Shown here: piece by piece, positions 1 through 64,000 of the stretch
Layout of the letters: every line of letters begins with the position of its first letter
How positions within the stretch are numbered: the first letter of the stretch is position 1
From: Oceanobacillus sojae
GTDB taxonomy: Bacteria > Bacillota > Bacilli > Bacillales > Amphibacillaceae
Assembly: GCF_900162665.1 (NCBI RefSeq)
Contig: NZ_LT727813.1
Coordinates: 1,106,603-1,170,602 of the forward strand
Direction: 5' to 3'
Length of the DNA stretch: 64,000 nt
Made by a program: the position numbers and the translations under genes
Notes under the pieces: generated by a model
What the model saw: only the letters and a program-made list of their open reading frames with translations
What the model was told of the DNA's origin: nothing
Database searches by the model: none

Positions 1-2404
1 CAAGTTGGATTAAATCTACTTGCATATGAAACTTTAATAATTTAAAGTTATCTTGATTCAGAATATCTTTTAATAGTAGACGAACAATTTTTTCTGACTT
101 TTTCTGAGGATCTGAATAATCTAATCGGGCATTTAATTCATCCAATGACTTGTCGTATTCATCATAAAGTAGATCAAATGCCGACACTACCGGGCTATCA
201 TAAATATGCTCTGATTTTGCATAATATTTGATATATCTTGTTAGAGCCGCAATACTTTGATTATTCTTTGTAAAAACTTCATTTCCAGTTACTAATGTGA
301 ATTTATTAATTGCTCTTGAAACAGCAACATTGATTAAAGAAGGATTGTCTACAAAGCTCATATGCTTTTGACTATCCTTCTTTTTATCGAGAACTGTAGA
401 GAATATAATTTCCTTACACTCTCTCCCCTGAAATTTATGTGTTGTATCTTTCGTAATTTCTTGCGGAAAATATTTTTCGGATAAATTCACTTGTTTTCTA
501 TAAGGAGCAATAAAACCGACATTATCTTTATCACTCCATCCAATTTCCAATATCGATTCAAGTTCCCTTAGATTGGTAAGATTTCTTGTATGGGTTCCTT
601 TTGATGTAATAATTAATTCAATGGAAGACTCTCCGTTATCATGTGTCATTGGAATAAGCTGGTTATCGTAAAATTGTTGATTACAAAACTGAATAATTCT
701 CGGATGGCATCTATAATGCTCTTTTAACATTGTCGAAGGAACTTCTTCTTTGAAAAGCTCAACAAAAGAATCCAATAAGCTATATTTGCCACAGTCATAA
801 TATTCAGCCGGGCAACTAACCTCTGCTTTTTCAGGTATATGAGGTAATTGCTTGCGATCACCAACAACAATTACATTCTTTGCACAGCCTAAGCTCAAAA
901 TCCCTGGTACAATATCCTGTTGCGAAGCTTCATCAATGATAATATAGTCTAATACCGCTCCATCAGCGATTGAATTAACGATAGAGTGCGTGCTGCTTCC
1001 TATTACCGGAAACCGCTTTATGAACTTACTAAACTCTTTTCTATTTTTATAGCTTTTAGTTGTAAAAGGCTCTGTCGATGATAGGATTGTTTCTGCCAAC
1101 TGATTTTTTAAGTATTTCATGGAATTAACGGTTAGCTCTTCAAGTAAGTTTTGGAAGCCACTTTCCTTTAACTCCTCTTCACATTCATTTAATTGTTGTT
1201 CTTTTTGCTGTAGCATCTTGTCGTAATAAGCAAATTGCAGTGAATAAATAAAATTTATACGCTCAGAGTAATTACTTAAGAATCGGGTTCTAATTATTTT
1301 GAATTCTAAGAGCAAACGGCATTTATTTTTAAATGAAACCCGTTCTTTCAATAGGGTGTTAATGTAAGCCATTAAATCAGTTATTTTTTGAGGTCTCAAC
1401 TTATATTTTCCCAAATCCTTTAACTCGACAGATGTATTCTTTTTTAACCATTCCTCCAAATACTGTTTTTCGATACTTAGTTCGTTAATTTCCGCTATCA
1501 GTTGAGAAGCTGTGTTTTTTGTTTTCAAATGCCGCTTTATTTTTTCGAGCATATTATCTATTGCTTCTATTTGAATGGTTTCATTTGCTGTTTTAGCGGA
1601 AGGCGGTTTTCCTATATTAGCAAAAAAAGCATCTTTATTATCAGCGTTTCCAAGCTTAGCAACCAAATACTCCAAATCATCTTTCGCCATTTTTTCATAG
1701 ACGTTCTCAACAGCAGTATTATTGTTTGAAACAACTGCGACCGTTTTTTGATTTACTAAAATATTAGATATAATATTAAGGATAGTTTGTGTCTTCCCTG
1801 TTCCTGGAGGTCCTTCTATAATACTTATTTGAGATGAAAAGGCATTTTTGACAGCTTGAAATTGACTTTCATTCAATCCAAACGGGAATATAAGATGCTC
1901 TAACGCAGTTCTTGTTGTATTTTGCCCATAGCAGTATGCATGTAGCGCTGTTTCTGAATGAGGAGTAACCTTTTCTAGTTGACGAAGGATATTTTGAGCT
2001 ATAGGTTTATTTTTCTGATCAGCGTTTTTTACTCGTTCTTTTGTAACATTTAGGAAGTAAGAGAACACGTCTTCATTTTTAAAATTACTTTCAGAATTGA
2101 TTTCGATGTCTGCTGATTTCATTATGTATGACTTTTCCGAAGCTGGATATTTTATTATCACATACTTATCTCCATATTCAACAGCACTTTCTATATTTTG
2201 ATATATATTCTGCTCTCTACATAAAAGCGTCCCAGTCAATTTTTCCTGTGGAGTAATGCTGCATTCTTCTATAGGTAGAGTAAATTCTTTTCCTGATGGA
2301 AACTTTACTGACAGCATTACTTTTTTATCCATTTCTTTGTACCAAAGCCGCCAATCAATTATTTGGTTTGTCTTGTTTTGTCCTTTCATAAAAATAGTAA
2401 CCAT
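1..2404 (-). CDS. Superfamily 1 DNA/RNA helicase-like ATPase (3' end beyond window)
   Basis: An uninterrupted minus-strand reading frame starts at the ATG at 2404-2402 and runs off the left edge, so at least 801 codons are visible. Motifs of a Upf1/Dna2-like SF1 helicase appear in order: a Q-like NESQFQAV (about residue 178), Walker A GPPGTGKT (198-205), Walker B DEAS (about 490), GDRKQLPH (about 515), HYRCHP (about 555) and NVAISRA (about 697). A long coiled-coil-like insertion separates Walker A and B, as in many AAA_11/AAA_12 proteins. Such helicases occur both as housekeeping and as defence or mobile-element genes; the C-terminal domain that would decide is outside the window. Nucleotide-dependent helicase activity is inferred from motifs; the role is unknown. 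Confidence 0.8.
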   Translation of the reverse strand, partial: MVTIFMKGQNKTNQIIDWRLWYKEMDKKVMLSVKFPSGKEFTLPIEECSITPQEKLTGTLLCREQNIYQNIESAVEYGDKYVIIKYPASEKSYIMKSADIEINSESNFKNEDVFSYFLNVTKERVKNADQKNKPIAQNILRQLEKVTPHSETALHAYCYGQNTTRTALEHLIFPFGLNESQFQAVKNAFSSQISIIEGPPGTGKTQTILNIISNILVNQKTVAVVSNNNTAVENVYEKMAKDDLEYLVAKLGNADNKDAFFANIGKPPSAKTANETIQIEAIDNMLEKIKRHLKTKNTASQLIAEINELSIEKQYLEEWLKKNTSVELKDLGKYKLRPQKITDLMAYINTLLKERVSFKNKCRLLLEFKIIRTRFLSNYSERINFIYSLQFAYYDKMLQQKEQQLNECEEELKESGFQNLLEELTVNSMKYLKNQLAETILSSTEPFTTKSYKNRKEFSKFIKRFPVIGSSTHSIVNSIADGAVLDYIIIDEASQQDIVPGILSLGCAKNVIVVGDRKQLPHIPEKAEVSCPAEYYDCGKYSLLDSFVELFKEEVPSTMLKEHYRCHPRIIQFCNQQFYDNQLIPMTHDNGESSIELIITSKGTHTRNLTNLRELESILEIGWSDKDNVGFIAPYRKQVNLSEKYFPQEITKDTTHKFQGRECKEIIFSTVLDKKKDSQKHMSFVDNPSLINVAVSRAINKFTLVTGNEVFTKNNQSIAALTRYIKYYAKSEHIYDSPVVSAFDLLYDEYDKSLDELNARLDYSDPQKKSEKIVRLLLKDILNQDNFKLLKFHMQVDLIQL

Positions 2405-2516
2405 TATATCCCGACACACCTTTTATTTATATATTAATCCCAATTATAACTAAATATTGGTATTTATTCTATTATTGTATTAAAATCATAGTTTATTTGC
2501 TGAAAAACTCAATCAA

Positions 2517-3548
2517 TTACATTGCACTTGCCTTTATGGAGCATTTATAAACAGTGTCTCCAAAAGACCGGACATCGCTGAGATAATCGTATCCTTCCGG
2601 CGAACCATAACGATTGAACATTCTTACGGCTACTACATTTTCCTCTGGAATGACGAGCAGCGTTACATTTGTATAACCAAGTAATTGATAAGAACCCTTT
2701 GGAACTTTATCGCCTATTTGGTTAAAGGTGTTATTTGTGTCTTTTACAAACCATAAAAATCCATTCTTATGAATAGGAAGATTTGGATTCGGAGTCTGAA
2801 TGGATGTTGCCATCTCAATGATTTCTTTAGGAATAATCTGTCTTTCACTCCACTTCCCTTCTTTTAAATGAAGGTATCCCCATAAGGCCAGCTCTTTTGC
2901 AGACACATACATATTCATTCCGGAACCATCTGCTACATCCGTTTCGGTCCAGAAGATGTTATCAGCATCTCGAATAGTATCTGTAATTTTGGAATGAGGC
3001 TGGCTCATCTTAATCCATTCTGTCGATTGAAAGCCGGCTGGATTAAGAACCTGTTCTTTTACAATATCAGCAATAGATTGCCCCGTTGTATTTTTGATAA
3101 TCGTTGCCAGCAATTCGATACTTGGACCTCTGTATGCCCATGATGAACCAGGTTTATATTCACTTACTAATTTACCATCCGCTATTTTAAGGCCATGTGT
3201 ATGAGTTAATAAGTGGCGAATAGTAACACCTTCATATGCGGATAAATGCGCGTCTTTAACGAAACGGCGAATTGGATCATCCATGGAAAAATAGCCATGA
3301 TATATCGCATAAGCAGCTGCAAATCCAATATAAGTCTTTCTTACAGATGCAATGTGGAATTGGGTATCTGCTTGAACATCCCAAGCATGTTTCGTATTCG
3401 ATTGTTTACCAAAATAAGACTCTGTTACGATTTTGTCGTTATGGATAATAAATAGAGCACCACCACTGGAACCCATCTTTTCAGCACTTTCTTTTACATG
3501 AGTATGTACATCTTCAAACAAGCTTGCGTATTCTTTTTTTAATAGCAA
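2517..3548 (-). CDS. Beta-lactamase-family serine hydrolase
   Basis: About 343 residues with the class C beta-lactamase/penicillin-binding fold. The nucleophile motif SVRK (SxxK) lies near residue 68 and is followed by a conserved LLTHTHGL segment; a YRG occupies the place of the usual YxN. No signal peptide is evident, so a cytoplasmic esterase or peptidase-like role is possible; the substrate is unknown. A GTG at 3557 would extend the frame by three codons, but the Shine-Dalgarno AAAGGAG (3565-3559) lies almost on it, so the TTG at 3548 is preferred. The gene sits behind a terminator and a short leader frame that ends one base before this TTG, suggesting attenuation. Confidence 0.75.
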   Translation of the reverse strand: MLLKKEYASLFEDVHTHVKESAEKMGSSGGALFIIHNDKIVTESYFGKQSNTKHAWDVQADTQFHIASVRKTYIGFAAAYAIYHGYFSMDDPIRRFVKDAHLSAYEGVTIRHLLTHTHGLKIADGKLVSEYKPGSSWAYRGPSIELLATIIKNTTGQSIADIVKEQVLNPAGFQSTEWIKMSQPHSKITDTIRDADNIFWTETDVADGSGMNMYVSAKELALWGYLHLKEGKWSERQIIPKEIIEMATSIQTPNPNLPIHKNGFLWFVKDTNNTFNQIGDKVPKGSYQLLGYTNVTLLVIPEENVVAVRMFNRYGSPEGYDYLSDVRSFGDTVYKCSIKASAM

Positions 3549-3549
3549 T

Positions 3550-3648
3550 TTATCCACTCTCCTTTAAAAATAAAGAAAGTGCCCCCAATACAATATGATT
3601 GGAGGCACTGCGCAACATTACTGTTTTTAACCGTAAGGACACCAACAT
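3550..3648 (-). CDS. Putative 32-aa leader peptide upstream of the serine hydrolase
   Basis: A small frame starts at ATG 3648, preceded by a weak AGTGAG ribosome site, and ends in TAA at 3552-3550, one base before the hydrolase TTG start. It reads through the terminator stem at 3578-3609. Residues 5-8 are LRLK, containing an Arg-Leu-Lys of the +x+ type known to stall macrolide-bound ribosomes in Erm leader peptides. Translation of this frame is a prediction; the frame could be fortuitous. Confidence 0.35.
   Translation of the reverse strand: MLVSLRLKTVMLRSASNHIVLGALSLFLKESG
3566..3609 (-). terminator. Intrinsic terminator/attenuator before the serine hydrolase
   Basis: On the minus strand AGTGCCTCCAAT (3609-3598) pairs over 12 bp (one G-U) with ATTGGGGGCACT (3589-3578), leaving an 8-nt loop, followed by the U-rich tract TTTCTTTATTTTT. 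It lies between the promoter at 3686-3714 and the hydrolase start, so most transcripts should stop there unless it is antagonised. Confidence 0.65.
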
Positions 3649-3685
3649 AAGTTATCTCACTTATGTCACCTGTATAATTATTATG

Positions 3686-3714
3686 AGTGTAGCATGGTAC
3701 AATATTTATTGCAA
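3686..3714 (-). promoter_or_regulatory. Sigma-A-like promoter for the attenuated hydrolase transcript
   Basis: TTGCAA (3714-3709), a 17-bp spacer and TACACT (3691-3686) on the minus strand. The start would be near 3680, giving a leader of about 130 nt. The leader also contains a perfect ACATAAGT/ACTTATGT hairpin just before the leader-peptide ATG. Confidence 0.45.
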
Positions 3715-3925
3715 TAATCTGTTAATAAATTTAAAATCGTGTACACTTTAATTAAAACTTGCTTTAGATAATATTATATTAATTTACTTGGTTTTGTTAT
3801 TTCATGTTTAATGCATAATAAAAGTACAGAGTATTGCAACCAAAATGTTAGAAGGTTGCACAAATAAAAAAAGGCTTGCCAGCCCTAACAAAATACTCTA
3901 CCGTTAATAGCGACTAAACAAATTA

Positions 3926-5416
3926 ATGGTGGAGGTAAGTGAAAGGATGCTAGCAATGCCCGAAGTTAATCATATCAAAAATTTACGTAATAATAAATCA
4001 CTATCAATTAATGAAATAGTAAAAAGAACAGGTTTTGCTTGGAAAACCGTTAAGAAATATGCGGATGAAGATCAATTACCCGAGGAAAAAACACCCATAA
4101 AAAAAGGTATGATGTATGAAGAAGAGTGGGGAGAAATTGTTTCTGATTGGCTAATGGAGGACCAAGCACTTAAAAAGAAATTGCGAAGGAATAATAAAAA
4201 TATATTTGAAGAATTACAGCGATTAAAGTTCCCGGGTTCTTATCGAACCGTTTGTAACTATATCGCTGAATGGAAAGATAAAATGTTAGATGAAACTGAC
4301 ACAGTAAAAGAGGAATATGATAGGTTAACACATCCTCCGGCGGAAGCCCAGATAGATTTTGGAGTTACAGAAGTCGTACATGAAGGGAAAGTAAAAGATA
4401 CGCATTGCTTGGTCTTGAGTTTCCCCTTTAGTAATGGTGGATTTGTAGCACCCTTACCGGCAGAAAATCAAGAATGCTTTTTGGAAGGTATTAAAATACT
4501 TTTTGAACAAGCTGGCTTTGTTCCAAGGACACTGTGGTTAGATAATCTATCAGCTGCCGTTGTAAAAGCTAGAGTTCATAATCAGGAAACCATTTTCAAT
4601 GAGGGTTTTCAACGGTTTGCCAATCACTATGGATTTGAGCCGGTAGCCTGTAATCCAAGAAAAGGAAATGAAAAAGGGCATGTAGAAAATAAGGTTGGTT
4701 ATGTTCGATATAATTTCTTTACGCCATCACCCGTTGTTCAGGATCTGACACACTTACGTGCGTTATTGCTCAAACATTGTCAGGATGATCATTTAAGGGT
4801 GCATTATAAAAAAGGAATTTGTATCGCGGATCTAATAGAGGAAGAAAAGAAATATGGTCTCGCATTACCTGAGAAAGAGTATCCAGTATTTAATAAAACA
4901 CTGACTTCAGCTAATAAATATGGTGAGGTAAAAATTGATGGACAGGAAATCCACATACCGAATAGTTATCACTATACACAATTGTATGTAATTAAGTACT
5001 GGGATGACTTTAAAGTGATTTCTCCACAAGGAGAGGTACTTTATAAGGGACCTAGACAATATATGAATCGGTCTAGGGAAATTCCATGGCAATTCATTTT
5101 GAAAAATTGGATGAGGAAACCAAGATCAATTACCTATTCTAGATACTTCCCATATCTTCCAGGAAGAATCGCGCATTATTTGAATAGTGAATCAATGGAA
5201 CTCAGAAAAGAACGTGTCGATTGGTTACAGAGCTTCATAATAAAATACAGTATGCAAGAAATAGATGAGCGTTTCTATGAATTGTTACCAGTGGATGATA
5301 AAGAAAATAGAAATGAATCATTACATGCTTCGGTTGCACATCCGTATGATATAAATTGGAGTATCTACGACTCTCTTCAACCCTTCAACCATTCGTTGAC
5401 AGGAGAGGAAGTATAG
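3926..5416 (+). CDS. istA: IS21-family transposase IstA
   Basis: 496 residues. An N-terminal helix-turn-helix (about residues 24-47, INEIVKRTGFAWKTVKKY) is followed by an rve integrase core with the acidic triad D144 (AQIDFG), D206 (LWLDN) and E254 (KGHVEN). It binds the terminal repeats and catalyses strand transfer, helped by IstB. The IstB gene starts one base after its stop codon. In-frame ATGs at 3947 and 3956 are alternative starts; the GGAGG at 3931 favours one of these. Confidence 0.9.
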   Translation: MVEVSERMLAMPEVNHIKNLRNNKSLSINEIVKRTGFAWKTVKKYADEDQLPEEKTPIKKGMMYEEEWGEIVSDWLMEDQALKKKLRRNNKNIFEELQRLKFPGSYRTVCNYIAEWKDKMLDETDTVKEEYDRLTHPPAEAQIDFGVTEVVHEGKVKDTHCLVLSFPFSNGGFVAPLPAENQECFLEGIKILFEQAGFVPRTLWLDNLSAAVVKARVHNQETIFNEGFQRFANHYGFEPVACNPRKGNEKGHVENKVGYVRYNFFTPSPVVQDLTHLRALLLKHCQDDHLRVHYKKGICIADLIEEEKKYGLALPEKEYPVFNKTLTSANKYGEVKIDGQEIHIPNSYHYTQLYVIKYWDDFKVISPQGEVLYKGPRQYMNRSREIPWQFILKNWMRKPRSITYSRYFPYLPGRIAHYLNSESMELRKERVDWLQSFIIKYSMQEIDERFYELLPVDDKENRNESLHASVAHPYDINWSIYDSLQPFNHSLTGEEV

Positions 5417-5417
5417 A

Positions 5418-6146
5418 ATGTCTAATTTGATTAGAGAGAAATGCAAATCGTTGCGTTTAGCATATGTCGCAGACATATACGAGCAGATTCCCTTCGAGAA
5501 TCCTGAGCAGTATATCTCGGCTTTATTACAACAAGAATTAGAACATAGAGAGGTAGCTAAAGGAGAGCGTTTGATCAAAAAGGCGAAATTCATGAATGAA
5601 AAAGAACTAAAGGATTACCGGTGGAGTGAACATATTCGTCTCCCTCCACAATTGGATAGAGAAAGTCTCGAATCATTATATTTTATCGATAAAAAAGAGA
5701 ATTTAATTTTAACAGGTGCGCCTGGGACTGGGAAGTCTCATCTGGTTACAGCGCTTGGTCGAAAGGCATGTAGATCTGGATATGAAGTCCGTTTCTATCG
5801 AGTGGCCGATTTGGTAGAACTACTTGAAAAGTCTTGGAGAGAAGGACGCTTTCAAGCCTTACGCAATAGGTTTAATAAAGTAGAGATGATTATTTTAGAC
5901 GAGATGGGATATGTTCCATTTAGTAAGGAAGGCGCTGAATTATTATTCCAATTGATATCTGATTGGTATGAGAGGTCTAGCCTCGTGATTACATCCAATT
6001 TAGAATTTAGTCAATGGAATAGAATATTTACAGATGCGCGTTTAACAGCTGCATTAGTAGATCGAGTTATTCACCACGCGCACATTTTGAGCTTTACTGG
6101 GGATAGTTATCGCGTCACACATGCGCTTTCCAATCATCAATCATAA
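5418..6146 (+). CDS. istB: IS21-family helper ATPase IstB
   Basis: 242-residue AAA+ ATPase of the DnaC/IstB family: Walker A GAPGTGKS at 100-107 and a Walker B MIILDEMG near residue 157. IstB oligomerises on target DNA and recruits and activates IstA. Full length for the family and directly downstream of istA, so it completes the element. Confidence 0.92.
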   Translation: MSNLIREKCKSLRLAYVADIYEQIPFENPEQYISALLQQELEHREVAKGERLIKKAKFMNEKELKDYRWSEHIRLPPQLDRESLESLYFIDKKENLILTGAPGTGKSHLVTALGRKACRSGYEVRFYRVADLVELLEKSWREGRFQALRNRFNKVEMIILDEMGYVPFSKEGAELLFQLISDWYERSSLVITSNLEFSQWNRIFTDARLTAALVDRVIHHAHILSFTGDSYRVTHALSNHQS

Positions 6147-6229
6147 TAAAATACGGGCTGGCAAAGTTCTAACCTTTTCATTGCAATCTTGTAACCTTTT
6201 AAGTTGCAAAACACATTTCAGCACACCCC

Positions 6230-6613
6230 TCAACCAACTTTAATCCCAAAAGCAATCCATCTTCCGTCTATATCTTCAACTACAAATTCTTTATTATTGT
6301 AATCTGTATCATTTAATGAACGGACTATCTTCACACCAGAGCTGATCATTTCTTCTTGAAGTTCTTCTTGATTTTTTGTAATAAAGTAAGCATCATACCC
6401 ATAACCATACAAGTCTCTATTCGGAATTACCTTTTGCCCATTCGTTTTGATTAGAATTATTTCTGTTGTATCACGATACAAACAAATATGGGGCTCATTC
6501 GCATTCAAATAAGGAATAGCCTTAAACCCCATTTTCTGTTCATAATAATTTGCGGTTTTGATTATATCCTTTGTTGGAAATATACAATGTGACTCTATTA
6601 AAAGGTTCTTCAT
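6230..6613 (-). CDS. VOC-family (glyoxalase/bleomycin-resistance fold) protein
   Basis: 127 residues with the beta-alpha-beta-beta-beta organisation of VOC proteins: an N-terminal ESHCIFPTKDIIKTANYYEQKMGF module and a C-terminal KEFVVEDIDGRWIAFG strand. Such proteins bind metals or small hydrophobic ligands, as dioxygenases, lyases or drug-binding proteins; the ligand cannot be told from sequence. Its stop codon is 22 bp from the right end of the IS21 element, which landed just outside the gene. Confidence 0.7.
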   Translation of the reverse strand: MKNLLIESHCIFPTKDIIKTANYYEQKMGFKAIPYLNANEPHICLYRDTTEIILIKTNGQKVIPNRDLYGYGYDAYFITKNQEELQEEMISSGVKIVRSLNDTDYNNKEFVVEDIDGRWIAFGIKVG

Positions 6614-6767
6614 TTTCTATCTCCTTACATATTGGTTAGATTTTTATTCATTATTTTATTGATCCGAAACACACGCAGACGTATACCAAAATGGCTAAAC
6701 ATACCATTGGTGACTCCTAAATTGATTAGAATTACTATTCTAATTAAGATACAACCAAATTAAGATT

Positions 6768-7094
6768 TCAAATAAAATAAGGAATATAGTATAGGAAACT
6801 ACATAATATTCCAAGAATGGAAAACAAATAAATCCCTATTAAAACCGGATTAAGCCTTAACCTGAAAATTTTAACTTTATAATCTGTCCCGCCTTGATAC
6901 CTATCTGTGACTTGCTGATTATTTCCATGGTAATTACCAAAATAGGAGATAATCCAAGTCAGGCATAATATTAAAAAGCATGCAACAAAGAGCGTATCAA
7001 TAAAAGAGAAATGGTATACTACAGTTATTGCTAAGATGAATAGTAATTGAATAATCATTGTTATCCCTATCGTTATTACTTTTCTCACTTTCAT
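6768..7094 (-). CDS. Small membrane protein, unknown function
   Basis: 108 residues with three predicted transmembrane segments (about 8-29, 32-52 and 84-106) and a basic/polar loop between the second and third. I do not recognise a family with certainty. It is preceded by a VOC protein gene and followed by a CPBP protease gene on the same strand, separated by 150-180 bp without obvious coupling. Confidence 0.55.
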   Translation of the reverse strand: MKVRKVITIGITMIIQLLFILAITVVYHFSFIDTLFVACFLILCLTWIISYFGNYHGNNQQVTDRYQGGTDYKVKIFRLRLNPVLIGIYLFSILGILCSFLYYIPYFI

Positions 7095-7271
7095 TACACC
7101 ACCCTGTTCATTTTAAGTTTAGCTGCAATATAATCCCATAAGAAAGCAATGGAAATAACTAAAGATTTAAAAATTCCTACTATCATTATTCTTGTAAAGC
7201 AGTAAATAGGATCTACTCCTTTACTTTAGCTGATTACCATCTCGGCACGAAGTCAAAATTATAAAATGTTA

Positions 7272-7973
7272 TTAACCCCCATGTATGTCATATAAGCTAT
7301 GTAGGATAATTGAAGGAATGATGGATCTTGTTTTGTACCAAAGAAAAAAAGCAATAAGTGCGAATAAACCAGTTAGAACCGGTTTATCTATATGCAGCAA
7401 AGCAAAAATCACAGATTGAACGATTACTCCTGACCAAACTGGAATAAATCTGGATAAGAAAATCATTGCACAAACCCGATTAACCAGCTCCTCCCAAACA
7501 GGAATGAGAAGGCAAGAATTTAATAAGTACAGTAAAAATTCCGGAAAAGAAATAAATGTATATCTAAACCCTAAGCTATGGAAATTAACTAACTCCTCAT
7601 TCATAAAGAATCTATATTTAAAGAAAATATGGTTGAGATAATAAAATAATAAATAAGCCAATACAATCCAAAAATAGGTAGAGATTTTTTTCATTACCGA
7701 AAAATCTAATACCCTTGTATACAATTTTCTTGTTGGTTTATAGAGGAAGCTAATCAAAATAATAGCAAATGCTGAAACTATTTTAATAGTACTTGGATAT
7801 AAGAAATAAGATTTATTTAAAATATCCCCTGCGCTAAAAATAATTATTACTGCAAATATGTATATTAACAAAGAAGTGGTGGAAATATCCTGCCCCAGTT
7901 TTTTATATTCATCGTACACCTCATATTTATTAGCGAACAATCTAATTATACCCATTTTAGAGAATATTTCCAA
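7272..7973 (-). CDS. CPBP-family intramembrane metalloprotease (CAAX protease-like)
   Basis: 233 residues with about six hydrophobic segments. The three signature motifs are present in the C-terminal half: EELVNR (EExxxR), FALLH (FxxxH) and HSLYD (HxxxD-like). These glutamate/histidine residues form the active site in Rce1/CPBP proteases. In Firmicutes such proteins are often tied to bacteriocin immunity or peptide processing, but no bacteriocin gene is visible here. It lies just beyond the displaced rpsI terminator, in the chromosomal flank of the mobile element. Confidence 0.75.
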   Translation of the reverse strand: MEIFSKMGIIRLFANKYEVYDEYKKLGQDISTTSLLIYIFAVIIIFSAGDILNKSYFLYPSTIKIVSAFAIILISFLYKPTRKLYTRVLDFSVMKKISTYFWIVLAYLLFYYLNHIFFKYRFFMNEELVNFHSLGFRYTFISFPEFLLYLLNSCLLIPVWEELVNRVCAMIFLSRFIPVWSGVIVQSVIFALLHIDKPVLTGLFALIAFFLWYKTRSIIPSIILHSLYDIHGG

Positions 7974-8106
7974 TATAATTTTATTGCAAAAATATAAGTC
8001 GGAGCAAATTCCTTTGATCTTTTATTGAACCAGACTAATCGATATTGTATTCTCATTGTCTTTAGAAGCTGTAAAGCGTGCACCTGTTTCTGTTTTCATC
8101 GCAATC

Positions 8107-8138
8107 AAAAAAGCACTCCCCAAATAAATGAGAAGTGC
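8107..8138 (-). terminator. Probable original rpsI terminator, displaced by the mobile element
   Basis: On the minus strand GCACTTCTC (8138-8130) pairs with GGGGAGTGC (8121-8113), 9 bp including G-U pairs, with loop ATTTATTT, then TTTTTT. It lies 24 bp beyond the left att core at 8162-8175. Removing the element would put it immediately downstream of the rpsI stop codon. Confidence 0.65.
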
Positions 8139-8161
8139 CATAAACATTGATATAACAATGA

Positions 8162-8175
8162 TATTAACGTTTTGA
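8162..8175. repeat. Left attachment-site core (att) of the element
   Basis: TATTAACGTTTTGA, identical to 17621-17634 at the rpsI 3' end. It reads TCAAAACGTTAATA in the direction of rpsI transcription, i.e. the Ser-Lys-Arg-stop end of the ancestral rpsI copy. Confidence 0.8.
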
Positions 8176-8290
8176 GAAATATCTAAATGATTTTTAAGTG
8201 CACTTAATCCATGGAAATCCTTCTATATCAACGTTTCGGCAATTGTTATATGGTTAAAAATGTATGGAAAAGGATTGAAATTGACATTAC

Positions 8291-8310
8291 TTGAACCAAG
8301 TTGCACCATT
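8291..8310. repeat. Left arm-type integrase sites (two 10-bp repeats)
   Basis: TTGAACCAAG followed directly by TTGCACCATT. The same tandem, TTGCACCAAC-TTGCACCAAA, lies inside the right end at 17568-17587 in the same orientation. The integrase has an N-terminal arm-binding-type domain, so these are the likely arm sites. Confidence 0.6.
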
Positions 8311-8369
8311 ATTACAGATGCTAGTTGAATACTATTTGTAAAAATAATATTATATATCAATTTGCTCTT

Positions 8370-9437
8370 CTATCCAACAAGGTGATTTTTTATTTTCCTT
8401 ATTTGTTCTAATTCAATTTGTTTCATAAGCTTCTTCATATACTGCCAATCAATTTTATTTTCATTGGTAACTGGCAACAGTATTTTTTGTTTCTTTAATC
8501 GCTTTGTTCCCATTTTTAATCCATAATCATACTTTTCCTTTTGTAATGTAATCATGTAAGTCAAAAATAATGAACTATACTTATTTCTGTAGTTAGGAAT
8601 TACCCTTCGAGTATCATTTCCAAATAAAGCTTCATATGGATGATAGAAGGCTTGTCCCACTGCACCATTACGATTAACAGATATTATATCACTCGATAAC
8701 GTCTTATTTTCATTGGATACAAAGTATCCTATTCCATTATTAGAAGCTCCAGCCGTTACATAAGGAATGTTTCCCTCTATACGTTCTTGAGCGTATATAT
8801 CTTGTCCCGAAAAAACTTCTGCTATTTCTTGAATTTCAAAAGAATTCCAAGATAACTTATCCCAATTTGATACTTCAATATTATCTATTTCTTTTGCTAA
8901 TTGATTGTACTTATCAGTTAAATACAGTAGTATTTTTTTTCGTTTGCTTTGATATATTTCATACCCTTGTTTTTCCATGTACTCCCAATAGATTCTGTTC
9001 TCATTATTTATAGGCAACATAACACGAGTATTTTTTAATCTTTTTAAAGTGGCTCCATTTCCACCCCAATTAAACTTTTCCATTTGAACCTTTAACAAAG
9101 GAATTAAAAAATAAGCAATATATTTGTTCATTCTTTTATGATTTAAAATTTGAATGTTTTGGCCTGTAAAAAAATCTGTTGGTTGATAAAATACTGTCTG
9201 TGTATCTAAACCAATAGTAATTACATTTCCTTTATTAATTTGGTATTTTTCTTCTTGATCTTTGGTAACGAACATATCAATTCCATTATTTAGTTCAGAT
9301 CTTGTGACATAAGGTATATTTCCAGGTTTTTGGTTAAGCTTATTTTTATCTATTTCACTAGTACTCGATGTTATTGAAAATATTCCATTATCCCCACCTA
9401 TTTGAAAATCATTCCAGCGGATATTATTCATTTTCAT
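8370..9437 (-). CDS. Specificity subunit of a BcgI-like (type IIB) restriction-modification system
   Basis: About 355 residues arranged as two related half-repeats, each with a target recognition domain: GNIPYVTRSELNNGIDMFV in the first and GNIPYVTAGASNNGIGYFV in the second. Each is followed by an aromatic/basic helix (YWEYMEKQG and DWQYMKKLM), the conserved spacer helices of HsdS-type subunits. Two recognition domains predict a bipartite target. The start is taken as ATG 9437 (MKMNNIRW), which overlaps the stop codon region of the upstream nuclease-methyltransferase gene; an upstream ATG at 9470 lacks support. The subunit size matches BcgI B (about 340 residues). It gives sequence specificity to both cutting and methylation. 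Confidence 0.82.
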   Translation of the reverse strand: MKMNNIRWNDFQIGGDNGIFSITSSTSEIDKNKLNQKPGNIPYVTRSELNNGIDMFVTKDQEEKYQINKGNVITIGLDTQTVFYQPTDFFTGQNIQILNHKRMNKYIAYFLIPLLKVQMEKFNWGGNGATLKRLKNTRVMLPINNENRIYWEYMEKQGYEIYQSKRKKILLYLTDKYNQLAKEIDNIEVSNWDKLSWNSFEIQEIAEVFSGQDIYAQERIEGNIPYVTAGASNNGIGYFVSNENKTLSSDIISVNRNGAVGQAFYHPYEALFGNDTRRVIPNYRNKYSSLFLTYMITLQKEKYDYGLKMGTKRLKKQKILLPVTNENKIDWQYMKKLMKQIELEQIRKIKNHLVG

Positions 9438-11349
9438 CACCAAAATCATTAAACAAATACTCTTTCCCATGAAGTACCATATCTATTTCAAAAGAAAGGT
9501 AATCGGAAATATGCTTTTCAAATTCCTCTCTAGAAGGAATTTCTTCATTAAAATAGTAAAATGAGTGTAACCATTCATCTTCAGAATCGATTTTTGTTTC
9601 GACACAGAAATTATTTTCAGCATCAATACGATCAAACCAAACATCTAAAAGATACTGTTTTTTATCTTTTGCTTGAGCTGTTTCTATTAACCCTATATGT
9701 TTGGATATTTTATATCCATCATCTTTGAAGTTTATAAATTTACATTTTTTATTATTATCATGAGGTATTCCACTAGTGAAAATCGCTATACATGGATTGA
9801 CACCAAAATTATAAAAAGTATCTTTATTAAGAGTAATAACTCCTTCAAGAGTATGTTTCTTTAATATGTTTCGTTTAATTTCCTTTTCCACATTCGTTTT
9901 CCCTGTCATAGAACTTTGAGGAACAATGACTGCCACTCGCCCACCTTCTACAAGGGAATCAAGTAAATGTTCAGTGAATGATATTTCATATAGATCAGGA
10001 TTTTTAGATGATCCTTGACTATATGGAGGGTTTAACATACCAACATTACAGCCTTTAAGTTGAATCTCAGATGGATTTAATCTTAAGAAATCAGTATTTT
10101 CAAGGTTACTTTTTCCATCACCACGTAAAATCATATTTGTGGTAGAAATCGTAAACATATAATTTTGAACTTCAATGCCATAAATTTGATCTTTTTTTAT
10201 GCTATTTCTTTTTGTTACATCATCATCATCTGTCTGTTCCAACATATGATGCATTGCAGCAACTAAAAAACCACCTGTCCCACAAGCGGGATCAAATACC
10301 TTATCATCGGATGATATTTCTAATAAATCACAAAATAAATCCGTAATATGTCGCGGTGTTAGAACAATACCCAAGGTTTGTCCATCTCCACCAGAATAAC
10401 TCATAAACTCACCATAAAAACGCCCCAAAATATCCTCTGAAGATTTTGAATATACAATATTAGTATAAACACGATTATATAAAAATTCCGTATAATATTT
10501 TAACGGCGTTTTACCAAGTGATTCGTTGATTTCATTAATTTGGACGGTATTTTTTATGATATCAAATTGACTCATTAATTTGTCTTTCTTAACGGTAGGA
10601 GAAACATTTGACCGTTGTAAATTATTTTCGATTGCACTATATATTTTTTGACCATCAGTCACTGTTGTATCTCCTGTTAAAGATTCAATTGAAAAGCTAC
10701 CATGTTCTGTTTCCCTCAATGCTAATAAGATTCCAGATACAATTAATGGCTTGTCTTTATCCTGAATAGCTCCATAATTTCTCAAATCTTCATGTAATTC
10801 TTGAGCATCTTTCAATATCATTGTTAATTCTTTTTCTTTGTCTGTATCTTCTTCAAGTACTTCTTTTATATAATATTCTTGAATATTTTTATGACTAAAT
10901 GAAATAAATGTTTCAATTTCAGGAAGTTCTTTGTGCCCGCCTCTTTCATCTACAAATATTGGAGAGATATAATGCCTTTTTTCGTTACCTGACACCCCAA
11001 TAGCAAAAATCTTTTTAAAGTTTGTTTCTCGTGCAATATGCTTTGCATAATACAATGCACCATTTACCGCATAATCTCTTACTGAGGATGTTTCCCGAAT
11101 AATTAATCCATCCTCACTTCTATCAATATGTTTGCTCGTATTAAATTTATTTTCTATAATGATAACAAAATCATTGACTACACCAACATATTCAGGTCTT
11201 CCTACATTTCCCGATCCACTTTTTGAAGCAGTCTTTAGAGCTTCATTAATTTCTTTAATATTACTTCCTTGTGGAGACATTATTTTTCCAAGACTTGCTT
11301 CTTTCAATAAATCATATACCCATAAATCTGTACTTGCTTCATTCGTCAT
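9424..11349 (-). CDS. BcgI-like fused restriction endonuclease/N6-adenine methyltransferase
   Basis: 641 residues. The N-terminal domain has a PD-(D/E)xK nuclease signature: PEY at 52-54 and D60 followed by E66-N-K68. The central and C-terminal part is an N6-adenine methyltransferase with SAM motif VFDPACGTGGF (351-361) and catalytic NPPY (440-443). A nuclease fused to a type I-like methylase, plus a separate specificity subunit and no HsdR, is the architecture of BcgI-type IIB enzymes, which cut on both sides of a bipartite site; BcgI A has almost the same length. Ribosome site AGAGGT precedes ATG 11349. The gene overlaps the specificity gene by 14 bp. It is cargo of the mobile element and may stabilise it or exclude phage. 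Confidence 0.85.
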   Translation of the reverse strand: MTNEASTDLWVYDLLKEASLGKIMSPQGSNIKEINEALKTASKSGSGNVGRPEYVGVVNDFVIIIENKFNTSKHIDRSEDGLIIRETSSVRDYAVNGALYYAKHIARETNFKKIFAIGVSGNEKRHYISPIFVDERGGHKELPEIETFISFSHKNIQEYYIKEVLEEDTDKEKELTMILKDAQELHEDLRNYGAIQDKDKPLIVSGILLALRETEHGSFSIESLTGDTTVTDGQKIYSAIENNLQRSNVSPTVKKDKLMSQFDIIKNTVQINEINESLGKTPLKYYTEFLYNRVYTNIVYSKSSEDILGRFYGEFMSYSGGDGQTLGIVLTPRHITDLFCDLLEISSDDKVFDPACGTGGFLVAAMHHMLEQTDDDDVTKRNSIKKDQIYGIEVQNYMFTISTTNMILRGDGKSNLENTDFLRLNPSEIQLKGCNVGMLNPPYSQGSSKNPDLYEISFTEHLLDSLVEGGRVAVIVPQSSMTGKTNVEKEIKRNILKKHTLEGVITLNKDTFYNFGVNPCIAIFTSGIPHDNNKKCKFINFKDDGYKISKHIGLIETAQAKDKKQYLLDVWFDRIDAENNFCVETKIDSEDEWLHSFYYFNEEIPSREEFEKHISDYLSFEIDMVLHGKEYLFNDFGDENE

Positions 11350-11386
11350 ATAATTACCTCTTTTTTATCTAGTATTCTAAGATAAT

Positions 11387-11429
11387 AATATCATACTGTA
11401 TTAACTAAAATCATTATAAGTATGATATT
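11387..11429. promoter_or_regulatory. Inverted-repeat operator candidate upstream of the restriction-modification operon
   Basis: A perfect 11-bp dyad, AATATCATACT (11387-11397) and AGTATGATATT (11419-11429), lies 38-80 bp upstream of the methylase-nuclease start. Inside it, on the minus strand, is TATAAT, so a bound protein would cover a promoter. A second nested pair, ATACTGT (11394-11400) and ACAGTAT (11434-11440), overlaps it. No dedicated controller gene is recognisable next to it. Confidence 0.5.
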
Positions 11430-11478
11430 TCGCACAGTATAGATGACTTGAAGAAAAAAGGGAATGGTTTCTCCCTTT

Positions 11479-11922
11479 TTAAATATAGCCTCTTTCTTTC
11501 AGGCTAGTAAAACTGTTATCACTATTTACCACTAAGTGATCAAGCACTTCGATGCCTAGTAACTTTCCAGCTTCGACTAACCTCTTTGTAACGTTAATAT
11601 CTTCCATCGATGGTTTTATGTCACCGCTTGGATGCTGATGTGCAACAATGACACTAGCTGCGTTATTAAGTATCGCTGATTTAAACACCTCGCGTGGATG
11701 TACAATCGAGGAATTTAACGAACCAACATGACAACGATGAACTGCAACAACATTATTTTTCGTATTTAAACATATAACAAAGAACACTTCACGATCATCA
11801 CGACCAATAAAGCGAGACGCTATCTTTGCTCCGTCTTCTGGACTACGAATGATATAATCAACACCTTCTTCAGCCTCTCTGATAATTTGTTCAATGCGAA
11901 CTACTTCTAAAATGGTTTCCAT
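11479..11922 (-). CDS. radC: Short RadC-family JAB/MPN-domain protein
   Basis: 147 residues, only the C-terminal JAB1/MPN-like part of RadC; the N-terminal helix-hairpin-helix half of the about 225-residue chromosomal RadC is missing. The zinc-site signature is present: AHQHPSGD near residue 95, and a conserved NTKNNVVAVHR region before it. Short RadC proteins are frequent passengers on plasmids, integrative elements and phages; despite the name, a direct repair role is doubtful. It is transcribed in the same direction as the downstream restriction-modification genes, and a hairpin covers its ribosome site. Confidence 0.85.
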   Translation of the reverse strand: METILEVVRIEQIIREAEEGVDYIIRSPEDGAKIASRFIGRDDREVFFVICLNTKNNVVAVHRCHVGSLNSSIVHPREVFKSAILNNAASVIVAHQHPSGDIKPSMEDINVTKRLVEAGKLLGIEVLDHLVVNSDNSFTSLKERGYI

Positions 11923-11932
11923 CTAGATCAAC

Positions 11933-11973
11933 CTCTCTATTATTTTTTTGACCTTTTTGGTCACCATAGAGAG
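11933..11973 (-). promoter_or_regulatory. Hairpin sequestering the radC ribosome-binding site
   Basis: On the minus strand CTCTCTAT (11973-11966) can pair with ATAGAGAG (11940-11933), and TGACC with GGTCA inside it (11949-11963). The 3' arm contains the GAGAGG that serves as Shine-Dalgarno for the radC ATG at 11922, so folding would block initiation. Confidence 0.4.
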
Positions 11974-12274
11974 AATCTTTGCATCGATTAATGTCAAGTG
12001 GCGTTAGTAGCAAAGCTATCGAGTGATTCGTATATGTTTTGAGGAAGCCCAATGAATTAGGGTGCGTTAAAAGCGTTAATTGCTTTCTTACGCACCCTTA
12101 TCCTACTTGGCTGACTCATAACATCCGAAGAACGAAGACCCTTTACTTAATCGATAATTCGTCTCAGCTTTATAGACGAATTAGAAGATTATAATTAGGA
12201 GAGCTGAAAAGGAAAAAAGTAACAACCAAACATAACACACCATCATCTTCTTTTTGACTTAAGAACTATTTAGT
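11974..12274. other. Non-coding region with two strong hairpins inside the element
   Basis: No convincing gene. Two inverted repeats stand out: GGGTGCGT (12060-12067) with ACGCACCC (12090-12097), extended inward by AAAAGC/GCTTTCTT, and TAATTCGTCT (12155-12164) with AGACGAATTA (12174-12183). Neither is followed by a T-run. In ICEBs1-type elements structured single-strand origins (sso) have been found, and this is a candidate for such a function. Confidence 0.4.
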
Positions 12275-12847
12275 TTATTTTTTATAGAACTTCTTTTTAA
12301 TATATTCGTCCGCTTCAATTCCATCTTGGTGGTAAGGATTTTCACCTCTTATGAACAATTTGTTTTCAAGTTCCTTTTCATCAAATTCAACGTTAGGGAA
12401 TAAATGCTCAAAACACATTTCTACTTTTTCTTTAAATATTATTTCTTTCGCTTCTTTCTCATACGCATATCCAATGGAGTCAGCATGAGTCATTTCGTCA
12501 TATCCATTTTCCATCAAGTGGTTTTGATATTCTACAAAAACTTTAAATTGTTCTTCTGCTTTCTTCTCTTTCCACTTTTCATCCAAATATTTGTCTCTAC
12601 GTTGTAATAGGTTTTTTTGTTTTACATGTTCAATTTTTAAAACATCATCTTTTCTATACTTAATATCTGCATTTCTTTTCGGGGGTGGCGATGTAATGTG
12701 CTCAATTTGTAATTCATCTATCCATCTTTTGATTGTTTTCGGAGTCACAATATAAGGCGTCTGATATTTCTCTTCAAAATACATTAAAATTTCCTTTGGG
12801 CTTACTTCATCATTTAATTCATTGATTTTCTTAAGCAAGATAAACAT
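12275..12847 (-). CDS. Putative DNA-binding protein, possible element regulator
   Basis: 190 residues, no family recognised with certainty. Residues about 15-50 look like a winged or simple helix-turn-helix (SPKEILMYF...VTPKTIKRWIDEL), followed by a lysine/glutamate-rich probable coiled coil (70-110) and an acidic C-terminal part. It is transcribed divergently from the mobilization genes, the position occupied by immR in ICEBs1, so regulation of the operon starting at 13031 is a reasonable guess. No ImmA-type protease gene is adjacent. Confidence 0.6.
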   Translation of the reverse strand: MFILLKKINELNDEVSPKEILMYFEEKYQTPYIVTPKTIKRWIDELQIEHITSPPPKRNADIKYRKDDVLKIEHVKQKNLLQRRDKYLDEKWKEKKAEEQFKVFVEYQNHLMENGYDEMTHADSIGYAYEKEAKEIIFKEKVEMCFEHLFPNVEFDEKELENKLFIRGENPYHQDGIEADEYIKKKFYKK

Positions 12848-12905
12848 CCCCTTTGTTTTCTAGTTACACCACACCTCACAAATGTCGTTATAAATAAACG
12901 AAATT

Positions 12906-12982
12906 TCCTTATAATATATACTATCATATAGATATTTAAGTGTAAATATTCTATTTCTATGTCCTTATACAAGTCCGTATAA
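12906..12982. promoter_or_regulatory. Operator-like repeats between the divergent element operons
   Basis: Three similar octamers: TCCTTATA (12906-12913), TCCTTATA (12962-12969) and TCCGTATA (12974-12981). The last two overlap the perfect dyad TTATAC-AAGTCC-GTATAA (12965-12982), which covers the -35 of the rightward promoter. This is the arrangement expected for a repressor site; the binding protein is not known. Confidence 0.4.
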
Positions 12983-12994
12983 TCATTGTATAAT
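12965..12994 (+). promoter_or_regulatory. Promoter of the mobilization operon
   Basis: TTATAC (12965-12970), an 18-bp spacer and a consensus TATAAT (12989-12994) with TG-like upstream bases, 36 bp before the first gene of the rightward operon. The weak -35 within a dyad suggests the promoter is controlled. Confidence 0.55.
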
Positions 12995-13030
12995 TAGAGT
13001 AAGTTAAAAAAGAAAAGAGGTGAGTCGCCT

Positions 13031-13294
13031 ATGCTTAGAGAAAAGCATAATCTATCAAACATGGAGCCGTCATATTCTGATCTAGACAGCTTTCTGGAAG
13101 ATTTAAAAAATGAAATAATCTACAATTCTTTTAGCACACAACTTGAGTTACTAAAAAATTACAGACAGGAACAAAGAACAGACGCAATTACATTAGATTT
13201 CTACAATTATACCTTGGAGTTACCTGGCACTAATGAAGTAGTTGAAGCAATGCGCTGCTTAGAACATGCAATAGAAAAAACAAAAAATAATTAA
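13031..13294 (+). CDS. Small element protein, YdcO-like by size and position
   Basis: 87 residues, acidic, largely helical in appearance, with ribosome site AGAGGTGAG upstream of ATG 13031. It is the first gene of the rightward operon and precedes the HelP-like gene, which is the position and size of ydcO in ICEBs1 (function unknown there). I recognise no motif, so the assignment rests on context only. Confidence 0.6.
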   Translation: MLREKHNLSNMEPSYSDLDSFLEDLKNEIIYNSFSTQLELLKNYRQEQRTDAITLDFYNYTLELPGTNEVVEAMRCLEHAIEKTKNN

Positions 13295-13312
13295 AGAAAG
13301 AGGTAATGCACT

Positions 13313-13699
13313 ATGCCGATTGCAAACGCGTGGGTATTCACGGAGACAAAGTTCAAGGCTGAAGAATTCTTAAATAACACAGGGAACATTTTCAGGTTGG
13401 TATCACAAAGAGCTTATGTGAGTAAAAAAGATCCAGAGGAAAAAGGAGTTACTCTGAATCTGCAAATCACAAAAGATGACACGGATTATGGCGTTGATAA
13501 AAAGACTGGATTCCAACGTGATAACAACATCCTTAACACGTTTGAAGTTACAATCCTAAATAACAAGGAACACCTTGATATTAAAAAAGGGGAATATCTA
13601 CGTTTAGTAGATTATATACCAGAAAAATCCTTTATTATCGGATTCGATTTAATACTCCGATTTAAAGATGTAGAGAAAGTTAATGTTAAAACGAAGTAA
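13313..13699 (+). CDS. HelP/YdcP-like DUF961 protein (helicase processivity factor)
   Basis: 128 residues matching the DUF961 family in length and pattern (MPIANAWVFTETKF start, then a GVTLNLQITKDD segment and a GFDLILRFKDVEKV end). In ICEBs1 the homologous HelP binds DNA and helps the host helicase PcrA unwind the element during rolling-circle replication and transfer. Here it is second in the rightward operon, 18 bp after the previous gene, and its 3' end overlaps the coupling-protein gene by 17 bp, indicating coupled expression. Confidence 0.8.
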   Translation: MPIANAWVFTETKFKAEEFLNNTGNIFRLVSQRAYVSKKDPEEKGVTLNLQITKDDTDYGVDKKTGFQRDNNILNTFEVTILNNKEHLDIKKGEYLRLVDYIPEKSFIIGFDLILRFKDVEKVNVKTK

Positions 13700-15053
13700 G
13701 TTAAGAACACAAAGACAGCAGAATGGAATCTTCATAACTAACATGTTTATATTGCTGTCAATAGTAATGTTGCTTGTAAACATTATTGATTCCCAACTTA
13801 TGTTGGGAATCAATAAACATGTGAATTTATTACTTATCGGTTTTATGATAGTCGTATCTTTGATTCAAACTATCATATGGCTATTTCGAAATAAAGCTCA
13901 TATGGGCATTAAGTATGCTATTTATCACTATTTAACTGTTATAAAAATAAGAAAAGCATTTCTCGATGCTAACTATTATAACAAAAGGTTCTATTTCAAT
14001 AATGAAATAGCTGATTTGCCGAAAGTGAAATTGGAATTTTCCAATTCCTTCTCGAAGGCAACCTTATTTATCGAGAACATCAATATCAATAAAGCCATTG
14101 GTGACATAAATATTTCCTTTGCACTGAGTAATTTTGTAGTTGACGTTGCTTATCTATCGAATGATGAAAATTTCCATGTGTTCGAAATATACGATAGCAA
14201 TATAGACCAACAGTATAAGTTTGATAGTTTTACTTCCTTTAAGAAACAGTCAGATCAAATTGGAAATTACTCTTTGTTTATTGATAAGTCGATTGAGATC
14301 TCTCTATACGGTACATTACTAGTTGGACAAACAGGTTCTGGAAAAACCTATGCACTTTATTCACTCATCCTACAAATGCTTACTAAAAAGGTGCATTATA
14401 ATCTTTACTTTGCTGACCCTAAAAATTCTAGCCTTGCTGTACTTGGAGACAAGATTTCAAAGGAAAATACGGTTACTGAAATAGAGGGTATTATTGAACT
14501 ATTATGGAGATTCAATCAATCAATGATAGAAAGAAAAGAATCTATTAAAGAAAAGCTGAACACTAAGTTGGAAGGAACATATGCCGACTTTGGATATGAA
14601 CCGCATATTTTCATCTTTGATGAATTTGCAAGTTTTCAAACTGTCTTACAGACTATGGAAAAGAAAAAACGTGATGAGGTAATGAAATTATTATCACAGG
14701 TGGTTTTACAAGGAAGACAATTGGGATTTTTCCTATGGATTGTTATGCAAAAATCAGATGCTTCTTTATTGCCTACGAATTTACGTGAGAATTTGCCTGT
14801 TAAATTCGTACTCGGAAATGCTGAAAGTCAAACTTATACAACAGCATTTGGAAATGGTGTAGATATACCAGAGAAAAATTTCAAATTAGGACAAGGTGTC
14901 TTTACTTGTCCAATTATCGCTAAAAGACCTAGACTATGTCATTTTAGTTACTTGAACTTTGACATATTGAAAGCTGTGAATCACTTAAACAAGGGACGGG
15001 GGTTTTGTAAAAACCCCCGTCCCACAAAACAAGAAAACCACAGTTTCCATTGA
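13683..15053 (+). CDS. FtsK/SpoIIIE-type coupling protein (ConQ-like)
   Basis: 456 residues. Two N-terminal transmembrane segments (about 15-36 and 43-66) are followed by an FtsK-type ATPase domain with Walker A GQTGSGKT (about 217-224) and Walker B HIFIFDEFASF (about 306). This matches ConQ/Orf21-type coupling proteins (ICEBs1, Tn916), which bring the relaxase-DNA complex to the conjugation channel. It starts inside the HelP-like gene. The C-terminus is encoded by a GC-rich inverted repeat (14993-15023), the candidate oriT. Keeping its own coupling protein but no channel is a known design among mobilizable elements. Confidence 0.87.
   Translation: MLKRSKLRTQRQQNGIFITNMFILLSIVMLLVNIIDSQLMLGINKHVNLLLIGFMIVVSLIQTIIWLFRNKAHMGIKYAIYHYLTVIKIRKAFLDANYYNKRFYFNNEIADLPKVKLEFSNSFSKATLFIENININKAIGDINISFALSNFVVDVAYLSNDENFHVFEIYDSNIDQQYKFDSFTSFKKQSDQIGNYSLFIDKSIEISLYGTLLVGQTGSGKTYALYSLILQMLTKKVHYNLYFADPKNSSLAVLGDKISKENTVTEIEGIIELLWRFNQSMIERKESIKEKLNTKLEGTYADFGYEPHIFIFDEFASFQTVLQTMEKKKRDEVMKLLSQVVLQGRQLGFFLWIVMQKSDASLLPTNLRENLPVKFVLGNAESQTYTTAFGNGVDIPEKNFKLGQGVFTCPIIAKRPRLCHFSYLNFDILKAVNHLNKGRGFCKNPRPTKQENHSFH
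14993..15023 (+). other. oriT: Candidate origin of transfer (oriT) hairpin
   Basis: GGGACGGGGGTTTT (14993-15006) and AAAACCCCCGTCCC (15010-15023) are perfect 14-bp inverted repeats with a 3-nt spacer. They overlap the last codons of the coupling-protein gene and end 66 bp before the relaxase start. In ICEBs1 and Tn916 oriT lies at this same junction and includes a G/C-tract inverted repeat. No T-run follows, so it is not a normal terminator. Confidence 0.6.
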
Positions 15054-15089
15054 TATATCAACGTTTATTGACTTGAAAGGAGTGATCTC

Positions 15090-16196
15090 TTGTTAGATGT
15101 TCAAGTCGATGAATTTACACTTGTCCTCCAAACCACAAAAAGACCTAATTATATGGAACAATGGGAAGGTATGGCAACTAACATCATTATGGAATTCGTT
15201 AGATTGGCAAAGATAGAACCAGCATTAGGAAGAATCGAAGATGCAACACAGCCATTGCCACAGGGTTATTCAAATGGCTATACATGCGAAGGAGCAACGT
15301 ATTATTTTGCAATTGCATATCATATCGATTTTATTCAGATGGGTATTTGTGTAAAATTTTCTGCTCATGCTTGGATGGAATACAGAAAACAATACGAAGC
15401 ATTGTTTGGTCATTCCATACAGTTACACAATTTCATTGCAAATATTAATAATACTGACCTATACACATCACGACTTTCAAGAATAGATATTGCAATTGAT
15501 TTTATTAATGAGAAGGTTTCCGTAAATACGATTTACAATCAGCTTTCTAAAAAAAATCAAATTGTTAAAACTGCTACTGGCAGAAAAAATCACTCTAATC
15601 TATCTGGAATAACGCAAAACAATATAACTTCAACCTTTTATCTTGGTACAAAGGGTAAAAATATTAAAGCTTTGTTACGAGTCTATGATAAGAAAAAGGA
15701 ACAGTTTGAAACAATGGGTACTCGTTACGAGGAAGCTCTACAATACGATAACTGGGTACGTTTTGAAGCCTCATATAAAGGTAACTATGCACATGATTTA
15801 TCGTATGAATTAGAAAATATAAAAAGCGATACAGAACTGAAGGATATGCTCGTATCAGCTTTAACCGACCGTTATCAATTTTATTATGCTAAAACTGATA
15901 GACTGGCAACTTATAGTAAAAAGATGCTTGATTTGCTTAACCAGAAAAGTTTTATGTTTAGTTCTCCTTCTCCCCGAATGAATTTGTTGGAGCAGTCACA
16001 GAAACATATTTTAAATGGTTCTGGATTATTTCCATACTTGTATAAGATTCATCATATCTGGGGGGACAAAGGTTTAAAAGATTGCTTAACTTTTTTGTAC
16101 GATGAATATGAAAATTATGAGCCAAATGATGACGTGCTATTATGGCTAAAAAAATATTCTGTATTGTATATGAAACAAGGTTATCCATTTAAATAA
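15090..16196 (+). CDS. Rep_trans/NicK-type (MOBT) relaxase
   Basis: 368 residues, starting at a TTG with AAAGGAG 8 bp upstream. Recognisable features of the rolling-circle initiator/relaxase family include the VDEFTLVLQT start, SRIDIAIDF (about residues 131-139) and a LLRVYDKKKEQ block (about 193-203) containing the likely catalytic tyrosine. In ICEBs1 NicK nicks oriT for both transfer and plasmid-like replication. It follows the coupling-protein gene by 36 bp across the oriT candidate. Intact and of usual length. Confidence 0.87.
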   Translation: MLDVQVDEFTLVLQTTKRPNYMEQWEGMATNIIMEFVRLAKIEPALGRIEDATQPLPQGYSNGYTCEGATYYFAIAYHIDFIQMGICVKFSAHAWMEYRKQYEALFGHSIQLHNFIANINNTDLYTSRLSRIDIAIDFINEKVSVNTIYNQLSKKNQIVKTATGRKNHSNLSGITQNNITSTFYLGTKGKNIKALLRVYDKKKEQFETMGTRYEEALQYDNWVRFEASYKGNYAHDLSYELENIKSDTELKDMLVSALTDRYQFYYAKTDRLATYSKKMLDLLNQKSFMFSSPSPRMNLLEQSQKHILNGSGLFPYLYKIHHIWGDKGLKDCLTFLYDEYENYEPNDDVLLWLKKYSVLYMKQGYPFK

Positions 16197-16221
16197 TAAA
16201 TTCAAGGAGGACGATATCTCT

Positions 16222-16419
16222 ATGAGCACCAATACGATTTCAAAAAATTATCCATATCTTTTAACCAGAGAACAAGCGTCTCGTTTCCTAGGTATAGACC
16301 CAAAGTCTTTCGATAAATACATTCGACCACATGAAGAGCTAAATCGCTTTATGGTTGGTAAACAGGAACGATACACAATGAAATCATTAATAAACTTTAT
16401 CGAAAAACACTCCGTTTAA
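16222..16419 (+). CDS. xis: Excisionase-like small DNA-binding protein
   Basis: 65 residues with a MerR/Xis-like winged helix: YLLTREQASRFLGIDPKSFDKYI followed by a basic RYTMKSLINFI. A good AAGGAGG site lies 11 bp upstream. Size, fold and position directly before the integrase gene match excisionases of Tn916-type elements, which bend the element ends and bias recombination to excision. Confidence 0.75.
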   Translation: MSTNTISKNYPYLLTREQASRFLGIDPKSFDKYIRPHEELNRFMVGKQERYTMKSLINFIEKHSV

Positions 16420-16428
16420 ACTGACGAC

Positions 16429-16495
16429 AGTTGATAATATGCTAGTTTCAGAATACAATACAATTGTATTCAACTAGCATCTATCAACTATTTTT
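16429..16495 (+). terminator. Long hairpin/terminator between xis and int
   Basis: Three nested perfect stems: AGTTGATA/TATCAACT (16429-16436, 16482-16489), ATGCTAGTT/AACTAGCAT (16439-16447, 16472-16480) and GAATACAAT/ATTGTATTC (16451-16459, 16463-16471), 26 bp in all, followed by TATTTTT. It should stop or reduce read-through from the mobilization operon into the integrase gene. Confidence 0.7.
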
Positions 16496-16513
16496 ATGAA
16501 AGGGATTGATAGT

Positions 16514-17554
16514 ATGGCTAGTATTGTAAAAAGAGGAAAGTCATATCGAGCACAAGTTTCTTTATACAAGTATGGAGAACATAATAGACTAACTAAAACT
16601 TTTCCAACAAAGAAGGAAGCAAGACTTTGGGGTTTAGAAATGGAAGTAGCGAAAGGAGAAGGTAAAGAGCTTGCTCATAGAACAACTACATTTGCGGATT
16701 TTTTCGAGAATTGGATTTATCTTGTAAAGGTAAATGACGTTAAAGAAACGACATTTCAAAATTACGTTCGTACGTTAGGTATTATTCGAAATTTATTTCA
16801 GGATATCCAATTAAAAGATTTGAATGATATTGTTGTTCAGAAGAAAATTGATGAATATGCTAAAACACACTCTAGGAAGACAACACATGAAGTGTTGCTT
16901 AAAATTAAAACATCTCTACGTGATGCATATGCTCGTGGTTATATTGCAAACGACTTCGCACCATTAGTAAAAACACGTGGTGTAAATCCACCAAAGCGAA
17001 ACAAAGCATTATCTATCACTGACTTTAGAAAGCTTCGTAAATATGTTTTACAGCATCCAGAAGACGAATTTAACTTACTGGTATTACTTGCATTAGAAAC
17101 AGGGATGCGACGTGGAGAACTGCTAGCAATACGCCCAGAGAGTCTATATGAATACGGAATAAAAGTGAGACATTCCATCAGTCCTACTTCTGATGACACT
17201 TCATTAAAGACACAAAATGCAAAACGTGATGTTTCAATTAACAAAGAGGTGTATGAACTTATTCGTCAAATTCCAGTGAAAGAAAATGGTTATATTTTTA
17301 GTTTTGGTGGCTTTAAACAGTCGGAACAATTAACGGAGTTATTGAAGAAATTAGGTATTCAGAAAACAACGTTTCACGGTTTAAGAGATACGCATGCATC
17401 GTTCTTATTTGCTCAAGACATTGATATTGCTTATGTATCTAAACGATTAGGACATATAAATATACAAACGACACAAAATTATTATCTGGAATTAATGCCA
17501 GAAAAAAAGCACCAGCAAGATGCCGATGCTTTAAATCTGTTAAGTGCTTTATAA
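16514..17554 (+). CDS. int: Tyrosine integrase of the rpsI-targeting element
   Basis: 346 residues from ATG 16514, chosen over ATG 16496 because AAAGGG (16499-16504) is then correctly spaced. The N-terminal part (MASIVKRGKSYRAQVSLYK) is an arm-DNA-binding domain, then a SAM-like core-binding domain (about 60-150) and the catalytic domain with TGMRRGE (R199), HGLR (H288, R291), LGH (H314) and NYY (Y324). It should recombine the 14-bp core at the rpsI 3' end with the circular element. It lies at the right end of the element, 14 bp from tandem repeats likely to be its arm sites, as usual for integrase genes. Confidence 0.9.
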   Translation: MASIVKRGKSYRAQVSLYKYGEHNRLTKTFPTKKEARLWGLEMEVAKGEGKELAHRTTTFADFFENWIYLVKVNDVKETTFQNYVRTLGIIRNLFQDIQLKDLNDIVVQKKIDEYAKTHSRKTTHEVLLKIKTSLRDAYARGYIANDFAPLVKTRGVNPPKRNKALSITDFRKLRKYVLQHPEDEFNLLVLLALETGMRRGELLAIRPESLYEYGIKVRHSISPTSDDTSLKTQNAKRDVSINKEVYELIRQIPVKENGYIFSFGGFKQSEQLTELLKKLGIQKTTFHGLRDTHASFLFAQDIDIAYVSKRLGHINIQTTQNYYLELMPEKKHQQDADALNLLSAL

Positions 17555-17567
17555 GATTAACGTTAAT

Positions 17568-17587
17568 TTGCACCAACTTGCACCAAA
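17568..17587. repeat. Right arm-type integrase sites (two 10-bp repeats)
   Basis: TTGCACCAAC directly followed by TTGCACCAAA, in the same orientation as the tandem at 8291-8310. They sit between the int stop codon and the right core. Confidence 0.6.
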
Positions 17588-17620
17588 AAACCTTTGCAAA
17601 CGTTGGTATATCAACAATCC

Positions 17621-17634
17621 TATTAACGTTTTGA
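17621..17634. repeat. Right attachment-site core (att) in the rpsI 3' end
   Basis: TATTAACGTTTTGA, identical to 8162-8175. On the coding strand of rpsI it supplies the codons TCA AAA CGT TAA, so integration rebuilds a complete gene. Confidence 0.8.
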
Positions 17635-18015
17635 AAACTGAGGAGCACGACGAGCTTTTTTAAGACCGTATTTTTTACGTTCTTTCATACGAGCATCACG
17701 AGTAAGGTATCCTTCAGTTTTAAGTGATCCACGATATTCAGGATCTGCTTGTAATAATGCACGTGCGATTCCGTGACGGATTGCACCTGCTTGACCAGTG
17801 AATCCACCGCCGTGTACATTTACAAGAACATCATAAGTTCCTTGAGTTTCTGTAGTAGCAAGCGGCTGGTTCAAGATTAGTAATTGTGTTTCATATGGAA
17901 AATAGTCTCTAGCATCGCGACCATTGATTGTAATGTTTCCTGTACCGGGTACGAGACGTACGCGGGCAGTTGACTTTTTACGGCGTCCTGTGCCGTAGTA
18001 TTGTACTTGTGCCAA
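17623..18015 (-). CDS. rpsI: 30S ribosomal protein S9
   Basis: 130 residues, normal for bacterial uS9, including the [16 protein letters not shown] start and the basic tail ending RRAPQFSKR whose final arginine reaches the ribosomal P site. The last three codons and stop are part of the att core of the integrated element, yet the protein is unaltered. It follows rplM by 19 bp, the conserved L13-S9 operon. Its usual terminator appears to be displaced to 8107-8138. Confidence 0.98.
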
Positions 18016-18034
18016 TTCATTTACCTCCCTTTAA

Positions 18035-18472
18035 TTATCCACGAAGTTCGTAAGCTTCTGGTTTTTGAGCCTGATGGTTGTGCTCAGCGCCTCTATATAC
18101 ATACAATTTCTTCTTCATTTTACGTCCTAAAGGTCCTTTTGGAAGCATTCCTTTGATTGCAACTTCAAGCATTTCTTCAGGATATTTCGTACGCATTTCG
18201 TATGCGTTACGAGCTCTCAATCCACCTGGATGATGGGAATGATTGTAGTACATTTTGTCGTTGATTTTGTTCCCTGATAATTCAATTTTGTCTGCATTGA
18301 TGATAATTACATAATCACCAGTGTCTGCATGTGGTGTGTACGTAGGTTTATGTTTACCACGTAAGATAGCAGCTACTTCGCTTGCTAAACGTCCTAAACG
18401 TTGCCCTTCCGCATCCACAACTAGCCATTTGCGTTCAATATTTGCTTCATTTGCCATGAAAGTTGTGCGCAT
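18035..18472 (-). CDS. rplM: 50S ribosomal protein L13
   Basis: 145 residues of uL13 ([34 protein letters not shown]). The ATG at 18472 is preceded by GGAGGG; a longer frame back to 18499 has no ribosome site. It is an early assembly protein of the 50S subunit. First gene of the rplM-rpsI operon, with its own promoter 114 bp upstream. Confidence 0.97.
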
Positions 18473-18585
18473 AATTTTTTCCCTCCATATATCAATCATT
18501 CTTTACTATTCGTAATCATATTTTTATTCTTAACATAATTAGATTCCGGGGCTAATCATGGTTTAGAAATAAAATGCCATATATC

Positions 18586-18614
18586 ATCTTATAACTTTCA
18601 AGACCAAAAGTCAA
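18586..18614 (-). promoter_or_regulatory. Promoter of the rplM-rpsI operon
   Basis: TTGACT (18614-18609), a 17-bp spacer and TAAGAT (18591-18586) on the minus strand. The leader of about 100 nt to the rplM ATG is long enough for the L13 leader RNA known in Bacillus, but I did not verify its structure. Confidence 0.65.
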
Positions 18615-18667
18615 GCCTAGTATGAAAGTAATTTAAAAAATTCTCGTTTTTTCTTGCTCTTTTTCAT

Positions 18668-19441
18668 TCAAGCTCTAAAATCCTTCTCTTCCCCCTGTTC
18701 AGGATAGCTTACTTCCCATAAATACAGTCCATTCGGAGAAATCGTCTTCCCGAGCTTTCCTCTTTCTTTTGCAGCTAAAAGTGCTGGTATATCCTCTGGA
18801 TTCCGCTTTCCAATCCCTACATCCAGCAATGCGCTCACCATGATCCGGACCATATTATACAAAAAGCCGCTTCCACGAAAAACAAATTCAATATCATTTT
18901 CTTTTTTCTTACAGGAAGCATGGTACAATGTGCGCACTTTAGAGCCCTTCACAGTCGATTTTGCTGAAGAAAAGGTGGTAAAGTCGTGTGTGCCCTCTAA
19001 ATGCTTACAGGCAGCCTTTATAGCTTCTATATTGAGGCTTTTAGGAAAGTGTAATACATAGTTATGCCGGAATACATCCGGCTCTTCCCTGTTTAAGACA
19101 ATATAATGATACTCTTTCTGCTTCACACTGTAACGGGCATGAAATGAATCACAGACCTTCTCGATATGAATTATATGGACATCATCGGGCAAAAGTGTAT
19201 TGATAGCCCGCTTCCAATTTGGTTCAGGAATCGTTAAAGGTGTATCAAAATGGATGACCTGTCCGACCGCATGAACACCAGTATCTGTCCTTCCTGACGC
19301 CTGGATCCGGATTGCTTCACCCTTATGGATTTTTGCTAAGGCCTTCTCCAGCATGCCTTGGACAGTCCGTTGGCCGGGCTGTACTTGAAAGCCTGCAAAG
19401 CCTGAACCGTCATAAGAAATCGTGCATTTTAACCTTTCCAT
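18668..19441 (-). CDS. truA: tRNA pseudouridine(38-40) synthase TruA
   Basis: 257 residues. The catalytic motif ASGRTDTGVHA (about 49-59, catalytic Asp53) is intact, as are FHARYSVKQKEYHY and FLYNMVRIMV. It isomerises uridines 38-40 in the anticodon arm of tRNAs. It lies 22 bp downstream of ecfT, as in B. subtilis. Confidence 0.97.
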   Translation of the reverse strand: MERLKCTISYDGSGFAGFQVQPGQRTVQGMLEKALAKIHKGEAIRIQASGRTDTGVHAVGQVIHFDTPLTIPEPNWKRAINTLLPDDVHIIHIEKVCDSFHARYSVKQKEYHYIVLNREEPDVFRHNYVLHFPKSLNIEAIKAACKHLEGTHDFTTFSSAKSTVKGSKVRTLYHASCKKKENDIEFVFRGSGFLYNMVRIMVSALLDVGIGKRNPEDIPALLAAKERGKLGKTISPNGLYLWEVSYPEQGEEKDFRA

Positions 19442-19463
19442 TTGTACAGTTCCTTTCCTTCCA

Positions 19464-20261
19464 TTACTGTCTTAAGAAAAACAACGCCACGAGCATTAGT
19501 AAAAAGCCGATTAAAACCAGGATATCTTTTGCACCTACATGCAGTTCACGTAGCTTGCTTCTTCCTTCCCCGCCCTGATAGCCACGGGCTTCCATCGCCA
19601 TTGCCAAATCCTCAGCGCGCTTAAATGCACTGACAAACAACGGAACCAATAATGGAATAACTGCCATTACCCGATCCTTAACAGGTCCTGTCCGAAAATC
19701 AACACCTCTGGCCGCCTGTGCACGGGATATTTTATCCGTTTCCTGCATCAGCGTTGGGATAAAGCGTAAGGAAATAGACATCATCAATGCCAGCTCATGG
19801 ACAGGAAACTTTATCTTCTTCAACGGGTGAAGCATTTCCTCCATCGCATCGGTAATTTCAATCGGCGTTGTCGTTAATGTTAATAAAGAAGTCGTCAGGA
19901 TAAGCAGGAAAAAGCGTAAAGAAATCGCAAAACCCTGGATAACCCCGCCGCTGTAAATTTTGATAAAGCCCCAATTGACTAAAAGGTTTCCTTCATTTGT
20001 AATAATTAAATGCAGAATAAATGTAAAAATAATTAAGAACCAGACGGGCAGCAGCCCTTTTAATATAAATTGCAGCGGTACTCGTGAAATAAGCACACAA
20101 AGCACCGAAAAAGCCGTTAATAGGCTATATGATGAAACATTATTTGCAAAGAATACAATAATAACAAAGAAAAAGACTACTGTAATTTTGGTTCTTGGGT
20201 CCAGCCGGTGAATAAGGGAATTTCCAGGAACATACTGGCCGATAATCAGAGCATTATTCAT
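19464..20261 (-). CDS. ecfT: ECF transporter transmembrane protein EcfT
   Basis: 265 residues, with about five hydrophobic segments and the two conserved coupling-helix motifs, AQAARGVDF (about 186) and [10 protein letters not shown] (about 223), which contact the two EcfA ATPases. It is the energy-coupling scaffold shared by vitamin-specific S components encoded elsewhere. It overlaps ecfA2 by 8 bp. Confidence 0.95.
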
Positions 20262-21123
20262 GAGAACCCACCTCCAGCTGCTTCTTTATCTCTTCTGCTA
20301 ATTCCCGCATGGATTGATACTGATAGTTCAAAGAAGTGCCAAAGCGTTCATTATACTGGTTTAGAAAGTGGATGACCTCCGGGATACCTAATTGGACCTT
20401 TTGCAGCTTGTCTGCTTGTTTAAATACCTCAAGCGGAGGACCTTCCATATACTTTTGTCCTTTATTTAGAATAATGATTTTATCTGCATAGGCCAGCGCA
20501 TCCTCCATGCTGTGTGTCACTAATACCGTTGTCAGATTTTGTTCCTGGTGCAGCTGATAAAACATATCCATCATTTCACGCTGCCCGCGCGGATCAAGTC
20601 CTGCGGTAGGCTCGTCCAATACGAGAACTTGCGGAGCCATTGCCAATACTCCTGCAATAGCGACACGCCGCTTCTGTCCGCCACTTAAATCAAAGGGGGA
20701 ACGCTCTAATATTTCTTCGGGAAGACCGACAGCAGGAAGAAGCTTCTCTATTCTGTGATCAATTTCCTCCTGCGTGACACCAAAATTCTTTGGACCAAAG
20801 GCGATATCTTTGGCGACTGTCTCTTCAAATAACTGATGCTCGGGATACTGGAAAACAACACCGACTTTTCTTCTTAAATCACGGATATTCTTTGGCTTTC
20901 CGTCTGCACTCAGCCGGAAATCACCAATGGTTATTTCTCCCCTGCTTGGAAGACTCAGTCCATTGAGATGCTGAATGAGTGTTGATTTCCCGGAGCCTGT
21001 ATGACCGATAACTGCCACAAATGAACCAGAATCTACCATAAAGGAGATGTTCTCAAGGGCTTTATGGGCAAAAGGTGTATTCTCTTGATAAATATAACTT
21101 ACATCTTTGAATTGAATTTCCAT
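20254..21123 (-). CDS. ecfA2: ECF transporter ATPase EcfA2
   Basis: 289-residue ABC ATPase: Walker A GHTGSGKS (about 39-46), signature LSGGQKRR, Walker [13 protein letters not shown] and the switch histidine in LVTHSM. Forms the heterodimeric motor with EcfA1. It overlaps ecfA1 by 25 bp and ecfT by 8 bp, indicating a translationally coupled operon. Confidence 0.95.
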
Positions 21124-21941
21124 AATTCCTCCAACAACTCTTCGTGGTTTAATGCTGCTTCTTTTAAGGGAACTCCCTGCTTCCTCAGCTCATCGGTTAA
21201 TTGGCCAACAAATGGCACATCCAGCCCAATTTCACGTAATTCTCCCCGCTGTAAAAAAAGCTCTCTTGGCGTTGTTTCTTCCCAGATCTGTCCCTTATTC
21301 ATTACAATCACACGGTCTGCCTGAACAATTTCCTGCAGGTCATGTGTTATGGTAATCAGGGAAAGGCCCTCTGATTCCTGGATATCATTCACCGTATGCA
21401 TAATTTCTTTTCTGCCTGTCGGGTCGAGCATAGCCGTTGCTTCATCCAAAATTAATACCTTAGGAGCTATTGCTAAGACACTGGCAATGGCTACACGCTG
21501 CTTTTGTCCACCGGATAGACGGTGCGGCTCTGTTATTAAGTAATCCTGCATACGTACAGCGGATAAGGTGCGCTGGATTCTCTCTCTCATCTCTTCTCTG
21601 GGAACGCCTCTGTTTTCCATACCAAATGCAACATCATCCTGAACAGTCGCACCAACAAATTGATTATCTGGATTTTGAAAGACCATTCCTACATCTTTCC
21701 GTATATCCCAGACAGTATCATCATCTACTTTCTTTCCATCAACAATAATCTCGCCATCTTTTGGCATCAGTAATCCGTTCAGCAGCTTGGCAATGGTTGA
21801 TTTTCCAGAACCATTATGACCGATAATAGCAACCCATTCACCTTCATAAATATCAAAAGAGACCTGATTTAATACAAGCGCCCTTTCTTCTTCATATTGA
21901 AAGGAAACATTCTTAAACTCTACTAGCTTTTTTCTATCCAT
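21099..21941 (-). CDS. ecfA1: ECF transporter ATPase EcfA1
   Basis: 280-residue ABC ATPase: Walker A GHNGSGKS, signature LSGGQKQR, Walker [13 protein letters not shown]. Partner of EcfA2; together with EcfT it drives uptake of vitamins such as riboflavin, biotin or folate through exchangeable S proteins. First gene of the ecfA1-ecfA2-ecfT-truA set; the preceding rplQ is 445 bp away across a dispersed repeat. Confidence 0.95.
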
Positions 21942-22082
21942 CCAGACACCCCCTTCTCCTGTTGTTTATTATGTAATTTGTTTTATCTATTATGGTTATT
22001 ATTTTACTCATAGCGGCTGATGAACGAAAGTATTTACTTAAACATTAAACAAAAGTTAATAAAGTTTAAGGGCATCTCTAGC

Positions 22083-22222
22083 CAACGCTCCGGAAATACA
22101 CTACGCTTTCCGTGGGCTTGTCCTCAGCCTCCTCAAAAAAAAGAAGTTCGCTTTTTTTCTCCGGGGTCTTCACACTACGCATTCCCACAGGAGTCTTCGT
22201 GTATTTCCTCCGCTGGGTATTG
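22083..22222. repeat. Dispersed imperfect-palindromic intergenic repeat
   Basis: About 140 bp between ecfA1 and rplQ. The left arm (CCAACGCTCCGGAAATACAC...CCGTGGG) and the reverse complement of the right arm (CCCAGCGGAGGAAATACACG...CTGTGGG) are inverted copies of about 35 bp, and a central AAAAAAAAGAAG/CTTTTTTTCT hairpin separates them. From memory, similar sequence occurs in many copies in halophilic/alkaliphilic Bacillaceae genomes; only one copy lies in this window. Confidence 0.55.
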
Positions 22223-22325
22223 AGTAAAAAATTTCGTTCTTCTCTTCCCTATAAACCAAAAACAATGAATATCTTAATCGAAACAATATATATCAAAGCT
22301 TAGTGAATAATCATTTTTCAATACA

Positions 22326-22380
22326 AAAAAAGGGCTTGGATAACCTCTGAGAGAGATTGAGTCCTGCCCCTTGCCGTTTT
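22326..22380 (-). terminator. Probable terminator downstream of rplQ
   Basis: On the minus strand GGGGCAGGA can pair with TCCAAGCCC across an imperfect stem, followed by TTTTTTT (22325-22332). It is 7-60 bp beyond the rplQ stop and would end the S10-spc-alpha transcript. Confidence 0.5.
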
Positions 22381-22386
22381 TAGTAA

Positions 22387-22740
22387 TTAAACCAACTCAA
22401 TGATTGCCATTTTAGCGCCATCGCCTTGGCGTTCACCAAGTTTAAGAACGCGTGTATATCCACCTTGTCTATCTTCATAGCGCGCAGCAACATCATCAAA
22501 TAATTTTTGAACTACGTTGTTTTCTTCATCCGCTTCTTTGTTGTATAAAAATGCTGCAGCTTGACGGCGGGCATGTAAATCGCCACGCTTTCCAAGAGTA
22601 ATCATTTTATCTACAATCGATCTTAACTCTTTCGCTTTTGCTTCTGTTGTTTCAATGCGTTCATGAATGATTACATCAGCTGCAAGGTTGCGAAGAAGAG
22701 CCATACGACTATCTGTTGAACGTCCTAATTTTCTAGCCAC
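22387..22740 (-). CDS. rplQ: 50S ribosomal protein L17
   Basis: 117 residues of bL17 ([20 protein letters not shown], then [21 protein letters not shown]). It lines the exit region of the large subunit tunnel. Last gene of the long S10-spc-alpha cluster, 44 bp after rpoA. Confidence 0.98.
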
Positions 22741-22784
22741 GGACTATCCCTCCCTTTTTTGAAACTAGTCAGGTGACTGTTATA

Positions 22785-23729
22785 TCAGTCATCATCTCGA
22801 AGACCTAGTCCTAGATCCTCTAATTTTACTTTTACTTCTTCTAATGATTTACGTCCTAAATTACGAACCTTCATCATATCTTCTTCAGATTTATTTGCAA
22901 GCTCTTGAACGGTGTTGATACCAGCACGCTTCAAGCAGTTGTAAGAACGAACAGAAAGATCAAGCTCTTCAATGGTCATTTCCATTACTTTTTCTTTTTG
23001 ATCTTCTTCTTTTTCAACCATAATTTCCACGTTCTGCGCTTCATCCGTTAAGCCGACAAAAATATTCAAATGCTCTGTAATAATTTTCGCGCCTAGAGAA
23101 ACAGCTTCTTCCGGGCGAATACTACCGTCAGTTGAAACATCCAATGTCAGTTTATCATAATTAGCGATTTGACCTACACGTGTGTTCTCTACTTGATACG
23201 TAACACGTGATACTGGTGTGAAAATCGAATCAATTGGGATAACGCCAATCGGTTGATCATCAAACTTATTTTCATCTGCCGGACGATAACCGCGACCTCT
23301 TTCAGCAGTTAACTTCATATGAAGATTAGCTTTACTGTTTAATGTAGCAATATGAAGCTCTGGATTCATCACTTCTACATCACTATCATATGTTAAGTCT
23401 GCAGCTGTTACGACTCCTTCACCTTGAACATCAATTTCTAATGTTTTCGGCTCATCAGAGTAGATTTTAAGTGCAAGTTTTTTCAAGTTAAGAATGATAG
23501 TTGTTACATCCTCTACAACCCCGTCAATCGTTGAAAATTCATGCAGTGCTCCGTCGATGTGAACAGTTGTCACAGCAGCACCCGGTAGTGAGGATAGTAA
23601 GATACGACGCAAGGAGTTTCCAAGTGTGGCACCATATCCACGTTCTAGCGGTTCAACTACGAATTTACCAAAAGTAGCGTCATCGCTAATTTCAAGCGTT
23701 TCAATTTTTGGCTTTTCTATCTCGATCAT
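22785..23729 (-). CDS. rpoA: DNA-directed RNA polymerase alpha subunit
   Basis: 314 residues. The N-terminal dimerisation domain ([21 protein letters not shown]) is joined by an acidic linker (about 230-245) to the C-terminal domain ([22 protein letters not shown] and [15 protein letters not shown]) that contacts UP elements and activators. A 204-bp gap with two hairpins separates it from rpsK. Confidence 0.98.
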
Positions 23730-23859
23730 TTAACAAACCCTCCTTTAAAACGTCGAAACCCCGGCTAGACCACAAAGTCTAACCGAAATTCCTCAAATAG
23801 GCAGTTGGCGTTTCTGCTCTACCTAAAAATCCTTCGTACGAACTGTCTTTGGAATCTGT

Positions 23860-23930
23860 TTATCTACAACATGTAGATAACCGTATATTTATCAACCATT
23901 ATGACCAAGGCTGACAAATTTTATACGGTT
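23860..23930 (-). promoter_or_regulatory. Two overlapping hairpins in the rpsK-rpoA intergenic region
   Basis: Perfect inverted repeats AACCGTATA/TATACGGTT (23879-23887, 23922-23930) and TTATCTACA/TGTAGATAA (23860-23868, 23872-23880). They share two bases, so the stems compete at their base. No T-run follows. Function unknown; a leader controlling rpoA-rplQ or an RNA-processing site is possible. Confidence 0.4.
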
Positions 23931-23933
23931 AAA

Positions 23934-24323
23934 TTAAACACGACGACGTTTTGGTGGGCGGCAGCCATTATGAGGAACTGGAGTTACGTCAACAATTGCA
24001 GTAACTTCTAATCCAGCAGCCTGTAAAGAACGGATTGCAGCTTCACGCCCAGCGCCAGGTCCTTTAACAGTAACTTCTAATGTTTTCATGCCATTTTCGA
24101 TTGCAGACTTGGCAGCTGTTTCAGCAGCCATTTGTGCAGCAAACGGAGTTGATTTTTTTGATCCTTTAAATCCTAGAGCACCAGCAGAGCTCCAGCCGAT
24201 AGCATTACCTTGCGTGTCCGTAATTGTAACAATTGTATTGTTAAAAGTAGAACGGATATGAGCAATGCCCGATTCTATATTCTTTTTCACACGACGTTTA
24301 CGCGTATTTGTTTTACGTGCCAT
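23934..24323 (-). CDS. rpsK: 30S ribosomal protein S11
   Basis: 129 residues of uS11 ([48 protein letters not shown]). It forms part of the 30S platform. 21 bp after rpsM in the alpha operon. Confidence 0.98.
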
Positions 24324-24344
24324 TTGTAAGCTTACCTCCTTACA

Positions 24345-24710
24345 TTACTTTTTCTTGTTAGCCATTGTTTTACGTGGGCCTTTACGAGTACGAGAGTTGT
24401 TCTTTGTCTTTTGTCCACGAACCGGCAGTCCGCGACGATGACGAATACCTCTGTATGAGCCGATTTCAATTAAACGTTTGATATTTAAAGATACTTCACG
24501 ACGAAGGTCACCTTCTGTAGTGTAGCTATCAATCGCTTGACGGATTCTTGTTAATTCGTCTTCCGTTAAATCACGGACACGAGTATCTTCAGAAACGCCT
24601 GCTTCTTTAAGGACTTCCTGTGCGGTAGTTTTTCCAATACCATAAATATAAGTTAAAGAAATTACTACACGTTTATCACGTGGAATATCAATACCTGCAA
24701 TACGTGCCAT
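24345..24710 (-). CDS. rpsM: 30S ribosomal protein S13
   Basis: 121 residues of uS13 ([35 protein letters not shown], basic tail). It contacts the P-site tRNA and bridges to the 50S subunit. Directly follows rpmJ. Confidence 0.98.
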
Positions 24711-24733
24711 AGAATGCTAGCACCTCCTGTTTT

Positions 24734-24862
<129 letters not shown>

Positions 24863-24878
24863 TTAGATCGGAGCTCGT

Positions 24879-25097
24879 TTATTTATAACGGTACGTAATT
24901 CGTCCTTTGGTTAAATCATACGGAGAAAGTTCAACCGTTACTTTATCGCCTGGTAAAATGCGGATAAAGTGCATACGGATTTTACCAGATACATGTGCCA
25001 ATACTGTATGGCCATTCTCAAGCTCAACTTTAAACATCGCATTCGGCAATGTATCTGTCACTGTACCTTCTACTTCAATAACATCATCTTTCGCCAT
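24879..25097 (-). CDS. infA: Translation initiation factor IF-1
   Basis: 72 residues with the OB fold of IF-1 ([52 protein letters not shown]). It binds the ribosomal A site during initiation. In B. subtilis map and ybzG lie between adk and infA; here 455 bp without a gene precede infA. Confidence 0.98.
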
Positions 25098-25552
25098 TGT
25101 GTGTGATCTCCCTTCTTCAAATCAGTTACAACCTTATCTAAATCAAGGATAAAGCCTCATTTCCCTTTTGTGACAAACCATTCCCTATGAATGGTATCCT
25201 GCAGGGAAATATTAAACGTACATTTAGCGTACTATCATCATTTGAAATGATTTATTAGAACACTGCTTCCTCCATTGGCCAGCGTAGGACAACCGGCCGT
25301 TCACAACCGAGATATCAATTGTACTGACCTGAATCACTATCCTGCCTCATACGGACAAATGGATTCCTGTTAAGAGAACCAATTTGTTAACGTATATCAG
25401 CACTCACCATCACCTAGGCAATTGTTCGTTTTATATCAAAAGGTTGATGAACCAATTTTTTAGCGTATTTGATAAAAGCATTACACATTATCTCACCTAT
25501 TATAACTCTCAAGTTCCGGTTTTGCACCTAATCTGTTCATTAAATAGTTGAC
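25098..25552. other. 455-bp gap between adk and infA without a gene
   Basis: Methionine aminopeptidase (map) and the KOW protein ybzG normally sit here; I find neither an intact frame nor a recognisable remnant in any frame. The minus strand has a TATAAT within GAGAGTTATAATAGG (about 25498-25512), a possible promoter for infA, and a short hairpin ACCATTC/GGAATGGT (about 25175-25193). Confidence 0.5.
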
Positions 25553-27524
<1,972 letters not shown>

Positions 27525-27525
27525 A

Positions 27526-27966
27526 TTAGATCACCTCAGATTGACCGCCCGCTGCTTCAATTGCTTCTTTTGCAGATGCAGAGAATTTATGAGCTTTAAC
27601 AGTCAGTTTCTTTTCTAATTGCCCTTTTCCAAGAATCTTAACTCCAGCATTCAATTTGCTTACGACACCAGTTTCTAATAATAGCTCTGGAGTAACTTCA
27701 GTTCCTTCTTCAAAGCGATTAAGTGTGTCAAGGTTCACAATTGCATATTCTTTACGGTTAATATTTGTAAAACCACGTTTTGGCAAACGTTGGAATAAAG
27801 GCATTTGACCACCTTCGAAACCAAGTCTTACTCCACCACCGGAACGTGCTTTTTGACCTTTATGTCCACGACCAGAAGTTTTACCGTTACCTGAAGAAGT
27901 TCCGCGGCCTACACGGTTTCTTTCTTTACGGGATCCTTCTGCTGCTTTTAATTCATGAAGTTTCAT
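27526..27966 (-). CDS. rplO: 50S ribosomal protein L15
   Basis: 146 residues of uL15 ([22 protein letters not shown], glycine/arginine-rich extension, [18 protein letters not shown]). A late assembly protein of the 50S subunit in the spc operon. Confidence 0.98.
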
Positions 27967-27996
27967 GCGAGCACCTCCTCTTTACACAAAATTTAA

Positions 27997-28179
27997 TTAA
28001 ACTTCTTTAACTGTCAATAAGTGGGACACTCTGTTGACCATACCGCGAACGGCTGGAGTATCTTCACGTACAACCGATTGACGAATTTTCTTTAACCCTA
28101 ACGCCTCAACAGTTTTACGTTGAACGTCAGTGCCGCCGATAACACTACGAGTGAGGGTTATTTCCAATTTTTTAGACAT
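27997..28179 (-). CDS. rpmD: 50S ribosomal protein L30
   Basis: 60 residues of uL30 ([28 protein letters not shown]), the short bacterial form. Lies between rpsE and rplO in the spc operon. Confidence 0.97.
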
Positions 28180-28192
28180 TGTGTTTCCCTCC

Positions 28193-28696
28193 TTATCCTA
28201 ACAGTTCTTCAACAGACTTTCCACGTAATTTAGCTACGTCTTCAGCTGTTTTTAAATTAGTTAAACCGTTCAATGTAGCACGAATTACGTTGATTGGTGT
28301 GTTAGATCCTAATGACTTAGTCAGGATATCACCTACACCAGCAAGCTCTAAAATCGCACGTACAGGACCACCAGAGATAACTCCAGTACCTTCAGAAGCC
28401 GGCTTCATCAATACGTTTCCAGAACCAAACTGTCCATGAATTTGATGTGGAATAGTTGTGCCTACGATTGGTACAGTAATTAAGTTTTTCTTTGCATCAT
28501 CTACTGCTTTTTTAATAGCTTCAGGTACTTCTTGCGCTTTACCAGTACCGAAACCTACATGACCGTTTTTGTCACCGACAACTACTAATGCTGCGAAGCG
28601 GAAACGACGTCCACCTTTTACAACCTTTGCAACACGGTTGACCGTAACAACACGTTCTTCAAGATCTAATTTGCTCGGATCAATATTCGTAATCAT
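28193..28696 (-). CDS. rpsE: 30S ribosomal protein S5
   Basis: 167 residues of uS5: [24 protein letters not shown] at the double-stranded RNA-binding domain and the C-terminal [14 protein letters not shown] helix. Contributes to decoding accuracy and mRNA entry. Confidence 0.98.
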
Positions 28697-28721
28697 TATA
28701 GATGGTTACCTCCTTTTACTC

Positions 28722-29081
28722 TTAAAATTCAAGGCCTTCCTCACGAGCAGCCTCTGCTAAAGCTTTGATACGTCCATGATATAAATAACCTCCACGATCA
28801 AATACGATGGATTTATATCCTTTATCAATTGCACGTTTTGCAATAGCTGTCCCTACTTCTTTCGCAGCGTCAACATTGCCGCCGTTAATTCCAAGCTCTT
28901 TATCTACTGTAGAAGCGCTTGTCAGGGTTACATTATTTACATCATCAATTAATTGAGCATAAATATTTTTGTTCGAACGATACACATTTAAACGTGGACG
29001 CTCTGCAGTTCCTGATAATGTTTTACGTACACGATTGTGACGTTTTTTACGAGTAACATTTTTGTCAGGCTTTGTGATCAT
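28722..29081 (-). CDS. rplR: 50S ribosomal protein L18
   Basis: 119 residues of uL18 starting MITKPDKN; the ATG at 29081 is 8 bp from GGAG, whereas the GTG at 29090 lies on the ribosome site itself. Binds 5S rRNA with L5 ([34 protein letters not shown]). Confidence 0.97.
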
Positions 29082-29111
29082 CTGGGTCACTCCTTTCTCG
29101 GGCTAAAAAAC

Positions 29112-29648
29112 TTACTTAGCAGTTTTACCTTCTTTACGACGTACATATTCATCCGCATATTTAATTCCTTTACCTTTATAAGGCTCTGGCGGGCGGATTG
29201 CTCGGATATTAGCAGCAACTGCTCCTACTAATTCTTTATCGATACCTTTAACAATGATTTGCGTGTTTTTAGGTACTTCGATTTCAATACCGTCAATGGG
29301 TTCAAGTTCAACAGGATGTGAATAACCAGCGTTAACAACAGTTTTGTTTCCCTGCTTTTGAGCACGATAACCAACACCGTTAATTTCCAATGATTTTTCA
29401 AAACCTTTGCTTACTCCAACTACCATGTTATTGATTAAGCTGCGAGTAGTACCATGTAATGCGCGGTGGTCTTTATGATCACTCGGGCGAGCTACAGTTA
29501 AAATATTACCCTCAACGTTAATTTTAATATCTGGATGAAAATCTCTTGTTAATTCACCCTTTGGTCCTTTGACTGTTAGTGTAGTTCCGTTGAATTTCAA
29601 CTCTACACCTTCTGGAATTTCTACAGGCTTAAGTCCGACACGAGACAT
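29112..29648 (-). CDS. rplF: 50S ribosomal protein L6
   Basis: 178 residues of uL6, two homologous domains, with the conserved C-terminal [16 protein letters not shown]. Sits near the factor-binding site of the 50S subunit. Confidence 0.98.
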
Positions 29649-29678
29649 TCCCTACACCTCCTCATTAAAAAATAGTGA

Positions 29679-30077
29679 TTACCAAACGTACGCTAATACT
29701 TCGCCGCCAACTGCCTGGGAACGTGCTTCTTTATCAGAAAGCATTCCGTTAGAAGTTGATACGATAGCAATGCCAAGACCGTTCAATACACGAGGTACTT
29801 CATTTGCTTTAGCATATACGCGTAAACCTGGTTTACTGATACGTTTAATTCCTGTAATAACTCTATCTTCGTTTGCACTGTATTTTAAGAAGATACGTAA
29901 TATACCTTGCTTGTTGTCTTCGACTAGCTCATAATCCTTCACAAAACCTTCGCGCTTTAGGATATCAGCGATCTCTTTTTTAATTTTAGAAGCAGGAAGC
30001 TCTAATTGTTCATGTTTTACCATGTTCGCATTACGAATGCGAGTAAGCATATCTGCAATTGGATCTGTCATAACCAT
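29679..30077 (-). CDS. rpsH: 30S ribosomal protein S8
   Basis: 132 residues of uS8 ([18 protein letters not shown], then [26 protein letters not shown]). Binds the central domain of 16S rRNA; in E. coli it is the repressor of the spc operon. Confidence 0.98.
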
Positions 30078-30106
30078 TACTAATTACCTCCTTCCCGAAT
30101 CGGGGT

Positions 30107-30860
<754 letters not shown>

Positions 30861-30887
30861 GCGTTAGCCCTCCTTTCACAGAAAAAC

Positions 30888-31199
30888 TTATTTATCTAAT
30901 GCTTCACCGGATTTTTTTGCAATACGGATTTTCTTACCATCTTTTACTTCATAGCCAACACGAGTTGGTTCTCCGGACTTCGGATCGATTGGCAATACAT
31001 TAGAAGCATGAATTGGAGCTTCGATATTCAAGATTCCGCCTTGCGGGTTGTCTTGAGAAGGTTTCGCATGTTTTTGAATCATGTTCACGCCTTCTACTAA
31101 TACGCGCTCTTTCTTCGGATATGCTTCTAGTACAGTACCCTCTTTACCGCGGTCTTTACCGGATAAAACTTTGACTTTATCACCTTTTTTTACATGCAT
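30888..31199 (-). CDS. rplX: 50S ribosomal protein L24
   Basis: 103 residues of uL24 with an N-terminal KOW motif ([25 protein letters not shown]). Assembly initiator of the 50S subunit, near the tunnel exit. Confidence 0.98.
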
Positions 31200-31233
31200 G
31201 CTTTACGCACCTCCTTGATGAGGAAATTTCTTA

Positions 31234-31641
<408 letters not shown>

Positions 31642-31644
31642 TTA

Positions 31645-31908
31645 TTAAATAATTACCGCTTCTTCTACGACTTCTACCAGACGGAAACGTTTTGTAGCTG
31701 ATAGCGGGCGAGTTTCCATGATACGTACGATGTCGCCTGTTTTTGCAACATTGTTTTCATCATGCGTTTTGAATTTCTTAGAATACTTAACACGTTTTCC
31801 ATAAAGCTTATGGAACTTGTAAGTTTCAACTAAAACTGTAATAGTTTTATCCATTTTGTCGGATACAACACGACCAGTATAAACTTTACGATCATTACGT
31901 TCAGACAT
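31645..31908 (-). CDS. rpsQ: 30S ribosomal protein S17
   Basis: 87 residues of uS17 ([45 protein letters not shown]). Primary 16S rRNA-binding protein. Confidence 0.98.
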
Positions 31909-31934
31909 TGAGGTTAACCTCCCCTCTGGAATCT

Positions 31935-32577
<643 letters not shown>

Positions 32578-33219
32578 TTATTTGTCGGTTTTTGTTGGAA
32601 GGACTTCTCCACGATAGATCCATACTTTAACACCTAATTTACCATAAGTAGTATCAGCTTCTGCTGTACCATAGTCAATGTCAGCACGTAAAGTATGAAG
32701 TGGCACTGTTCCTTCACTATAATGTTCTGCACGAGCGATATCCGCACCGCCTAGACGTCCAGATACTTGTGTTTTAATTCCTTTTGCTCCAGCACGCATC
32801 GCACGTTGGATAGCTTGCTTTTGAGCACGACGGAATGAAATACGATTTTCTAATTGACGAGCAATATTATCAGCTACAAGTGTTGCATCAATATCAACTT
32901 TTTTGATTTCAAGAATATTGATATGAACTCGTTTGCCAGTTAAGTTGTTCAAAGATTTACGTAAAGCTTCAACTTCAGATCCGCCTTTACCAATAACCAT
33001 TCCTGGCTTACCAGTATGAATTGTAATGTTCACACGGTTTGCTGCACGTTCGATTTCAATAGAAGAAACAGCAGCCGTTTTAAGACGTCCTTCAAGATAT
33101 TCTCTGATTTTAATATCTTCATGCAATAAGTCTGCATAGTCTTTACCAGCGTACCATTTAGACTCCCAGTCTTTAATGACACCTACGCGTAGACCTGTTG
33201 GATTTACTTTTTGACCCAC
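32578..33219 (-). CDS. rpsC: 30S ribosomal protein S3
   Basis: 213 residues of uS3 with a type II KH domain ([19 protein letters not shown]) and the C-terminal [19 protein letters not shown] region. Part of the mRNA entry helicase site. Confidence 0.98.
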
Positions 33220-33222
33220 TGA

Positions 33223-33564
33223 CTATCCCTCCTTCTTTTCAGTTACCACAACTGTGATGTGGCTAGTACGTTTATTGATTTTGCTTGCACGTCCTTGTGC
33301 ACGTGGACGGAAACGTTTCAAAGTAGCGCCTTCGTTAACAAATACTTCAGATACTACTAAGTTGTCTGCATCCATTTCATAGTTATGTTCTGCGTTAGCA
33401 ACTGCAGAGTTTAATACTTTTTCTACGACCGGGGAAGCTCCGCGCTGTGTATATTTTAAAATAGCGATTGCTTCGCCAACCTCTTTTCCTCGAATTAGAT
33501 CTACAACTAAACGAACCTTACGAGGAGCAATACGAACTGATTTCGCAACGGCTTTAGCTTGCAT
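33223..33564 (-). CDS. rplV: 50S ribosomal protein L22
   Basis: 113 residues of uL22; the extended beta-hairpin that reaches into the exit tunnel is intact ([19 protein letters not shown]), with no macrolide-resistance type deletion. 3 bp upstream of rpsC. Confidence 0.98.
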
Positions 33565-33582
33565 GCCTAGTACCTCCTCTCA

Positions 33583-33861
33583 TTAGCGTTTTGTTTTCTT
33601 ATCGTCACCAGCGTGTCCTCTATACGTACGAGTTGGTGCGAATTCACCTAATTTATGACCCACCATATCTTCAGTGATATATACTGGCACATGCTTACGT
33701 CCATCATATACTGCAACTGTATGACCAACGAATTGCGGGAAAATTGTAGAACGGCGAGACCAGGTTTTTACTACCTGTTTCTTGTCTTCAGTGTTTAACA
33801 CTTCAATTTTCTTTAATAGATGATCATCTGCAAAAGGTCCTTTTTTCAAGCTACGGCCCAT
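33583..33861 (-). CDS. rpsS: 30S ribosomal protein S19
   Basis: 92 residues of uS19 ([46 protein letters not shown]). Located in the 30S head with S13. Confidence 0.98.
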
Positions 33862-33918
33862 GGATAAGCCTCCTTCCAGGGATTAGAGACGGGTACTTTA
33901 GCCCGCCCGTTTTTCCGT

Positions 33919-34749
33919 TTATTTTTTACGTTTACGAACGATATACTTATCAGATGGTTTGTTACGTTTACGTGTTTTGTAACCAAGTGTTGGTTTACCC
34001 CAAGGTGACATTGGTGATTTACGTCCGATTGGTGCGCGTCCTTCACCACCACCATGCGGGTGATCATTAGGGTTCATTACAGAACCGCGAACTGTTGGAC
34101 GGATACCTTTCCAACGGGAACGACCAGCTTTACCTACACGGATAAGTTCATGCTCAATGTTACCTACTTGACCGATTGTAGCACGGCAAGTTGTTAAGAT
34201 TAAACGAACTTCTCCAGAAGCAAGACGTACTAAAGTGTACTTTTCTTCGCGTCCAAGGATTTGAGCTTCTGCACCAGCAGAACGAGCTAATTGTCCTCCG
34301 CGTCCCGGTTTCAATTCAATATTATGGATAACTGTACCTACCGGGATACTTCCAAGCGGTAATGCGTTACCTACTTTAATATCTGCCTCTACACCAGATT
34401 CAATAACTTGCCCTACTTTAATATTTTTTGGAGCAAGGATGTAACGTTTCTCACCATCAGCATAGTGAATTAATGCAATGTTTGCTGAACGGTTAGGATC
34501 GTATTCAATTGTAGCAACGCGTCCTGGCACACCGTCTTTATCGCGTTTGAAATCGATAATACGATATTGGCGCTTGTGACCGCCGCCGTGATGACGAACC
34601 GTTAATTTCCCTTGGTTATTACGTCCACCACGCTTAGATAATGGAGCTAAAAGGGATTTCTCAGGGGTACTCGTAGTAATCTCTGCAAAATCTGAACCAG
34701 ACATATTACGTCTACCATTTGAGGTTGGTTTATACTTTTTAATCGCCAT
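33919..34749 (-). CDS. rplB: 50S ribosomal protein L2
   Basis: 276 residues of uL2 ([40 protein letters not shown] with the conserved histidine near the peptidyl transferase centre). Needed for subunit association. Confidence 0.98.
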
Positions 34750-34792
34750 CGTTGTCCCTCCTTCTACTTCTAAAATTTATTTATTCGTTTTA

Positions 34793-35080
34793 TTAAGCCT
34801 CAAAGAAATCTAAATCTTTGCTATCCTCGCTCAGTTGAACGATAGCTTTTTTGCGGTCAGGGCGATATCCACCGTAACGGCCCATTCGCTTAAATTTACC
34901 TTTAAGGTTCATTGTGTTTACTTGTTCTACTTTCACACCAAAGATTGTTTCTACAGCATCTTTGATTTGCGTTTTGTTAGCTTTTACGGCTACTTCAAAA
35001 GTGTATTTCTTCTCTGCCATTAAGTCAGCAGAATTCTCTGTAATGACAGGGCGTTTAATTACATCGCGTAGATCTTTCAT
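34793..35080 (-). CDS. rplW: 50S ribosomal protein L23
   Basis: 95 residues of uL23 ([20 protein letters not shown]). Docking site for trigger factor and SRP at the tunnel exit. Its start overlaps the last base of rplD. Confidence 0.98.
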
Positions 35081-35703
35081 TATGCGAGCACCTCCCCTGC
35101 TTTTTCAGCTGCATCTTTAGTGATGATCAGCTTGTCATGCGTAAGCAAGTCAAGTACATTCAATTCTTCTACAGTCAATACCTTCACGTTTTGTAAGTTG
35201 TTTGCAGAACGGGCAACTGTTTCATCTTTCTCTGAAAGAACGATCAGTGCTTTCTCTTCAACTTTCAATCCGTTTAAGATGTTAATAACTTCTTTTGTTT
35301 TTGGAGCATCAATTGTGATAGCTTCTAAAACAAACAAGCCTTCTTCTTTCACTTTAGAAGATAATGCAGACTTCAACGCTAAGCGACGAACTTTCTTTGG
35401 TAATTTGTAGCTGTAGCTACGCGGAGTTGGTCCGAAAACTGTTCCACCGCCAACCCATTGTGGTGAACGGATAGATCCTTGACGTGCACGGCCAGTTCCT
35501 TTTTGGCGCCATGGTTTGCGGCCTCCACCACGAACTTCAGAACGGTTTTTAACAGCGTGTGTACCTTGACGTAAAGATGCACGTTGCATAACTACCGCTT
35601 CATGAAGTACATGTGTGTTTGGCTCAATACCAAAAACAGCGTCATTTAATTCGATTTCTCCAACATTACTTCCATCCTGTTTTAAAAGTGCTACTTTAGG
35701 CAT
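35080..35703 (-). CDS. rplD: 50S ribosomal protein L4
   Basis: 207 residues of uL4, with the arginine-rich tunnel loop ([21 protein letters not shown]) intact. In E. coli L4 also represses the S10 operon. Confidence 0.98.
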
Positions 35704-35729
35704 GACATATCCTCCCTTCGTTTATGTGA

Positions 35730-36359
35730 TTAGTTACCTTTTACTGCACTAGTAATTTTCACGTAAGATTTTTTTGCACCAGGAATGTTTCCTTTGATTA
35801 GAATTAAATTCTTTTCAGCATCTACACTAACCACTTCAAGGTTTTGAATCGTTTTTTGTTCAGAACCCATGTGACCTGGTAATTTTTTGCCTTTGAAAAC
35901 ACGCATTGCATCAATTGCTGCCATTGCACCAGGGCCTCTATGGTAATGAGAACCGTGGGACATTGGTCCGCGTTGTTGATTGTGACGCTTGATAGCACCC
36001 TGGAATCCTTTACCTTTCGATGTACCTGTCACATCAATTTTTTCTCCGGCTTCAAAGATATCAACGTTGATTTCCTGGCCAACTTCATAGCCTTCAACGT
36101 CTGCGCCACGGATTTCACGAACGTAGCGCTTAGGGGCAGTGCCTGCTTTCTCAGCATGACCTTTTTCCGCTTTGTTTGTACGTGATTCCTTTTTATCAGC
36201 AAAACCGATTTGCAACGCTTCATAACCATCATTTTCTAATGTCTTCTTTTGCAACACAACATTTGCCTCAGCTTGAACGACTGTTACTGGTACAAGTTCT
36301 CCATTTTCAGAGAAAAGCTGAGTCATGCCGATTTTACGACCTAAGATTCCTTTCGTCAT
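35730..36359 (-). CDS. rplC: 50S ribosomal protein L3
   Basis: 209 residues of uL3 ([40 protein letters not shown] near the peptidyl transferase centre). Initiates 50S assembly with L24. Confidence 0.98.
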
Positions 36360-36387
36360 CCGTTACACCTCCTGTATTTAAAACGAA

Positions 36388-37132
<745 letters not shown>

Positions 37133-37420
37133 TTAGCTGTATCTGCGCCAATTGTCCAGTGCAGTCTGAATCATAATCGGTCCCTGCACAGCCCATTGAC
37201 CGCCTCTAGAAGACACTAAAGCATTAACAATGGTATTGGAGCCGGAAAAACCACCATGCCCGATGACCATTCCACTATGCGCATTGGCAATTAGTATCCG
37301 ATAATCTGATGAAAATGTCTGCGCTTTTTTATTTGCGGTCCTAATAGGTATGTTAATTGCTGCCATCGCATTCGTATCAAAATACGTAACTGGAATTAAG
37401 CGCCGATCCAGATTTAGCAT
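37133..37420 (-). CDS. Hypothetical protein, family not recognised
   Basis: 95 residues, mixed alpha/beta in appearance, with glycine-rich MVIGHGGFSGSNTIVNALV and GGQWAVQGPIMIQ segments. No signal peptide, membrane segment or ribosome site of good quality is evident. It lies between rpsJ and the oppositely oriented glpX, where B. subtilis has ybaC; it is not a ybaC homologue. Could be a decayed or lineage-specific gene. Confidence 0.4.
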   Translation of the reverse strand: MLNLDRRLIPVTYFDTNAMAAINIPIRTANKKAQTFSSDYRILIANAHSGMVIGHGGFSGSNTIVNALVSSRGGQWAVQGPIMIQTALDNWRRYS

Positions 37421-37571
37421 ACTCTAATCATCTATTTTATCTTTTAAAACAAAAGATAAAAATAATAAACAAAAACAAATAAAAGATATTGATATAAAAC
37501 GATAATTATATTACTATTAAAGTTAGATATTTCTTTTTCACAAAATGAAAACTCTAAAGGAGATGGTAGTT

Positions 37572-38516
37572 ATGAATCAGTTCATCCAAGATTTTCTGCA
37601 CGTTACGGAGTCAGCAGCACTTGCGACATACCCGTGGATAGGGACAGGAAATAAAATAGAAGCTGATCAGGCAGCTACAGATTCTATGCGTACTTTATTA
37701 AATAAAATCCCTATGGATGGCGAAGTAGTTATTGGTGAAGGAGAAATGGACGAAGCCCCAATGTTATTTATCGGCGAAAAAGTTGGAACCGGGAATGGTG
37801 CAGGTATCGATTTAGCAGTTGATCCAATTGATGGGACTACCTCTACTTCTAAAGGAAAGAATAATGCTATCGCAGTAATTGCTGCCGCTAAGAAAGGAAC
37901 ATTGTTGCATGCTCCCGATATGTATATGGAGAAGTTTGTAACCGGTCCGGAAGCTGCAGGGAAGATTGATATTGATTATCCACTCGAGAAGAATCTGCGG
38001 ATTATTGCAGGTGCAAAAGGAAAAAAGCTTGAAGAATTAAAAATGATTGTACAGGATAGAGAAAGACATAATCATTGGATTGAAGAAGCGCGTGCTTTAG
38101 GTGTCAGAACAGAGCTATTTGAAGAAGGAGATGTCATTCCTGCAATAGCAACCTGTATCCAGCGGAGTGATATAGACTTATTCATTGGAATTGGCGGTGC
38201 TCCAGAAGGGGTTCTGGCAGCTGTAGGAGTGAAAAGTTTGGGTGGAGAAATGCAGGCAAGATTACTTCCAAAAACTGATGAACAATGGGCGCGTTGTGTA
38301 TCGATGGGAATTACAAACCCTAAAGAAGCACTTGCTCATAATCAGTTAGTCGGTACAGATGAATGTGCTTTTATCGCTACAAGTATTACCAGCAATATGC
38401 TGCTGCAAGGAATAGAAAATAATCAAAATGTCTTTACAACACATTCCATTGTTTTAGATGGTTTAAATAAATGCTATCGTCATGTAGCAACAGAGCATTC
38501 TAAGTCCCCTGTCTGA
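37572..38516 (+). CDS. glpX: Fructose-1,6-bisphosphatase class II
   Basis: 314 residues from ATG 37572, which is 6-10 bp behind AAAGGAGATGG; the upstream ATG at 37545 lies before that ribosome site. GlpX-family metal-binding motifs are intact: VIGEGEMDEAP, GIDLAVDPIDGTTSTS and GIGGAPEGVLAA. Catalyses a gluconeogenic step. It is the only plus-strand gene in the housekeeping block and converges on tuf through a shared terminator, so it was likely inserted between tuf and the S10 operon. Confidence 0.93.
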   Translation: MNQFIQDFLHVTESAALATYPWIGTGNKIEADQAATDSMRTLLNKIPMDGEVVIGEGEMDEAPMLFIGEKVGTGNGAGIDLAVDPIDGTTSTSKGKNNAIAVIAAAKKGTLLHAPDMYMEKFVTGPEAAGKIDIDYPLEKNLRIIAGAKGKKLEELKMIVQDRERHNHWIEEARALGVRTELFEEGDVIPAIATCIQRSDIDLFIGIGGAPEGVLAAVGVKSLGGEMQARLLPKTDEQWARCVSMGITNPKEALAHNQLVGTDECAFIATSITSNMLLQGIENNQNVFTTHSIVLDGLNKCYRHVATEHSKSPV

Positions 38517-38560
38517 TTTTTAAACTTCATTGAAATGAATAGTAAGACATTATAATATAC

Positions 38561-38592
38561 AAAAAAAGACAGCGTCGTCACGCTGTCTTTTT
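38561..38592. terminator. Bidirectional terminator between glpX and tuf
   Basis: GACAGCGT (38568-38575) and ACGCTGTC (38580-38587) form an 8-bp stem flanked by AAAAAAA on one side and TTTTTC on the other, so it can serve both convergent genes. Confidence 0.85.
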
Positions 38593-38606
38593 CATTCAAG
38601 CATTTA

Positions 38607-39797
<1,191 letters not shown>

Positions 39798-39904
39798 TTA
39801 TAGTTCCTCCTTTAAATATATAGCAATTTTTATTATCCGGGAAAGTCGGTTGGAATTTCCCGGCCTTTACTAAATGTTATACGTCAGATTGAAGAAAAAA
39901 TCAA

Positions 39905-41983
39905 TTATTGACCTGCATTTTTCTTGATAATTTCTTCTGTAATGCTTTTAGGTGTTTCTTCATAGTGGTCAAAGTGCATTGTGTACACTCCGCGACCTTG
40001 CGTGTTTGAACGTAATGCTGTTGCATAACCGAACATTTCTGCAAGTGGTACGAACGCTTTAACTACCTGAGCAGTTCCGCGTGCTTCCATACCTTCTACG
40101 CGTCCACGACGAGAAGTTACATCGCCCATGATGTCTCCCATATATTCTTCTGGGACAACAATTTCTACTCTCATCATTGGTTCAAGCAGAACTGGGTTAC
40201 ATTTATTTTTAGCAGCTTTAAGTGCCATAGAAGCAGCTACTTTAAACGCCATTTCGTTGGAATCGACATCGTGATAGCTTCCATCATATAATGTAGCTTT
40301 CACATCGATTAACGGATATCCAGCAAGAACACCATTTTCCATGGATTCTTCGATACCTTGTTGAACAGCCGGGATGTATTCACGAGGAACCACACCACCA
40401 ACAATATTGTTAACAAATTCAAATCCGGCGCCTTCTTCGTTTGGCTCAAATTTAACCCAAACGTGACCGAATTGTCCACGTCCACCGGACTGACGTACGA
40501 ATTTACCTTCTACTTCAGCAGCAGCACGGAAAGTTTCTCTGTAAGAAACCTGTGGAGCACCAACAGTTGCGCCAACTTTAAATTCACGTTTTAAACGGTC
40601 AACAATGATATCAAGGTGAAGCTCACCCATACCAGAGATGATAGTTTGCCCAGTTTCTGTATTTGTTTCTGTACGGAAAGTTGGATCTTCTTCCGCAAGT
40701 TTAGATAGAGCAATACCCATTTTATCCTGGTCTGCTTTTGTTTCTGGTTCAATAGCAACCGAGATAACCGGCTCAGGGAATTCCATGGACTCAAGAATAA
40801 CTAGATCCTTTTCGTCACATAGTGTATCGCCTGTTGTTGTATCCTTCAAACCTACTGCAGCAGCAATTTCACCTGCGTAAGCAACAGAAATCTCTTCACG
40901 GGAGTTTGCATGCATTTGCAGGATACGTCCAATACGCTCACGTTTATCTTTTACAGAGTTTTTTACGTAAGAACCTGAGTTAAGTGTACCTGAGTACACA
41001 CGGAAGAATGTTAATTTACCAACATAAGGGTCCGTCATAACTTTAAACGCTAATGCAGAGAACGGTGCATCGTCTGTTGATGGACGAGTTACTTTTTCTT
41101 CTGTTCCAGGAATAATACCTTCGATTGGAGGTACATCTGTTGGAGCAGGAAGATAAGCAAGTACCGCATCCAGCATTAACTGAACGCCTTTGTTTTTAAA
41201 TGCTGATCCGCAAAGTACCGGATAGAAATCTACATTTAATGTTGCCTGACGAATTGCATTTGCAAGTTCCTCATTAGAGATTTCTTCTCCTTCAAGATAC
41301 TTCATCATCAGATCTTCATCTGTTTCAGCAACTGCTTCTACCAAGTTAGCACGCAGCTCTTCAGCTTCGTCTTTTAACTCAGCAGGGATTTCAGTAGTCT
41401 CATCAGTTTGACCTAAATCATCAAGATAGATATGTGCTTCCATCTTAACTAAGTCAATAATTCCACTAAATTCATCCTCAGCGCCAATAGGCATTTGGAT
41501 CGGATGTGCATTTGCACCAAGGCGCTCTTTTAATGTATTTGTTGAATACAAGAAATCTGCACCTGTTTTGTCCATTTTATTAATGAACACAATACGTGGA
41601 ACACCGTATGTTGTCGCTTGACGCCATACTGTTTCCGTTTGTGGTTCAACACCAGATTGCGCATCTAGAACTGTTACCGCACCATCCAGTACACGAAGAG
41701 AACGTTCAACTTCAACTGTGAAGTCTACGTGTCCAGGTGTGTCAATGATATTAATACGGTGATCCTTCCAAGCAGCAGTTGTTGCAGCGGAAGTAATTGT
41801 AATTCCACGCTCCTGCTCCTGCTCCATCCAGTCCATTTGAGATGCACCTTCATGTGTTTCACCAATTTTATGAATACGTCCTGTATAGAAAAGAATACGC
41901 TCAGTAGTAGTGGTTTTACCCGCATCAATATGCGCCATAATACCGATATTACGTGTCTTTTCCAAGGAGAACTCTCTAGCCAT
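39905..41983 (-). CDS. fusA: Elongation factor G
   Basis: 692 residues with the five EF-G domains; GTPase motifs [19 protein letters not shown] (about 17-35), DTPGHVDF and [10 protein letters not shown]. Catalyses translocation and, with RRF, ribosome recycling. 43 bp after rpsG. Confidence 0.98.
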
Positions 41984-42026
41984 GTATTCTTCTCCTTCCT
42001 ATAGCAAGCGAATGCTTTAATTTAGA

Positions 42027-42497
42027 TTACCAACGGTAGTGAGCGAATGCTTTGTTTGCTTCTGCCATTTTATGCATATCTTCTCTTTTCTTAACAGCAG
42101 CTCCTGTATTATTAGAAGCATCAAGAATTTCATTAGCAAGACGTTCTTCCATTGTTTTTTCTCCGCGTAGACGGGAGTAGTTAACAATATAACGTAATCC
42201 TAAAGCTTGACGACGTTCCGGACGAACCTCCACTGGTACTTGATAGTTTGAACCACCAACACGGCGGGCACGTACTTCAAGTACTGGCATAACATTTTTC
42301 ATTGCTTGCTCAAAAACTTCCATTGCGTTTTGGCCGCTTCTTTCAGCAACTAATTCAAACGCATTATAAAGGATTTTTTGTGCTTTTCCACGCTTCCCGT
42401 CTACCATAATCTGGTTGATGAGGCGTGTAACTAATTTTGAGTTATAAAGCGGATCTGGTAATACATCACGCTTTGGTACTGGACCTTTACGAGGCAT
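42027..42497 (-). CDS. rpsG: 30S ribosomal protein S7
   Basis: 156 residues of uS7 ([41 protein letters not shown]). Nucleates assembly of the 30S head. Confidence 0.98.
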
Positions 42498-42533
42498 TGT
42501 ACATCCTCCTTTCCCTTATATTATTTAAATTAC

Positions 42534-42947
42534 TTATTTTTTAGGTCTTTTCGTTCCATATTTAGAGCGTCCTTGCATACGGCCTTCTACTCCAGCAGTA
42601 TCAAGTGCTCCACGTACGATATGATAACGTACCCCCGGTAAGTCTTTTACACGACCGCCACGGATAAGAACAACACTGTGCTCTTGCAGGTTGTGACCAA
42701 TCCCAGGAATGTATGCAGTTACCTCCATGTTGTTAGACAAACGTACACGCGCATATTTACGAAGTGCAGAGTTTGGTTTCTTAGGAGTTAATGTACCTAC
42801 ACGAGTACATACACCACGTTTTTGTGGAGAGCTCTGATCAGTCATTTTCTTTTTAAAGCTGTTGTAGCCTTTATTAAGTGCAGGTGAGTCAGATTTTTTT
42901 GTCTTTGTCACACGGCCTTTACGAACTAGCTGATTAATTGTTGGCAT
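42534..42947 (-). CDS. rpsL: 30S ribosomal protein S12
   Basis: 137 residues of uS12. The streptomycin-related regions are wild type: [13 protein letters not shown] and the loop before [16 protein letters not shown]. Decoding-centre protein and first gene of the str operon, with its own promoter 230 bp upstream. Confidence 0.98.
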
Positions 42948-43299
42948 TGAATCTTCCTCCTCTCAATTTCAATTTAGTAATCAAAGTAACAACCTTTTGT
43001 AATACCACACATCCAGGTGGTTCATTTTTAGTGATAAAAAAATCTCTCACAATTTTTGCGAAAAATAATTAACCTATACTCAGATTGTCTTTGTTATTAT
43101 CGTTTAAAGTAAACCGAAGTTCCGATTATGGTTTGCTCCGAAAATTACTTTTGCAAGCATAATCAGAAGCACCTTGAATATAATACCACCCCATATATTG
43201 TTTGTCAATATATTCTTGGTATTTTTTCGGCGCTCCTAAAAATAACTTACAATGTGATTACAGGAAGGGGTTTACCCCCTTCCTGAACAACATTTCATT
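42948..43299. other. rpoC-rpsL intergenic region lacking ybxF
   Basis: In B. subtilis ybxF (L7Ae-like, 82 codons) lies here. I find no such frame in these 352 bp. They hold a promoter (43180-43208), a long rpsL leader and a hairpin just past rpoC: CAGGAAGGGG with CCCTTCCTG (about 43260-43285), without a T-run. Confidence 0.55.
43180..43208 (-). promoter_or_regulatory. Strong promoter of the rpsL-rpsG-fusA-tuf operon
   Basis: Consensus TTGACA (43208-43203), exactly 17 bp spacer and TATTAT (43185-43180) on the minus strand. The leader to rpsL is about 225 nt. Confidence 0.8.
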
Positions 43300-46200
43300 T
43301 TATACTCTTTGTGTGCTTTCTTCATCTGTTGTTTCTTCATCCGATTCCGGCACATCAAGCTCAGCTTCTAAAGTCCGATATTGCGGCATTCCTGTACCAG
43401 CCGGAACAAGTTTACCAATAATAACATTCTCTTTCAGCCCAAGTAATTCATCACGTTTTCCTTTAATAGCAGCATCTGTCAGGACACGTGTAGTTTCCTG
43501 GAAGGACGCAGCTGACAGGAAGGAGTCCGTTTCAAGAGATGCTTTTGTAATACCAAGTAATACCGGGCGGCCTGTAGCAGGATCTGCGCCTTCCTTGAAT
43601 ACTTTGTGGTTTGCATCTTTGAATTGATGTAATTCAAGCAGAGAGCCTGGCAATACATCTGTATCTCCAGAAGATACAACACGGATCTTACGAAGCATTT
43701 GGCGGACCATTACTTCGACGTGTTTATCTCCAATTTCTACCCCTTGCATACGATATACACGCTGTACTTCTTTCAGCAAGTAATCTTGAACGCCTTCTAC
43801 ACCTTTCACGCGAAGAAGTTCTTTTGGATCAACAGAACCCTCTGTGAGCTCTTGCCCAGTTTCCACCTGATCTCCTTCTTGAACTTTCAAACGGGCGTTA
43901 TAAGGAACAGCATAGCTGCGTTGCTCGACATTACCCTGAATTACAATTTCCTGTTTATCTTTAACTTCCTTCATTTCAAGAACAGTACCGGCAATTTCAG
44001 TAATGACTGCCTGCCCTTTTGGATTACGGGCTTCAAACAGCTCCTGGATACGAGGTAAACCTTGTGTAATATCATCTCCGGCAACCCCGCCTGTATGGAA
44101 GGTACGCATGGTTAACTGTGTACCCGGTTCACCGATGGACTGTGCTGCAATAATTCCAACAGCTTCGCCAACCTCAACATCTGATCCAGTAGCTAAGTTA
44201 CGGCCATAACATTTCTGACATACGCCATGCTTCGTATTACAAGTGAAGGCAGTACGGATTGTTACCTCTTCAATACCAGCTTCAACAATCGTTTTTGCCT
44301 GATCCTCATGGATGAGTTCATTTTTCTTCACAATGAATTCACCAGTTTCAGGATGCTTCACATTTTCGAACGCTGTTCTGCCGATCAAACGATCTAACAA
44401 TGGTTCAATCACTTCTGATCCATCTACGAGTGCAGCAACTTTCAATCCGCGGTCCGTTCCACAATCTGCTTCACGAATGATAACATCCTGTGCAACATCT
44501 ACAAGACGACGGGTCAAATAACCTGAATCGGCTGTTTTCAGTGCTGTATCGGCAAGTCCTTTACGGGCACCGTGGGTAGAAATAAAGTATTCCATTACGG
44601 TTAATCCCTCACGGAAACTTGATTTGATTGGAATTTCAATGATTTTACCGGACGGATCGGCCATCAGACCACGCATACCAGCAAGCTGTGTGAAGTTTGA
44701 TGCGTTACCACGGGCACCGGAATCACTCATCATATAGATTGGATTTCGGTTACTCAATGATCCCATCAAACGATCCTGAATAACATCTTTCGCCTCTGAC
44801 CAGATAGCAATTACACGATCATAACGCTCTTCCTCTGTAATCAGACCACGGCGGAATTGTTTTAATACTTTATCTACTTTAGATTGAGCCTCATCTAAGA
44901 TTCCTTGTTTTTCCGGAAGTACAACGATATCGGAAATACCAACTGTCATACCGGCTTTTGTAGAATAACTGAATCCTAAATCTTTCATCCGGTCAAGCAT
45001 CTTAGAGGTTTCTGTGATTTTGAAACGCTTGAAGACCTCAGCGATGATATCACCTAAGAAGCCTTTCTTAAACGGTTTAACCACTTCACGGTTTTTAATT
45101 TCTTCTTTAATATCTGTTCCGGGATCAACAAAATAGATTTCCGGTGTTTTCTCTTCTAAATTCACCCTTGTAGGTTCATTCATATACGGGAAGGAATCCG
45201 GAAGAATTTCATTAAAGATCAGCTTACCAACAGTTGTCAATAATAGCTGGCTATTTTGTTTTTCTGTAAATGTTTTATTATTTAAGCTGGAGGCCTGCAC
45301 TGCAATACGTGTATGCAGATGAGCATATCCAGTTTGATAAGCAATTAATGCTTCATTTGTGTCTTTAAAATAAGAACCTTCTCCAATGGAGTCTTCACGC
45401 TCTAATGTAAGGTAATAGTTTCCAAGTACCATATCCTGAGATGGTGTAACAACCGGCTTTCCATCCTTAGGATTAAGGATGTTCTGAGCCGCCAGCATTA
45501 AGATTCTGGCTTCTGCCTGTGCTTCTGCTCCAAGCGGAACGTGCACAGCCATTTGGTCTCCGTCAAAGTCAGCGTTATATGCAGTACATACAAGCGGATG
45601 CAGACGGATTGCACGGCCATCAACCAGCGTAGGTTCGAATGCCTGGATACCCAATCTGTGAAGGGTTGGTGCACGGTTAAGCAGTACCGGATGTTCTTTA
45701 ATAACATCTTCTAAAACATCCCATACATCAGGGTGCACTCTTTCAATTTTTCTTTTTGCTGATTTAATGTTGTGCGCAAGACCTCTGGTTACCAGTTCTT
45801 TCATAATAAATGGTTTGAACAGCTCTAACGCCATTTCTCGAGGCAGACCGCATTGATACATTTTTAAATGAGGTCCCACAACGATAACAGAACGGCCAGA
45901 GTAGTCCACACGTTTACCTAACAGATTTTGACGGAAACGGCCTTGCTTCCCTTTCAACATATGAGAAAGAGATTTTAACGGGCGATTTCCCGGACCTGTA
46001 ACTGGACGGCCGCGACGGCCATTATCGATTAAAGCATCGACAGCTTCTTGAAGCATACGCTTTTCATTTTGAACAATAATGCTTGGAGCGCCTAAATCAA
46101 GCAGGCGTTTTAAGCGGTTGTTACGGTTGATGACACGACGGTAAAGATCATTTAAATCAGAAGTAGCAAAACGTCCGCCGTCTAATTGAACCATTGGACG

Positions 46201-46914
46201 AATTTCTGGAGGGATAACCGGAAGAACATCTAAAATCATCCAGCTTGCATCATTTCCAGAGTTACGGAATGCTTCCATTACTTCCAGCCGTTTAATTGCA
46301 CGGGTACGGCGCTGACCGTGAGCTGTTTTAAGCTCTTCACGCAGTGCATCAACTTCTTTTTCCAAATCAAGATCCTGCAATAATTTACGGATAGCTTCTG
46401 CTCCCATTTGAGCTTTGAAGTTATTGCCGTATTTATCATAATAAGAACGGAACTCTTTCTCAGAAAGCAGCTGTTTCTTTTCAAGAGGTGTGCTTCCCGG
46501 ATCCGTTACGATATATGCTGCAAAATAGATTACTTCCTCTAATGCACGAGGAGACATATCTAATACTAATCCCATACGGCTTGGAATTCCTTTGAAATAC
46601 CAAATGTGGGATACAGGAGCAGCAAGTTCAATATGCCCCATACGCTCACGGCGCACTTTAGCTTTTGTCACCTCTACGCCACAACGGTCACATACAACGC
46701 CTTTGTAACGGACACGTTTGTACTTACCACAGTGACATTCCCAATCTTTTGTCGGTCCAAAGATACGCTCACAGAACAAACCGTCTTTTTCCGGCTTTAA
46801 AGTACGATAGTTAATTGTTTCTGGTTTTTTCACTTCACCATAAGACCAAGAACGAATCTTTTCTGGTGAAGCGAGCCCTATTTTCATGTACTCAAAATTA
46901 TTTACATCCAACAA
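43300..46914 (-). CDS. rpoC: DNA-directed RNA polymerase beta' subunit
   Basis: 1204 residues. The N-terminal zinc finger ([19 protein letters not shown]), the catalytic magnesium loop [12 protein letters not shown], the bridge-helix/trigger-loop region and the C-terminal zinc cluster ([13 protein letters not shown]) are all intact. Starts at a TTG (reads LDVNNFEYM) as in B. subtilis. 212 bp separate it from rpoB. Confidence 0.98.
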
Positions 46915-47045
46915 GGGGCAATCCTCCCTTTTACAAGTTAAGAAAGTTTGAGAAAACCTGGCTTATCGTCATGTCTTGGCGAAAGTCTGGGATTTCTTTA
47001 AACGAAATTTTATAGAAAGCGCAGAATGATTCAAAAGAAAAAGGA

Positions 47046-47084
47046 ACTTCTACGTTACCCACATCGTGTGGGCAACATAGAAGT
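47046..47084 (-). terminator. Terminator-like hairpin between rpoB and rpoC
   Basis: On the minus strand ACTTCTA-GTT-CCCACA pairs with TGTGGG-AAC-TAGAAGT with small mismatches and a 3-nt loop, followed by TCCTTTTTCTTTT. It lies within the otherwise continuous rpoB-rpoC operon and could attenuate rpoC or be a processing site. Confidence 0.5.
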
Positions 47085-47126
47085 CACCACATCACATGAG
47101 AAGTTTGAACCATTGCTGCACAAATT

Positions 47127-50100
47127 TTATTGATTTAACGGTTCTTCCACTTCAATGTTAAGCTTCGTTGACGTTTGACTGTCATCGTCCTCTAGTTCAC
47201 GCATATCAATTTCATCTTCTGTACTAGAGAGCATCTTAACATCCATACCAAGACTTTGAAGCTCTTTGATTAATACCTTAAACGATTCAGGAACGCCCGG
47301 TTCTGGTGCATTATCACCTTTTACAATGGCTTCATATGTCTTCACACGACCAACTGTATCATCCGATTTAACAGTCAAGATCTCTTGAAGTGTATATGCG
47401 GCACCATAAGCTTCTAATGCCCAAACTTCCATCTCCCCAAAACGTTGTCCACCGAATTGTGCTTTACCACCAAGCGGCTGCTGTGTTACGAGAGAGTATG
47501 GTCCTGTTGAACGAGCATGCAGTTTATCATCAACCATATGCGCAAGTTTAATCATATACATGACCCCTACAGATATACGGTTGTCAAAAGCTTCTCCTGA
47601 ACGGCCATCATAAAGAACCGTCTTCGCATCTCTTGGCATGCCTGCTTCTTCAAGTGTTTCCCAAACATCTTCCTCTGTTGCACCATCAAATACCGGACTT
47701 GCTACATGTAATCCAAGCTGTCTGGCAGCCATTCCCAAATGCAGCTCAAACACCTGTCCGATGTTCATACGTGATGGTACCCCCAAAGGGTTCAACATAA
47801 TATCGATCGGTGTACCATCTGGCAGGAACGGCATATCCTCTTCCGGTAAAATTTTGGAGATAACCCCTTTATTACCGTGACGGCCTGCCATTTTATCTCC
47901 TTCGTGAATTTTACGTTTTTGAACGATATATACACGAACAAGCTGATTCACACCTGGTGGTAACTCATCGCCATCTTCACGATTGAAGATTTTTACATCC
48001 AGGACGATTCCGCCGCCGCCATGAGGAACGCGTAAGGATGTATCTCTTACTTCACGTGCTTTCTCACCGAAAATCGCATGTAATAAGCGTTCTTCTGCTG
48101 AAAGCTCCGTCATTCCTTTAGGTGTTACTTTCCCTACAAGAATATCACTGTCAGTTACTTCTGCACCGACACGGATAATTCCATGTTCATCAAGGTTTTT
48201 AAGTGCATCTTCCCCGACGTTAGGAATATCTCTTGTGATTTCTTCTGGTCCAAGTTTTGTATCACGAGATTCTGATTCAAATTCTTCAATATGAATAGAG
48301 GTATATACATCATCTTTTACAAGTCGTTCACTCATAATGATGGCATCCTCGTAGTTATAACCTTCCCAAGTCATGAAGCCTACAAGAACGTTTTGACCCA
48401 GTGCTAATTCTCCGTCTTCCATAGAAGGACCATCAGCAAGAACCTCACCTTTTGTTACACGGTCTCCTTCAGCAACGATAGGACGTTGATTATAACAAGT
48501 ACCCTGGTTGGAACGTTTATATTTTTGTAATCCGTAACGATCTGCGTCGCCTTCTACTTCTTTGCCATCTACATTGGAAATGCGGCGAACAATAACTGTA
48601 CTTGCTTCAACACGTTCCACAACTCCGTCATGACGACAGATAACAGCAGCACCAGAGTCTTTACCGTTCACGTATTCCATACCCGTACCAACGATTGGTG
48701 CCTTTGGATTCATCAATGGAACTGCCTGACGCTGCATGTTAGCTCCCATTAATGCGCGGTTGGAGTCATCATTTTCCAAGAACGGAATACATGCAGTCGC
48801 AGCGGACACAACCTGTTTCGGCGATACGTCCATATAATCAATTTTATCGCGGGATACGATAATATTATCTTCACGGAAACGGGCAGTTACTTCTTCGTTT
48901 ACAAAGAAGTTATCATCATCTAACGGTGAGTTTGCCTGTGCAACGATATAATTATCTTGTTCATCAGCTGTAAGATAATCAATTGTGCTCGTTACTTTCC
49001 CGGTTTCAGGATCAACACGACGATATGGTGATTCAATAAATCCAAACTTATTCACTCGTGCATAACTGGACAGAGAGTTAATCAAACCGATGTTTGGTCC
49101 CTCCGGTGTCTCAATCGGACACATACGGCCGTAGTGAGAGTAGTGAACGTCACGCACTTCAAACCCTGCACGTTCACGTGTCAAACCACCAGGTCCCAGT
49201 GCTGACAGACGACGTTTATGCGTCAGTTCACCTAACGGATTTGTCTGATCCATAAACTGTGACAACTGTGAGCTGCCAAAGAATTCTTTTATCGATGCAA
49301 TAACCGGACGAATATTAATCAACTGCTGCGGTGTTACGCTCGAAGTATCCTGAATAGACATTCTTTCACGAACAACACGTTCCATACGGGATAACCCGAT
49401 ACGGAATTGATTTTGCAATAATTCCCCGACTGAACGCAGACGACGGTTACCCAGATGGTCAATATCATCTGTATCTCCTACTTGATGAAGCAGGTTGAAA
49501 AAATAACTGATAGAAGCCAGAATATCAGCTGGTGTGATATTTTTTATTTCTTTCGTTACTTCCCCATTTCCGATTACAGTCAGTTCACGTTCTCCATTTG
49601 GATCTGTAGGATCAAGAATCTTCACTGATTGTATTGTGATTTCTTCTTCCAGAACACCATCATGCGGTGTAATAGTTTTATCTCCAAAACGATCTTCCCG
49701 ACGCTCAAGATAAGGAAGAATCTTATCTAATAATTTTCTTTCCAGACGATCGCCCTGATTCGCAATAACTTCACCAGTCTCTGGATCCACAACCGGCTCA
49801 GCAAGCACCTGATTGAATAAACGATTTTTAATATGGAGCTTTTTATTCATTTTATAACGGCCCACATGTGCTAAATCATAGCGTTTTGGGTCAAAGAAAC
49901 GAGATACTAATAGACTCTTCGCATTATCTACTGTTGGCGGTTCACCAGGACGTAAACGCTCATAGATTTCTAAAAGAGCTTTTTCAGCGTTCTCTGTATT
50001 ATCTTTTTCTAACGTATTTCGTAAATATTCATTCTCGCCTAACAAATCAACAATCTCTTGATCTGTTCCAAATCCTAAAGCTCTTAATAGAACTGTAATT

Positions 50101-50672
50101 GGTAATTTACGAGTACGGTCAATACGGACATAAGCAACATCTTTTGCGTCTGTTTCAAATTCTAACCATGCTCCACGGTTCGGAATGACTGTTGTTGTAA
50201 TACCACGTTTACCATTTTTATCAATTTTTTCGTTATAATAAACACTTGGGGAACGTACAAGCTGTGATACAATAACACGCTCCGCTCCATTGATAATAAA
50301 TGTTCCCGTATCTGTCATTAACGGGAAGTCTCCCATAAACACTTCCTGTTCCTTTACTTCTCCGGTTTCATTATTAATTAAACGAACCTTCACGCGAAGG
50401 GGAGCATTGTATGTCACGTCTCTTTCCTTTGCTTCGTCTACAGGATATTTCGGATCACCCAAACTATAATCCACAAACTCAAGTGATAGATTTCCTGTAA
50501 AGTCTTCAATTGGAGAGATATCCTGGAACATCTCTCTCAAACCTTCTTCTAAGAACCATTCATAAGAAGCGGTTTGGATCTCGATTAGGTTAGGTAATTC
50601 TAACACTTCGTTAATACGTGCATAGCTCCTGCGTTGGCGGTGCCGTCCATACTGAACTAGTTGACCTGTCAA
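47127..50672 (-). CDS. rpoB: DNA-directed RNA polymerase beta subunit
   Basis: 1181 residues from TTG 50672 (reads [19 protein letters not shown]), which has AAGGGGTG six bases upstream; a GTG three codons earlier overlaps the ribosome site. The rifampicin region ([26 protein letters not shown]) carries wild-type residues at the usual resistance positions. Followed by rpoC. Confidence 0.98.
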
Positions 50673-51081
50673 CTGCTTCACCCCTTAAATCATCCATTTT
50701 GGTAGTTGTTTCTACAAAATGTAACTCATATTTAAAAGAACGTCTGAATAAATCATCTGTTCTTTAAAAAATAAAACTATAAACTCATTATCCTATCATT
50801 CACACCATGTATCACTTTCCTGTTCTACAGCTTATCTTTCTTCGGATTAAACTTTATTTTCACCTGTTGAAAAAACAACTGTTTTAAGGATATTGTGATT
50901 TTAGATTGTGCAGATGAAAGAATTTTGATAAACTATAGAAAAGCAATTTGTCGAATCTTGATTTTCCCGATTCTACAAGCCTTTCCCATTTATAAAGATT
51001 TTATACATTCACCTAATAAAAACCTCCTAGGCAAACGTATCCTCATCTTAGCATCTTCCAATCTTAGCATAACCCCAACCA
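50673..51081. other. Leader region upstream of rpoB
   Basis: About 409 bp without a gene. On the minus strand it forms a long A/T-rich leader. Two direct copies of ATGCTAAGAT (complements at 51045-51054 and 51061-51070, 16 bp apart) lie at its upstream end next to the ybxB stop; each contains a TAAGAT that could act as a -10. A start point cannot be assigned. Confidence 0.35.
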
Positions 51082-51687
51082 TTAGTCAAACCTTTTTGCT
51101 CGCAATATAAAATAACCTTTTTTCTTTGTAACTACTTCCACATTACCAAAAATCTCTTCCATCTTATCTTTTGCAGATGGCGCTCCCTGCTTTTTCTGAA
51201 TAACTACCCATAAATCTCCATGATCTGCTAAATGGTTGTAAGCTTCTTCAAATATAGCATGCACTACTCGTTTGCCAGCTCGTATCGGCGGGTTTGTAAC
51301 AATAGAAGCAAAAGATTTTTCATTCAACTGCTCATATAGATCACTTTGAAGAATAGTTGTATTCGTAATTTTATTGATTTCTGCATTTTTACCGGCCAGT
51401 TCAACAGCCCGCTCATTCACATCAACCATAAAAATATGCCTTTCCGAAAAATCGGAAGCTAAAGACAACCCAATTGGTCCATAACCGCATCCAACATCTA
51501 ATATCGGTCCATTAATCTCAGGCTCATGAAAAGCCTCAATAAGCACTCTCGAGCCAAAATCCACTTCACTTTTCGAGAACACACCAATATCACTCGTAAA
51601 TTGAAACGTCCTCCCCCGCAAATCAAAAGACCAGCTTTGAGGAGATGACTTCGCCTGAGGCTGCTTTGAATAGTAATGCTCTGTCAT
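51082..51687 (-). CDS. ybxB: Class I SAM-dependent methyltransferase, YbxB/RsmC-like
   Basis: 201 residues from ATG 51687 (MTEHYYSKQPQAKSS). SAM motif ILDVGCGYGPIGLSLA (about 57-72) and the N6/N2-methylase motif IVTNPPIRAGK (about 127) place it in the RsmC/16S rRNA guanine-N2 methyltransferase-like group. The rRNA target in Bacillaceae is not certain. Conserved position between rplL and rpoB. Confidence 0.88.
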   Translation of the reverse strand: MTEHYYSKQPQAKSSPQSWSFDLRGRTFQFTSDIGVFSKSEVDFGSRVLIEAFHEPEINGPILDVGCGYGPIGLSLASDFSERHIFMVDVNERAVELAGKNAEINKITNTTILQSDLYEQLNEKSFASIVTNPPIRAGKRVVHAIFEEAYNHLADHGDLWVVIQKKQGAPSAKDKMEEIFGNVEVVTKKKGYFILRAKRFD

Positions 51688-51718
51688 ATGGATCAGCACC
51701 CACTTTATATTGGTTAAA

Positions 51719-51794
51719 AAAAGGCCACCTGTTCAACTAAAAATCATTCTCGTATATAAACTTGAACTTTTTCTAGTGACAAAGGTGACCTTTT
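51719..51794 (-). terminator. Second terminator between rplL and ybxB
   Basis: On the minus strand AAAAGGTCACCT (51794-51783) pairs over 12 bp with AGGTGGCCTTTT (51730-51719) around a 52-nt loop, then a run of T residues to 51716. The long loop makes it either a weak terminator or an attenuator for ybxB. Confidence 0.5.
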
Positions 51795-51805
51795 ATGAAT
51801 TCGTG

Positions 51806-51837
51806 ATAAAAGAGCCCGTCTAAAATACGACGAGCTC
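51806..51837 (-). terminator. Terminator of the rplJ-rplL operon
   Basis: GAGCTCGTC (51837-51829) pairs with GACGGGCTC (51820-51812) over 9 bp, followed by TTTTA, 20-50 bp after the rplL stop. Confidence 0.75.
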
Positions 51838-51857
51838 TTTTTCTTATATTCGTTAAA

Positions 51858-52220
51858 TTATTTAACTTCTACAGAAGCACCAGCTTCTTCAAGTTTACCT
51901 TTAACTTCTTCAGCTTCTTCTTTAGATACAGCTTCTTTAATTGCTTTAGGAGCGTTATCTACTAAGTCTTTAGCATCTTTTAAGCCAAGGCCAGTGATTT
52001 CGCGAACTGCTTTAACAACTTTGATCTTAGAAGCTCCAGCTCCAGTAAGAACAACGTCAAATTCAGTTTTTTCTTCTTCAGCAGCACCGCCTGCAGCACC
52101 TGCAGCAGCAACTGGAGCAGCAGCAGTTACGCCGAACTCTTCTTCGATTGCTTTTACTAAATCGTTTAATTCAAGTACAGTCATTTCTTTAATTGCACTA
52201 ATCATTTCTTCGTTTGTCAT
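51858..52220 (-). CDS. rplL: 50S ribosomal protein L7/L12
   Basis: 120 residues from ATG 52220 ([13 protein letters not shown]), preceded by AGGAGGAA; the longer frame to 52265 has no ribosome site. Alanine-rich hinge (about 36-50) and the factor-binding C-terminal domain ([20 protein letters not shown]) are standard. Forms the L12 stalk on L10. Confidence 0.97.
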
Positions 52221-52477
52221 GATTAAATTCCTCCTGATATAAGTTTGTTTTTTATTTGTGAGCAAGCATGTGGTTTTATCACAATTTTACTCTTACGCTT
52301 GAAATATAGCTATCCAGCTCCGAGCGCCAAAAACTAGGAGATTTCACGTCGCCCCCTACGATAAGTCATCATCGGTTCGTTACCTCACCGTGATTCCTTT
52401 ATCTCAGGTACACCGCTCCAATCTCTACGTTTTTAAACGGGCACTCTGCGCTTTTCGTTATTAAACCGTTTGGTGTA

Positions 52478-52975
52478 TTACGCACCTTGTTCTTCTTTTT
52501 GCTCTGCAACAGCTTTTGTAGCATAAGCAAGATTACGGATTGGAGCTTGAAGTACGCTAAGCAGCATAGATACCATACCTTCGTAGTTTGGCAGGTCTGC
52601 AAGCTCTTTAATTTGATCTAGTGAAGCAACATTTCCTTCAATAATTCCGCCTTTAATTTCTAAAGCTTCATGATCCTTACTGAAGTTGTTCAAAATTCTT
52701 GCCGGAGCAACAACATCCTCACTAAATGCAATAGCGTTAGGTCCAGTTAATACGTCACTAAGCTCATTTAGCTCAACAGCTTCTACAGCACGGCGAACCA
52801 TTGTATTTTTGTATACTTTGAATTCAACACCTGCTTCGCGAAGCTCTTTACGTAATGCAGTAACCTCTGAAACGTTAAGTCCACGATAGTCAACTACTAC
52901 TGCAGTTTGGCTATTACGAAACTTATCTGCAATTTCTTCTACTAATTGTTTCTTTTGTTCAATAATCTCTGACAT
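52478..52975 (-). CDS. rplJ: 50S ribosomal protein L10
   Basis: 165 residues of uL10 ([33 protein letters not shown]). Stalk base protein that binds L12 dimers. Upstream lies the autoregulatory leader; rplL follows after 257 bp. Confidence 0.97.
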
Positions 52976-52999
52976 CTTTCCACCTCCTATAATAACCGT

Positions 53000-53200
53000 C
53001 GCTATTATTACACCGTTCGAACGTGCTTTTCTATAAAAAAAGCTCTCATGCAGACATGAGAGCTTACCTTAGATCGGCAAAACGGTTTGCCTTTCTATAA
53101 ATAAACACCTCGGCAGGAAAATTAAGCTCATGCAGAGCCCCTGCTGTCTACGGTATAACATTCGATTTTATTAAACCGAAAATTAGTATATCGAACGTTG
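53000..53200 (-). promoter_or_regulatory. L10 (rplJ) leader with intrinsic terminator
   Basis: In the 245-bp rplA-rplJ gap, AGCTCTCATG (53041-53050) and CATGAGAGCT (53055-53064) form a perfect 10-bp stem followed on the minus strand by TTTTTTT, 60 bp before rplJ. This matches the position of the L10-leader attenuator known in Firmicutes, where the L10-L12 complex binds upstream RNA. The upstream binding domain was not modelled. Confidence 0.7.
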
Positions 53201-53220
53201 GCTTAAAAGTCAACTACTAA

Positions 53221-53913
53221 TTAACGGAAGTTTGAAACGTCAACTTTGATTCCTGGTCCCATTGTAGATGCAATGGAAGCATTTTTAAGGTAAGTACCTT
53301 TAGAAGACTGAGGTTTAACTTTTACAAGTTGATCAGTAAGTGCTGTAAAGTTTTCTACTAATTTTGCTTCATCGAAAGAAACTTTTCCGATTGGAACATG
53401 AATATTAGAAGATTTATCAACACGATATTCTACTTTACCAGCTTTAATGTCTTGAACAGCTTTTTCTACTTCGAAAGTTACTGTTCCTGTTTTAGGGTTT
53501 GGCATTAAGCCTTTTGGTCCTAAAACACGACCTAATTTACCTACTTGAGCCATCATGTCCGGAGTAGCAACGATTACGTCGAAATCAAACCAGCCTTGGT
53601 TGATTTTGTTGATGTAATCTTCTTCTCCAACATAATCTGCACCAGCAGCTTCTGCTTCTTTTGCTTTATCACCTTTAGCAAATACAAGAACGCGCTGAGT
53701 TTTACCAGTACCATGCGGTAAAACCATTGCTCCGCGGATTTGTTGATCTGCTTTCTTAGGGTCTACACCAAGACGAAAAGCAGCTTCTACTGTTTCATCA
53801 AAGTTTGCTTTTGCAGTCTTTTTTGCAAGCTCTACAGCTTCTTTAATTTCATATGCTTTTGTACGATCAATCAGCTTTAGAGCTTCTTGATGTTTCTTAC
53901 CATATTTAGCCAT
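53221..53913 (-). CDS. rplA: 50S ribosomal protein L1
   Basis: 230 residues from ATG 53913 ([15 protein letters not shown]) with AGGAGG upstream; the extension to 53997 is not used. Standard uL1 ([36 protein letters not shown]). Mobile E-site stalk. Confidence 0.97.
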
Positions 53914-54094
53914 ATTAATATCCTCCTCTTTTGTGGTTATAACGGTTGTACCTCCCACGGGACGAGAGCAAATACTCTTGTCCAGTACACAAATCATCTT
54001 CCGTACAGCATTCTCACGAATAAGGCTGCGGGTGAAAACAGCCGCAACCCTTCTTGAAGTGCGTGTTCAGAAAGCCTGATTACGGAATATCGAA

Positions 54095-54520
54095 TCAGTC
54101 TTCGATTGTGATTCCCATACTGCGCGCAGTACCTTCAACCATGCGCATTGCCGCATCAACATCTGCTGCATTTAAATCCGGCATTTTTGTTTCAGCGATT
54201 TCTTTTACTTTGTCGCGTTTTACAGTAGCGACTTTTGTTTTATTAGGTTCACCTGAACCAGACTCGATTCCAGCTGCTTTTTTAAGTAGCACTGCTGCCG
54301 GTGGAGTCTTTGTAACAAATGTAAATGAGCGATCCTCGAATACTGTGATTTCAACAGGGATGATTAAACCTGCCTGTTCTTGTGTTCGAGCGTTAAATTC
54401 TTTACAGAATCCCATAATGTTAACACCTGCTTGACCTAGCGCCGGCCCAACTGGTGGTGCTGGATTCGCTTTTCCCGCAGGAATTTGCAATTTTACTAAT
54501 TTGATTACTTTTTTAGCCAC
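54095..54520 (-). CDS. rplK: 50S ribosomal protein L11
   Basis: 141 residues from GTG 54520 (reads [20 protein letters not shown]), 6 bp after GGAGGTG. Proline-rich thiostrepton/GTPase-centre region ([17 protein letters not shown]) intact. Required for stringent-factor activation. Confidence 0.97.
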
Positions 54521-54758
54521 GAGACACACCTCCTTAAAGTCCGTGATGTGGTAATAGGGTCTCTAATTTTATTTACCCTCCCACTCATTTCTTGTTCTCC
54601 TTTTAGTTGAAAACAAGAATAACAAAAAAATCTTAGCATGAATCCAGGAAAAAAGCAAGCCTCGATTCATGAAAAAGCTTTCACCCGGAACGAATTGCTA
54701 TTTCAGCAATCCGTTCTCATTTAATAAGATAGCTCATTTTTTTATGTTGCAGGAAAAC

Positions 54759-55295
54759 CTACGAAAGCTTGTCTACTTGAGAAAAGTCCAGTTCAACCGG
54801 TGTTTCTCTTCCGAACATATTAACATGTACTTTCAGCTTTTGTTTATCCGCATCAATTTGTTCAATGGTTCCTGTGAAGTTTGTAAATGGTCCATCTGTT
54901 ACACGGACACTTTCTTTGACTTCAAAATCGATTTGAAGAGCAGGTTCACTGACGCCCATTCTTTTCAGCACAACATCTACTTCATCGGGCAATAAAGGTG
55001 TTGGTTTTGCGCCATGTCCACTGGAGCCGACAAATCCTGTAACTCCGGGAGTATTACGAACTACATACCATGAATCGTCCGTCATAATCATTTCTGTTAA
55101 AACATAGCCCGGGAAAGATTTTTTCTTTACCATTTTCTTTTTACCATTTTTAATTTCTGCTTCCTCATCTTCTGGAACAATTACACGGAAAATCTTATCT
55201 TCCATTCCCATAGACTCTACTCTTTTTTCAAGATTCATCTTCACTTTATTCTCATAACCGGAATAAGTATGAACCACGTACCAATTCTTCTCCAT
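54759..55295 (-). CDS. nusG: Transcription elongation/termination factor NusG
   Basis: 178 residues: NGN domain ([20 protein letters not shown]) and C-terminal KOW domain ([19 protein letters not shown]). Couples RNA polymerase to ribosome and modulates pausing. 229 bp to rplK contain a hairpin (AACGGATTGCT/AGCAATTCGTT) without T-run. Confidence 0.97.
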
Positions 55296-55436
55296 TTGTA
55301 TCGGACAATAAACTGTCCTGTCCCCTCCTCTTCACGAATCAATGTATTCTTCTTTTTATCCAATTTAAAAAACCCGCATAAATCGGGTTTTCGTAGACTT
55401 TTATCTTCTGTTCATTATACCTACATTATAACGGAA

Positions 55437-55610
55437 TTATTCAAAAAATGCATCTAAAAGTTGAGATATGCCTAAATCAACTACGAAAAAGAATACCGCC
55501 ATGAAAATGACTGTAGAGATTACCACAAAGGTATAGTTTCTCAGTTCTTTTCCTTTTGGCCAGCTTACTTTCTTCATTTCTCTTGAAACATTCTTTAAGA
55601 ACTTAAACAT
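55437..55610 (-). CDS. secE: Preprotein translocase subunit SecE
   Basis: 57 residues, read directly from the minus strand: MFKFLKNVSREMKKVSWPKG, then one transmembrane helix (about 27-49). The single-helix Gram-positive form with the conserved VSWPK hinge. Between rpmG and nusG as in B. subtilis; partner of SecY (26229-27524). Confidence 0.95.
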   Translation of the reverse strand: MFKFLKNVSREMKKVSWPKGKELRNYTFVVISTVIFMAVFFFVVDLGISQLLDAFFE

Positions 55611-55658
55611 CTACTGATATCCCCCCGAACTTACGCGAATCTATCCATCAATCTATAT

Positions 55659-55808
55659 CTACTTTGTCTCACGATGCAGGGTATGTGTTTTGCAATGTTT
55701 ACAGAACTTTTTCACTTCTAATCTTTGCGATTGATTGGCTGCGTTTTTGTTCGTTGAATAGTTCCTGCTAGAACATACTGCACATGATAAGACTATCTTT
55801 TTATTCAT
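55659..55808 (-). CDS. rpmG: 50S ribosomal protein L33
   Basis: 49 residues, read directly from the minus strand: [20 protein letters not shown] ... [20 protein letters not shown], with four zinc cysteines as two CxxC pairs. Corresponds in place to B. subtilis rpmGB between sigH and secE. Confidence 0.92.
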
Positions 55809-55921
55809 ATATTCCACCCCAATACATAGGGATATAGACTATATTAACATAGCACTTCACTATCATTATGTCAATGCTATCTCTTGTTTTTTCATACTTT
55901 GTTCTTTCAGAAAATCGTCTT

Positions 55922-56575
55922 TTAAATAGTAACCCCGTTTTCCTCAAGCAGTATCTCCAGCTTCCGCTTCACCCGGACTAAAGCGTTATCAATTGATTTC
56001 ACATGACGATTTAACTGTTTCGCAATTTCCTGATAGGTGCAGCCGTCCAAGTACAGCTGGAGCACTTGTCTTTCCAAGCCGCTCAACAATTCTGATAATT
56101 TGAATTCCATCGCCCCATACTCTTCCCGGTTAATCAGCATCTCCTCCGGGTCACTATCCTCCGTACTGCTGATTATATCAAGCAATGTCCGGTCGGATTC
56201 CTCCTCATAAATTGGCTTATCAAGAGAAACATAAGAATTTAAGGGTACATGCTTTTGTCTGGTCGCTGTTTTAATCGCGGTGATGATTTGCCTTGTTACA
56301 CATAATTCTGCGAATGCTTTAAAAGGAGTCGGCTGATCCATGTTAAAATCACGAATAGCCTTGTATAATCCAATCATTCCTTCTTGAATAATATCTTCTT
56401 TATCAGCACCAACCAAAAAATAGGTCCTTGCTTTTAACCTTACAAAGTTTAAATACCGATGTATCAGGAGGTCTAACGCATAGCTGTCACCTTGATGGAT
56501 TAATTCCAGCAAATGAATATCTTCTAGCTTGTCCAATTTCTTGCTGCGTGTATTGATTTGCCCGCCGTTCACCAA
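55922..56575 (-). CDS. sigH: RNA polymerase sigma-H factor
   Basis: 217 residues. Region 2 (LIHRYLNFVRLKARTYFLVG, EDIIQEGMIGLYKAIRDFN) and region 4 (YQEIAKQLNRHVKSIDNALVRVKRKLE) match the SigH stage 0 sporulation/competence factor. Start TTG/GTG at 56575 follows AGGAGGGG. A consensus promoter lies 49 bp upstream. Confidence 0.95.
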   Translation of the reverse strand: MVNGGQINTRSKKLDKLEDIHLLELIHQGDSYALDLLIHRYLNFVRLKARTYFLVGADKEDIIQEGMIGLYKAIRDFNMDQPTPFKAFAELCVTRQIITAIKTATRQKHVPLNSYVSLDKPIYEEESDRTLLDIISSTEDSDPEEMLINREEYGAMEFKLSELLSGLERQVLQLYLDGCTYQEIAKQLNRHVKSIDNALVRVKRKLEILLEENGVTI

Positions 56576-56623
56576 TAATCCCCTCCTAAATCGATATCTC
56601 CAAATATATCCACGATAGGCACT

Positions 56624-56653
56624 ATTATACTAGACGATCAGAAATATCGTCAA
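56624..56653 (-). promoter_or_regulatory. Promoter of sigH
   Basis: TTGACG (56653-56648), an 18-bp spacer and TATAAT (56629-56624) on the minus strand. The 56654-56970 stretch upstream holds nothing else that I can interpret. Confidence 0.65.
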
Positions 56654-56971
56654 CGGCCCTTTTATGACAGAAGTAGTCGTAATTTGTCGTTTCCGTGGAA
56701 AGAAACAAGTCTTTTTACCTAAATAACAAATAGAATAAAACGCGCTAATCGCTTTACCTAAAGGCTTTTGGAGCTGTAATTATTTATTTCAAAAAAATAT
56801 TTTTCGTCATTTCCATTATGAAGGTCTGCCATTTGTCTTTAGCTGAAAACTGTCGAATATCTGTCGAACCTTATGAAGAAAATACCAAGTGAAAAAAGCT
56901 TCTCATTTTAACCGTCCTGTCCCGGACAGCCATACCTTTGACTGCAAAAAGGTTATTGCTCCCTTTTTACA

Positions 56972-57008
56972 GGAATGGCTTCTCAAAAATTTTCTGAGAA
57001 GCACTTCC
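56972..57008 (-). terminator. Hairpin downstream of yacP
   Basis: GGAA-TGCTTCTCA pairs with TGAGAAGC-TTCC on the minus strand around a 9-nt A/T-rich loop, about 25 bp past the yacP stop, then CTGTAAAAA. Probably ends the upstream transcript, but the U-tract is poor. Confidence 0.45.
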
Positions 57009-57030
57009 TTTTTATTACTTCCATGTATTT

Positions 57031-57537
57031 CTATTTCCCCCGCCGCATCTCTTCAAACCTTTTTAGTAAATCTTGATCTATCGGGATTTTAGCAGCTGGT
57101 TTTTCCTTCTGATGTACCTCAAGGTTGATGCGGATCTCCTGATTCATATCATCCATCTCAATCAGAAGCTCTCTGGCTGATTTACGCAGAGCCCCTTGTC
57201 CAAAGATTGTCCGTTGTTCGGCATAATCCGATGTTGCAACGTATACTTGAGTTTCGACATTCTTCACTTTTCTGACAAGCTTTTCTATACATTCATCTGC
57301 CGTTTCTTTTTCCTTGGTATAAATAACTTCAACTTTAAATTGCTCCTGTTTTGATTCTATTCCACGCACATAATAGGCATCAAAGACTACAATAACACGG
57401 TCACCAGTAAATGCCTGATACTCTGCAAGGAGCTCAATAAGCCGGTCTCTTGCCTGACCAATATCTTTTTCTTTCAGATGTTCAAGCTCTGGCCAGGCGC
57501 CGATGATATTATAGCCGTCCACAATTAAGACAATCAT
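57031..57537 (-). CDS. rae1: NYN-domain ribonuclease YacP (Rae1)
   Basis: 168 residues of the NYN/PIN-like family: VDGYNIIGAWPEL with the first catalytic aspartate, VIVVFDAYYVRG and KETADECIEKLV, ATSDYAEQ with further acidic residues. In B. subtilis Rae1 cuts mRNA in the ribosomal A site. It directly abuts rlmB. Confidence 0.92.
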   Translation of the reverse strand: MIVLIVDGYNIIGAWPELEHLKEKDIGQARDRLIELLAEYQAFTGDRVIVVFDAYYVRGIESKQEQFKVEVIYTKEKETADECIEKLVRKVKNVETQVYVATSDYAEQRTIFGQGALRKSARELLIEMDDMNQEIRINLEVHQKEKPAAKIPIDQDLLKRFEEMRRGK

Positions 57538-58290
57538 TTAGGAACTCCCTAGGGGCTTTCGCTTTCGTAATACTTCATAAAGAAGTAAACTGCAAGCAAC
57601 AGATGCGTTTAACGAGGAGACTTGTCCGACCATCGGCAAGCTGACGGTCCAGTCACATTTTTTCCGGACGAGCCGGCTCATTCCTTTTCCTTCGTTTCCG
57701 ATAACAAGTCCAATTGGCAGGGTTCCGTCAAGCTGACGATAATCTTCATCAGCATCTGCTTCTGTTCCGACGATCCATACATTTCTTTCCTTAAGTTCAT
57801 CAATAGTATTAGCAATATTCGTCACTCTGGCAACAGGAATATATTCCAACGCTCCGGCTGCTGTTTTTGCCACTGTAGCTGTCAGACCAACTGAACGATG
57901 CTTAGGGATAATAACTCCATGCGCTCCAGTTGCATCCGCAGTACGTAAAATGGATCCTAAGTTATGCGGGTCCTCTAATTCATCCAGCAAAATAAAGAAA
58001 GGTGCTTCTCCTCTTTCCTCCGCTCTGCCGAAGAGATCTTCGATAGAGGCATAGGGATACGAGGCTACGGAGGCTACCACCCCTTGATGATTTCCTTCCT
58101 GCAGCTTATCCAGCTTCGATCTTGGAACTTTTTGAACAACCGCTCCCGCTTCACGGGCAAGCTGTTGTATTTTATGTGCGGCCGTCCCCTGCAATTGTTC
58201 AGATATCCAGACTTTATTTACAGAACGGCCGGATTTTAATGCTTCGATTACAGGGTTTTTCCCCATAATCCATTCCTTTTCCTGTGTCAC
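57538..58290 (-). CDS. rlmB: 23S rRNA (guanosine-2'-O)-methyltransferase RlmB-like (TrmH family)
   Basis: About 250 residues from GTG 58290, 8 bp after GGGAG. N-terminal substrate-binding domain (IMGKNPVIEALKSGR) and SPOUT domain with LDELEDPHNLGSILRTADATG, GLVIGNEGKGMSR and LPMVGQVSSLNASVACS. Methylates ribose of a 23S rRNA guanosine. Start overlaps the mrnC stop region. Confidence 0.94.
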   Translation of the reverse strand: MTQEKEWIMGKNPVIEALKSGRSVNKVWISEQLQGTAAHKIQQLAREAGAVVQKVPRSKLDKLQEGNHQGVVASVASYPYASIEDLFGRAEERGEAPFFILLDELEDPHNLGSILRTADATGAHGVIIPKHRSVGLTATVAKTAAGALEYIPVARVTNIANTIDELKERNVWIVGTEADADEDYRQLDGTLPIGLVIGNEGKGMSRLVRKKCDWTVSLPMVGQVSSLNASVACSLLLYEVLRKRKPLGSS

Positions 58291-58291
58291 G

Positions 58292-58693
58292 TCAAGCACT
58301 CCCTTCTTCTAAGAATTCTACTGCTTTTGTCATCAATTCCTGCAGCCTTTGCTCATTTTTTAATAGATAGTGATAGCCAATCAATGCTTCAAATGCTGTA
58401 CTGTACCGATATGTTTGTATACTGATATTTTTGGGAGTACTGCCCGATTTGGCATTTCTTCCCCGGATCACTACTTTGCTTTCCTCTTCTGTTAAAAGGT
58501 TACCATCCAGCCAATGGAGGATAACCTTTGCCTGTGACTTGCCAGATACATATCGAATAGCTTCCTGATGTAATTGATTCGGTTTAATGGTTCCCCGCTC
58601 TAATAATAGCTCACGTACATATACTTCATAAATCGCATCTCCAATATATGCCAGAGCGAGGCTTTTCATCTGTCTGACATCACTGTCTTTCAT
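58292..58693 (-). CDS. mrnC: Mini-ribonuclease III
   Basis: 133 residues: an RNase III catalytic domain (LALAYIGDAIYEVYVRELLL with the active-site aspartate, AFEALIGYHYL) without a double-stranded RNA-binding domain. Matures 23S rRNA in B. subtilis. Its first base is shared with the cysS stop codon. Confidence 0.96.
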   Translation of the reverse strand: MKDSDVRQMKSLALAYIGDAIYEVYVRELLLERGTIKPNQLHQEAIRYVSGKSQAKVILHWLDGNLLTEEESKVVIRGRNAKSGSTPKNISIQTYRYSTAFEALIGYHYLLKNEQRLQELMTKAVEFLEEGSA

Positions 58694-60099
58694 TATTTAC
58701 CTCTTTTCCATCTTACACCCTGCGGCGTATCCTCTAAGATAATCTTTTCGTTCTTCAATTGATCGCGTATTTCATCTGCGCGGGCAAAATTACGATTTTT
58801 ACGTGCCTCATTCCGTTCCGCAATCAACGCTTCGATGGTTTCATCCAAAAGCTCTTCCTGTTTATTTTTGATATCGATTCCTAATACCTGAAGCATGGAG
58901 ACAATCGTTTCACGAAAGACATCAATCACCTCTGTCGCTGTTTGCTCCTCTTGTACATAAACATTTGCCTCTTTAGATAAATCAAATAGAATGGAAATGG
59001 CATTCGCTGTATTAAAGTCGTCATCCATCTCCGCTTCAAACCGTTTTTTCCGTTCCTCGATACGATCCAGCCATTCTTTATTATCTTCTCTCAGATCCAT
59101 ACTTGCTTTACGGCGGTGCCCTAAATTGTGATAAGCTGTTTCAATTCTTTCCAAGCTTGTTTTAGCACTTTCTAATAATTCTTCTGTGAAATTAATCGGG
59201 TTGCGGTAATGCACGGAAAGCATAAAGAAACGTAATACTTTCGGATCATGCTTTTCAATTAAATCACGTGCAAGCACAAAATTACCGAGTGATTTCGACA
59301 TTTTTTCATTATCGATATTAATATAACCATTATGCATCCAGTAGTTTGCAAAGGTTTTATCATTATGTGCTTCCGATTGCGCAATTTCATTCTCGTGATG
59401 CGGGAAAGTTAAGTCCTGCCCTCCTGCGTGAATATCAATCGTTTCACCTAAATATTTTTTCGCCATCGCCGAGCACTCAATATGCCAGCCCGGCCGCCCT
59501 TCTCCCCAAGGAGAATCCCATGCAATTTCTCCTTCTTTTGCTTTTTTCCATAGAGCAAAGTCCAATGGGTCTTCTTTTTTCTCGCCGACTTGAATACGGG
59601 CACCAGAACGCAATTCATCAATAGATTGATGAGAAAGCTTTCCATACCCTTTAAAGGAACGCGGCTTAAAATAAACATCTCCCTCAGCTTCATAAGCGTA
59701 GCCTTTGTCAACTAATTCTTTGATAAAGATAATAATTTCTTCCATCGAATCCATAACACGCGGATTTTTAGTTGCTTTTTTAACACCCAGTGATTGCACA
59801 TCTTCTAAATAAGCATCAATAAACCGGTCCGCAAGCGTACCTACCTCTTCTCCCGCTTCCTTGGCTGCTTTAATAATCTTATCGTCTACATCTGTAAAAT
59901 TAAGAACATAACGGACGTCAAAGCCTCGATATTCAAAATATCTCCGTACTGTATCAAATACAATGGCAGGACGTGCATTTCCGATATGGATATAGTTATA
60001 CACGGTAGGACCACAAACATACATAGACACTTTCCCCGGTTCAATTGGTTTGAAGTCCTCTTTCTGCCTTGTTAACGTGTTATATATTTGGATCGTCAT
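58693..60099 (-). CDS. cysS: Cysteinyl-tRNA synthetase
   Basis: 468 residues, class I synthetase with zinc-site cysteine in [20 protein letters not shown] (HIGN signature), [21 protein letters not shown] and KMSKSLGN (KMSKS). Overlaps the end of cysE by 20 bp, so both share the T-box-controlled transcript. Confidence 0.98.
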
Positions 60100-60751
60100 G
60101 ATTGTTTAATCTTCCTTTCTTTAAAAGCTCGATTTCCGCTTTTAGTTCTGTAATCTGGTCTTGTAAATCACTGCATTTTTCCGAAACCGGATCTGGAATG
60201 TTCTGATGATCCAGATCCCTGTTCAGCCGAATTCCATCTTGGACTACGACCTGGCCGGGAACACCGACAACCGTAGAATTAGCAGGAACATCTTTTAATA
60301 CGACGGAGCCCCCTCCTACCTTCGAGTTCTCGCCAATTGTAATTGCCCCAAGTACTTTGGCACCTGTCGATATCATCGCATTGTCTTCAATCGTGGGATG
60401 CCGTTTACCTTGTTCTTTCCCAGTTCCGCCAAGCGTTACTCCTTGAAAAATAGTGACATTATCCCCTATTTCACACGTCTCTCCGATGACAACACCCATC
60501 CCATGATCAATAAACAATCTTCTTCCTATTCTTGCCCCTGGATGTATTTCAATACCGGTTATAAAACGGGCGAATTGCGAGATAAAACGGGCCAGAAATT
60601 TCAAATTCTTACTATACAGCCAGTGAGCTATGCGATGAGCCCATATTGCATGTACGCCAGAATAAGTCAACATAACTTCAAAATATGTCCGGGCGGCTGG
60701 ATCCTGTTCAAATACAACCTCCATATCCTCCTTCATCCTTCGAAAGACCAC
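60080..60751 (-). CDS. cysE: Serine O-acetyltransferase
   Basis: 223 residues: N-terminal helical domain ([27 protein letters not shown]) and left-handed beta-helix with hexapeptide repeats ([25 protein letters not shown] and [15 protein letters not shown]). First enzyme of cysteine synthesis from serine. First gene after the T-box. Confidence 0.97.
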
Positions 60752-60833
60752 AATATACAGCCCCTTTATTTAAAATAATTGGATAGATTTCACATAGCAT
60801 AAGCGCCTTTATTTTTTCTCTTCTATAACTATA

Positions 60834-61060
60834 AGAAAAGCGTCTCTGTGTTATAAAAAACACAGAGACGCTTTTTGCGCGGTCCCACTCTGTTCAGAGA
60901 AAGAAAATCCTCTCTCCACTTTGCTCCTGTTAACGGCAGAGAACCGCTATCGTGTACTTTATTTTCTACGATAGACTCTGAGGCGCACTTCAAAAAGAAA
61001 TCTTAAAATCACTCGCAGCACATGTGATTCTCTCTGTGTAAGAAATTCATTTTTTACTTT
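60834..61060 (-). promoter_or_regulatory. T-box riboswitch (cysteine) upstream of cysE-cysS
   Basis: On the minus strand the T-box sequence AGAGTGGGACCGCG (60891-60878) precedes a 15-bp terminator, AAGCGTCTCTGTGTT/AACACAGAGACGCTT (60838-60852, 60859-60873), with TTTTC after it. A stem I region with a candidate TGC codon (in GAAGTGCGCC, about 60980-60990) is upstream. Uncharged tRNA-Cys should stabilise the antiterminator. The amino-acid assignment rests mainly on the downstream genes. Confidence 0.88.
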
Positions 61061-61146
61061 ACCCCATCCACGCTTTATGGATATTTCGTTTTTATAAGCA
61101 TTTCTTATAAGGATAATATATTATATAATTGGACAAATGTGAACTC

Positions 61147-62616
61147 TTAAGCTCCCATTTCCTTTAATAATTTATCCAGACGCTTCACAATAACATCTCT
61201 TCCTAATAATTCAATAGCAAAAGGAAGCTCCGGACCGTGCATTTGCCCTGTTGTTGCGACACGGATAGGCATGAAAAGTTTCTTACCTCTATGTCCTGTT
61301 TCTTTTTGCGTTGCTTTAAATTGCGCTTTGATCGAATCTTTATCAAACGATTCTAAATGAATCAATTTATCTGTGAACACCTGCAATACTTCAGGAACCT
61401 GTTCTTCACTCAGGATTTCACGTTCTGCTTCACCATATGAAATATCCTCCTGGAAAAACAGCTCTGTCAATTCCACAATTTCTGCTCCATAGCGTAATTG
61501 TTCGCGATATAGAGTAATTACATTTTCTGCCCATTCGCGTGTCTTCTCGTCCATATTTTCAGGAAGCTTGCCTGCTTCAATTAAATGCGGCAATGCTAAG
61601 TCAATGACACGGCTTATATCTGCTTTCTTAATATATTCATTGTTCATCCATTTCAATTTATGCTGGTCAAAAATAGCAGCAGAGGTAGATAGCCGTTCCG
61701 GATCGAATATTTCAATCAGTTCATCCTGGCTAAACATCTCTTCTTCTCCAACCGGAGACCATCCAAGCAAGCTGATGAAGTTAAACATCGCTTCCGGCAG
61801 ATAGCCCAAGTTACGGTATTGCTCAATAAACTGCAGGATATGCTCATCACGTTTACTCAGCTTTTTACGTTCTTCATTAAGAATTAATGTCATATGCCCG
61901 TAACGCGGCGCTGTCCACCCGAATGCATCATAGACCATCATTTGCTTCGGTGTATTAGAGATATGCTCTTCTCCGCGCAATACATCAGTAATTTCCATAA
62001 AATGATCATCAATAGCTACGGCAAAATTATAAGTAGGAATACCATTTTTCTTTACAATAACCCAGTCGCCAAAATCACTTGATTCAAATGTAATCTCTCC
62101 GCGAACGATATCATGGAAGGTATATGTTTTATTTTCAGGAACACGAATACGGATACTTGGTTTTCTGCCTTCTGCTTCAAAGTTCCGAATTTCTTCTTCT
62201 GTTAAGTTACTATGTTTCCCGGCGTATTTAGGAACTTGTCCATTTGCACGCTGTTCTTCCCGTTCTGCTTCCAGCTCTTCTTCTGTCATGTAGCATTTAT
62301 AAGCTAAATCACGCTCAAGCAGTTCATCTACGTACTTTTGATAGATATCCAAGCGTTCTGTTTGACGGTAAGGACCGTAATCTCCGCCGATATCTGCTCC
62401 TTCATCCCATTCCAGGCCGAGCCATTTTAAATATTTTAATTGGCTCTCTTCGCCGCCTTCTACATTTCTTTTATCATCTGTGTCTTCTGTGCGGATAATA
62501 AATTTTCCATCAAAATGTTTTGCATATAAATAATTAAATAAAGCCGTACGAGCATTACCAATGTGCAAATGCCCTGTTGGGCTGGGTGCATAACGTACAC
62601 GAACTTCCTTACTCAT
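61147..62616 (-). CDS. gltX: Glutamyl-tRNA synthetase
   Basis: 489 residues, class I synthetase: [20 protein letters not shown] (HIGN) and [10 protein letters not shown] (KLSKR). In Bacillaceae a non-discriminating enzyme that also charges tRNA-Gln for later amidation. Followed by the cysE T-box; ispD-ispF, which precede gltX in B. subtilis, are absent here. Confidence 0.97.
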
Positions 62617-62756
62617 TTAAAATGCCTCCTTCATTGTTTATATAATCGCTACCTGTTTTTCAGGAGAAACTGTTCAAAAATCTAATAGAAAGCTTTCTAA
62701 AACACCTATCAGAAAAGGAATCTTCCCCATTTTTATATTATTAACAAGCTCTATAC

Positions 62757-62790
62757 GAAAAGTGATAACATATCCATGTTATCACTTTTT
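62757..62790 (-). terminator. Terminator downstream of yacL
   Basis: AGTGATAACAT (62761-62771) and ATGTTATCACT (62776-62786) form a perfect 11-bp stem with a 4-nt loop, flanked by AAAA and TTTTTTT, so it is active in either direction. It separates yacL from gltX. Confidence 0.8.
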
Positions 62791-62815
62791 TTATCCTTTA
62801 TCAGTTATACCCTTT

Positions 62816-63913
62816 TTACAAAGCTTTTTCAAGTAATTTTGGTTTTGCAAAAATCATCCGGCCGGCAGAGGTTTGTAAAACACTCGTAATGACAACCTCA
62901 ATATTTTTGCCGATATAATCTCTGCCTTCTTCTACAACAATCATTGTTCCATCATCTAAATAAGCAACACCCTGGTTGTGCTCTTTCCCATCTTTGATTA
63001 CTTGAACATGCAGTTCTTCACCCGGAAGAACGACCGGCTTCACCGCATTGGCAAGATCATTAATATTTAAAACAGACACTCCCTGGAAGTCACATACTTT
63101 ATTTAAATTAAAATCATTTGTCACGACAATCCCGTCAATGACTTTTGCCAGCTTAATCAGCTTGCTGTCCACTTCTGGAATATCTTCAAAATCGCCCTCA
63201 TAGATTTCAACTTTTACAGCGAGTTCTTTCTGAATCCTGTTCAAGATATCTAAGCCGCGTCTGCCCCGATTCCGTTTTAACGCATCGGATGAATCTGCGA
63301 TATGCTGTAATTCACCGAGTACAAACTGAGGAATAACAATGGTTCCCTCTAAAAAGTTTGTCTGACAAATATCTGCGATCCGTCCGTCAATAATCACGCT
63401 TGTATCTAAAATTTTAGGCCTTGGATACTGCACATTTGAATCCGTATCCTCTTCGTCATTGCTGCGGCGCTTGTCCTTTTTCGCAGGTTTGAGAATATTC
63501 ATAAATTCCTCACGCCGGCGAAAACCAACCTGGAAACCTAAGTAACCGAGTATAATCATAATGAAAAGCGGCAAGACCTGCGAAAAAATACGAATACTCA
63601 TATCTTGAAACGGCATATTAACAAAGTAAGCTATAACCAGACCGACAATTAACCCAATACTGCCAAAAAACAAATCCATGGCTGGTATTTTGACCAGTGC
63701 ATCTTCCACCCAACGAAAGAAATTCACAATATAGTTTACTAGTAAATAAGACAAGATAAAAAATATAATAGCTCCAACAATCATTCCTAAGATAGATGAA
63801 GTTAACCAGCTGGATTCAGAAACATTTAATAACTGAACGATGGCCGGAAGATAGAGATACCCCATGGTACCACCTAATATAATAAAAAATAAGTGTACTA
63901 CTTTTTTCATCAA
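62816..63913 (-). CDS. yacL: PIN-TRAM domain membrane protein YacL
   Basis: 365 residues: four N-terminal transmembrane segments (about 5-25, 38-62, 80-105, 108-128), a cytosolic PIN nuclease-like domain (LDTSVIIDGRIADI; VDSKLIKLAKVIDGIVVTNDFNLNKV with acidic residues) and a C-terminal TRAM domain (GVAYLDDGTMIVVEEGRDYIG). Found next to disA in Bacillaceae; RNase activity is assumed, the target unknown. Confidence 0.94.
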   Translation of the reverse strand: MMKKVVHLFFIILGGTMGYLYLPAIVQLLNVSESSWLTSSILGMIVGAIIFFILSYLLVNYIVNFFRWVEDALVKIPAMDLFFGSIGLIVGLVIAYFVNMPFQDMSIRIFSQVLPLFIMIILGYLGFQVGFRRREEFMNILKPAKKDKRRSNDEEDTDSNVQYPRPKILDTSVIIDGRIADICQTNFLEGTIVIPQFVLGELQHIADSSDALKRNRGRRGLDILNRIQKELAVKVEIYEGDFEDIPEVDSKLIKLAKVIDGIVVTNDFNLNKVCDFQGVSVLNINDLANAVKPVVLPGEELHVQVIKDGKEHNQGVAYLDDGTMIVVEEGRDYIGKNIEVVITSVLQTSAGRMIFAKPKLLEKAL

Positions 63914-64000
63914 TTCCTTTACACCTCCTGACTAGTATTAGTAGTATTACCAAATGACGCGTAATATATGCTAACCTGATTGGAATTCTTCAAAAAGTTT

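Follow-up and report, generated by a model that had tools for sequence, protein, structure and literature searches.

Compact integrative mobilizable elements (IMEs) combining a MobT relaxase with a TcpA coupling protein have been described in streptococci as IME_Class_1 (Coluzzi 2017, PMC5357655, in part), and the targets of streptococcal IMEs given there include the ribosomal protein genes rpsI, rpmG and rplL. Passages of two further papers describe tyrosine-integrase IMEs at the 3' end of rpsI: IMESag-rpsI, of about 9 kb and with a MOBV relaxase (PMC5090054), and two others with PF01719-helicase relaxases (PMC5704250). The larger ICEs Tn916, ICEBs1 and ICESt3 carry, according to sections of PMC9371924, a MOBT relaxase, a TcpA coupling protein and a GC-rich hairpin with a TAA-type loop beside the relaxase gene. 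The element analysed here occupies positions 8162..17634 of a 64-kb stretch of DNA (the window). It shares the tcpA-relaxase-xis-int order, the tyrosine integrase, the MobT relaxase, the lack of a channel and module swapping with IME_Class_1, as far as the sections of PMC5357655 describe them, whereas it lies in a genome that, judged by its relatives, is not that of a Streptococcus, and adds a RadC gene, a conserved leader and restriction-modification (R-M) cargo. These three additions were not found in the sections of PMC5357655 covered, and the word 'restriction' occurs 0 times in its main text. The target, the integrase type and, for IMESag-rpsI, the size agree with the rpsI IMEs named above, but the relaxases differ. 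Compared with Tn916, ICEBs1 and ICESt3, the element has no channel genes, no relaxase HTH and no DUF961 protein, and GTAA replaces CTAA in the hairpin loop. Among the papers listed by literature searches, no rpsI IMEs of Bacillaceae were seen. The IME class is already known from streptococci, and the element extends it to another Firmicutes group.

The assignment of the whole unit to an IME is based on terminal repeats, empty sites and a conserved left end. Two exact copies of a 14-bp core, TATTAACGTTTTGA, bound the 9.46-kb unit at 8162..8175 (attL, + strand) and 17621..17634 (attR, + strand), as an earlier note on this DNA had claimed; exactly two copies occur in the window, against a mean of 0.00 in 100 shuffles. 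The right copy falls in the 3' end of rpsI (17623-18015, - strand), where it overlaps the final codons. When the outer flanks were joined by script, they gave an unbroken match of 754 bp (95.4 %) to one close relative, G025, and of 535 bp (95.9 %) to another, G019, which shows that an unoccupied rpsI site exists. The left boundary is independently backed, since the core ATTAACGTTTTGAGAAATAT, together with roughly 170 bp on its right side, can be aligned in nine other elements and in a remnant in the same genome, while the sequence to its left does not align among elements. At least one base of this core is changed in three loci (L082, L098, L108). Counter-evidence comes from the remnant, whose match to the window begins 21 nt to the left of the core. 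The conserved left-end region (8176..8345, + strand), found by alignment of left ends and a search for inverted copies, probably contains arm-type sites, and its positions 8316-8336 have a 21-nt inverted copy (95 %) at 16462-16482, just upstream of the integrase gene. Both the empty rpsI site and the kindred elements that the earlier note had proposed looking for were seen.

The integrase, excisionase-like gene, relaxase and coupling ATPase that the earlier note had named are all present by Pfam. The tyrosine integrase (16496..17554, + strand; Pfam integrase E 7e-15) has related integrases in 79 loci, and a translation check showed that its reading frame runs through without a stop. The match of the excisionase-like HTH_17 protein (16222..16419, + strand) is weak, with an E-value of 0.0018 below the family cut-off. 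The relaxase gene (15090..16196, + strand) has a TTG start, and its product matches Rep_trans (PF02486) with an E-value of 5e-17 and 62.6 bits against a cut-off of 29.6. Its motif III residues Y199, K201 and E204 are invariant in seven sequences and were matched by eye to the Tyr, Lys +2 and Glu +5 of RelSt3, given as Y252, K254 and E257 in a section of PMC6499999. A TcpA/FtsK-type coupling ATPase (13683..15053, + strand; Pfam FtsK_SpoIIIE E 3e-7) is encoded upstream, and no transfer-channel families were among the Pfam and NCBIfam matches of the ten element proteins scanned. The unit thus combines its own integrase and defined attachment sites with its own PF02486 relaxase and oriT-like hairpin and no channel among these ten proteins, as in an IME. 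This much of the earlier description, an rpsI-targeting mobilizable element, holds. Its placement in the ICEBs1/Tn916 lineage was overstated, because the relaxase has no N-terminal HTH in the Pfam scan, and its alignment to the relaxase of a Tn916-type ICE resident in the same genome, which has HTH_3, is confined to the surroundings of motif III (hhalign probability 7 %, E 0.005). Relatives of the relaxase were found neither in the PDB below E 0.9 nor in phage records.

The genes between the cargo and the coupling gene are less clearly assigned. The product of orf128 (13313..13699, + strand), previously called HelP-like, has no Pfam or NCBIfam match and no DUF961 resemblance, and hhalign against a DUF961 protein of the resident ICE gave an E-value of 0.68; the identification as HelP was rejected. 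Relatives of orf87 (13031..13294, + strand) occur in two loci. The product of orf190 (12275..12847, - strand) is a possible DNA-binding regulator, as a relative with 43 % identity, encoded on an Enterococcus faecium plasmid, carries a MerR family annotation.

The oriT-like hairpin, like RadC and the leader, was absent from the earlier note. It lies at 14994..15022 (+ strand) and was recognized by covariation, with a putative nic site in the loop. Among 11 distinct sequences, five of its ten pairs were changed on both sides, a value as high in 0 of 500 shuffles, and pairing reached 96.4 % compared with at most 52.7 % for slid versions. In the loop GTAA (15007-15010), G, T and the first A are invariant and the next A is kept in 13 of 14 sequences. 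According to sections of PMC9371924, a MOBT oriT is a GC-rich hairpin beside the relaxase gene with a CT'AA nic site in its loop; hairpin and location agree with this description, whereas the loop reads GTAA instead of CTAA.

The Tn916-type ICE in the same genome is a candidate helper. Its gene set comprises two DUF961 genes, an FtsK/TcpA-type gene, a MOBT relaxase, TcpE, a VirB4-type AAA_10 protein, a lysozyme/NlpC protein and TcpC. No exact end repeats of at least 13 nt were found between the 218 nt past its integrase and the stretch to its left; the reading frame following the integrase is presumably the C-terminus of GuaA. In 82 loci searched, many of them cut off at 10 kb or less, no relatives of its VirB4, TcpE or putative VirB6, the last named by position only, were detected. 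Lysozyme/NlpC relatives occur in four of the 82, all located beyond rpsI.

Taken together, the 9.5-kb unit probably moves between bacteria by using the transfer machinery of another element. From the anatomy and the empty sites, the integrase and the Xis-like protein would recombine the 14-bp cores, releasing a circle and leaving rpsI intact. The MOBT relaxase would then nick the hairpin that lies between the coupling and relaxase genes. The covariation and the known CT'AA site suggest that the cut probably falls at GT'AA. The TcpA-type ATPase of the element, or that of the helper, would pass the strand with its bound relaxase on to the channel of a Tn916-type ICE such as the resident one. A BcgI-like R-M pair lies behind RadC, and the structured leader in front most likely sets their expression. 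We assign this explanation as a whole a probability of roughly 80 %. Two observations run counter to the mechanism: RelSt3 depends on its HTH to bind oriT, according to a section of PMC9371924, and this domain is missing from the relaxase here; and the ends of the helper ICE were not found as exact repeats. Alternatively, the unit could be a formerly mobile island that has kept its repeats and genes and no longer excises or is never mobilised. Several relatives at rpsI are decayed; integrases broken into pieces, not at contig ends, were seen in L029, L091, L093, L094, L107, L108, L114 and L115, and the remnant in the same genome is a bare left end beside genes taken by eye for an IS21 pair. 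Such immobility is nevertheless improbable for the present copy, given that its genes are all open, its attL and attR cores are identical, the site is empty in two close relatives, the relaxase motif residues are conserved and the integrase has no stop.

The gene order is identical in three loci (L041, L043, L044), and in ten related elements the relaxase is encoded as three overlapping ORFs. Random pseudogene decay was rejected as the cause, since selection acts on every one of the three regions in its own frame only. The start of ORF3 (ATG in nine elements, GTG in one) overlaps the ORF2 stop by 4 nt and is preceded by AGAGGA in 10 of 10 cases. As no slippery sequence for programmed frameshifting was seen by eye, the kept start, the overlap and the AGAGGA motif argue for separate coupled translation, which is the preferred reading of these sequences. 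A phrase search of the literature found no mention of a split relaxase. Several of these kin occupy the same rpsI site.

The R-M cargo claimed in the earlier note was confirmed as a BcgI-like pair by Pfam and PADLOC profiles. A specificity subunit with two target-recognition stretches (8370..9470, - strand; Pfam Methylase_S E 3e-36, PADLOC Specificity_II E 1.9e-46) accompanies a fused restriction-methylation subunit of BcgI-like type IIG/IIB (9424..11349, - strand; PADLOC REase_MTase_IIG E 8.4e-172, Pfam N6_Mtase E 4.7e-39). The PADLOC profiles, whose 637 and 341 positions correspond to the BcgI subunit lengths, cover both proteins. The predicted combination of a fused nuclease-methylase with a separate two-domain specificity subunit is that of BcgI, and the cargo is, judged by its sequence, an antiviral DNA-cutting system of this kind. 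The RadC protein with its JAB domain is encoded at 11479..11922 (- strand; Pfam RadC E 3e-42).

Directly upstream of RadC and the cargo lies a conserved, covarying noncoding leader of 293 nt (11923..12215, - strand), copies of which also occur on plasmids of Enterococcus and Geobacillus. Its mean divergence of 0.097 is about a quarter of that at synonymous sites of RadC (pS 0.373) and lower in 77 of 78 pairs, while the amino-acid sites of RadC change even less (pN 0.051). Both-side changes were found in 26 of 77 base pairs (0 of 500 shuffles) in an alignment fitted to the structure itself, and in 6 of 77 in an unfitted MAFFT alignment of 14 closer copies, a count reached by 9 of 500 shuffles. 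The leader is under strong constraint and structured. Known RNA families were rejected as its identity: no Rfam family matched at gathering score in 7900-18100, and the four hits in 11850-12300, to snoRNA and viral families, look like chance (E 0.59-6.4). The radC RNA motif RF01754, described in part of PMC2864571 from Proteobacteria, is likewise a structured RNA candidate named after radC, but it gave no match in 11850-12300 at E-values up to 10.

Most likely the leader governs how RadC and the defence genes are expressed. It could do so as an RNA 5' untranslated region regulating RadC and the cargo, a reading to which we give somewhat less than even odds. The leader ends where RadC starts, and on the RadC-sense strand the pairs with a Watson-Crick majority contain 33 G-U against 16 A-C cells, although this alignment was fitted to that strand and the unfitted one gave 16:13. 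For EGeRS1 of pLS20-family plasmids, RNA regulation has been proposed as possible (PMC8708921, in part); these noncoding sequences, too, are long, conserved and structured, and they lie immediately ahead of the ribosome-binding sites of establishment genes. Identity of the leader with EGeRS1 is not supported: there was no match in NC_015148 40000-58000 (L169) with a profile at E up to 0.1 or a covariance model at E up to 1. In EGeRS1, according to that part of the paper, it is the non-template strand that is transferred, whereas here it would be the template strand if GTAA is the nic site.

It is rather more doubtful that the leader serves as an sso/Frpo-like element, a single-strand origin or promoter. 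Working on the transferred strand while this is single-stranded, it would initiate synthesis of the complementary strand and let RadC and the R-M genes be expressed early. Both strands fold stably (z -6.0 and -6.3), and with the + strand nicked at GT'AA, the transferred + strand would template the - strand genes. However, the nicked strand is itself deduced, the RadC operon would enter late, as the leader follows the putative nic at a distance of about 6.7 kb, and the G-U/A-C counts in both alignments do not settle the strand. A consensus scan also found no promoter-like site on the - strand inside the leader. Over 11850-13100 the scan counted nine sites, a number that says little beside the shuffle mean of 6.0. 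Going further, we speculate, at odds well short of even, that the leader belongs to a new class of structured nucleic-acid switches in mobile elements. It would sense arrival in a new cell, through single-stranded entry DNA or the absence of a donor repressor, and turn on RadC and the plugged-in defence. In this way, exchangeable R-M systems would come into action in the proper sequence as transfer proceeds. The leader would have spread with RadC across Bacillaceae IMEs and onto Enterococcus and Geobacillus plasmids.

This work points to a candidate helper within the cell that carries the element, and to a putative oriT that is open to testing. The three separately selected relaxase frames of the related elements divide the active-site motifs and would be a natural test of relaxase assembly from pieces. 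The leader is a new part, noncoding, constrained, tied to RadC and swappable defence cargo and without an Rfam entry. Through it, the timing of a restriction system by an incoming element can be put to the test, where early expression could kill and late expression could fail to protect.

The element at 8162..17634 ends on the right in the 3' end of rpsI, which coincides with the second copy of the 14-mer TATTAACGTTTTGA (17621-17634), and on the left in the first copy (8162-8175). Both exact copies are the only ones in the window, compared to a mean of 0.00 in shuffled sequences (n=100), so that the 14-bp direct repeat proposed as the boundary in the earlier note was recovered. The empty rpsI site that had been suggested as a check also exists in relatives. 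When the two outer flanks were joined by script and matched to the genomes of the genus, unbroken matches were obtained in G025 (L118; 754 bp, 95.4 %) and G019 (L119; 535 bp, 95.9 %). A terminator-like hairpin, recognized by eye, remains in the left flank and likewise in L118. Among the 28 genus genomes, including the own genome, a close integrase at rpsI is found in the own genome and G012, a remnant in G021, and only distant integrase matches (24-40 % identity) near rpsI in five others.

On the left, ATTAACGTTTTGAGAAATAT together with some 170 bp on its inner side is alignable in nine other elements (loci L027, L042, L047, L082, L094, L095, L098, L108, and L111), with a slightly different core in L082, L098, and L108. 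A second copy in the own genome (G000:C18:11112-11315, or L028:9113-9316; 79 % over 206 bp), whose match starts 21 nt outside the core, is a remnant of a related element; the element proteins had no match in the 18-kb stretch around it. An IS21-like gene pair, identified by eye, adjoins it. Within the element, a 21-nt left-end site (8316-8336) recurs as an inverted copy (95 %) at 16462-16482, just before the integrase gene and inside a palindrome. The pair is possibly a shared Xis or integrase site used for autoregulation.

Pfam domains detected on the element comprise an integrase, HTH_17 (weak), Rep_trans, FtsK_SpoIIIE, RadC, N6_Mtase, and Methylase_S. The restriction-modification cargo described earlier was confirmed, as the pair matches the PADLOC profiles for type IIG (637 positions, E 8.4e-172) and type II specificity (341 positions, E 1.9e-46), lengths which correspond to the subunit sizes of BcgI. 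The HelP-like gene of the same description was not retained, since orf128 (13313..13699) is not DUF961/HelP by sequence. The relaxase is a single intact ORF and has no HTH domain in Pfam, in contrast to the relaxase of the resident Tn916-type ICE. Its residues Y199, K201, and E204, invariant in seven homologs, correspond to Y252, K254, and E257 of motif III in RelSt3, as given in the accessible part of PMC6499999.

A hairpin at 14994-15022 spans the end of the coupling gene. In an alignment of the window and 13 relatives (14 sequences, 11 distinct; L070 and L147, missed by the search pattern, are left out), 96.4 % of cells are paired and five of ten pairs carry changes on both sides; none of 500 shuffles was as good on these two measures. 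All sequences share G-T-A in the loop, followed by A in 13 of the 14. Since the nick in ICEBs1 and ICESt3 falls at CT'AA within a loop of this kind (PMC9371924), we infer by analogy that nic would be GT'AA on the + strand.

Scanning genome contigs with the window integrase yielded 79 loci from the best 80 of 88 relatives. The order RadC - orf190 - orf87 - orf128 - FtsK - relaxase - Xis - Int - rpsI also occurs in L041 and L043; L044 has the window gene order, but orf190 (12275..12847) and orf87 (13031..13294) were not detected. Modules have evidently been exchanged between elements, since the relaxase of L027 is only 38 % identical to that of the window, while its integrase and RadC are 94 % and 89 % identical. 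Two rpsI-type integrases, 50 % and 78 % identical to that of the window, lie in tandem before rpsI in L031/L048:8398-10732; these are stacked elements. Similar MOBT relaxase-Xis-Int units without an adjoining coupling gene were seen in L051-L063, L065, and L066, many from enterococci and their kin, and several had no rpsI ORF detected within the stretch.

Cargo was surveyed in 18 elements, namely 16 loci, the window, and L147 (L040 lay outside the scan). PADLOC matches at E <=1e-5 occurred in 12 of them (window, L027, L042, L044, L045, L047, L050, L094, L097, L098, L111, and L147), a tally biased upward because defence-like ORFs were chosen by eye from those listed in the 16 loci. Among the proteins matched are those of type I, type III, and type IIG systems and SIR2-HerA; for L094, L098, and the ATPase of L050, the match is weak or generic. 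No R-M domain was found by Pfam in the scanned ORFs, some of each locus, of L041, L043, L082, L095, and L108. As no left end was found for L041 and L043, their scanned cargo genes may be chromosomal.

A candidate helper is present in the own genome, where a VirB4-type AAA_10 gene and a further Rep_trans gene belong to a set that comprises two DUF961 genes and genes for an FtsK/TcpA-type protein, a MOBT relaxase with HTH, ArdA, TcpE, lysozyme/NlpC, and TcpC. The reading frame after the integrase of this ICE is presumably the end of guaA; the far end of the ICE was searched for and not found. In 82 loci (the 79 plus L027, L029, and L031; mostly up to 10 kb per side, many shorter), no relatives of its VirB4, TcpE, or putative VirB6, named by position, were detected, and lysozyme/NlpC relatives occurred in four (L056, L066, L086, and L104), all beyond rpsI.

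Between RadC and orf190 lies a noncoding leader (11923-12215, - strand) with long invariant blocks in an alignment of ten sequences, a mean column identity of 91 % (14 sequences), and folding z-scores of -6.0 (+ strand) and -6.3 (- strand). Its mean divergence is 0.097, compared to a pS of 0.373 and a pN of 0.051 for the first 90 codons of RadC (78 pairs, 13 copies). Since it diverges less than RadC pS in 77 of the 78 pairs, recent spread alone would not account for this. In the unfitted alignment, both-side changes affect six of 77 pairs (reached by 9 of 500 shuffles) and 17 cells (0 of 500), and 97.3 % is paired compared to at most 45.4 % in slid versions. A second alignment, to which distant copies were added by covariance model (13 sequences, 12 distinct), showed such changes in 26 of 77 pairs and in 44 cells (none of 500 shuffles), with 94.6 % paired (at most 42.1 % when slid), but having been fitted to the model it is biased in the model's favour. 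No Rfam family reached its gathering score for the leader, and matches below it were chance-like.

RadC faces the leader with its N-terminus at close range in 17 of 19 distinct leader-matching loci, with none in L112 and L115. By covariance model, 14 of 159 family genomes, own included, carry the leader or its core. A plain DNA search of 398 class genomes returned the own copy only, plus two short matches (24 and 32 nt). Among the matches listed (30 of 41), the leader occurs in at least 27 Enterococcus plasmid records (83.7-91.5 % identity) and in Geobacillus plasmids over about 130 bp (72 %). In L178-L182, its central palindrome (roughly model positions 92-182, although the extent differs in some) stands without the remainder, and only L179 of these five has a RadC match nearby; no RadC was found within the stretch around the matches in L177, L178, and L180-L182. 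Tn554-family transposons insert in radC. The RadC match breaks off at codon 102, or sets in at codon 101, in L039, L040, L166, L167, L042, and L095, ending at codon 102 in the Enterococcus plasmids L166 and L167, where recombinase genes adjoin; recombinase-like genes also lie next to the break in L040. By analogy, codon 101/102 looks like a recurrent landing site.

EGeRS1 is described in PMC8708921 as a structured leader that precedes establishment genes and acts by an unknown mechanism; the pLS20 stretch with EGeRS1 sequences had no match to the leader. The authors of that paper argue against a single-strand promoter, partly since it is the non-template strand that is transferred (PMC8708921). 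This geometry would be reversed here if the + strand is nicked; the template strand would then be transferred and the leader could be a single-strand promoter. Its entry some 6.7 kb after the putative nic would speak against this.

In ten elements, the MOBT relaxase is divided into three overlapping ORFs (L027:14653-15810, L039:3602-4759, L040:4549-5706, L045:8317-9474, L047:8304-9467, L068:1562-2719, L097:8301-9470, L147:12001-13158, L152:9239-10387 on the - strand, and L155:1501-2649). The pieces comprise about 163 residues in frame 0, 64-73 in frame +1, and 160 in frame 0, and the third ORF starts with ATGA (nine) or GTGA (one) on the stop of the second. Purifying selection acts on each piece solely in its own frame, where pooled pN/pS is 0.14, 0.09, and 0.18; in all other frames the values are at least 1.2. 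The motif scheme of PMC6499999, applied by eye, places motifs N' and I in the first piece and motif IV in the third, and the second piece holds the catalytic tyrosine motif (among eight sequences without L147 and L152, seven have RIYDKKEEQ and L047 has RIYNKKEEQ). When a tree was built from the N-terminal portions of 20 relaxases, the ten fell into one group (100/99), with a long-branch warning attached. Within the class, a single genome of 398 carries this relaxase, and within the family four of 159 do. The vicinity of the L152 copy contains a distant integrase (23 %); the L147 copy is on an E. faecium plasmid, where the pieces are annotated as three hypothetical proteins. The leader palindrome of G466 (L182) is situated some 3 kb away from a three-piece relaxase.

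No description of the leader or of the three-piece relaxase of the kin was found in the one open-access library searched. The element itself is well supported as belonging to a known class, here in a different host group.
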